A stretch of DNA of 34,531 nt, from positions 1-34,531 of the forward strand of contig JACMQW010000020.1 of NCBI GenBank assembly GCA_014376785.1, given 5' to 3'. Positions 1 to 34,531 of the stretch are shown one piece after another. The notes beneath the pieces were generated by a model. The model was not told the origin of the DNA. It saw only the letters and a program-made list of their open reading frames with translations, and did no database searches. This DNA is from Oligoflexia bacterium. GTDB taxonomy: Bacteria > Bdellovibrionota > UBA1018. Each line of letters starts with the position of its first letter. Positions within the stretch are counted from its first letter, which is position 1. The position numbers and the translations under genes are program-made.

Positions 1-480
1 CGCTGCTTCTAAGGCGAAGCTTGCTGTTTTTTTATAGATTGTGCGGGCCTCGTCCAGTCCTACGGAACCCAGCGGTTCGACCAGCTCCCCGATCGGCCCC
101 ACGGAAAACGCAAGGCGAACGCAGTCGCTCGTGTCACTCTCATTCGGGGCGACCACTCCGATGTCGAAAGACTTCGGTCTCGTTGTCCCAGAGTTTCTGC
201 GAGCAGTATTTCCGCATTGGAGGGCAGCGGCAATCAAAGGGCCTAGGTTTTCTTCGATGTCGAATTTTTTGAACTGAGGCTGGTTTGCTGAAAACGTGTT
301 CAACGTGAGGACATTCGCGCCGGCCGCGATGTAGGACTCGTGCACGGCGATCACGTGTCGCGGAGAGAGGAGATTTAACTCCTCAAACGGACGATTAATG
401 TAAAAGCCGCGGTCGTAAAGTTCGGTCCCGACTCCCCCGTCGAAAACAAGGGGCGAGGTAATGGAAATTTTGGGTTTCAT
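1..480 (-). CDS. Homocysteine S-methyltransferase, N-terminal part (runs off left edge)
   Basis: The reverse strand is open from an ATG at 480 to the window edge, giving 160 residues without a stop. The start of the protein has the family glycine motif DGGVGTELY (residues 14-22), followed by an H-E-S-Y stretch and A-G-A-N-V-L-T-L-N-T-F-S-A-N (about 53-66), and later F-S-V-G-P-I-G. These are hallmarks of the homocysteine S-methyltransferase barrel found in MetH, in BHMT-like proteins and in the bifunctional homocysteine methyltransferase/methylenetetrahydrofolate reductase. The family transfers a methyl group to homocysteine to make methionine in the cytoplasm. The zinc-binding cysteines lie near the C-terminus, outside the window, so the subfamily cannot be decided. 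It is transcribed divergently from manC across about 120 bases. Confidence 0.88.
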   Translation of the reverse strand, partial: MKPKISITSPLVFDGGVGTELYDRGFYINRPFEELNLLSPRHVIAVHESYIAAGANVLTLNTFSANQPQFKKFDIEENLGPLIAAALQCGNTARRNSGTTRPKSFDIGVVAPNESDTSDCVRLAFSVGPIGELVEPLGSVGLDEARTIYKKTASFALEAA

Positions 481-603
481 GAAGGGTTTGAAACTGACAT
501 CTGCGCTCCGCGCCAATCAATGGGAAAGCGGGCGCAGCGCGGGGCCTTGCTTTGCACCGAATTCAGCGTTTCGGTTTTCGCGGTCTTGGGTTAATTTTCC
601 GGG

Positions 604-2001
604 ATGACTTCGAACTTCATTCCCTTTGTCCTCTGTGGTGGTAGCGGAACGCGCCTCTGGCCTAAATCTCGGGCTTCACTGCCAAAGCAGTACTGCGACT
701 TTTTCGGGGTGAACTTGTTTCAGACGACTCTGAACCGGTTCGGAAATGTCGAACTAGCCGGCATCGTATCGACAGAGTCTCAACTCCCACTCATCCAGAG
801 ATCGACACCCAAGGAAATGGCCGAACGCGGGGGCTTGATCCAAATCCTCGAGCCCTTCGGTAAAAATACCGCGGCGGCAGTCGCAGTCGCGGTAAGGCGA
901 TTAGTCGATCTGGAACTGGGGCATTCGGTGATTGGGATTTTTCCGGCCGATCACTACATCGAAGACGAAAAGAAATTTTTAAAGACGGTCGATGCTGCGG
1001 TGAAAAAAGCTACGGATGGATCCCTCGTTACGTTAGGAATCGAACCCACCTTTCCAGCTACCGGATACGGATACATCGAAACCGACTCCGAACCACTCAG
1101 TTCGGGCGGAGATGCCCGGCGGGCGACTAAGTTTCACGAAAAGCCTAGCGAGTCGCGCGCGGTCGAGTACTTAGCGAGTGGTCGATTTTTTTGGAACGCG
1201 GGAATTTTCATCGCGCGAGTCGATACGCTGGCCCACGCATTCGAGACGCATGCAAAAGACCTCTGGGCTTCGGTTTTGAAAATCGAGGACATTTTGCGTC
1301 CGACGAAAGGGGAGTATGAGGCGATTCCTTCCATCAGTTTTGATGTCGCGATTATGGAAAAACTTCCGGAGCATGTTTGCATTCCGGTTGCGTGCGGGTG
1401 GAGTGACGTCGGGTCTTGGGACTCTCTCATCTCGACGCTCGGTCGAAACGCAAAGGACGACGGGCACACCACCAAAATCGATTCTGAACGCTCGACGGTC
1501 ATTTCACACCGAGAGCGCGAGTACGTGCTGATCGATTGTCCGGATGTGAATGTGGTCGATACCGAAGATGCGGTGCTCGTGTTTAAGACAGGATCGTCTG
1601 AAAAAGTAAAAATAGCGTACGAGTCGCTGAAAAAAAAGAAGTCTAAAGTGAGTGACACTCACCCGTTCGAATACCGTCCGTGGGGTCATTTCGAAATTCT
1701 CCGCGATACGGAAGATTTCAAATCAAAAGTAATCGAAGTCCTACCCGGCCAACGACTCAGTTACCAAAGTCATAAAAAGCGCGCCGAGCACTGGATTATC
1801 ATCAAGGGCGAACCCGAAGTGACTCTAAATGATGAAGTGCTCAAGCTGAAGGCGGGCGAATACGTCTACATTCCCCTCGGAGCGAAACACCGCATTTCTA
1901 ATCCTACGAAAGAAACGGTTCAGTTCGTCGAAGTGCAGGTCGGCACTTATTTCGGGGAAGACGATATCACTCGTTATCAGGATGATTATCGGCGGATGTA
2001 G
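604..2001 (+). CDS. manC: Mannose-1-phosphate guanylyltransferase / mannose-6-phosphate isomerase (type II)
   Basis: This bifunctional enzyme makes GDP-mannose and interconverts fructose-6-P and mannose-6-P, feeding surface polysaccharide synthesis in the cytoplasm. The N-terminal nucleotidyltransferase shows the signature C-G-G-S-G-T-R-L-W-P-K (11-21) with P-K at 28-29, FPADH (113-117), and later ATGYGY, FHEKP, FFWNAG and GWSDVGSW. The C-terminal cupin (about 355-465) carries the metal motif QSHKKRAEHW (388-397) and a later P-L-G-A-K-H. At 465 aa it has the usual length for type II enzymes. No clear Shine-Dalgarno sequence precedes the ATG. The last 331 bases are duplicated as a decayed copy at 3225-3560, beyond galE. 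Confidence 0.95.
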   Translation: MTSNFIPFVLCGGSGTRLWPKSRASLPKQYCDFFGVNLFQTTLNRFGNVELAGIVSTESQLPLIQRSTPKEMAERGGLIQILEPFGKNTAAAVAVAVRRLVDLELGHSVIGIFPADHYIEDEKKFLKTVDAAVKKATDGSLVTLGIEPTFPATGYGYIETDSEPLSSGGDARRATKFHEKPSESRAVEYLASGRFFWNAGIFIARVDTLAHAFETHAKDLWASVLKIEDILRPTKGEYEAIPSISFDVAIMEKLPEHVCIPVACGWSDVGSWDSLISTLGRNAKDDGHTTKIDSERSTVISHREREYVLIDCPDVNVVDTEDAVLVFKTGSSEKVKIAYESLKKKKSKVSDTHPFEYRPWGHFEILRDTEDFKSKVIEVLPGQRLSYQSHKKRAEHWIIIKGEPEVTLNDEVLKLKAGEYVYIPLGAKHRISNPTKETVQFVEVQVGTYFGEDDITRYQDDYRRM

Positions 2002-2037
2002 AGGGGATCGAATTCAATACGCGTTCCAAACGAGTTG

Positions 2038-3030
2038 TCATTTTTCGCGATCAGAAATTTCCCAAAGATAGGCGCTTCGACATATTTCCGAGATATCATC
2101 GAATCGAGGCAGCCAATCGGTCAGCGTTCGAATTTTACGCGAATCAGCAAAGATGCTTTCTAAATCTCCGCTTCTCCTCTTTCCTATGGTTGATTTTATT
2201 TCCTTACCAGAAACCTTAGACATCGTTGCGATGATGTCCTTCACTGAAAAAGCTTTGCCGTACCCGCAGTTAAAGACCTCTGAACTGCCGCCAGACTCAA
2301 GCCTTTTTAGCGCAGAGAGGTGGGCGTAGGCCAAGTCGAGAACGTGAATATAATCTCGTTCGCAGGTCCCGTCGCGAGTGGCGTAATCATCGCCATTGAT
2401 GATTAAACTCGGACTCATCGAAGCCGCTGCTTCCGCTGCGACTGTCACCATTGCTCGAACTTTTGGATTTTCCGCGCCGAGGCTTCCGTCGGGATGAGCT
2501 CCTGCCACATTAAAGTACCGAAGAATCGAGTACTTCATACCCACTGACTGAGCGATATCGGTGATACACCGCTCAGAAAGGTATTTGCTCCACCCGTATG
2601 GACTTTCTGGATTAACCGGCGTGCCCTCATTCACCCCATCGCTCTTCATCGACTTTACTGAACCGTAAACGGCGCATGTCGAAGAATAGATAAAATTCTT
2701 GATGGATAGCACCCGGCACGCGTCGAGAAGACGAATCGTTTTTGCTGTATTTTCACTATAGTAGAGGGATGGATCTCTCACCGACTCTTCGACAGACGTC
2801 TTCGCCGCGAAATGGATGATCGTATCGAATGGAGATTCCCGGTGAATATTTCGTAATAAACCGAGATCTGAAAAATCACCTTCGAATAGCGGCACTTCCG
2901 CGGGAATAGCCCAGCGATTTCCCGTTGAGAAATCATCTAAAGCAATCACCGAACGACCCGATTCTAAAATCACTCGGAGCGTATGAGAACCAATATAACC
3001 AGCTGCACCGGTGATCAGAACTTTTTCCAT
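2038..3030 (-). CDS. galE: UDP-glucose 4-epimerase
   Basis: An extended short-chain dehydrogenase that interconverts UDP-glucose and UDP-galactose. The NAD-binding motif G-A-A-G-Y-I-G (8-14) is followed by D-D-F-S-T-G-N. The catalytic set is complete: S-S-T around 116-118 and Y145-x3-K149 in S-P-Y-G-W-S-K. The family string F-N-V-A-G-A-H-P-D-G follows. At 330 aa it matches GalE. It is convergent with manC, with stop codons about 36 bases apart, and is flanked on its other side by a broken copy of the manC 3' end. Together with manC it points to lipopolysaccharide or capsule sugar supply. A related UDP-hexose epimerase specificity cannot be excluded from sequence alone. Confidence 0.92.
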   Translation of the reverse strand: MEKVLITGAAGYIGSHTLRVILESGRSVIALDDFSTGNRWAIPAEVPLFEGDFSDLGLLRNIHRESPFDTIIHFAAKTSVEESVRDPSLYYSENTAKTIRLLDACRVLSIKNFIYSSTCAVYGSVKSMKSDGVNEGTPVNPESPYGWSKYLSERCITDIAQSVGMKYSILRYFNVAGAHPDGSLGAENPKVRAMVTVAAEAAASMSPSLIINGDDYATRDGTCERDYIHVLDLAYAHLSALKRLESGGSSEVFNCGYGKAFSVKDIIATMSKVSGKEIKSTIGKRRSGDLESIFADSRKIRTLTDWLPRFDDISEICRSAYLWEISDREK

Positions 3031-3224
3031 TACACTGCCCCCACTCTAGATGTGTCTGCCGTTTTACAATTTAATCATAACCGCACATCCGAAAGAATGG
3101 AACGATTCTCCAGACAGAAACAATCGGATTCATTTTCATCGCTACTAGTTGGCCCGGAGATTTACAGTGTTGCCCATGTCCGGAGATTGCGGGATTCGCG
3201 TCGAAGAGCTGAAGCCCACACTAG

Positions 3225-3560
3225 GCGTTCCAGTACCGTCCGTGGCGACATTTCAAAATCCTTCGCGATTCCGCAGATTTAAAATCAAAAGTCATCGAAG
3301 CTCTCCTTGGCCAATGACTAAATAACCAAAACCATTAGAAGGTCGCCGAGCACTGGGTCTTCATCAACGGCGAATCCGAACTGACTCTGAATAATCATGT
3401 GCTAAAACTACAGGCGGCCGTGTATGTCTCCACTCCGCTCAGATCTAAGCGCCGCATTTCTAATCCTACGAAAGATACGATCCATTTCGTAGAAATGCAG
3501 GTCGGAACCTATTTCGGAGAAGCCGATATTACCCGCGTCCAGGATGATTATCGGCGGGGG
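3225..3560 (+). pseudogene. Decayed partial copy of manC (cupin domain)
   Basis: Positions 3227-3557 align without net gaps to manC 1665-1995: 331 bases each, roughly three quarters identical by eye. Read in the manC frame, the copy has stop codons at 3315-3317 (TGA) and 3336-3338 (TAG). The metal-binding QSHKKRAEHW stretch has become NQNH-stop-KVAEHW. Other parts remain recognisable, such as R-R-I-S-N-P-T-K and V-G-T-Y-F-G-E. The 5' two thirds of the gene are absent and similarity ends with the last codons of manC. It is therefore a non-functional remnant of a duplication that now brackets galE as a direct repeat. Confidence 0.9.
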
Positions 3561-3637
3561 CTGCCGGCTTTTTCGCTCAAAAAAATAGCTAGAAACGAGG
3601 GTGGCTGCGCCTAAGCGCAAGTAGACTTCTCGTTCCA

Positions 3638-5422
3638 CTAAAGAGGCAACTTAACACTAACAATAGTGCCTGATAAAATTCCATTTTTGATTTCAAGTTC
3701 TCCGCCAAAAGACTTCACTGTTTTAAGTGCGTGGAATAAACCCAAGCCCGATCGATTTCCTGAGCTGACAAACCCATGCGTGTTAAAGCCTTTAATTGCC
3801 TCTTCACTTATTCCGGGTCCATTGTCGGAAATCTCGGTAATCAACCACTTCCCTAAGATTTTAGACTCCACTTTGATAATGGCGTCGAATTCACATGCTT
3901 CGACGGCATTATTGAGCAAATTAGAGATCACCCTACAAATTTCGCTAGAGCTTATCGTCATGGTTACGGGCAAAACTACATCGGAATGAAATCGTATATT
4001 TTTCTGTGGGTATTCGATTTTTTTAATTTCAACTTGTTCCCTAAAAATTTGTAGTAAATCCAAAATTGGTTGCTCATATTTTGAATTACAGGACTCTTCT
4101 AGGGAAGAACAAATATTCGAGATCTGCTTTGTGGCAGCAACAGCCAACGAATAAACTTCAGCATCCATACCGATCCGATTCTGAATTTCTAAAAGATTCT
4201 TGAAAGCCGCAACAGGTGAGCGCAAGTCATGCAAAAGTTGCTTCGTAAATCGGTCCACAAATTCACCTTTTTGTTCCGCGGCGGCGGCGGTATTTGCTTT
4301 GCTTGCTAAATAAATAATTGAAGTAAGAATTAGCGGAGGGTCCAAATATCGGTTCATATACGGATATGAAAAGCGAATCACAAAATAAAACTCTGCAATA
4401 ATTTTTGCAGAGTCCAAAATTGTTCCTATTGATAAAAGAATGCTTGCCGCAATTAATGAAGTACCCACAGGAGAAGACGGACCAAACCGCATTCTTTCTG
4501 AAACCACAACGAAAACTGTCCAACAAAACACAAAGTTTACTATTAAATAGGCCACCAACTGAACTCTGTAATCAGTCACGATGACCGCAGCAGTACAGAA
4601 CACTACAACTAAGCTTAATTGCTTGGTTTTTTTGCGTATTAATTTATCTCCAATTTCAGATGCGCGAAGTAATAATCGAATTGAAGAAATACCTGCGAAT
4701 GACCTTAACGCGAGATGCGCATAACTCCCAAAAACTGGAAACCAAAATCGAAGTAATCCTGACAAGGAAAAATAGAATATTGCCCACAGAACACTGGCTT
4801 CAACAAACCCATAGATTAATCGGTCATTAGTGTCGCCGGGTATTCGATAGCAAAAGAGCACGATAGCGATTAAAGAAAAAAGCGCGAATAAAAACAACGG
4901 AATATACTTTTCTCTTACAACAAGCCCTTCTCTGTCCCCTAATAACTGGTCGAAACTTCCGAATCTTAAACGAGAATAGGAGAGCCCAGTGAAGATGGCT
5001 CTCGGTGAATCAATTTCTAGCCTCAATGTAAAATCTTTAAAATCGCGTAATCGAATTACCGGACCAGCCTTCGAATAGTCACCACTGGTAACAAACTCCA
5101 CCGTTGAATTGACTATAATTTTCTTTAGGCCTGGTATCCCGGGGACCATGAAAGCTGGATCGTTGATCTTCGTATCTTGAAAAAAACGTTTGATTTCAGA
5201 ACCAGGAATTTTTGCTTCGTAACTCCCAATGCAGCACTGAATATTCTTCGGGATCTGGCGCCAAAGCGGACCACTATCCAACACCGGAATTCTGGAATCC
5301 GAGCCCTCTGGAATAAAGACCCACGTCAAAAGCCCAGACCCTGGCGTGAACTCGGAATCATGTGCTGCGAAAGCATGACCACAAAACGACATCGCAATTA
5401 ATAAAATCAGAACTTTAATCAT
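3638..5422 (-). CDS. Membrane sensor histidine kinase with periplasmic domain and about seven helices
   Basis: The protein has a signal peptide (1-19), a periplasmic region to about 172, then about seven hydrophobic segments (about 173-370), and a cytoplasmic kinase. This order resembles the 7TMR-DISM family of receptors for extracellular ligands, though that domain name is an inference from layout. The kinase has the phospho-accepting H-D-L-R-S-P motif (H398), an N box L-L-N-N-A-V-E-A (about 502-509), D-N-G-P-G-I-S (533-539) and G-L-G-L-F (559-563), so it should be active. No response regulator gene is adjacent, so its partner is unknown. It is the last gene of an AT-rich minus-strand run, 62 bases after the transporter gene. 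Confidence 0.85.
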   Translation of the reverse strand: MIKVLILLIAMSFCGHAFAAHDSEFTPGSGLLTWVFIPEGSDSRIPVLDSGPLWRQIPKNIQCCIGSYEAKIPGSEIKRFFQDTKINDPAFMVPGIPGLKKIIVNSTVEFVTSGDYSKAGPVIRLRDFKDFTLRLEIDSPRAIFTGLSYSRLRFGSFDQLLGDREGLVVREKYIPLFLFALFSLIAIVLFCYRIPGDTNDRLIYGFVEASVLWAIFYFSLSGLLRFWFPVFGSYAHLALRSFAGISSIRLLLRASEIGDKLIRKKTKQLSLVVVFCTAAVIVTDYRVQLVAYLIVNFVFCWTVFVVVSERMRFGPSSPVGTSLIAASILLSIGTILDSAKIIAEFYFVIRFSYPYMNRYLDPPLILTSIIYLASKANTAAAAEQKGEFVDRFTKQLLHDLRSPVAAFKNLLEIQNRIGMDAEVYSLAVAATKQISNICSSLEESCNSKYEQPILDLLQIFREQVEIKKIEYPQKNIRFHSDVVLPVTMTISSSEICRVISNLLNNAVEACEFDAIIKVESKILGKWLITEISDNGPGISEEAIKGFNTHGFVSSGNRSGLGLFHALKTVKSFGGELEIKNGILSGTIVSVKLPL

Positions 5423-5484
5423 GGAATAATCTGACTATAAATTGATCGAAGTTGAATAAATTACGATTTGAATACCGCATAAAT

Positions 5485-6396
5485 CTATCTTCCGGCGGAA
5501 TTGGCCAGATCGCGCTGATTTTCTTTTTCCGAACTGATTGCAGCCAATTTGCCTCTTTTAAGATCGCAATAACTAAAAAAATATCGGGACGGAATTAAAA
5601 GCGAAAATATCGCTAATCCTGTGAGCGAGCTTCCCGAAAGATTATTGAAATCGCCCTGTAAGAGAATCGACCATGGGACCCTAGTAAGAGTTATTGCACC
5701 GACTACTGGACTGCTCAACTTTTCGCACATTATAAAATAACTGATCTGCGTAAACATTGAAAGTAAACCAAGCAGGGAGAATCCGCCCACTAGGTTCCAT
5801 GACCACAAAATTTCGCGCTTGAATAAAATTGCCTGAATCAAAAGCCCTGCTGAAAAGAACGTCAGTGACAGCGCGACACTTTTCAAATTGAACGATCTAT
5901 TTGATGAAATCTTTTTCGTCATTGAGAGGGTCAATCCCTGCAAGAGACCGCTGAAAAATGCACTTGTTGGAAAAGAGTTCGATGAATTTATCGCGAATGA
6001 TGCGACCATTGCCATGAAGAGAAAGACTAAATCTCCAATCGAAATTTTTTCTGAAAAGACTAATTTAGATATTAAAATAGCGGATAGCACCCCTGCCACA
6101 CTTGCGCCAAAGCCTACAGAAACCCCAAACAGAAAAATGCTTCTTATAAGAAGAATTTGCGAAACGGAAAAAGAAATAGCTCTCAGAAAATCGATTCGTG
6201 TCAGTGCTGCTGAAGATTTGAATCGATCGGCATTAGACGCCCCCCACGTTAGCGCCGCTGCAAGCATGATTCCAAATGCGAGCCCTGCGAAACCATATTG
6301 AACTTGAACGAACTTCAAGACCGAATACGTGATCGTGACTAGCAATCCGTAAAGAAAGAAATAAGCAGCTTCAATTATCAAACTCTTCTGGGTCAC
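5485..6396 (-). CDS. EamA/DMT-like membrane transporter
   Basis: A 303-aa protein made of about ten hydrophobic segments with short loops, the size and pattern of the drug/metabolite transporter superfamily (EamA-like), whose members export small metabolites or amino acids. No substrate-defining motif is visible. The start is a GTG at 6396, only 13 bases after the stop of the PilZ/acyl-transferase gene, which implies co-transcription. The position suggests it could move the product of the upstream enzyme; that is inference. The C-terminal tail is hydrophilic and positively charged in part (C-D-L-K-R-G-K). Base composition is AT-rich like the rest of the cluster. Confidence 0.72.
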   Translation of the reverse strand: MTQKSLIIEAAYFFLYGLLVTITYSVLKFVQVQYGFAGLAFGIMLAAALTWGASNADRFKSSAALTRIDFLRAISFSVSQILLIRSIFLFGVSVGFGASVAGVLSAILISKLVFSEKISIGDLVFLFMAMVASFAINSSNSFPTSAFFSGLLQGLTLSMTKKISSNRSFNLKSVALSLTFFSAGLLIQAILFKREILWSWNLVGGFSLLGLLSMFTQISYFIMCEKLSSPVVGAITLTRVPWSILLQGDFNNLSGSSLTGLAIFSLLIPSRYFFSYCDLKRGKLAAISSEKENQRDLANSAGR

Positions 6397-6409
6397 TTAT
6401 CTAATCCAC

Positions 6410-7840
6410 TTAAGTTAGCAACTTTGATAGAGTGCGCAGCACATTTATTCTCGCAACTTCCATCGGACTAAGCTGAAGAATTTCCTGGTCCATCAAGTAG
6501 TCTACAATTCCTGAAAACATGCGCTTCCAGTCCCGAATTTTGAGACCGTACCCCAGTACAACTTTGTGAATATCTAGGACAATAATTTTGCTCTCGTCCT
6601 GTTTAAGCGCTTGGCTCACGTACGAAATATCCGTGATTGTCCAACCGGACTTCTTGTAAAAATCGAGGAGAGAGCCTGCCGCACCGCCAACAACATATCG
6701 TCTGTCTGCTTTCACTGCTAACAGGACTATGTGTGACACAATCTCAAACATAACGTCAGAACCTCTCACGGAGGGAGAAGTGCAGATTCGTGAACATTCG
6801 ACATATTCCCAGGGCTTGGGAAAACCCGCGGGAAATTCTGTGTATCGACCAAACTCTGTTTGATCTCCTAGATTGTGGAGCATAAGCCGAGCACTGCCAA
6901 CCACTTTGGAATTTTGTTTTACCGCAATTATTTTTGCCATCGAATCAAATTGATCCGTCATATCGAACCGCGTTTTATCTTTAGAAATTTTCCCCGCGCC
7001 TGAGTATGCTTCTAGTCGAAGGCTAAGCACCTCTTCAAACTCTTCCGCTGTTTTGACGTACGAATAATCGAGCCACTTTGCCGACTTTTTTACCGGGAAA
7101 CCTTCTGCCTTCAACGCGGGCAAACTGACGTCGCGGCCAAAATTTAATAGATATTCGCTCAACGTTTCGAATACAAAATTATCAGCTCCAATAAAAACAC
7201 ACCCTAAACTCAGAACGTCTTCTTCGCCAAAAGAAACTCTGTCGATATTTCTAACTTCGATTTTCACAGTCAAGCTTCCGACCATGGGTAAATTCAAAGC
7301 GCAATCCATACGCTGTTTTACGGTAATTGTTTTATTTCGTAGACTCGTAATAATTTTGAGACCTGAGTGAGAAATCTCAACAACTCTAAAAAATATAAAG
7401 TCATTATAACCAACCGGATTGGGAGCTGTCCCGGTAGGAAGGTATTTTTCGAGGCAGGTCCATCGTTTCTTCTCTCTTTTTTCAACGTATGGAGAAATAG
7501 CCTGCTCTTTTTGGAAGGTCCGGAAAGCGAGATTATATTTTCCGTCGGAAAAATCGTACTTTACAAGTTTAGCAGAAAGCTCGATTTGCTGCTTCCCAAC
7601 ATTCATCCTTAGTTCATATGAGCTTTGCTGCGGGGGCATAGAAGAGGTCGAGACTTCTACGCCGACTGGAGACATCCTCAAAACCTTGGAATCGATATTT
7701 GTTGCGCCCTGTTGAAGGATAATTACCTTCACCTGCTCATTGAAGTCGATCGATTTCGACTCGAATGGAAGGTGCACGCTTTCGGATAATTCAGGCAAGG
7801 AACCTAAGCTACTTGCTGCAGCTGCAACTCTTTTAACCAT
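6410..7840 (-). CDS. PilZ-like domains fused to a LuxI/FeeM-like acyl-transferase domain
   Basis: Residues about 30-110 and 122-238 form beta-rich segments resembling PilZ. The second has R-E-K-K-R (122-126) and E-I-S-H-S-G (155-160), a near match to the c-di-GMP motifs RxxxR and (D/N)xSxxG. Residues about 262-430 resemble the GNAT-fold autoinducer or N-acyl amino acid synthases (LuxI/FeeM): S-L-R-L-E-A-Y (272-278), D-Q-F-D (296-299), V-V-G-S-A-R-L (313-319), E-C-S-R (348-351), and a later Y-K-K-S-G-W. That family transfers acyl chains to an amino compound. The ATG lies inside the end of the cyclase gene (37-base overlap), suggesting translational coupling. The acyl-transferase assignment is by motif only; catalysis and ligand are unproven, and a more distal start would not change the domains. 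Confidence 0.68.
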   Translation of the reverse strand: MVKRVAAAASSLGSLPELSESVHLPFESKSIDFNEQVKVIILQQGATNIDSKVLRMSPVGVEVSTSSMPPQQSSYELRMNVGKQQIELSAKLVKYDFSDGKYNLAFRTFQKEQAISPYVEKREKKRWTCLEKYLPTGTAPNPVGYNDFIFFRVVEISHSGLKIITSLRNKTITVKQRMDCALNLPMVGSLTVKIEVRNIDRVSFGEEDVLSLGCVFIGADNFVFETLSEYLLNFGRDVSLPALKAEGFPVKKSAKWLDYSYVKTAEEFEEVLSLRLEAYSGAGKISKDKTRFDMTDQFDSMAKIIAVKQNSKVVGSARLMLHNLGDQTEFGRYTEFPAGFPKPWEYVECSRICTSPSVRGSDVMFEIVSHIVLLAVKADRRYVVGGAAGSLLDFYKKSGWTITDISYVSQALKQDESKIIVLDIHKVVLGYGLKIRDWKRMFSGIVDYLMDQEILQLSPMEVARINVLRTLSKLLT

Positions 7841-9228
7841 TTTAAGTTCTCGCTAATTGTTAGGTGTTTCAGATTATTTAAAATCAGCAATTCGTTAAGT
7901 GCATCGATATTAGGTTTCGACATCTCGAACGAGTAAACGCTCTTCGAACTAATGCCTTTCACTTCCAAGTCAAATGCTAAGGGTTGCACAACTACGGTTT
8001 TCGAAAAGGTTTCAAATAGATTTGCTGCCTCGTTAGAAAGCAAAATTAGCTTCTTACCTCGATAAATTTCGCTGAATTCTGGCGTGTGCGATATTCGATC
8101 TATTCTGTTTGTTTCATTGGCAGGTGATCCGTGAATAGAAATCTCCACTTGGTCCGATCCGCCAATCTTTCCGATCTGGCAAGATCCATAGCCTACCGTA
8201 AAATAGCGCGTTGTCGCCCCTTCTGCTTCGCGAGAATTAATCTCTTCGATAGAACAAAAACACGCATCTGCTATCGCGGTCAGAAGAGCTTCTTCTGGAT
8301 CTTGTTTTTCATAAAAACAAAATAATCCGTCGCCAATAGTTCTAGCGACTGCTCCGCTAGCCGCTATTCGATTCACAAATCTTTCTACCGGACCGATTAA
8401 TTTGATTTTGACCTGTGATTGCGAATCTGAAATTTTTGAATAATCGATCAAATCCGAATACAAAATCGCAACTTTTTGAACTCGCATCCGTTCAATATCA
8501 TCTAATGCCGCTGCGAGCGTTTTCCCACTTGAGATATCTTTTTCAATTCTAGCCATAAGAGCAGATGGAATGTATCGTTTCATCTGTCGCTGAAATTCTA
8601 TTTTTTCTTGAATAGAGTTTGCTACCGTCTCCCTGTGGGATAACTCTAGATTTCTAAATTCAGCCCAGAATTTGGTTAGAATCTGTGCAATCCCAAGAAT
8701 AAGAATTCCTAGTACGCAGGTAGTGATCATCACCTGATCGCTATGCTGATTAGACCAAAGACCTTTTTCTAAAACGATGGCTGCGGTGAGTATTGCGGCC
8801 GCTAAAAAATAGTTTCTAATTCCCACCACGAGAAATAGGAGCGGAAAATAGAAAATCCATTCCGCCCTGATTTTTTGGCCAAAGATCATTGAGAAAGAAA
8901 CTAAATAACTGGTAATCACCGCGTTTAGAACAGAAGCAATCCTCAAGTACGAGGGCCACTTGGTAAATACTATTTTAAGAAGAAGAACATTAATTATTAA
9001 TGTCGAAGCGAAAGCGACCCGGTAAGCCTCCCACGCTTCGAAGTTGTGTTTCTTCGTATCCGTTAGATAAGCAAACCCTAGATAAGCTACTGCCCAAAAG
9101 ATTGAGGCGTATACAAATAAAGTCGACGAAATTCTTAGTTCATCCGACCGGACTTGGCGTTGATGTCGGCCCGAAACCACAGAAAGAGGATTCCAAAGCG
9201 CAATGAGTAGATCCAAGATTCTTTGCAC
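7804..9228 (-). CDS. Membrane-anchored class III adenylate/guanylate cyclase
   Basis: About six hydrophobic segments fill residues 35-190, followed by a helical linker and a class III nucleotidyl cyclase domain (about 250-400). Metal-binding aspartates are visible at D259 in L-Y-S-D and D300 in T-I-G-D-G. The transition-state pair N371 and R375 sits in A-N-E-T-N-R, equivalent to the family's VNxAAR. These residues argue for an active enzyme making cAMP or cGMP; the choice cannot be made by eye. The start is a GTG at 9228. It is the first gene of the four-gene minus-strand cluster and is divergent from ileS across 154 bases that must hold both promoters. The sequence is AT-rich. Confidence 0.85.
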   Translation of the reverse strand: MQRILDLLIALWNPLSVVSGRHQRQVRSDELRISSTLFVYASIFWAVAYLGFAYLTDTKKHNFEAWEAYRVAFASTLIINVLLLKIVFTKWPSYLRIASVLNAVITSYLVSFSMIFGQKIRAEWIFYFPLLFLVVGIRNYFLAAAILTAAIVLEKGLWSNQHSDQVMITTCVLGILILGIAQILTKFWAEFRNLELSHRETVANSIQEKIEFQRQMKRYIPSALMARIEKDISSGKTLAAALDDIERMRVQKVAILYSDLIDYSKISDSQSQVKIKLIGPVERFVNRIAASGAVARTIGDGLFCFYEKQDPEEALLTAIADACFCSIEEINSREAEGATTRYFTVGYGSCQIGKIGGSDQVEISIHGSPANETNRIDRISHTPEFSEIYRGKKLILLSNEAANLFETFSKTVVVQPLAFDLEVKGISSKSVYSFEMSKPNIDALNELLILNNLKHLTISENLKWLKELQLQQVA

Positions 9229-9382
9229 TCTTTCTCTTCGGGTCGAATTTTTAATTTCTTAATAATTATGCGGCCTATCTTGTCGTCGACGTCATGACAC
9301 GTATATGCTTAAAGCAGCAATTTTCTTATATCTGAACCTCCTACCTTCCCTTTCCCCCACCTTTTCGCTAAGTTAACCCCCT

Positions 9383-12300
9383 ATGTCGCTCACCCGGGAA
9401 CCTGGTAAAAAGCTGTTCGAATCTGTTCGCTCCGACGTCTCTCTCCCTGCCGAAGAAGAGAAGATTTTGACGTTCTGGGAGAAAAACAAGATTTTTGAAA
9501 AATCAGTCGGCCTTCGCGAAGGCGCTGACACGAGTGCGACGGCGAAATCTTTTTCCTTCTACGACGGCCCTCCTTTCGCGACCGGACTTCCTCATTACGG
9601 CCACCTCCTCGCCGGAACGTTAAAAGACATCGTGCCTCGCTACTGGACGATGAAAGGCTATTCCGTACCTCGCCGATTCGGATGGGACTGCCACGGTCTA
9701 CCCGTCGAATTCGAAATCAATAAAACCCTCGGCATCAAATCTAATAAAGATGTCCTCGAGATGGGCGTCGCCGCCTATAACTCCGCCTGCCGCGGAATCG
9801 TCCAGCGCTACTCCGAAGAGTGGAAGCGCACGGTTAAAAGAATTGGTCGCTGGGTCGACATGGAAAACGCCTACTTCACGATGTCTCCCGAATACATGGG
9901 ATCCATTTGGTGGGTTTTTAAACAGCTTTACGATAAAGGCCTCATCTACGAAGGTTATAAAGTCGTTCCCTATTCGACAGGCCTCTCGACTGCGCTCTCG
10001 AATTTCGAAGCAAACCTCAACTACAAACAAGTTCAAGACCCCGCCGTCACCGTCGCCTTCCCCATCAAGGGCCAGCCGAATACTTCGCTCCTCGCTTGGA
10101 CGACCACCCCCTGGACCCTTCCTTCGAACATGGCACTCGCCGTCCACCGCGAAGCCGACTACGTTCGCATCCGAGAAAATAATCCGGCCGATGGAAAGCC
10201 CGCGCAAGAATACATCCTCGCAAAAGCGCTCTGGAAAAATCCCTTCGGAAAAGATGCCGAGAAAAACTTCACGATCACCGAAGAACTAAAAGGCTCCGCA
10301 CTCCTGGAAATGAAGTACGAACCCCTCTTCGATTACTTCGCTGATAAAGAAAACGACGGTGCCTTCCGAGTCATTCACTCCGACCACGTCACGATGGATT
10401 CCGGAGTCGGCATCGTGCACATGGCACCTGCATTCGGGGAAGACGATTACTTCGCTTGTCAGAAAAACGGAGTGCCGCTCGTAAACCCCGTCGATGACGA
10501 CGGAATGTTCACCGCGGCCATCGGAAATTACTCCGGCAGGCGTGTGAAAGATGCGGATAAAGACCTGACCTCTGAAATCAAAGCGAAAGGTCGCCTCGTA
10601 AAACACGACACCCTAGAACACTCCTATCCCTTCTGCTGGCGCACCGACACGCCCCTCATCTACCGCGCGGTCTCGAGCTGGTTTGTGCGGGTCGAAGAAA
10701 TTAAAGAACGCCTGATTGCGAATAACAAAAAAACGCGCTGGGTACCCGAACACCTCCGCGACGGTCGTTTCGGAAACTGGTTAGAAAACGCCCGCGACTG
10801 GGCGATTTCTCGGAACCGCTTCTGGGGAACGCCGCTTCCGATCTGGAGAAATGCCGAAGGCGAGATGATCTGCATCGGCTCGGGTGAAGAACTCGCGAAA
10901 CTTTCCGGCCAGACCATTACCGACCTGCACATGGACTCGATCGACTCCGTAACCATTCCATCCCCTACCGGAAAATCTCCTCTGAAACGAATCGTGCCCG
11001 TGCTCGACTGCTGGTTCGAATCCGGATCGATGCCTTACGCACAGTGGGGCTATCCGAAAACCAATAAAGAAATCGCCGAGAAAACGTTTCCGGCCGACTT
11101 CATCGCCGAAGGACTCGACCAAACTCGTGGTTGGTTCTATACTCTGATGGTCATCGGAACCGCGCTCTTCGATGAAGCGCCGTTTAAGAACGTGATCGTG
11201 AACGGACTGATTCTCGCCGAAGACGGTAAGAAGATGTCGAAGTCCCTAAAAAACTATCCCGATCCAAACGAAGTTCTGAATCGGCACGGCGCAGACGCCC
11301 TCCGCCTTTACATGATTAATTCTCCCGTCGTGAAAGCCGAAGAACTTCGCTTCTCTGAAAAAAGCGTCACCGAAGTCGTGCGGAAAATCCTCCTCCGCTG
11401 GTGGAACTCCTATGCGTTCTTCGTCAATTACGCGAATGTCGACGGCTTCGTACCGAATCCGAAATTGAACCCCGGCGAGAGCCCGAACCCACTCGATCAG
11501 TGGATTCTCTCCCGCTTAAACTCCCTCATTCGAAACACCGAAGCCGAGATGGAAGGTTACCGACTCTATAATGTCGTTCCTCACCTCCTCGGCTTCGTCG
11601 AAGAACTCACGAACACTTACATCCGCTTTAACCGCTCCCATTTCTGGGCCAGTGGAATGCCGGAAGATAAAACTTACGCCTACGAGACCCTCTACCTCGT
11701 TCTGACGACGCTCTCGAAAGTGCTCGCACCTTTCGCACCGTTCATGTCTGAAACCATGTTCCAGAATTTGAAAGCCGGCCTGCCGAAATCCGCCGAGTCC
11801 GTGCACTTAGAAGATTTCCCGCACGCGGACGTTTCCCTCATTCGGCCAGAGCTCGAAGAAGCCGTAAAAGTCATGGACGCGCTCGTGACCCTCGGTCGAA
11901 ATCACCGTGAGAAGATTAAAGTGAAAGCGAAAATTCCGCTCCTCACGATGAAGATCATCCACCGCGAGAAAACCGTGTTAGCTAACCTCCGGAAATTCGA
12001 AACGTATTTCGGGGACGAACTGAACATTCGAAAAATCGAGTACCTCTCGAATGAGGACGACTACGTTGCGATCTCGGCGAAAGCGAATTTCCAAACCCTC
12101 GGAAAACGACTCGGGCCGAAAATGAAAGCCGTAGGATCCGCCGTCCAGAAACTCGCGCTCTCGGATCTCTTAAAGCTCGAAAAGGGCGAAACGATCACGC
12201 TCGAAGGCGAAGAGATCACCTTCCGCGATGTCGAGATCCGGCGCGCAACCAAAGGCGAGAATAAAGACCTGGCCGTCGATTCGCTCGTCTCGATCGAAGT

Positions 12301-12583
12301 CGACCCGACCGTCACCCCCGAACAAGAAGCGGAAGGAAACCTTCGCACCCTCACCCGGGCTGTGAATCAGAAGCGGAAATTCGAGAACCTCAACCTCGAT
12401 GACCGCATCGTGACGACCCTGCCGACTTCGCTGAAGCCCATCATCGACCAAAACCTCGCGTTTTTCCTCAGCGAGACCCTTTCGAAATCGGTGGAATACT
12501 CAGATGGCGTTAGTGCCGCAGAAATCCTCGATTCCGAAATCGATGAAATCGTGAAGAAAATCCAGGTTCGGGTCGTTCATTAA
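9383..12583 (+). CDS. ileS: Isoleucyl-tRNA synthetase, HYGH (IleRS2-like) type
   Basis: This class I synthetase charges tRNA-Ile in the cytoplasm. The HIGH motif appears as P-H-Y-G-H (H71 to H74) in the context F-Y-D-G-P-P-F-A-T-G-L. The KMSKS loop is exact (617-621). The editing-domain region contains W-T-T-T-P-W-T-L-P-S-N, and the protein has the long C-terminal tail typical of the eukaryote-like class, giving 1066 aa in total. The HYGH variant and tail match the IleRS2 group, which is known for low sensitivity to mupirocin. Codon use is GC-rich, in sharp contrast to the cluster upstream. trmO follows after 41 bases. Confidence 0.97.
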   Translation: MSLTREPGKKLFESVRSDVSLPAEEEKILTFWEKNKIFEKSVGLREGADTSATAKSFSFYDGPPFATGLPHYGHLLAGTLKDIVPRYWTMKGYSVPRRFGWDCHGLPVEFEINKTLGIKSNKDVLEMGVAAYNSACRGIVQRYSEEWKRTVKRIGRWVDMENAYFTMSPEYMGSIWWVFKQLYDKGLIYEGYKVVPYSTGLSTALSNFEANLNYKQVQDPAVTVAFPIKGQPNTSLLAWTTTPWTLPSNMALAVHREADYVRIRENNPADGKPAQEYILAKALWKNPFGKDAEKNFTITEELKGSALLEMKYEPLFDYFADKENDGAFRVIHSDHVTMDSGVGIVHMAPAFGEDDYFACQKNGVPLVNPVDDDGMFTAAIGNYSGRRVKDADKDLTSEIKAKGRLVKHDTLEHSYPFCWRTDTPLIYRAVSSWFVRVEEIKERLIANNKKTRWVPEHLRDGRFGNWLENARDWAISRNRFWGTPLPIWRNAEGEMICIGSGEELAKLSGQTITDLHMDSIDSVTIPSPTGKSPLKRIVPVLDCWFESGSMPYAQWGYPKTNKEIAEKTFPADFIAEGLDQTRGWFYTLMVIGTALFDEAPFKNVIVNGLILAEDGKKMSKSLKNYPDPNEVLNRHGADALRLYMINSPVVKAEELRFSEKSVTEVVRKILLRWWNSYAFFVNYANVDGFVPNPKLNPGESPNPLDQWILSRLNSLIRNTEAEMEGYRLYNVVPHLLGFVEELTNTYIRFNRSHFWASGMPEDKTYAYETLYLVLTTLSKVLAPFAPFMSETMFQNLKAGLPKSAESVHLEDFPHADVSLIRPELEEAVKVMDALVTLGRNHREKIKVKAKIPLLTMKIIHREKTVLANLRKFETYFGDELNIRKIEYLSNEDDYVAISAKANFQTLGKRLGPKMKAVGSAVQKLALSDLLKLEKGETITLEGEEITFRDVEIRRATKGENKDLAVDSLVSIEVDPTVTPEQEAEGNLRTLTRAVNQKRKFENLNLDDRIVTTLPTSLKPIIDQNLAFFLSETLSKSVEYSDGVSAAEILDSEIDEIVKKIQVRVVH

Positions 12584-12624
12584 GGCCGTCGACACCACCG
12601 CTTCGTTCGAGTAAGAACGAGGCG

Positions 12625-13479
12625 ATGCAGAAAAAGACTTCGCAGAAATCACCATACCCAGGTGCGGACTATGGACCGGAGTCTAAAAAGCCGTCGCCTC
12701 TGAACGCCTATGAATTCGCTCCGATCGGGGTCGTGCGCACTGGATTTGCCGAAAAATTCGGCATTCCCCGCCAACCCGGAATGGTCTTAGAAGCGAAAGG
12801 CGTCATCGAGTTAAAGAACCACGCCTTCCTCACCCAAGCCTGCCGCATGCTCGAGACCTTCTCGCACCTCTGGCTCATCTTCGTTTTCCACGAGCACGGC
12901 GCGAAAGACTGGAAACCCTCGATTCGCCCCCCCCGCCTCGGAGGACGTAAAAAAGTGGGCGTGCTCGCTTCCCGCTCTCCCCACCGCCCGAACCCGATCG
13001 GCCTCTCCGCCGTTCGCCTCGACCGAATCGACTTCGATGACCCCACCGGAACGAAGATCTACGTCTCTGGCGTAGACCTCCTCGACGGAACCCCGATTTT
13101 AGATTTGAAGCCCTACATCCCCTTTGCGGATTCGATTCCGGAAGCGAACGCAGGCTGGGCGTCCGAACCGATCGCGAAGTTCCCGGTCGAGTTCTCGGAA
13201 ACGTCGACTGCGAGCCTGGCACTTCACCAACTCCGGCACGCGGATACGAACCTCCGCCAGATGATCATCGAGATGCTCGAGCTCGATCCGAGACCCGCAT
13301 CGCAAAAAAGAAAAATGCCCGCGACCGACGAGTCCAGCGAAGGCCTGCGGTTTGCGTTCACGCTTTTCGATGTCGATGTGAAATGGGAGATCCGTGGCGA
13401 GCGCTTCATCGTTCTCGACGTCGAAGACTTAGTCGACGGAAAACCACGCGGGCGCGTGAAGCAAGAAGGCCTGACCTAA
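12625..13479 (+). CDS. trmO: tRNA (N6-threonylcarbamoyladenosine37-N6) methyltransferase
   Basis: TrmO (TsaA family) methylates the t6A at position 37 of certain tRNAs. Family features in order: P-I-G-V-V-R-T-G-F near residue 32, F-G-I-P-R-Q-P-G, H-L-W-L-I-F-V-F-H, P-P-R-L-G-G, S-P-H-R-P-N-P-I-G-L-S, and V-S-G-V-D-L-L-D-G-T-P-I-L-D-L-K-P-Y. At 284 aa it is longer than the E. coli protein (about 235), mostly through the N-terminal 28 residues and the C-terminal region. It lies 41 bases after ileS, so co-expression of two tRNA-related genes is likely. It ends tail to tail with a lipoprotein gene, stops almost touching. Confidence 0.9.
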   Translation: MQKKTSQKSPYPGADYGPESKKPSPLNAYEFAPIGVVRTGFAEKFGIPRQPGMVLEAKGVIELKNHAFLTQACRMLETFSHLWLIFVFHEHGAKDWKPSIRPPRLGGRKKVGVLASRSPHRPNPIGLSAVRLDRIDFDDPTGTKIYVSGVDLLDGTPILDLKPYIPFADSIPEANAGWASEPIAKFPVEFSETSTASLALHQLRHADTNLRQMIIEMLELDPRPASQKRKMPATDESSEGLRFAFTLFDVDVKWEIRGERFIVLDVEDLVDGKPRGRVKQEGLT

Positions 13480-13480
13480 A

Positions 13481-14176
13481 TTAGGGCGAACCCACCGGGA
13501 GATTCGTCCGCAGGTAAACGGCCTTCCCGTAAATGATCCGGGTACTCGACTCATACCGAATTCCGTAGAACTCGTAGGTATCTCCCGAGCGATGCGTGAA
13601 GCGGTAGCCGCCCGTCCAGTAGTTCAGAAGCGAATAGGAGACGTCCATCGAACTCGCAGCCTGGGTGCTCCCGCCGCCGCTAATCGCGAGAGACGAACTC
13701 TTCGCTGCTGAAAAAACGAGGCCGTACGTGCGTGAAGAAGTGGAGATCGTTGTATTATTCAGCCGCGTGAGCGACGTCACGAGTGTCGCCGATGAGGAAA
13801 AAGGAATGAAGGAAGATTTCGATTCCTGGCAGCGGAGCGCCACCGTACTCCCCGCGATTTCGCCATTTGCAGGCGGAGCGGTGAAATATTGGACCTGAGA
13901 ATAGGTGGCTCGGTCGGAACGTCCGTCAGAGACATAAACTTCAGAGCTCTTGTGAGCGTAGATTCCGGCCGGGAGTTGGTCGGTCGAGAGATTTGGATTT
14001 TCGGAGCCGCCCGAATTAAAGGCCCTCAAACTCTGCGCGCAGGTCGTTTGTGACTGAGAATTGACAGTGGTCCCGTAGTCAACCGCCTGACATCCGATGG
14101 TCGCCGCGGCGACCAAGAGTCCAAAGGAGAGGACCGAGCGATTCTGGATCGACTTTTTCTTAGGAAATGAATTCAT
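13481..14176 (-). CDS. Putative lipoprotein of unknown function
   Basis: The protein has a basic N-terminus, a hydrophobic stretch and the lipobox-like A-T-I-G-C (C29), so it is probably a lipid-anchored envelope protein. The rest (231 aa) is rich in Ser, Thr and Tyr with no recognisable domain. A Shine-Dalgarno-like GGAGA sits six bases before the ATG at 14176. One copy of the 16-base palindrome (14099-14114) lies inside the coding sequence and encodes V-A-A-A-T in the signal peptide. The gene is convergent with trmO. A second small lipoprotein gene lies upstream on the same strand, with a separate leader. Confidence 0.75.
   Translation of the reverse strand: MNSFPKKKSIQNRSVLSFGLLVAAATIGCQAVDYGTTVNSQSQTTCAQSLRAFNSGGSENPNLSTDQLPAGIYAHKSSEVYVSDGRSDRATYSQVQYFTAPPANGEIAGSTVALRCQESKSSFIPFSSSATLVTSLTRLNNTTISTSSRTYGLVFSAAKSSSLAISGGGSTQAASSMDVSYSLLNYWTGGYRFTHRSGDTYEFYGIRYESSTRIIYGKAVYLRTNLPVGSP
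14099..14114. repeat. 16-base palindrome GGTCGCCGCGGCGACC (isolated copy)
   Basis: A perfect palindrome of the same family as the cluster at 20-21.5 kb, located within the signal-peptide codons of a lipoprotein gene. It is the only copy found outside the parA region. Confidence 0.8.
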
Positions 14177-14289
14177 GGTGATCTCCGAAGAAAGAGAGTC
14201 GCGCAGTCTTGGAAGGGAAACAAGTCCGCGCGCACTGATCCAAAACCGCTCGGTGAGGAAAACAGAGACGATCTTTTAGGAGGCCTGAA

Positions 14290-14814
14290 TTAATTATTTC
14301 GGGTCAGGTTAATCTGGACCGCTTGGCAGGTCGAGTAACCGGTGTTCTGAGTTTGGCCGAGTGGGTTCAAAGTTCCGCTCAGAGATTTTCCACCATTCGA
14401 AGAAGTCAGCGACCCGGTGAGGGTGCATCCGCCGTAAGACTGTGAAGTCGGAATGAGCATGACGTTCGTCAGGCTGTTCGAGTTCACGGAGCTTGCCTGG
14501 AGTTGGTAACTTCCACCGCTCGATGCGCTCTGGTAATAAGAACCGGTATTTCCGCCAGAAGAAGTGAGGTTATAGGTTCCAGTAACCGAGTCGCCATTCG
14601 AAGTCAGCGACGCTTGGACGACGCCTGCGGACTGGGATTGGTAAGATGGGTAATTCGATTGGGTGCTTCCGGCTGCGGGAGCAACTGAGGTTTGGTAACC
14701 GGTGTAAGTCCCGTTGTAGTCGCTCCGGCCGCAAGCGCTCAGCGACATCGCCGCGAGGACGGTTAAACCAAGCAGAGCATTTGTTTTTAGGAACGTCTTT
14801 TTCATGTTTCTCAT
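14290..14814 (-). CDS. Putative small lipoprotein, Ser/Gly/Thr-rich
   Basis: The frame is open upstream to 14928, but the start is placed at the ATG at 14814 because an AAGGA (14825-14829) precedes it and because it begins a proper lipoprotein signal: M-R-N-M-K-K, a hydrophobic run, then L-S-A-C. The mature part (about 150 aa) starts Y-N-G-T-Y-T-G-Y and alternates short polar beta-like strands with Ser, Gly and Thr. It has two cysteines near the C-terminus (G-G-C and S-T-C) that could form a disulfide. This resembles small beta-barrel or lipocalin-like lipoproteins, but no family is recognised. Confidence 0.72.
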   Translation of the reverse strand: MRNMKKTFLKTNALLGLTVLAAMSLSACGRSDYNGTYTGYQTSVAPAAGSTQSNYPSYQSQSAGVVQASLTSNGDSVTGTYNLTSSGGNTGSYYQSASSGGSYQLQASSVNSNSLTNVMLIPTSQSYGGCTLTGSLTSSNGGKSLSGTLNPLGQTQNTGYSTCQAVQINLTRNN

Positions 14815-15117
14815 AGCGTCTCTTTCCTTGCACACATTCGATTCATGCTTCGCCACACCATTTATAGCTGGGCACTTACTCTGGTTAGAGCAAGCACCAG
14901 GCCAATTAAGACTCAGCGCGTCTACCACTGTGCGTGATTTGAGGACAGTTTTAACCCGTGATCCGTCTGAACTTTAGACACCTGTTTAAGGTTTCCATCA
15001 CTTCACACGCGCAAAGTGCTTTAATTTTGGTCGGGAGAGACTGTTTAATATCAATGGCTTAGCGATTTTAGTGAAAGTTTAGTCGACCTTAAACACCTCA
15101 TTTGTTAGCCTCACGCC
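14815..15117. other. Intergenic region with a spaced inverted repeat
   Basis: This AT-richer region lies between the divergent lipoprotein and SDR genes. It contains TGTTTAAGGT at 14983-14992 and its exact reverse complement ACCTTAAACA at 15086-15095. No ORF is supported here. The repeat could be an operator pair for the divergent promoters, but no regulator is identified. Confidence 0.4.
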
Positions 15118-16032
15118 ATGATCGTTCTCATTACCGGCGCCAGTGGTTTCGTAGGTTCTGCTCTCATCAAAGCTCTGAAGGAGATGAAAGAGGTCACCGA
15201 AATTCGGGCCCTCACCCGTCCCTCAAGCAAACCCTCTCGCCTCGATTCTTCAGTGAAAGCCTTCACTTGGGACGCGGAAACGGAGACGCCCCCGGCGGCT
15301 TCTTTGAAAGACGTCGACGCCGTTTTCCACCTCGCCGGAGAAAACGTCGGCCAAGGTCGCTGGACGAAAGAAGTTCGTGAACGCATTTTAGATTCCCGCG
15401 AAAAAGGGACGAGAAACTTGGTCGCTGGATTGAACCTGCTTTCGAAAAAGCCGGTGCTCATTTCGACCTCCGCGGTCGGATTTTACGGCTCCCGCGGCAG
15501 TGAAGTGCTGACCGAGGAAAGTAGCCCAGGCGAAGGCTTTCTCGCGAAAGTCTGCGGAATCTGGGAAGCCGAAGCGAATAAATATACAGGCCCGCGCACC
15601 GTACTCCTTCGTTTCGGAGTCGTGCTCGGAAACGGCGGCGGCATGATGGGAAAAGTCCTTCCGGTCTTCAAGGCCGGAGTCGGTGGACAAATTGGCGACG
15701 GAAAGCACTGGACGAGCTGGATCCACCTGGAAGACTTGGTTCGACTCCTGATTCGCGCGGCGACCGACCCCCTGGTATCCGGCATCTATAACGCTGTCGC
15801 ACCGGAGCCGGTCACGAATGAGACTTTTACGAAATCCCTCGGACATGTCCTGCATCGACCGACCCTCGTCCATGTGCCGGCGTTTGCACTCAGGCTTGCG
15901 CTCGGGGAGATGGCGGACCAGACGCTGCTTGCTTCGCAACGCGTGACGTCTTTGAAGCTCAGTGCCCTCGGGTTTCCTTTTCACTATCCGACCCTGGACT
16001 CTGCTCTACAGAACCTTTCCTCACACCCCTGA
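15118..16032 (+). CDS. TIGR01777-type NAD(P)-binding epimerase-like protein
   Basis: An extended SDR-fold protein of 304 aa, the usual length for the TIGR01777 (YfcH-like) family. The dinucleotide motif G-A-S-G-F-V-G is at residues 7-13. Family landmarks follow: H-L-A-G-E-N-V-G-Q-G-R-W, D-S-R-E-K-G-T-R, S-A-V-G-F-Y-G, L-R-F-G-V-V-L-G, G-D-G-K-H-W-T-S-W-I-H, and N-A-V-A-P-E-P-V-T-N. The C-terminal segment matches the family's DUF1731-like tail. The substrate of this family is not established. The start codon follows a 15-base C/A-rich stretch with no strong ribosome-binding site. The next gene starts 18 bases after its stop. Confidence 0.9.
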   Translation: MIVLITGASGFVGSALIKALKEMKEVTEIRALTRPSSKPSRLDSSVKAFTWDAETETPPAASLKDVDAVFHLAGENVGQGRWTKEVRERILDSREKGTRNLVAGLNLLSKKPVLISTSAVGFYGSRGSEVLTEESSPGEGFLAKVCGIWEAEANKYTGPRTVLLRFGVVLGNGGGMMGKVLPVFKAGVGGQIGDGKHWTSWIHLEDLVRLLIRAATDPLVSGIYNAVAPEPVTNETFTKSLGHVLHRPTLVHVPAFALRLALGEMADQTLLASQRVTSLKLSALGFPFHYPTLDSALQNLSSHP

Positions 16033-16050
16033 TCGTGTTACTGCGGGGCC

Positions 16051-17058
16051 ATGCGAATTCCCGGCGTTTTACTGTCGACCTTCGTTTTGCTCTCCCTCTC
16101 CTGCGCGCATGAGAATGATCTTCAGAAAGAAGACCTCGGGTGGGAAGCGATCGCGAAAAGCGTCGATCAAGCGCTGAAAAGCTCGGATAGTCCGGCCACT
16201 GGAAAGCAACTCGCGAGAACAGAGTTAGAGCGTCTAGCGCCTGAATATTTAGAGAGCATCAAACGCGAAGGCATCGTGTCCAACCGGCTTAAAAAACTCT
16301 GGGGCCGCAGCATCAATTTCGACGAAGGCGCGAAAGCCATCATCGTCCCCGCTCCGGTTTTAGACCTCGTGCTGGAAACCGCGGGCCTGCCTCCTCGCGG
16401 AGCGGGACTCAGTTTTCCGGACTCAGACCGCATTGCCCATGCGGGATTCGAACACACCTACGGGTACCTCCTCTCAAACCTCGTCACACCCTACGGATAT
16501 AAAAGACAGCGCTGGGTTCGCCCCGACATCGAGCGTGGGTTCGGGCTTCCGGATGGAACGATCGCTCCGCTTCCGAAGGACGGGGGGTTGTTTGCAAATA
16601 TTTCCGTGTTAGCCGGATCGATCGCATTTCGGGGAACGGGCACTTCTGATTCCCAGGCTTTCGAAATTTTACAGCTCGCCGAGGGAGCCTCACCCGCAGT
16701 CAGGCACTATGATTATTCCGCACTCCATGGGCGCAGGCTGACTGAAACCCTCACTCTCGCAGGCGCCGTTCCTCGTACGGTCGAAATTCGCACGGACTTC
16801 GTCCCGTTTCCGAAAGCGTCTGGGGAAGCCACCGGTGGAAACTCCGAACTCCTGATCTACTCGCTTCTCGACTCTGCAGAAAAATATCCCACGCTCATCT
16901 CGGCCTTTCCGATCGCCCCAGGATTTAGTGACGGAGCGACTGCCTCGAAAGACCTCGGAGAAAACCTGCCGATCAAAACTCGCTACAACGCGTATGTTTC
17001 CGGCGTGACGGATTCATCCGTGAAGCTGACGGGAAAACGCAGCGTCTCTATTTTCTAA
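16051..17058 (+). CDS. Putative lipoprotein of unknown function
   Basis: The N-terminus (M-R-I-P-G, a hydrophobic run, then L-S-L-S-C at C18) is a lipoprotein signal, so the 335-aa product is probably an envelope protein. After a charged helical segment (about 25-90) comes a mixed alpha/beta region with G-Y-L-L-S-N-L, R-W-V-R-P-D-I-E-R-G-F-G-L-P and a late I-S-A-F-P-I-A-P-G-F. No known family is recognised. It follows the SDR gene by 18 bases and may be co-transcribed with it. Confidence 0.78.
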   Translation: MRIPGVLLSTFVLLSLSCAHENDLQKEDLGWEAIAKSVDQALKSSDSPATGKQLARTELERLAPEYLESIKREGIVSNRLKKLWGRSINFDEGAKAIIVPAPVLDLVLETAGLPPRGAGLSFPDSDRIAHAGFEHTYGYLLSNLVTPYGYKRQRWVRPDIERGFGLPDGTIAPLPKDGGLFANISVLAGSIAFRGTGTSDSQAFEILQLAEGASPAVRHYDYSALHGRRLTETLTLAGAVPRTVEIRTDFVPFPKASGEATGGNSELLIYSLLDSAEKYPTLISAFPIAPGFSDGATASKDLGENLPIKTRYNAYVSGVTDSSVKLTGKRSVSIF

Positions 17059-17144
17059 AACCTGCTTTTTAGAATCAGACCCTTCGATGAACGTCCCTAG
17101 ATTTCACTTCCCGATTCCACACCCAAAAAGGCCGCTCCTTCTCT

Positions 17145-18269
17145 ATGTCGAAAACTCCTGCCATGGCTCCCGTCATTTCCGTAAATAAAGTTCGCCGCTC
17201 CTTTCGCTCCGCCCAAAAAGGCGAAGGCTTGAAGGGAACGTTTGAGCTTCTGTTAAAACCAAAATTCACGGACCACCATGCCCTGAAAGAAACGACCTTT
17301 ACGATTGAGCCCGGATCATTCGTCGGACTCATCGGAGCAAATGGCGCGGGAAAGACCACGCTCCTGAAAATTCTCGCAGGCCTCATCCCGCCATCATCCG
17401 GCGAAGCCAAGGTGCTGGGGTTTACTCCTTTTGATCGCACCATGGAGTTTCGACATGCGATCTCGCTCGTCATGGGTCAGAAGGCGCAGCTTTGGTGGGA
17501 CTTACCTGCTACCGATGCGTTTGATCTGCTGAAGGCCATTTACGAAATCCCAGAAGACAAATACCGCGAGCGACTCGAGACCCTCTCCGAACTCCTCGAT
17601 GTGAAGCGACTCCTCCAAACCCAAATTCGAAGGCTCAGTCTCGGTGAGCGGATGAAGATGGAACTCATCGGTGCTCTCCTGCACTGGCCGAAAGTGATTT
17701 TCCTCGATGAGCCGACCATCGGATTAGACGTACTCGCTGCCGAAAAGCTTCGGGACTTTCTAAAGACGTTTAACCAAAAAGAGAAAGCAACCATCATCCT
17801 CACCTCCCACAACATGGACGACATCGAGCGCCTCTGTTCACGAGTGATGATTCTGAAAAGCGGAGAAATGATTTTCGATGGCTCTCCAAACCGCCTCGTG
17901 CGGGAGGGCGAATGCCGACTGCGCATTCGGTTAAAAGAAACGTTCGATATCCCCACCCTTTCCCAGATCACGGGCATCGCTGAAGCAAACATCACGGCCG
18001 TCAGCGAGAACGACGATGCTGAAGAAGATGAGGACGAGAAAGAAGAATCGGCGGATTCTACCGCGGGCGGTGCCGAGGGTCCGGCAACGATTCCGACCTT
18101 CTATTTCGAGACGACCAAGGAAGCTGTTTTGAAAATCCTTCAGGCCCTCATGGGCAAGGGCACCGTCCTGGATATGGGGATCGAAGAACAAAGTCTCGAG
18201 AGCGTCATCCAACGCATTTATGCCGACGGAGTCGTCTCTGATAAAGGCGAGGCTGACGTCCGTGTCTAG
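17145..18269 (+). CDS. ABC exporter ATP-binding protein (ABC-2 type)
   Basis: The ATPase has Walker A G-A-N-G-A-G-K-T-T (64-72), signature L-S-L-G-E (164-168), Walker B V-I-F-L-D-E-P (184-190) and a switch histidine H222 in T-S-H-N-M-D-D. The NatA/DrrA-like arrangement and the two permease genes directly downstream make it the motor of an ABC-2 exporter. A highly acidic, low-complexity insertion (about 286-305, runs of Asp and Glu) interrupts the C-terminal regulatory region and is unusual. The stop overlaps the likely GTG start of the first permease. Substrate unknown. Confidence 0.93.
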   Translation: MSKTPAMAPVISVNKVRRSFRSAQKGEGLKGTFELLLKPKFTDHHALKETTFTIEPGSFVGLIGANGAGKTTLLKILAGLIPPSSGEAKVLGFTPFDRTMEFRHAISLVMGQKAQLWWDLPATDAFDLLKAIYEIPEDKYRERLETLSELLDVKRLLQTQIRRLSLGERMKMELIGALLHWPKVIFLDEPTIGLDVLAAEKLRDFLKTFNQKEKATIILTSHNMDDIERLCSRVMILKSGEMIFDGSPNRLVREGECRLRIRLKETFDIPTLSQITGIAEANITAVSENDDAEEDEDEKEESADSTAGGAEGPATIPTFYFETTKEAVLKILQALMGKGTVLDMGIEEQSLESVIQRIYADGVVSDKGEADVRV

Positions 18270-19098
18270 TGCTTCGGCTTCGCCACGAGGCGTACGAAAG
18301 TTTTTTCATTACGAATGGCGTCTGGCCGCACTGAAAAACGGATTTCAGGATGCCACTGCCTACCGCATCGAGTTTTTGCTCGAGGTCTTAGGCGCTGCCC
18401 TCATTCCTGCCGCCATTCAGTGGGTGCTTTGGTACGCGCTTTTTAAGATCGGCGGTCAAACGACGGTCGGTGGGCTCACCTACGAGCAGATGTTGGCCTA
18501 CACGTTTACTTCGATACTCTTCACCCAAGTCCGCGGCGGAGACCATGATTTCGAACTCATGGAGATGGTCCGCTCAGGCGGACTCTCAAACTACCTCCTT
18601 CGTCCCGCAAGCGTGGTGGAGTTCGTGTACATCCGAGGACTCGCGCCGAAGCTCTTCCTCGCGGGACTCAGTCTGCTCATCGGAGTGCTCGTCTCTTTCT
18701 TCGTCGATTCGATCTCGGCCGGAAGAATGGTGGCGGCAGTTTTCCTAGCCGTGCTGGGAAACATCATCCATTACCAAATCGGCGCGGTCATCGCGACGCT
18801 GTCCTTTTACTGGGAAGAGGCTTACGCCGTTCTCATGGTGAAAAATATGGTCGTTCAAATCCTCTCCGGCGAGTTGATTCCTCTGAATCTGTTTCCGGCC
18901 AGCATGGAATGGATTTGGAAGTCGACTCCGTTTTACCTCTACGTCTACGGCCCCACTCAGTACGCGCTCGGTCGGTGGTCGCATGTCGAGTTTATGAACG
19001 CGGTGGGCGTGGCGATGATTTGGATTCTCGGCCTCTCGATCCTCACCCACTGGTCTTGGAGACTCAGCATCAAGCGCTACCTTTCGCTTGGGGGCTGA
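18262..19098 (+). CDS. ABC-2 family permease 1
   Basis: About six membrane segments in 278 aa, beginning with a charged stretch F-F-H-Y-E-W-R-L-A-A-L-K. The pattern fits the ABC-2 family transporter group (PF06182/DUF990-like) that occurs as permease pairs with one ATPase. The frame is open from an ATG at 18220, but the GTG at 18262 is preferred: a GAGG lies nine bases upstream and the start overlaps the ATPase stop by eight bases, as in coupled translation. Conserved-looking features include V-R-G-G-D-H-D-F-E-L and L-L-R-P-A-S. Confidence 0.88.
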   Translation: MSSASASPRGVRKFFHYEWRLAALKNGFQDATAYRIEFLLEVLGAALIPAAIQWVLWYALFKIGGQTTVGGLTYEQMLAYTFTSILFTQVRGGDHDFELMEMVRSGGLSNYLLRPASVVEFVYIRGLAPKLFLAGLSLLIGVLVSFFVDSISAGRMVAAVFLAVLGNIIHYQIGAVIATLSFYWEEAYAVLMVKNMVVQILSGELIPLNLFPASMEWIWKSTPFYLYVYGPTQYALGRWSHVEFMNAVGVAMIWILGLSILTHWSWRLSIKRYLSLGG

Positions 19099-19183
19099 AA
19101 CCTCGGGTTCTGAATTTTGAGTTTAATTTTGGGATGAGTTTGGTTTGGGTTTCGGCTTTGTTTTTCGTTACGGTTTTGTTCTC

Positions 19184-19188
19184 GGAGG
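19184..19188 (+). promoter_or_regulatory. Ribosome binding site fixing the start of permease 2
   Basis: GGAGG lies seven bases before the ATG at 19196. It rules out the ATG at 19145, which would add a hydrophobic Phe/Gly-rich leader with no such site. Confidence 0.75.
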
Positions 19189-19195
19189 TTTTCTG

Positions 19196-19993
19196 ATGAT
19201 TCCGGTTTTGAAAAAGTACTCAAACGTCTTTGCGGTCCAATTTAAGAACAACTTCGTTCGAGAAGCCGTCTACCGCTCAAACTTCCTGACCATGCTTTGT
19301 GTGGACTTAGTTTGGATCGGGGTTGAGTTCTCGCTCTTCACCGTCATCTACGCAAACACGAACTCGCTCGCGGGCTGGTCTAAGGAACAGGTCTTCTTCT
19401 TTCTCGGAGTTTTCTTCGCAAGCGACGCCCTCTTCACGACTTTCTTTCAGAAGAACTTCTGGAACTTTTCAGACCTCATTAATAAGGGTGAACTCGACAT
19501 CCTTCTCACAAAACCCATCAGCCCTGTTTTCTTAGCCCTGACTCGGTGGATGAGCCTCACTTCGATCTTCAATCTCTTCCTCGGGATCGGGATCACAATC
19601 CGCTATTCCCATGCAGCGGGGTTTGCCGGCGGGATTCGCTGGGCAATGCTTCCTTTTTGGCTTCTCGTCGGACTCGCGACTGCACTGATGCTTCGATTCG
19701 CGTTCTCAGTTTGGGTCTTTTGGACGGATCGCTCTTGGGCTCTGTCACGTCTCTACTACCAGTTCTTCCACTTCGCGACGAAGCCCGACGCGATTTTCCC
19801 CGTGATGATTCGGTACACGATCATGACCGCGCTTCCGTTTGCGTTCATTGGTTCGGTCCCAACACGAGCATTGCTCTACGGACTTCACTTTCAGGAATAC
19901 CTGCTCGTGGTGGTGGTTCTCTTGGTGTTCTTCTTCGCGAATTCTTTCGTTTGGCGCCGGGGACTGGCTCGCTATCAGAGTGCTTCGTCTTAA
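19196..19993 (+). CDS. ABC-2 family permease 2
   Basis: The second membrane subunit of the exporter, 265 aa, with about six hydrophobic segments and the motif G-E-L-D-I-L-L-T-K-P-I-S-P, equivalent to the S-N-Y-L-L-R-P-A-S region of permease 1 and typical of this permease group. The start is set by the GGAGG at 19184-19188. The stop codon abuts the first copy of the 16-base palindrome (19994). Two different permeases suggest a heterodimeric channel. The family includes a characterised viologen exporter, but the substrate here cannot be inferred. Confidence 0.88.
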   Translation: MIPVLKKYSNVFAVQFKNNFVREAVYRSNFLTMLCVDLVWIGVEFSLFTVIYANTNSLAGWSKEQVFFFLGVFFASDALFTTFFQKNFWNFSDLINKGELDILLTKPISPVFLALTRWMSLTSIFNLFLGIGITIRYSHAAGFAGGIRWAMLPFWLLVGLATALMLRFAFSVWVFWTDRSWALSRLYYQFFHFATKPDAIFPVMIRYTIMTALPFAFIGSVPTRALLYGLHFQEYLLVVVVLLVFFFANSFVWRRGLARYQSASS

Positions 19994-20009
19994 GGTCGCC
20001 GTGGCGACC
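19994..20009. repeat. 16-base palindrome, GT-centred copy
   Basis: GGTCGCCGTGGCGACC directly after the stop codon of permease 2. A T6 run lies about 17 bases further on, so a terminator role is conceivable but weak. Confidence 0.85.
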
Positions 20010-20034
20010 GGAGCGTAATCAAACTTTTTTCTGT

Positions 20035-20238
20035 CTGAATGAGCCGGGTTAGAAATTTGGAACCTGAGAAGCTCAAGACGCATCGTGCGCTCGGGACCCT
20101 TTTGGGAGCTCATCCTTTGGATACATCCTGTATCCAACAGCCCTTTAGGGCTGTCAGACCTTCTCGAGCATCATGCTCTCAAAGTGAGCCTTCCCCATTT
20201 GCTTTTCAGGTTCCAAATTTCTAGCCCTGCTCATTCAG
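20035..20238. repeat. Inverted-repeat element with 33-base arms and nested hairpins
   Basis: The arms at 20035-20067 and 20206-20238 are reverse complements at 31 of 33 positions. Between them lie smaller dyads, including TTGGATAC/GTATCCAA, ACAGCCC/GGGCTGT and GAGCAT/ATGCTC. There is no ORF inside. It could be a miniature inverted-repeat element or a large folded RNA/DNA structure. Confidence 0.75.
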
Positions 20239-20336
20239 ATCGTTTGGTTTTTGTTCCGGACCGGTCCATTTTGCGTTCTTAGGTGCGGGTGTCGCGGAGT
20301 CGTTTATTTCTAACAGACGATGGCGGTTCTACGTTT

Positions 20337-20352
20337 GGTCGCCGTGGCGACC
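20337..20352. repeat. 16-base palindrome, GT-centred copy
   Basis: GGTCGCCGTGGCGACC, a perfect match to the copy at 19994, in non-coding DNA. Confidence 0.85.
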
Positions 20353-20605
20353 TCGGTGGGACTATTGTTTCGTCGGACGACTTTCCCACTGTGAAGGGTT
20401 CATTCGTTTTCTCTTGTGATCAATTTTTTCGGGCCAGACGTTCATCGCTCCCCTTACGCTTGGAACTGTTCGGTGGCTCAAACCATTTTCGGGAGTGAGT
20501 GAGTTACGAGTGACCGATTGAGGCATTTCGTTTCGCGTACCCATAAAGCGATGGGCCTTTCGAACCTCTCGCCACTGATGATGTTCAGAATGGAGTTTCG
20601 GAATG

Positions 20606-20621
20606 GGTCGCCACGGCGACC
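20606..20621. repeat. 16-base palindrome, AC-centred copy
   Basis: GGTCGCCACGGCGACC, the reverse complement of the GT-centred copies, in non-coding DNA. Confidence 0.85.
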
Positions 20622-20801
20622 GAGACAAACTCGGGGCAAGAGAAAAAGTGACGATCTCAGATTCGACAACTCTGAACTTTCCACTGAATGAATGCCCGAC
20701 ATCCTAAGGTCTAGATAAAATTCTGAGCGGAAAAATCAGCGGTCTGCTCCGAAGAAAATCTCCACGCCCCGTGCGGCCGCAAGAAAATCTTGTAGAGAAA
20801 A

Positions 20802-20817
20802 AGTCGCCGCGGCGACC
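20802..20817. repeat. 16-base palindrome, GC-centred copy
   Basis: AGTCGCCGCGGCGACC: the inner 14 bases are a perfect dyad and the outer left base differs. Confidence 0.8.
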
Positions 20818-20937
20818 GATGGACGAAGAATGAATAAGAATCGAAACGTAAAAGAAATCCAAATTCTCCGAAACACCGAAACAACCATTTAAACTTTCCA
20901 CAAAAAAGTAGGTAGAAAGGTCGAGCGCCGAAGGCGA

Positions 20938-21038
20938 GAGAAAATACTTTCTCAACGCGAGTGGGGAAAGCGCACGAAGCGCTCCCCAAAGGGCCCCGCG
21001 CGCACGATGCGCGTCGAGCGGTGAGAAAGTATTTTCTC
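20938..21038. repeat. 17-base inverted repeat pair enclosing GC-rich hairpins
   Basis: GAGAAAATACTTTCTCA at 20938-20954 is exactly complemented by 21022-21038. Each arm is itself a dyad (GAGAAA/TTTCTC). The interior holds imperfect GC-rich dyads around GGGGA...TCCCC and CGCGCACGATGCGCG. It is non-coding, and may be a repeat element or a folded centromere component. Confidence 0.7.
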
Positions 21039-21049
21039 CCGCCTCCGGC

Positions 21050-21065
21050 GGTCGCCACGGCGACC
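21050..21065. repeat. 16-base palindrome, AC-centred copy
   Basis: GGTCGCCACGGCGACC, 12 bases after the 17-base inverted repeat. Confidence 0.85.
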
Positions 21066-21121
21066 ACTTGAACCTTTTGCAAAACTTAAACTGACATCGA
21101 ACCCCTACCGAACGTTTTTCC

Positions 21122-21150
21122 TTGCACGAGTGATAAGCGCTCGACAGAAT
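21122..21150 (+). promoter_or_regulatory. Candidate sigma70-type promoter of parA
   Basis: TTGCAC (21122-21127), 17 bases, then CAGAAT (21145-21150). Four of six -10 positions match consensus and the spacing is optimal; the -35 match is limited to TTG. It would start transcription near 21157, upstream of the hairpin and the last intergenic palindrome. Confidence 0.35.
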
Positions 21151-21170
21151 CCAGACACACGAGAAGTTCT

Positions 21171-21192
21171 CATGCTTGAAGGATCAAGCATG
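21171..21192. promoter_or_regulatory. Perfect 9-bp hairpin in the parA leader
   Basis: CATGCTTGA and TCAAGCATG flank a four-base AGGA loop. It lies 72 bases before the parA start and just after the candidate promoter, so it may be an operator for autoregulation or a leader hairpin. There is no T tract, so it is not a terminator. Confidence 0.5.
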
Positions 21193-21219
21193 ATTCGTGA
21201 AACCCTGGATCAACCTTTC

Positions 21220-21235
21220 GGTCGCCACGGCGATC
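21220..21235. repeat. 16-base palindrome, operator-positioned copy with one mismatch
   Basis: GGTCGCCACGGCGATC, ending 29 bases before the parA ATG and upstream of its AAGGAGG site. The position suits binding by the parA N-terminal domain or by ParB for autoregulation. Confidence 0.75.
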
Positions 21236-21264
21236 GATGATTCAGCATCAAGGAGGAAACACGG

Positions 21265-22341
21265 ATGGCCTCGTTCAAGGATATCCATTTTACGCCCGCG
21301 GAATTCGCGGCGATTGCAAAGCTCGATAAGTCCATGGTGCCGGAGCTTGAGGCTTCAGGTCAGCTCACGGTCACTCGAAAAAAAGTCGGCAACGTCGATC
21401 GAAAAATGATTTCGCTCGAAGACATGCAAGCGTACTTTCACCGCCTGCGTGATCTGGCCGATGGCGAGGGTGCGGTTTCAGACGGTCCTCAAATTCCGAT
21501 CGAAGCAGTGAGCGATATCGAATCGGTCGCCACGGCGACCGGATTCACGCCTGTCACGCCGCAGCATCGCGTTCAGATGTTTTATAACGTCAAGGGAGGA
21601 ACGGGAAAGTCCACGCTTACAGCGCAGTACGTTATGCGCGCAGCCATGATGGGTTACCGCGTTCTCGCGATCGATCTCGATGGACAGGGCCACCTCACGG
21701 TGAACCTCGACATTCTCGATGGCCATGAAAGGCCCACCATTTACGATGTGCTCATCAATGATCTGCCGATTGAACATGCGATCATGTCCGTTGCTCCGGG
21801 CCTCGATCTCATTCCAGCAAACTTAGGCCTTTGCAACATCGAGATCCCGCTGAACAACAAAGCGCGCAGAGAGTACCGCCTCGGCGAAGCCATCCGTCGC
21901 ATCGCTGATCAGTATGACCTCATCGTTGCCGATACGAACCCGGCTGCATCCATTCTGAACGGATCGATGCTCGTTGCTTCTAATCTCGTGAACGTTGTTT
22001 GCTCGACGAACCCCCTTTCCTTCCACGGAATGTCGCTCGTCATGGCAACCATCGAAAATATGCAGCGAGAATTTCAGCGGGACCTCACTGTTCGCATCAT
22101 TCCGAATATGTACGATAACCGCGAAGTCATTTCCCAAGAAGTACTCGGGGAACTCCGTGGCCAATTCTCAGATTTCTGCACGAAAACCGTGATGAATCGT
22201 TCGGCGGATATGAATGAGGCGACCAAGCGAAGAACCACTGTGTGGGATGTGAACGCAAAAGGCGTCGCCGCCCAAGACGTAAACTCTCTCACTGAAGAAC
22301 TCGTCGGCGTTGAGCGGGATAATGCCCATTTCGCAATCTAG
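21265..22341 (+). CDS. parA: ParA-family partition ATPase with N-terminal DNA-binding-like domain
   Basis: A deviant Walker ATPase that positions replicon DNA together with ParB. Walker A is K-G-G-T-G-K-S-T (110-117), A' is D-L-D-G-Q-G-H-L-T (137-145) and Walker B is D-L-I-V-A-D-T-N-P-A (218-227). About 95 residues precede the ATPase and look like a MerR/helix-turn-helix domain (F-T-P-A-E-F-A-A-I-A-K-L, then a basic wing). This is the layout of plasmid-type ParA proteins that repress their own operon. A strong AAGGAGG lies before the ATG. A palindrome copy is embedded in the linker (residues 87-92). parB follows after 64 bases. This is probably not the housekeeping chromosomal par locus, since no gidA/gidB neighbours are seen. 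Confidence 0.93.
   Translation: MASFKDIHFTPAEFAAIAKLDKSMVPELEASGQLTVTRKKVGNVDRKMISLEDMQAYFHRLRDLADGEGAVSDGPQIPIEAVSDIESVATATGFTPVTPQHRVQMFYNVKGGTGKSTLTAQYVMRAAMMGYRVLAIDLDGQGHLTVNLDILDGHERPTIYDVLINDLPIEHAIMSVAPGLDLIPANLGLCNIEIPLNNKARREYRLGEAIRRIADQYDLIVADTNPAASILNGSMLVASNLVNVVCSTNPLSFHGMSLVMATIENMQREFQRDLTVRIIPNMYDNREVISQEVLGELRGQFSDFCTKTVMNRSADMNEATKRRTTVWDVNAKGVAAQDVNSLTEELVGVERDNAHFAI
21525..21540. repeat. 16-base palindrome inside parA
   Basis: GGTCGCCACGGCGACC, a perfect copy encoding part of S-V-A-T-A-T-G in the linker between the DNA-binding-like domain and the ATPase domain. Confidence 0.85.
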
Positions 22342-22405
22342 GCCCACTCCTCTTCTCTTCTATTGATTCCAAATTCCGCTCTCATCCCCACGGAAGGACC
22401 CGATT

Positions 22406-23329
22406 ATGAGCACGATTCCCGAAAAACCAGAGAAGCCCGAAAACTCAAAAATTAAAACCCGCGAAGGAAGCGGCTACTTGAAACAACTCTATGCAACGGC
22501 GCGAGTCACGGCTGGAAGCACTCACTCGAATCTCAAAAGCTTAACGACGTTTCTTGTGAATTTCGTTCCGGTCGAAAAAGTAGATGCCTCTGAACTCCAA
22601 GTTCGAACACATTTCGACGACCATGAAGTCGCAACGCTCGCAAACTCCATTAAACTCCACGGCGTACTCCAACCGATTCTCGTCGTTCAAGACGGAGACC
22701 GATATAAAGTAATCGCAGGTGAACGACGCTTGCGTGCATCGAAAATGGCAGGAATGGACCGAATTCCAGCGCGAGTGCTCGCAACGGATGACAAAGCCAC
22801 ACACGAAATTGCGCTTCGAGAGAATCTCGACCGTGTCGATCTCCACCCAATCGAAGAGGGCGAAGGTTACGTTTCGCTCCTCGAAGCGGGCGCCTATTCC
22901 TCCCACGACAGCATCGCAAAGTCGTTTATGAAGCCGAAATCCCGCATTACGGAGTGCATCGGGTTTACAAAACTGCCGACCGACACAAAAGTAGAACTCA
23001 TGAAGCGGGGAGTGAAAAATCGCGCACTTCTTCGCGTGCTGCTCACGACTAACGTGGCAAACCATTTCGCCATGATCGAAGAAGCTTCTCAAAAAGAAGA
23101 GACGCTCCTCGACGCTGCAGGTGTTCCACTTCCTCCGGAAGCAGCAGCAAAAATTCGTGCAGAAAAAGCGCGTGAAGCAAAATCGTTCTCATTCAAAATG
23201 GATGAGAACGGTCTTTCGGTGCCGGGCTTCAAGTGGAAATCAACCGACAACCAAGACCAACTCACCGCATACGCTGATTCGCTGAAAAAAATTATCGAAC
23301 AAATTGAGGAACGACTTACTCGACCCTAG
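22406..23329 (+). CDS. parB: ParB-family centromere-binding CTPase
   Basis: The 307-aa protein has the ParB N-terminal domain (about 55-145). Its CTP-binding boxes are G-E-R-R-L-R-A-S (105-112) and E-N-L-D-R-V-D-L-H-P-I-E-E-G (139-152), the latter equivalent to the family ENxxRxDLxPxEE. A helix-turn-helix region (about 155-195) with S-I-A-K-S-F-M-K-P should read the parS sequence. The C-terminal 60 residues would dimerise. The first 50 residues are charged and may carry the ParA-stimulating segment. A GGAAGGA lies before the ATG. No canonical TGTTTCACGTGAAACA site exists in the window, so this ParB probably recognises something else; the adjacent palindrome array is the candidate. Confidence 0.92.
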   Translation: MSTIPEKPEKPENSKIKTREGSGYLKQLYATARVTAGSTHSNLKSLTTFLVNFVPVEKVDASELQVRTHFDDHEVATLANSIKLHGVLQPILVVQDGDRYKVIAGERRLRASKMAGMDRIPARVLATDDKATHEIALRENLDRVDLHPIEEGEGYVSLLEAGAYSSHDSIAKSFMKPKSRITECIGFTKLPTDTKVELMKRGVKNRALLRVLLTTNVANHFAMIEEASQKEETLLDAAGVPLPPEAAAKIRAEKAREAKSFSFKMDENGLSVPGFKWKSTDNQDQLTAYADSLKKIIEQIEERLTRP

Positions 23330-23362
23330 TCCGCAACCACACTTGCCAAGCCTAGGGACCTA

Positions 23363-23398
23363 AAAAAGTCCGGACTTCGAAAGAAGTTCGGACTTTTT
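23363..23398 (+). terminator. Rho-independent terminator after parB
   Basis: A 14-bp stem (23365-23378 with 23383-23396, one G-T pair) closes a GAAA loop and runs into a five-T tract. It cleanly ends the parAB operon. Confidence 0.88.
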
Positions 23399-23467
23399 CA
23401 TTCTGCATGTAATCTTTAGGCAAGCGAAATAACGACTCTTACTTCGCTAAACCAAGGAGATGTAATA

Positions 23468-24406
23468 ATGATTTCTACGCTGCGCCTCCGCGCGCTCGGC
23501 ATCCTCGTTCTCGCTACTGTTATTTTCTTTAGCTGCGGTAAAAAAACGGACTATTCAAATCAAGGTTTCCGCTTTAAACAACACGCATTGAATGCCTTTC
23601 CCCTCAACACCCTCGAAGAATGCTACACTCGCCCCGACGCGACCGGCACCGGCGGAACCCTCACCGTGAATGGGTTTGCCCTCTCGGATATCCAAGCAAA
23701 AAATGTTCGATTCATCGCAAGGTGTGTGATGCCGCTTCTTCCCGGCACGAGCGAACAAAAAACTCTCACCGCCGCACGCGCAACCTGGTGGTCGCTTCGA
23801 GAAGGAATCCTCGACCTGCCCGGAGCGCGCTCCGCACGTTATTCAAACTGTCATGAAAACGGGCGCGACCGCACGCGCTCAAATCTTCCCCTTTATTCCT
23901 GCCCGTCTTCGATCTGGCAAGTCGGAATGGCCGCCGCACAAGTCTCTAATTATTCCGAACGCGAGGTCGCGTCCGCTCGCGAACAAACTTTCGGTTCCCT
24001 GACTTCGAGCATCGACGAAGCGTCGATTCTTAGCTGGGCGGCTTCGCTTGCGGGCTTCCCACCGGATGATCCCGCTCACGCAGCCATCCTGAGATCTCAA
24101 GGAAAGGTCCGCAAATCTTGGTTCTTGCGCAGCCCTGCTATTGGATTTGTGCTCGTAGAAAAACAAGAAGTGGTACGGGAGTGCCTAATCGAAAAGAAGA
24201 AATGGTGTTACGGTAGTGGATATCCATCCGCCAAAAAATTCAGTCGAAACGATGCAGCATTGAAAAAAAGCATCGTTGATTTGCGCGGAATCTTTAACGG
24301 CTACTCGGCCCAAATCAGCAATTCAGAAGCAACTCGACTGAGCGAAACAGACCCTACTTCTTCTGCCTTCGCTTCAACGTATTCACGGCTTCAAAAGGCA
24401 CCGTGA
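23468..24406 (+). CDS. Putative lipoprotein of unknown function
   Basis: An AAGGAG precedes the ATG. A hydrophobic signal ends in F-F-S-C (about C23), so a lipid-anchored envelope protein of 312 aa is expected. It contains several cysteines (E-C-Y, R-C-V, N-C-H, S-C-P, C-Y-G), a W-W-S-L-R-E-G segment and no recognised domain. Its last 53 bases overlap the convergent small secreted-protein gene on the other strand. Confidence 0.75.
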   Translation: MISTLRLRALGILVLATVIFFSCGKKTDYSNQGFRFKQHALNAFPLNTLEECYTRPDATGTGGTLTVNGFALSDIQAKNVRFIARCVMPLLPGTSEQKTLTAARATWWSLREGILDLPGARSARYSNCHENGRDRTRSNLPLYSCPSSIWQVGMAAAQVSNYSEREVASAREQTFGSLTSSIDEASILSWAASLAGFPPDDPAHAAILRSQGKVRKSWFLRSPAIGFVLVEKQEVVRECLIEKKKWCYGSGYPSAKKFSRNDAALKKSIVDLRGIFNGYSAQISNSEATRLSETDPTSSAFASTYSRLQKAP

Positions 24407-24620
24407 ATCGAACTTGGCCACGCGGGCGATCAATTTCTTTTGCAATAGATTTCGGAACGGAAGAACGCTTCACCGAATAAGTCGTGTGCGCTGACTCGAC
24501 GATGTAGTCGGTTTCGGTGATCGAAGTGAGCTTGCCTTCGACCGAGACCACACCGCTACCAAATGCAAAACTCGAAAACAGAAAAAGGATTATCAGAAGA
24601 TAATTGACAGGTGAAGTCAT
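24354..24620 (-). CDS. Small secreted protein of unknown function
   Basis: This 88-aa protein has a signal peptide (about 1-21, ending F-A-F-G-S-G) and a mature part with alternating beta-like strands (G-K-L-T-S-I, Y-I-V-E-S-A, T-Y-S-V-K-R) and a basic C-terminus. Its ATG overlaps the stop of the upstream 216-aa gene in ATGA, so the two are translationally coupled. No family is recognised. Confidence 0.65.
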   Translation of the reverse strand: MTSPVNYLLIILFLFSSFAFGSGVVSVEGKLTSITETDYIVESAHTTYSVKRSSVPKSIAKEIDRPRGQVRFTVPFEAVNTLKRRQKK

Positions 24621-25267
24621 CGCGCTTCACCTGCATTAAAGACGCGAGCCGGAAGTATGGGCTGCCCATTCGGACTGTTTACTTCACCACTCAGTTTTTC
24701 AAAGTCTGCGGCCTGAATGGTCGCGCTCACTACATTGAAATAGACGTCATCCTTACATTTTTCTGGTGTCGGACAGCTCGCTTCCCCTGCCTTGAATCCT
24801 TTCTCAGCCCGGCACTGGAGCGAAGAAGAGAGCAGATCAATCGGATCAATTTCATTTAGCAAAAGTGATTTCAGCTTCGGGTCAGACACTCCGGCAACTA
24901 AGCCCTCTTTTCGTTTTTTCTCCGCTTCAGACCTCACATCAGAACTGGGCGTTGCGCCTTGGGCAACCCAAAGGTTCGGTGTGAGGACTTGGATTAAACT
25001 TTCTTTTTCCGCGGTAGAAAGCACGGCAAAATCTTTTCCAAATTTGTATTTCGCCGCATGTTTCACGTTTGCATCGACTCTCACGCAGCCAACTGAAGGA
25101 TAAACGCAGATACCTGCGGGAGCATCTGCATCGGTGTTGCAACCCTTAACCGTGATGGAAGCGTAAGCTGGCATGAGATCAGGATTCTTTCGGCAATAGA
25201 AGTTAGGCCCCGCTTCCGAATCGACAGAAAAAATAGCGAATAAAATCATGATGAGTTTCATTTTCAT
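24617..25267 (-). CDS. Secreted cysteine-rich protein of unknown function
   Basis: An N-terminal signal peptide (about 1-19) leads to a mature start G-P-N-F-Y-C. About seven cysteines in total, in F-Y-C, K-G-C, G-I-C, V-G-C, L-Q-C, A-S-C and E-K-C, suggest disulfides and an extracytoplasmic location. The middle is charged and helical (S-E-A-E-K-K-R-K-E-G). It is coupled by ATGA to the 88-aa gene. No known domain. Confidence 0.75.
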   Translation of the reverse strand: MKMKLIMILFAIFSVDSEAGPNFYCRKNPDLMPAYASITVKGCNTDADAPAGICVYPSVGCVRVDANVKHAAKYKFGKDFAVLSTAEKESLIQVLTPNLWVAQGATPSSDVRSEAEKKRKEGLVAGVSDPKLKSLLLNEIDPIDLLSSSLQCRAEKGFKAGEASCPTPEKCKDDVYFNVVSATIQAADFEKLSGEVNSPNGQPILPARVFNAGEAR

Positions 25268-25318
25268 TTCGATCTTTCTCTTTTATTTCGATTTCCGCTT
25301 TAACAAGAGTTTCCACCA

Positions 25319-26236
25319 TCAACAGGAATCAAACCCACTGAACCAGAGTCGGTTCATTTCCTCTTCCGTGATCTTGGTTCCATCTCTCACGCGGAACTGG
25401 GCTAAGTACTCGAATTTTAAGTCGGGTACATTCGACGATATTTTTTTTAACGTTTGCTCAGAAGTTAGCCATTCCAGAGCAGGATTTTCGAATTGCGCGG
25501 AACAAAGGAGAGCCCGTTTTGCGGTTTCCTCCCCCTCACACTCATGAATCAGATTCGTTAAATCAATTCCTCGGTTCCAAGCAATAAACCCGACACATTT
25601 TTCTCCACGCCAAGCGGTTCGGTATGCGCTGCTCTGTTGCCGCCTAAGCCAAGCAAGGTCCGTTTCCTGATAAACGATTCCGAAGTCTCGATCTGCAAGC
25701 AGGTGCAAGATTTCATCGTTCCACCCGGCAAGAATTTCGATGCCGCTGTTTTCGATAGATCCAAAACGTTTAAAGTTCATTTCTGAAATCGGTAATCGAA
25801 TTTGCTTCCCGCCAGAAACGAATTTTCTTTTTTCGTAGAGAGAACTCTCACTTCCCCAGAGCGCAAATACACTCACTCCCTGGGTGATTCCTTCCTCTAA
25901 AATCAAATCGAGCGCTTCTCCCGCAAAACCTTTGCCCGAAAAATCAGGGTGCGTGCAAACCGCTCCCACAAAACCCATCTTGATGATCTTCAGCGAGATC
26001 GATCGATAATCCGCTAGACGGAGAGATGCACTGCTGACAAGCCGGTCATCCAACCACCCTCCGATTTGAAAACGGTTAGCCGCGTGGTCGGTGATGCCTG
26101 GATTCCAAAATGGAAAATCAGAAAGATAACTCGCCGGTGCAGCCAAAGAAAAAGCCCCGTCGAGCAGATTTGTGTAAGCCCCTAAGTGTTCAGGCTTTAA
26201 CACTTCCCATCGAAGGGCAGCGGACATGCGGGGCAT
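25319..26236 (-). CDS. GNAT-family N-acetyltransferase
   Basis: The coenzyme A-binding motif appears as V-C-T-H-P-D-F-S-G-K-G-F-A-G-E-A-L-D (about 93-110), followed by V-F-A-L-W-G-S-E-S-S-L-Y-E-K-R-K-F, the usual beta-strand and tyrosine pattern of GNAT enzymes. At 305 aa there is a C-terminal extension of about 150 residues, like two-domain GNAT proteins. The acceptor substrate is unknown. It sits alone between the secreted-protein pair and a divergent small gene. Confidence 0.82.
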   Translation of the reverse strand: MPRMSAALRWEVLKPEHLGAYTNLLDGAFSLAAPASYLSDFPFWNPGITDHAANRFQIGGWLDDRLVSSASLRLADYRSISLKIIKMGFVGAVCTHPDFSGKGFAGEALDLILEEGITQGVSVFALWGSESSLYEKRKFVSGGKQIRLPISEMNFKRFGSIENSGIEILAGWNDEILHLLADRDFGIVYQETDLAWLRRQQSSAYRTAWRGEKCVGFIAWNRGIDLTNLIHECEGEETAKRALLCSAQFENPALEWLTSEQTLKKISSNVPDLKFEYLAQFRVRDGTKITEEEMNRLWFSGFDSC

Positions 26237-26383
26237 CGGCGCGGGACCTTTCTCTCAAAACAATCTTTTTTCGAATCCTGGGGAATACTCACTCAATGAT
26301 AGCTCATGAACGACCGATCCTACATTAGGCAGGAAGTGCTCAGTCGCCAACGACTTGGCGATTCATCTTCCGCTGAAACCCTT

Positions 26384-26388
26384 AGGAG
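26384..26388 (+). promoter_or_regulatory. Ribosome binding site fixing the start of the 98-aa protein
   Basis: AGGAG seven bases before the ATG at 26396. It excludes the ATG at 26306, whose extra 30 residues would span a hairpin-forming leader. Confidence 0.7.
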
Positions 26389-26395
26389 AAATAGA

Positions 26396-26692
26396 ATGAG
26401 TAAGAAAAAAGGCAAGTTCGACCTCACCCACCTGGTAACCAGCGGAGTCGTAAAGGACGGACAAAATCTTTATTTCGTTTCCAATCCGAAACAGTCCTGC
26501 ACGATCGCAAAGCAACCCAACGGTGAGTACAAAGTCACTTCCGCTGGCGAAACAATGACGGTTCATGCCTTCGCCACGAAATGCCTCGGAATGGACCCAC
26601 CCGATCATGCAACCAAATGGCTGCGCGACGAAAAGGGCTCTACGCTTTATGATTTTTGGCACATGGATGATGACTATTCCTACGCGGCGTAG
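26396..26692 (+). CDS. Small protein of unknown function, weakly RAMA/DUF4357-like
   Basis: A 98-aa soluble protein beginning M-S-K-K-K-G-K-F. The stretch L-V-T-S-G-V-V-K-D-G-Q-N-L-Y-F followed by A-K-Q-P-N-G-E-Y, then V-H-A-F-A-T-K and K-W-L-R-D-E-K-G-S-T-L-Y-D-F-W, is reminiscent of RAMA-type domains found beside DNA modification enzymes. The match is by eye and weak. A strong ribosome site and a textbook terminator bracket it as a single-gene unit. The leader contains TCGCCAA/TTGGCGA (26344-26361). Confidence 0.7.
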   Translation: MSKKKGKFDLTHLVTSGVVKDGQNLYFVSNPKQSCTIAKQPNGEYKVTSAGETMTVHAFATKCLGMDPPDHATKWLRDEKGSTLYDFWHMDDDYSYAA

Positions 26693-26730
26693 TCCTCCCA
26701 ATCGCAAATAAAACCTGCGATCTCATTTTT

Positions 26731-26771
26731 ACGGGACTCTCACAAAAAAAGTGAGGGTCCCGTTTTTTTTT
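26731..26771 (+). terminator. Rho-independent terminator after the 98-aa protein gene
   Basis: A 13-bp stem (26731-26743 with 26751-26763, one T-G pair) with a seven-A loop, then nine Ts. It insulates the flagellin genes from upstream transcription. Confidence 0.92.
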
Positions 26772-26772
26772 C

Positions 26773-26799
26773 TAAGGGTTTGGCACCCAGGTCCGATGA
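26773..26799 (+). promoter_or_regulatory. Candidate sigma28 (FliA)-type flagellin promoter
   Basis: TAAG, 15 bases, TCCGATGA. This matches the FliA consensus TAAA-N15-GCCGATAA at three of four and six of eight positions. It lies directly after the terminator and 111 bases before the first flagellin. Confidence 0.42.
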
Positions 26800-26910
26800 G
26801 ACACATGGAAGCAGAAGATGATCTCGGGGCAGGATGCAACGGGACCTACTTAATAACTGCTTAAATCCCCTAGGCCATGGATAGGCCGACGGACCTTCAA
26901 GGAGGAAGGT

Positions 26911-27759
26911 ATGGGATTAAGAATAAATACAAACGTGCCGGCCCTCATTGCGCAGAGAAATTTGCGCAACACGCGTGCCTCGCTCGACACCACTTTAGAG
27001 AGACTCAGTTCCGGCTCCCGCATCAACCATGCAGGTGACGATGCTGCCGGACTCGCCATCTCTGAGAGCCTGCGGGCCCAAATCAGAGGACTCGGCCAAG
27101 CGGAGAGAAACTCTCAAGACGGAATCTCACTCGTTCAAGTCGCCGAAGGCGCGATGAGCGAAGTCTCGAACATGCTCATCCGGCTCCGCGAACTCGGAGT
27201 GCAAGCTGCCTCTGACACCGTCGGACCGACTGAACGCGGATTCCTCAATCTCGAATTCACACAGATGCTTTCTGAAATCGATCGCATCGCAAAAAGCACC
27301 AAGTACAACAACGTTCCACTCCTCGACGGAACCGCGCAAGCTTTCGAAATTCAAATCGGCACCAGCAATAATCCACTCACTGACCGAGTGAAACTCTTCG
27401 ACACCAGCGCTGCAGATACGAGTGTGGTTGCGCTAGGAATGAACTTGGCTACCGTCGCCGATAAAACGAGTGCACAGAACTCGCTCGCCTCGATCGATCA
27501 GGCCATCGGATCAGTCACTTCGATGCGTGCAACATTCGGCGCACTTCAAAACCGACTCCAATCGGTCATTAGCAACATTCAGATCTCGAAAGAAAACATG
27601 TCTTCGGCAAACAGCCGAATTCGAGATGCAGACGTCGCAGAAGAAGCGACGAATCTCACTCGAAACCAAATTCTCATGCAAGCCGGGACTTCGGTTCTGG
27701 GACAAGCGAATTCAACCATCAAAACAGCACTACAACTTTTAGGAGGCGGTCAAGGTTAA
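26911..27759 (+). CDS. fliC: Flagellin 1
   Basis: The major filament protein, 282 aa. The N-terminal D0/D1 part reads M-G-L-R-I-N-T-N, L-S-S-G-S-R-I-N-H-A-G-D-D-A-A-G-L-A-I-S. The C-terminal D1/D0 part reads S-S-A-N-S-R-I-R-D-A-D-V-A-E-E, Q-I-L-M-Q-A-G-T-S-V-L-G-Q-A-N. The central variable domain is short, so the filament surface is minimal. The AAGGAGG site is strong. A paralogue follows. Transcription is probably sigma28-driven and the product is exported by the flagellar type III system. Confidence 0.96.
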   Translation: MGLRINTNVPALIAQRNLRNTRASLDTTLERLSSGSRINHAGDDAAGLAISESLRAQIRGLGQAERNSQDGISLVQVAEGAMSEVSNMLIRLRELGVQAASDTVGPTERGFLNLEFTQMLSEIDRIAKSTKYNNVPLLDGTAQAFEIQIGTSNNPLTDRVKLFDTSAADTSVVALGMNLATVADKTSAQNSLASIDQAIGSVTSMRATFGALQNRLQSVISNIQISKENMSSANSRIRDADVAEEATNLTRNQILMQAGTSVLGQANSTIKTALQLLGGGQG

Positions 27760-28123
27760 GGCCTAAATTAGGCAAAACCGAGACGCAAGCGACGAACGAG
27801 GAAGCCAAACAAATTTTTTACCCGAGAGCCTGCGCCTGCGCAGTGCTTGTTTCCTGGATGCGGAAGAAGACGGTCCGCCGAATGTCGACACCCAAGATGG
27901 CGTGTCGGTGTGGCGGCGGACCCTTCCCAACTTTCAGGTGGACCGGGTATGCGAAGTTCTTCTCCGAGAGAGGCATGGAATGCCAAAGCCGGAGAGGTGT
28001 CAGTGAAACATTTCCATGGTGGAAGTGTTTCGGGGAGCTAATAAATTCCGAAGGATTCGGTCGATTCGAAAGTGATTTCGAAACGTAAACACGGAGGTTT
28101 TTTGTCATGAATGGAGTCTAATC
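27760..28123. other. Spacer between the two flagellin genes
   Basis: The 364 bases hold no supported gene. A small dyad GCCTAA-A-TTAGGC (27761-27773) follows the first stop and a weak sigma28-like site lies at 28042. The middle is GC-rich with CACC/GGTG-like motifs but no clear structure. Confidence 0.5.
28042..28067 (+). promoter_or_regulatory. Weak sigma28-like promoter of flagellin 2
   Basis: TAAA, 14 bases, GTCGATTC: a full -35-like match but five of eight -10 positions and a spacer one base short. It suggests the second flagellin can be transcribed on its own. Confidence 0.27.
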
Positions 28124-28957
28124 ATGGGTTTACGAATTAATACGAATACGTCGGCGTTGAATGCTCAACGCACGATGATGGGTACTAGAATGGCACTCGA
28201 TAAATCTCTCGAGCGTCTCGCATCGGGTTCTCGCATTAACCATGCGGGAGACGACGCAGCCGGACTGGCGATCTCGGAAAACCTCCGGGCCCAGATCCGC
28301 GGAATGAGACAAGCAAAACGGAATGCGCAAGACGGTGTCTCGCTCATCCAGGTTTCTGAAGGTGGGTTGAACGAAATTTCAAACATCATGATCCGTCTTC
28401 GCGAATTGGCGATCCAAGCCGCGTCTGATACGATCGGAGATACTGAAAGACAGTTCACTGACCGAGAATACCAAGCGATGAAGCAAGAGATCGACCGAAT
28501 CGCAAATGGCACTCAGTTTAACGGCACTCCGCTCTTAAACGGAAAGGCAGGGATTTTCGAAATCCAAGTGGGCACTCAAAACAATCCTATCTTAGACCGC
28601 GTGGTCTATAACGGCGAGCGATCGGACGCGTCTTTGGACGCTCTAAAACTCGGCGGAGAATCAGTCGCTACGAAGCAAGGCGCTCAGCTTTCGCTCGCAG
28701 TGATCGATGATGGATTGATTCGAGTGAACTCGATTCGAGCCGATCTTGGAGCCCTCCAGAACCGTCTGCAGTCGACGATCAACAACTTGGCAATTGGAGA
28801 TGAAAACCTTTCATCTGCTAACAGTCGAATTCGCGACACCGACTTCGCGGAAGAAGTTTCGGAAATGACCAAGAATAATATCCTCATGCAAGCAGGCATC
28901 AGTGTTCTCGGTCAGGCGAATAATACCAACCAAGCTGCCGTTAAGTTGCTCGGGTAA
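28124..28957 (+). CDS. fliC: Flagellin 2
   Basis: A paralogue of flagellin 1, 277 aa, with the same N-terminus (M-G-L-R-I-N-T-N) and the same conserved blocks (A-S-G-S-R-I-N-H-A-G-D-D-A-A-G-L; S-A-N-S-R-I-R-D-T-D; N-I-L-M-Q-A-G-I-S-V-L-G-Q-A-N). The central part differs most, as expected for separate filament regions. A GGAG lies eight bases before the ATG. Multiple flagellins are typical of sheathed or predatory bacteria with complex filaments. Confidence 0.95.
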   Translation: MGLRINTNTSALNAQRTMMGTRMALDKSLERLASGSRINHAGDDAAGLAISENLRAQIRGMRQAKRNAQDGVSLIQVSEGGLNEISNIMIRLRELAIQAASDTIGDTERQFTDREYQAMKQEIDRIANGTQFNGTPLLNGKAGIFEIQVGTQNNPILDRVVYNGERSDASLDALKLGGESVATKQGAQLSLAVIDDGLIRVNSIRADLGALQNRLQSTINNLAIGDENLSSANSRIRDTDFAEEVSEMTKNNILMQAGISVLGQANNTNQAAVKLLG

Positions 28958-29482
28958 CCATTCTCCGCCTTAGAAAAAGATCACAATAAAAGCTGATGTC
29001 TGTCTCTGACGGATCAGCAGAACTACGCCCAAAGTTATCGATTCTTCATGGTGGGCTCTCCCAAGGATGGGAGAGCCCCACTCCCCTCCCTCATTCAGAA
29101 GGAGGATGATGGATGATTATTTTGGATCCAAGACTCCATGCTTCGTTCGCAATCGATTCTGGTTTGCGGGGGACCCTGTGGAGAGCTCGACTCAATTCAT
29201 CGGCGTTCGCGATGCGACGAAGATGAACAGCGATGGTATTGCTAATTTTTCGAACCCGACTCTCGACTGGGGATGCCCAGACGTTTCGAATAGATCGAGT
29301 TTAAGGGCAAAATTTTCGGTTAAACCACGATTAGAAATTTGGCTCACGCCTTAAGCGCAAACACGCTTAGAGGATTTGGGCACCCATCATCTCTAAACGC
29401 CTCGAAAACGAGGTCATTCGGAGTCGCGCGATTTTTCGCTGCGATCATCCGGCTTTCTGCATTTGACTGGATTTGAATTGAA
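28958..29482. other. Non-coding region after flagellin 2
   Basis: It contains a strong hairpin (29051-29081). The 95-codon open frame starting at 29067 begins inside that hairpin and has an unusual composition, so it is not supported. No other structure is seen. Confidence 0.5.
29051..29081. terminator. Hairpin downstream of the flagellins, possible terminator
   Basis: GTGGG-CTCTCCC pairs with GGGAGAGCCCCAC across a short loop, with a one-base bulge. It is followed by C-rich rather than T-rich sequence, so it may stabilise the mRNA 3' end rather than terminate alone. Confidence 0.5.
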
Positions 29483-30190
29483 CTAGATCTGAAGGCCTTT
29501 ATCATTCAAGAGCGCTTTGATCTGATCCAGCAGGGCTTGGTTTTGGCCGGTCGAAGCTTTCCGCTCACGAGTCGCTCGGATGAACTCCGAGAAGTAGAAC
29601 TTCGCGATTTGTTCGGGCCTGACTTCTTCCCCTTGGAAGGTCCACTTCACATCACGAAAAGGACCAATTTGCGCGAGCAGCTCTTGCGAACGGGGCGCCG
29701 CCTCTGGATTTGCGCCATCAAACCCAAACGTCGTCCGCGCATGTTGTGCGAACGCGAGTGCGATCACACCATGCGCAGTGTTTGAGATGACAAATTTCAC
29801 TTGGGAGCGGTAAAGCATAAAATCCGCGGCGGTTTGCGCGACGGCGTAAACTTTTACGTCCTGAAATCTCGCCCCTGCTTCAGAGTAAGAGTTAAAAAGT
29901 CGGCAATACTCTGTGAATTTTTCACGCATGCCAGAGAGAAACCGAACGGTTTCTTCTTCCACCATTTGGTGAGGATCATGGCTGGAACCTAATCCCAGAA
30001 GTCGCTCTGCATCGGGATGACCTTCTGCGCGGGCTAAATCGTGAATCCATCCGGTGGAACTCTGGGGAAAATCCTTCGTCGAAGACATCTCTGCAAACTC
30101 CCGCATCCTGCGTGATTTCCTAGGGCCTAACTTCATTTGAGCTGGCGCTGAGAATATTGTCAAAAAAATAGCTGCGGCGAATCCCTTCAT
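29483..30190 (-). CDS. Secreted protein of unknown function
   Basis: The frame is open to a TTG at 30232. The ATG at 30190 is chosen because it starts a signal peptide (M-K-G-F-A-A-A-I-F-L, cleavage probably near S-A-P-A). The 235-aa protein is helical, with H-D-P-H-Q-M-V-E-E-E-T-V-R-F-L, then Q-T-A-A-D-F-M-L-Y-R-S-Q-V-K, then N-T-A-H-G-V-I-A-L-A-F-A-Q-H. No known domain is recognised. It is divergent from the response regulator gene. Confidence 0.72.
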   Translation of the reverse strand: MKGFAAAIFLTIFSAPAQMKLGPRKSRRMREFAEMSSTKDFPQSSTGWIHDLARAEGHPDAERLLGLGSSHDPHQMVEEETVRFLSGMREKFTEYCRLFNSYSEAGARFQDVKVYAVAQTAADFMLYRSQVKFVISNTAHGVIALAFAQHARTTFGFDGANPEAAPRSQELLAQIGPFRDVKWTFQGEEVRPEQIAKFYFSEFIRATRERKASTGQNQALLDQIKALLNDKGLQI

Positions 30191-30541
30191 GGGTTTCGGT
30201 AAAAATTGTGCTCTGGAAACCGCCAGTGTCAATGGAACCCAAGTTTAAAAGTGGGCACCGTATGTCAGTTTTAGGCTTCCTGGAAAACCAGGCTTGCACA
30301 CCGCTGACAGGGACAGCCCCCTGGGCATTTGACTGTAGGGTCCAAATGATAAAATGACGACCCCCAGAGCACCTTTTATTTTACCGAATACGGGGGGAGG
30401 AAAACAAGTTATTCGAAGGATTATTTCTACGGTGGGCAAAGAATGCCGATAATCGAATGGCCCTAAACCTCGAAGTACCCGTAATTCTTAGAAAACCTTT
30501 ACAGGATTCACGACCGGTGCCAGACTTTCTCTAGAGCGTTT
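30191..30541. other. Divergent intergenic region with folded-leader candidates
   Basis: GTCAG (30264-30268) and CTGAC (30304-30308) enclose a CCTGG-AAAA-CCAGG hairpin (30279-30292). Further on, CATTTG-AC pairs with GT-C-CAAATG, flanked by CTGGG and CCCAG. No ORF is supported. It could be a structured 5' leader of the response regulator, but no riboswitch class is recognised. Confidence 0.35.
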
Positions 30542-31654
30542 ATGGCGAAAAAACTTCTGGTAGCTGATGACAGCCTGACGATCCAAAAGGTGATCAAACT
30601 CGCCCTCTCTGGAGACGGGTACGAGATCCAAACGGTATCCGACGGCACGGAATGCTTACAACAAGCCGCACTTTTCCGCCCTGATGTGATCTTAATCGAC
30701 ATCGGACTTCCGGGGCGTACTGCTTTCGATATCAAAAAAGCTGCCAACGAAGATCCGGAGCTGGCGCGCACTCCGTTCGTGTTGATGTCGAGCGCCTTCG
30801 AAAAAGTAGATGAGGCGAAAGTCGCGCTTCTTCGGTTTGATGGTCGGCTCACGAAACCCTTCGATCCTTCGAACCTGAAAGAAGTGCTGAATCAGGCACT
30901 GAAGATGAATTCGGGCGAGGGATTGAAGGAATTTATCCCTTCCGCCGCGCCGACGACCCAGGCCCCGCCTTTAAACCGCATTCCAATGCCATCCTCGATC
31001 GCATCAAGGACTGCGGATAACGAAATTACCGGTGAAATCCAACTCCCGGGATCAGACCTCATGCCGCCGCCGGCGGACTTGATGGGTTCTCCCGATCCGA
31101 TTTGGAATGATTCTCCATTGGCCGAACCCTTCTCGCTCGAACCTGCGAAAGCAGATGACCATGATATTCGTCATCTGACTGAGTCCACGGTGAAAATGAG
31201 TGGGGGACTCGATGACCTGGGAGCTTGGAACATTTCTGAGTCTTCAAAGAGCAGCCTGCCGTCTATCCCAGAAATTTTTTCACCCGATCAAAGAACCCAT
31301 CCTACGATTTCGATGACGGATATCGGGTTTACTCCGAGTCAACAAAAAGCACCGACGCCTCCGACTTTTACCGGCAGTACGGGGTTTGTGGCGGCGCCTG
31401 ATTTCAGTCTGCAAACCAATTCACGGATTCCTTCGGCGCTTCACTCCGTTTCCCCGGCTGCGCCATTCACTGCTCCCGCGATGGCACCTTCACCGAATGC
31501 GCCCCATACCCCCGCACTCGACATGCAATCCGAGATCGAACGTCAGGTGAAGATCCAGCTTGAGCAGATGGCCCGTAAAGCGATTCCAGAAATCGCAGAG
31601 CGCCTCGTGAAAGCCGAAATTCGCCGGTTGCTCGACGAACTTTCGCAAAGTTAA
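30542..31654 (+). CDS. Response regulator with Pro-rich linker and conserved C-terminal helix (RomR-like)
   Basis: The receiver domain (1-120) has D9-D10, phospho-acceptor D53 in L-I-D-I-G-L-P-G, S83/S84 and K105 in L-T-K-P-F-D, so it should be phosphorylatable. A long Pro/Ser/Thr-rich linker (about 125-325) leads to a C-terminal helix with A-I-P-E-I-A-E-R-L-V-K-A-E-I-R-R-L-L. This layout, without a DNA-binding output, resembles RomR, the polarity regulator of Myxococcus and Bdellovibrio; the similarity is architectural. No kinase gene adjoins. It converges on birA with a four-base overlap of stops. Confidence 0.8.
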   Translation: MAKKLLVADDSLTIQKVIKLALSGDGYEIQTVSDGTECLQQAALFRPDVILIDIGLPGRTAFDIKKAANEDPELARTPFVLMSSAFEKVDEAKVALLRFDGRLTKPFDPSNLKEVLNQALKMNSGEGLKEFIPSAAPTTQAPPLNRIPMPSSIASRTADNEITGEIQLPGSDLMPPPADLMGSPDPIWNDSPLAEPFSLEPAKADDHDIRHLTESTVKMSGGLDDLGAWNISESSKSSLPSIPEIFSPDQRTHPTISMTDIGFTPSQQKAPTPPTFTGSTGFVAAPDFSLQTNSRIPSALHSVSPAAPFTAPAMAPSPNAPHTPALDMQSEIERQVKIQLEQMARKAIPEIAERLVKAEIRRLLDELSQS

Positions 31655-32394
31655 ACGGACCGCTTAAACAGCAGCTTAATTTCTTCGGAGAAAAGCCGCT
31701 CTACCTCGCCAGTGAATGACTCTGAAGGACGGGCAAGCAACTCTCCATTTTCTCCATAACCTGCAAATTCTCCGCGTTTCGAGATGTTTTCGCGTAGATC
31801 CTTCCACTCAATGGCGTCACCTTCACACAAAAGCGACGCGCGTTCATATTCCCGCCGGATAGATGACAGAGGATCTCCAAGCACATCCAACACTTCCCGA
31901 ATCACGTTCAGGCGAAAACCGTCGACTGCGACCCCGAGTGCGGCAGTAGGTTGGTCCGTATCGGGGGCGATTGCGCAGTTTACGCCGACACCGGCGATGA
32001 TAAAACTTCCGCCCGCACCGCCCACCCCCTCACAAAGTATCCCACCGATTTTTCTGAAACCTACTTTGCGGTCCCGGATGCCGAGATCATTCGGCCACTT
32101 CAGCACCAGGTCCCAGTCAGGCTGCGCGCGCTTCGCCGCTCGGAAAACTCCGAGCGCCACCGCGAGCGGGACCCAGGTCATCGGAAATGTTTTCTCAGGA
32201 CGAAGAACAATGGAAAGAAATAGATTCCCGGTAAGAGAACTCCATTCACGACCCAGTCGTCCACGGCCCGCGGTTTGGCGAGACGCCGAAATCCAACTCC
32301 CGTGCGGAGCCGTTTCTTCGCCCATTTTACGAGCATAGTCGTTCGTGGATCCGAGTTCGTCGATAACGAGGTCATAGGGGAGGGAAGCAATCAT
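31651..32394 (-). CDS. birA: Biotin-[acetyl-CoA-carboxylase] ligase
   Basis: This enzyme attaches biotin to the carboxylase carrier protein. The biotinyl-AMP loop is G-R-G-R-L-G (43-48); K-W-P-N-D (99-103), K-I-G-G-I-L-C-E and G-V-G-V-N-C complete the active site. At 247 aa it lacks the N-terminal winged helix, so it is the monofunctional type and should not repress biotin genes. Its ATG follows the nadC stop directly (TAAATG), so the two are translationally coupled. Confidence 0.93.
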   Translation of the reverse strand: MIASLPYDLVIDELGSTNDYARKMGEETAPHGSWISASRQTAGRGRLGREWSSLTGNLFLSIVLRPEKTFPMTWVPLAVALGVFRAAKRAQPDWDLVLKWPNDLGIRDRKVGFRKIGGILCEGVGGAGGSFIIAGVGVNCAIAPDTDQPTAALGVAVDGFRLNVIREVLDVLGDPLSSIRREYERASLLCEGDAIEWKDLRENISKRGEFAGYGENGELLARPSESFTGEVERLFSEEIKLLFKRSV

Positions 32395-33285
32395 TTATTT
32401 CACCAAAAGCGAAAGATCGAGTGCGGTAACAGAGTGGGTGAGTCCACCGATCGAAAGGATGTGAACTCCAGGTAGCGCGTACGCAGCGATGGTTTTTTCC
32501 GAAATCCCGCCCGAGCACTCGACTAAGGGAGAATAATCAAACGAGGCAATGGACGCGACCGCTTTCCCGACTTCTGAGGGTGTGAAGTTATCCAACATAA
32601 TGATTTCGACTTTGCAATGAAGCGCTTGCTTCAACTCAGAGAGATTTCTGACTTCTACTTCGATCTTTAAACCATGCGGGGCCACGGACCGCGCGCCCTC
32701 CACTGCGTCGCGGATGCTGCCTGCGGCTGCAATGTGATTTTCTTTAATGAGCACCCCTCCCGAAAGACTGACCCGGTGAGCGAACCCACCCCCCGCCATG
32801 ACGGCAGAAATCGCGGCATCGCGGTAATGGGGAAGAATCTTTCGAGTCGACGTCACTCGAGGCGCAATGCCTGAATGCTTTTTTCGCTTCCATTCGGATT
32901 CGACCGTATCGACCAGAACGCGAGTCCGAGTCGCAATTCCGCTTAAATAACTCGCCAAATTTAAGTAGGGCCGCTCGAGGGCAAGAATTCCTGCTGCGGA
33001 ACCTTTCCACTCTGAAACTTTTGTTCCCGGCTTTACCGCCTGGCCATCGGACGAAAGCGCGCGGACTTTAAACGGCAGGCCTATCTCCACCGACGCCGCT
33101 TCGGCTGCTAAAGCGAGGGTTTCGCCGAGAAATACTCCGCAAGCTTTCGCGGAGATCACCGCCGTCAGCGACTGACGGTTTTTTACACTGCTCGTCCCGA
33201 GAGTGGTCCAGTCCAACCCAAATCCGTCGTCCTTCAAGCCGGTGAGCAGCAGGTCTTTCAGATCTTTCTGAATGGTCGGTTTCAT
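32395..33285 (-). CDS. nadC: Nicotinate-nucleotide pyrophosphorylase (carboxylating)
   Basis: NadC converts quinolinate and PRPP to nicotinate mononucleotide in NAD synthesis. Landmarks: E104-R105-P and N[10 protein letters not shown], T-R-K (147-149), H-R (170-171), K181-E-N-H, E-V-E-V, M-L-D-N-F, and E-C-S-G-G-I. At 296 aa it has normal length. It is followed immediately by birA, an arrangement seen in many bacteria, and is divergent from rph. Confidence 0.95.
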
Positions 33286-33340
33286 AGCGCTTCTTCCTCT
33301 TTCTTTCTCGTCTCATAAAATCATGCTACTCGAAAGACAC

Positions 33341-34069
33341 ATGACAGACTCGAAACGCTCTTACGACCGCACCGCTTCCGATATTCGTCCGCTCACTTTC
33401 GAAGTGGGATTCACGCGTTACGCTGAAGGCTCGGTCCTCGTCAGGGCGGGAAATACTCACGTGCTCTGCACGGCCACGATCGAAGAAAGTGTGCCTTCGT
33501 GGTTGAAGGGAAAGGGCCAGGGTTGGATCACCGCTGAGTACTCGATGCTCCCGCGTTCGACTCACACGCGTTCCCGACGCGACCGCGAAAAAATCTCCGG
33601 ACGCACCCAAGAGATTCAGCGTTTGATTGGGAGAGCTCTTCGAAGCTGCATCGACTTGAAAGCCTTGGGCGAGCGACAAGTCATCTTAGATTGCGACGTG
33701 CTGCAAGCCGATGGAGGCACTCGGACGGCATCGATCACCGGCGCGTGTGTCGCCCTCCGGATCGCGATTGGAAAACTCGCGAGAGAAGGGAAAATTCCAC
33801 TCACTGCATTTACCGATACCGTTTCTGCGATTTCCATCGGACTGAGCAAAGGGCAAGCTCTGACCGATCTCGATTACGAGGAAGATTCGAGCTGCGACGT
33901 GGATATGAATTTCGTCATGACCGGTAAAGGAGGATTCGTCGAGATCCAAGGAACCGCTGAGCATGCGGCTTTTTCCCGCGCTGAAATGAGTCTCATGACT
34001 GATTCCGCAGTCGCGGCACTCGAAAAAGTAAAAGCGCTTCAGCGCGACACCATCGCGAAACACGGATAA
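33341..34069 (+). CDS. rph: Ribonuclease PH
   Basis: A 3'-5' phosphorolytic exoribonuclease that trims tRNA 3' ends. The ATG at 33341 gives 242 aa, the usual length, beginning [10 protein letters not shown]; the longer frame from 33272 would add a hydrophobic leader absent from the family. Landmarks: [21 protein letters not shown][13 protein letters not shown], [18 protein letters not shown], and E-I-Q-G-T-A-E. It is divergent from nadC. Confidence 0.94.
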
Positions 34070-34092
34070 ATTTTTCCAGAGTGAGAAAAGAA

Positions 34093-34143
34093 CAAATGCC
34101 CGGACGACTCGGGAAGAGCCATCCGGACATTTGCGAGGTGGTG
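34093..34143. terminator. Hairpin between rph and the small minus-strand gene
   Basis: A 12-bp stem (34093-34104 with 34132-34143, one mismatch). Read on the minus strand it is followed by TTCTTTTCTC, so it probably terminates the small gene at 34179-34400. It may serve rph as well, though with no T tract on that side. Confidence 0.6.
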
Positions 34144-34178
34144 GTGGGTACAGCGCTTTTGCGTAATCGGCTGAAGGA

Positions 34179-34400
34179 TTACGCAGCTTTTTGAGCGCTT
34201 CGGCGTTTGAACGCCTGATAGTGCTCGAACTTTTTCTCGTGGTCGGAAACGGCTTTTCCGAGTTTCGTGATCAAACCAAATTTAAATTGTTCGTAGTGTT
34301 CGGAACAAAATCCAAAACGATGGTCGCTCGCTTTGCACCCTTCTGCTCCGCAAAAACTTTTTCCCGTACTGACTACTGCCTCACCTTTTTTCGTTCCCAT
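34179..34400 (-). CDS. Small Cys/His protein, possible zinc binder
   Basis: The ATG at 34400 is preferred over that at 34415 because AGAGG (34406-34410) precedes it. The 73-aa product has F-C-G-A-E-G-C, then G-F-C-S-E-H-Y-E-Q-F-K-F-G-L-I: three cysteines and a histidine spaced as in a small zinc-binding fold, then a basic tail. Function unknown. It stands alone with its own terminator. About 130 bases upstream to the window edge are AT-rich and presumably hold its promoter. Confidence 0.7.
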   Translation of the reverse strand: MGTKKGEAVVSTGKSFCGAEGCKASDHRFGFCSEHYEQFKFGLITKLGKAVSDHEKKFEHYQAFKRRSAQKAA

Positions 34401-34531
34401 ACGTACCTCTTTCAATGAAACGTTTCGGGAGAGAGGTCAGAATACTTGAGCATTTTAATCTAATATTAATGGGTTCGATAAGTCTATGATAACACTATCT
34501 TTTGTGTGATTTAGCATCCACTGCAATATAA

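Follow-up and report, generated by a model that had tools for sequence, protein, structure and literature searches.

Several described systems share parts with the locus analyzed here. cAMP directly stimulates NasP, an N-acyl amino acid synthase (NAS) (Clardy & Brady 2007, as cited in PMC4897644), and convergence of cAMP onto c-di-GMP has been described in Bdellovibrio (PMC6717892). What the membrane domain of adenylyl cyclases does has been described as "still an open question" (PMC12414865), and lipids have recently emerged as candidates for its ligands (PMC11606603, PMC12505454). Fatty acids and anandamide act on the six-helix (6TM) domains of cyclases from mammals (PMC11606603), and the 6TM receptor CqsS controls a class III cyclase in an artificial construct (PMC4821796). 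In the window, that is, the whole stretch of DNA analyzed (34,531 nucleotides, one entire contig out of the 103 that make up the 3.2-Mb genome of a probable Bdellovibrionota member related to Bdellovibrio), a membrane cyclase gene overlaps a gene for a PilZ/acyltransferase fusion (PilZ-NAS), and genes for a putative exporter and a sensor kinase follow. The features are as follows.

7804..9228, minus strand: membrane class III nucleotidyl cyclase, 474 aa (family profile, invariant catalytic residues, model)
8584..9228, minus strand: 6TM sensor domain at the N-terminus of the cyclase, residues 1-215 (modeled as six long helices)
8089..8487, minus strand: cyclase catalytic domain, residues 248-380 (PF00211 at 248-380)
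6410..7840, minus strand: PilZ-NAS, YcgR-like putative c-di-GMP receptor plus N-acyl amino acid synthase domain, 476 aa (profiles, predicted structure)
7505..7738, minus strand: YcgR-N-like beta domain, about residues 35-112 (predicted structure, fold matches)
7181..7477, minus strand: PilZ domain with RxxxR (R122, R126) and ExSxxG (E155, S157, G160) (motifs, profile matches of relatives, model)
6524..7075, minus strand: FeeM/LuxI-fold acyltransferase domain, residues 256-439, with R275, D296, D299, R318, E348, and R351 (profiles, alignment, fold)
5485..6396, minus strand: EamA/DMT-like putative exporter, 303 aa, a polytopic membrane protein (hydrophobic segments over most of the sequence; homologue in genome G036)
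3638..5422, minus strand: sensor histidine kinase, 594 aa, with putative signal peptide, periplasmic domain, multi-pass membrane domain, and kinase core (profiles)
4319..5359, minus strand: sensor region of the kinase, residues 22-368 (homologue on a cyclase in G047, 25% identity, 2e-16)

Gene assignments and base composition

An earlier note on this DNA, made from the sequence alone, had described four tightly packed minus-strand genes. Its placement of the ORFs (3638-5422, 5485-6396, 6410-7840, and 7804-9228), the 37-base overlap, and the gaps of 13 and 62 bases all matched the ORF coordinates, and its sample-line G+C counts were exact (16 of 60 at 4381-4440 and 33 of 60 at 10501-10560). The cluster as a whole is 41.5% G+C, compared with 52.0% in the remaining window, and beyond position 9300 every other 5.6-kb stretch of the window has at least 49%. 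The suggestion of horizontal acquisition is thus plausible, with low G+C, patchy occurrence, and a variable genomic slot in its favor, while falling short of proof of transfer. Promoter-like sites were no more frequent in the sequence than in shuffled sequence, terminator-like sites were only slightly more frequent than in shuffles, and no response regulator was found within the four-gene cluster.

The proposed fusion of a PilZ-like and a LuxI/FeeM-like part was borne out by profiles and by predicted structure. The best Pfam match of the window protein is Acetyltransf_5, which exceeds its cut-off; the FeeM profile reaches 20.1 bits, under the cut-off of 27, and homologues score 27-43 bits. Because Autoind_synth also stays below its cut-off (17.4 bits versus 24), we do not call the protein an AHL synthase. 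In the AlphaFold model (mean pLDDT 84.7), residues 256-439 align with FeeM (2g0b) over 166 of 170 residues (Z 17.3, rmsd 2.6) and with the AHL synthases LasI (Z 16.3) and TofI (Z 16.4) over 172-176 residues; ordinary GNATs reach similar Z scores, mostly over shorter alignments. Among 26 aligned sequences, E348, R275, and D299 are present in all and D296, R318, and R351 in 25. Judged by motif and fold, E348 probably corresponds to FeeM Glu95, and the corresponding Glu is catalytic in Nas354 (PMC4897644). The synthase fold is thus well supported, and the product would be an acyl-amide. The N-terminal part, to about residue 220, resembles the c-di-GMP receptors YcgR and MrkH (Foldseek 1e-9 to 1e-6), and relatives pass the cut-off of the PilZ model. 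RxxxR is found in 25 and [DN]xSxxG in 24 of the 26 sequences, with Glu in place of Asp/Asn in the window protein. The features that mark PilZ/YcgR receptors (YcgR-N plus PilZ fold, both motifs, and a fold match to MrkH/YcgR) are present in the family, making PilZ-NAS a putative c-di-GMP receptor.

The upstream gene had been read as a membrane nucleotidyl cyclase, and the assignment holds. Taken by itself, the window protein matches PF00211 weakly (0.0048), the family profile matches CyaB at 1.8e-16, and the metal-binding Asp residues D259 and D300 and the transition-state residues N371 and R375 are invariant in 24 aligned cyclases. At the ATP-specifying positions, Thr is retained in the alignment and is Ser in the window protein; the usual Lys position is occupied by Arg in 23 of the 24, with an adjoining Lys in 20, and the window cyclase has Arg-Thr at the spot where its relatives have Arg-Lys. 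The model, of moderate confidence (pLDDT 72.7), is similar to one half of a membrane adenylyl cyclase from mammals (AC9, AC5) and, in its catalytic part, to CyaB. The window proteins are atypical in their PilZ Glu, the cyclase Arg-Thr, and the sub-cut-off FeeM score, all of which weigh against the reading that we favor below.

The 3638-5422 product is a receptor-like histidine kinase, as had been proposed: HATPase_c matches at 9e-15, an HDLRSP H-box is present, and HisKA is marginal (0.057). Its NCBIfam matches are led by PrsK, and LuxN is absent among the matches listed. The claim of an EamA-type transporter fared less well, in that the window protein itself has no EamA match and the G036 relative matches PF00892 at 1.7e-5. 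Because that relative, at 25.5 bits, does not reach the curated cut-off of 28.2, we name the protein EamA-like only, and its putative identity is the weakest of the four assignments.

Linkage of the pair and exchange of sensors

The four-gene order was sought in relatives and was seen only in the window, so that the notion of a conserved four-gene unit fell. G036 is the only relative with all four kinds of gene close together, and there the transporter gene is convergent and separated from the kinase gene by a transposase. A single-protein scan of named genomes returned no relatives. ORF layouts rest on a simple caller of longest ORFs, and several of the relatives' genomes are bins limited by contig ends.

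The cyclase/PilZ-NAS pair behaves differently from the full set. Across Bdellovibrionota, Gammaproteobacteria, and Anaeromyxobacter, a cyclase is adjacent to PilZ-NAS, one gene away, or fused to it in 43 of 51 loci. The 33 loci in Bdellovibrionota divide into 15 with an adjacent cyclase, 7 with a fusion, 5 with a cyclase one gene away, and 6 with none found, 4 of these last having PilZ-NAS at or near a contig end. At the 18 further named loci, which come from Pseudomonadales and other bins and from two Anaeromyxobacter species and are mostly gammaproteobacterial, a 6TM cyclase lies directly upstream in 16, usually overlapping; the two exceptions are the Anaeromyxobacter species. Fusions occur in seven Bdellovibrionota genomes as proteins of about 1157-1184 aa with PilZ, FeeM, GAF, and cyclase domains, in which PilZ-NAS is joined to a GAF-type cyclase. 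Since relatives encode only one to seven class III cyclases per genome, chance adjacency is, by our own estimate, well under 1% per locus, and on these counts we rejected chance as the origin of the pair. The pair is the core of the cassette, and its linkage is well supported. The suggestion that the cluster is more than chance is thereby upheld for the pair; the case for the transporter and kinase is weaker. The unique four-gene order, the six phylum loci without a nearby cyclase, and the lack of a response regulator all count against our preferred reading of the whole locus.

The cyclases associated with the pair carry three types of sensor: 6TM, a soluble region plus membrane segment plus GAF, and 7TMR-DISM. 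Of the 359 phylum genomes, 10 encode the 6TM domain, 8 times on a cyclase adjoining PilZ-NAS, once on a lone kinase (a weak match), and once on a G328 kinase belonging to an operon of the related PX type described below. In the two Anaeromyxobacter species it is located on a histidine kinase-receiver-HD-GYP protein beside PilZ-NAS. The window kinase shares its sensor with a cyclase of another module, in G047, and is also homologous, from sensor to kinase core, to the kinase beside the G031 cyclase module. Sequence comparison thus indicates that cyclases and kinases at these loci trade membrane sensor domains, and exchange of one sensor between the two outputs suggests that both read the same cue. 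At 11 loci of gammaproteobacterial type, a kinase lies near the pair in varying position and orientation, and the N-termini of these kinases are related. Three of them that were tested match LuxN best (9e-30, 4.7e-36, and 8.7e-27; next best, 1e-19 to 6e-21), a match confined to the kinase core at 94-124 bits, far below the equivalog cut-off of 1550. We rejected the idea that their sensors are 6TM domains, as profile comparison detected no relation. The lack of a detectable relation between these sensors and 6TM, together with a same-genus PX protein that has no recognizable acyltransferase, sit uneasily with the reading that we prefer.

Companion genes and an analogous set in the same genus

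The genes for export, kinase sensing, and tailoring that surround the pair can be exchanged for others. PEMT/ICMT-like methyltransferases accompany the pair in Bdellovibrionota and Anaeromyxobacter (recognized by motif in the latter for the PEMT-like enzyme), and methyltransferases likewise adjoin NAS genes in stieleriacine clusters (PMC12479983). Gammaproteobacterial pairs have an MMPL/HAE3 exporter, a class I methyltransferase, and a kinase nearby; EamA or MFS exporters also recur as partners of PilZ-NAS loci, and heme oxygenase-like enzymes adjoin GAF-type modules. Together, these genes would fill synthase, tailoring, export, and sensing roles.

In G001, a member of the same genus (ileS 78% identical), the slot between manC and ileS, which in the window contains the four-gene cluster, holds an analogous, nearly unrecognizable set: a methyltransferase, an EamA-like transporter, an unknown protein, PX, a cyclase-like protein, and a 7TM-type kinase. 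This stretch is 43-48% G+C, versus 57-64% in its flanks. PX is a PilZ-like protein with a different C-terminal domain that is not recognizably an acyltransferase, and the possibility that it is a diverged NAS was rejected for want of a profile match. Related PX modules are found in G031, G016, G040, G047, and G328; in G328 the module is a PX-cyclase-kinase operon, and in G047 the EamA-like gene overlaps the cyclase gene. Assignment of the cyclases in these modules is partly motif based, the Pfam domain being absent from the G001 protein and present in the G047 protein. The EamA-like proteins of the two module types (PilZ-NAS and PX) gave no convincing profile match to each other, and the window transporter gene had no other match in the draw of 359 phylum genomes, although G036 has a relative of it.

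Proposed mechanism, alternatives, and relation to known systems

We infer the product, the direction of regulation, the identity of the ligand, the export step, and the role of the kinase as follows. PilZ-NAS would take a fatty-acyl group from acyl-ACP or acyl-CoA and attach it to an amino acid or a comparable amine, and its YcgR-like PilZ part would make acyl transfer dependent on c-di-GMP. The six-helix cyclase may sense something hydrophobic, in the simplest case the acyl-amide product itself or a related molecule, and would then produce a cyclic nucleotide, probably cAMP, that could feed back onto synthesis directly or via c-di-GMP turnover. The EamA-like protein would export the product, and the histidine kinase would act as a second reader with a transcriptional output. 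The locus would then be a variable cassette for making, exporting, and sensing a lipid signal, with acyl-amino-acid synthesis gated by second messengers and with two-way sensing, a reading that we judge to have about an even chance of being correct. The earlier proposal of a single circuit that makes, exports, and senses an acylated signal is partly supported: its outline fits the comparative evidence better than the rivals considered here, and its four-gene order is not conserved. The more specific proposal, that a c-di-GMP-gated NAS supplies the ligand that its own six-helix cyclase and a kinase with an exchangeable sensor both read, and that such loci form an undescribed family of cell-to-cell lipid signaling systems, is more tentative, and we would put it at somewhat less than even.

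Alternatively, the product may be a structural or surface-active acyl-amino-acid lipid (a biosurfactant, an aminolipid, or an aid to predation or motility) instead of an intercellular signal, its amount set by c-di-GMP and cyclic nucleotide, with the transporter moving the lipid and the kinase sensing the envelope. Acetyltransf_5, the best Pfam match, also takes in lipid N-acyltransferases such as OlsB, and the MMPL/HAE3 exporters and PEMT-like enzymes near relatives suit lipid handling. In E. coli, moreover, production of N-acyltyrosine biosurfactants has been tied to the PilZ-containing Nas343 and Nas354 (PMC4897644). However, sensor sharing between cyclase and kinase, LuxN-like kinases, and the strong divergence of the same-slot set within one genus look more like signaling, and we consider this alternative rather unlikely.

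It seems less probable still that only the cyclase/PilZ-NAS pair is a unit, with the EamA-like gene and kinase as chance neighbors in a low-G+C island. In G036 both a transporter and a kinase are encoded no more than 4 kb from the pair, EamA and kinase genes likewise lie beside the PilZ-like protein and cyclase of the same-genus analogue, and the G047 overlap and the alignment of the G031 kinase with the window kinase point the same way, even though no other locus shows the exact arrangement of transporter and kinase, neither gene adjoins the pair at most Bdellovibrionota loci, and the EamA-like gene has no other match in the phylum draw. Ordinary GNATs among the top fold matches would also allow an enzyme whose acyl acceptors are proteins or small amines and whose chemistry involves no lipid, leaving the cluster as a plain second-messenger output node. 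We regard this as very improbable, since the alignments with FeeM (166 of 170 residues) and with AHL synthases (165-183) exceed in length those with most ordinary GNATs, homologues exceed the FeeM cut-off, and the conserved charged set and catalytic Glu agree with NAS/LuxI enzymes (for the role of the Glu, see PMC4897644).

If the more specific proposal of a synthase that makes its own cyclase's ligand is correct, such loci would provide natural cognate ligands for the membrane domains of 6TM adenylyl cyclases, and sensor and synthase would diversify as hypervariable cassettes. Because a 6TM cyclase is encoded beside, and its GAF-type counterpart even fused to, a predicted acyl-amide synthase, a candidate ligand can be made and tested. 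The module joins c-di-GMP, cyclic nucleotide, and acyl-signal chemistry and is spread over several bacterial groups.

The earlier note knew of no described system with this set of genes, and we likewise found none in a search confined to an open-access library; the parts have precedents in Nas354, NasP, 6TM cyclases, and LuxN, and the combination was not found reported there. Nas343 and Nas354 (Thies 2016, PMC4897644) have a catalytic Glu of the same type as PilZ-NAS; in them, however, NAS precedes a single PilZ part, whereas the window protein has YcgR-N and PilZ followed by NAS, and the main text of that paper mentions no cyclase, transporter, or histidine kinase. NasP, as summarized in the same source, likewise ties a NAS to a cyclic nucleotide, whereas the window PilZ-NAS has no recognized cyclic-nucleotide-binding domain and a cyclase is encoded beside it or, in relatives, fused to it. 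FeeM and LuxI/LasI/TofI share the fold and conserved charged residues of residues 256-439, which in the window protein sit behind a YcgR-like module and score below the Autoind_synth cut-off. As in LuxM/LuxN acyl-HSL signaling, a synthase is accompanied by a membrane kinase, and gammaproteobacterial kinases match the LuxN core best; in PilZ-NAS loci, however, the likeness is limited to that core, second messengers are built in, and no LuxM homologue is in evidence. The six-helix membrane and class III catalytic domains of Rv1625c and mammalian adenylyl cyclases recur in the window cyclase, and the 6TM unit, known also from CqsS-type receptors, occurs on cyclases and kinases alike. The CqsS-cyclase chimera is artificial, whereas the window cyclase is encoded beside an acyl-amide synthase that may supply its cognate ligand, and the system would be distinguished by having these two, 6TM cyclase and acyl-amide synthase, paired in nature.

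Same-slot analogue and possible mobility genes

In G001, a genome of the same genus, the same manC-ileS slot is occupied by a low-G+C analogous gene set (L118, 2167-10653) including a methyltransferase, an EamA-like protein, a PilZ-like PX protein, a cyclase-like protein, and a kinase, with sequence likeness to the window cluster almost beyond recognition. The PX C-terminal domain matched no Pfam model or N-acyl amino acid synthase (NAS) profile, and the PX gene adjoined a cyclase in most of the loci examined. PX family members:

L118, 4848-6410
L130, 8428-10047
L146, 2-1273

Two ORFs adjoining modules, both read by eye, are in line with mobility:

L008, 12243-13346: transposase-like
L134, 11256-12191: tyrosine-recombinase-like

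Fusions and partner genes

Seven loci (L073-L076 and L078-L080) encode PilZ, NAS, GAF, and class III cyclase in one protein of ~1160-1180 aa. Haem-oxygenase-like (PF14518) enzymes, possibly with a tailoring role, are encoded next to PilZ-NAS and a GAF-type cyclase or in the gap separating the two:

L063, 7572-8243
L067, 7611-8270
L069, 7082-7753

A 6TM-kinase-receiver-HD-GYP protein (6TM, a six-helix membrane sensor) adjoins PilZ-NAS in two Anaeromyxobacter species, which ties the module to c-di-GMP turnover:

L090, 8031-10778
L094, 8037-10784

Other features

The window also carries a flagellin gene (26911-27756) and an ABC ATPase with an ABC-2 type membrane gene (ABC2_membrane_6; 17145-19993); the DNA around the ABC pair is strongly AT-skewed (-0.33). 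At L006 (459-2016), a stand-alone GNAT-type protein adjoins a PlsC-like acyltransferase, both read by eye; the pair recalls OlsB/OlsA.
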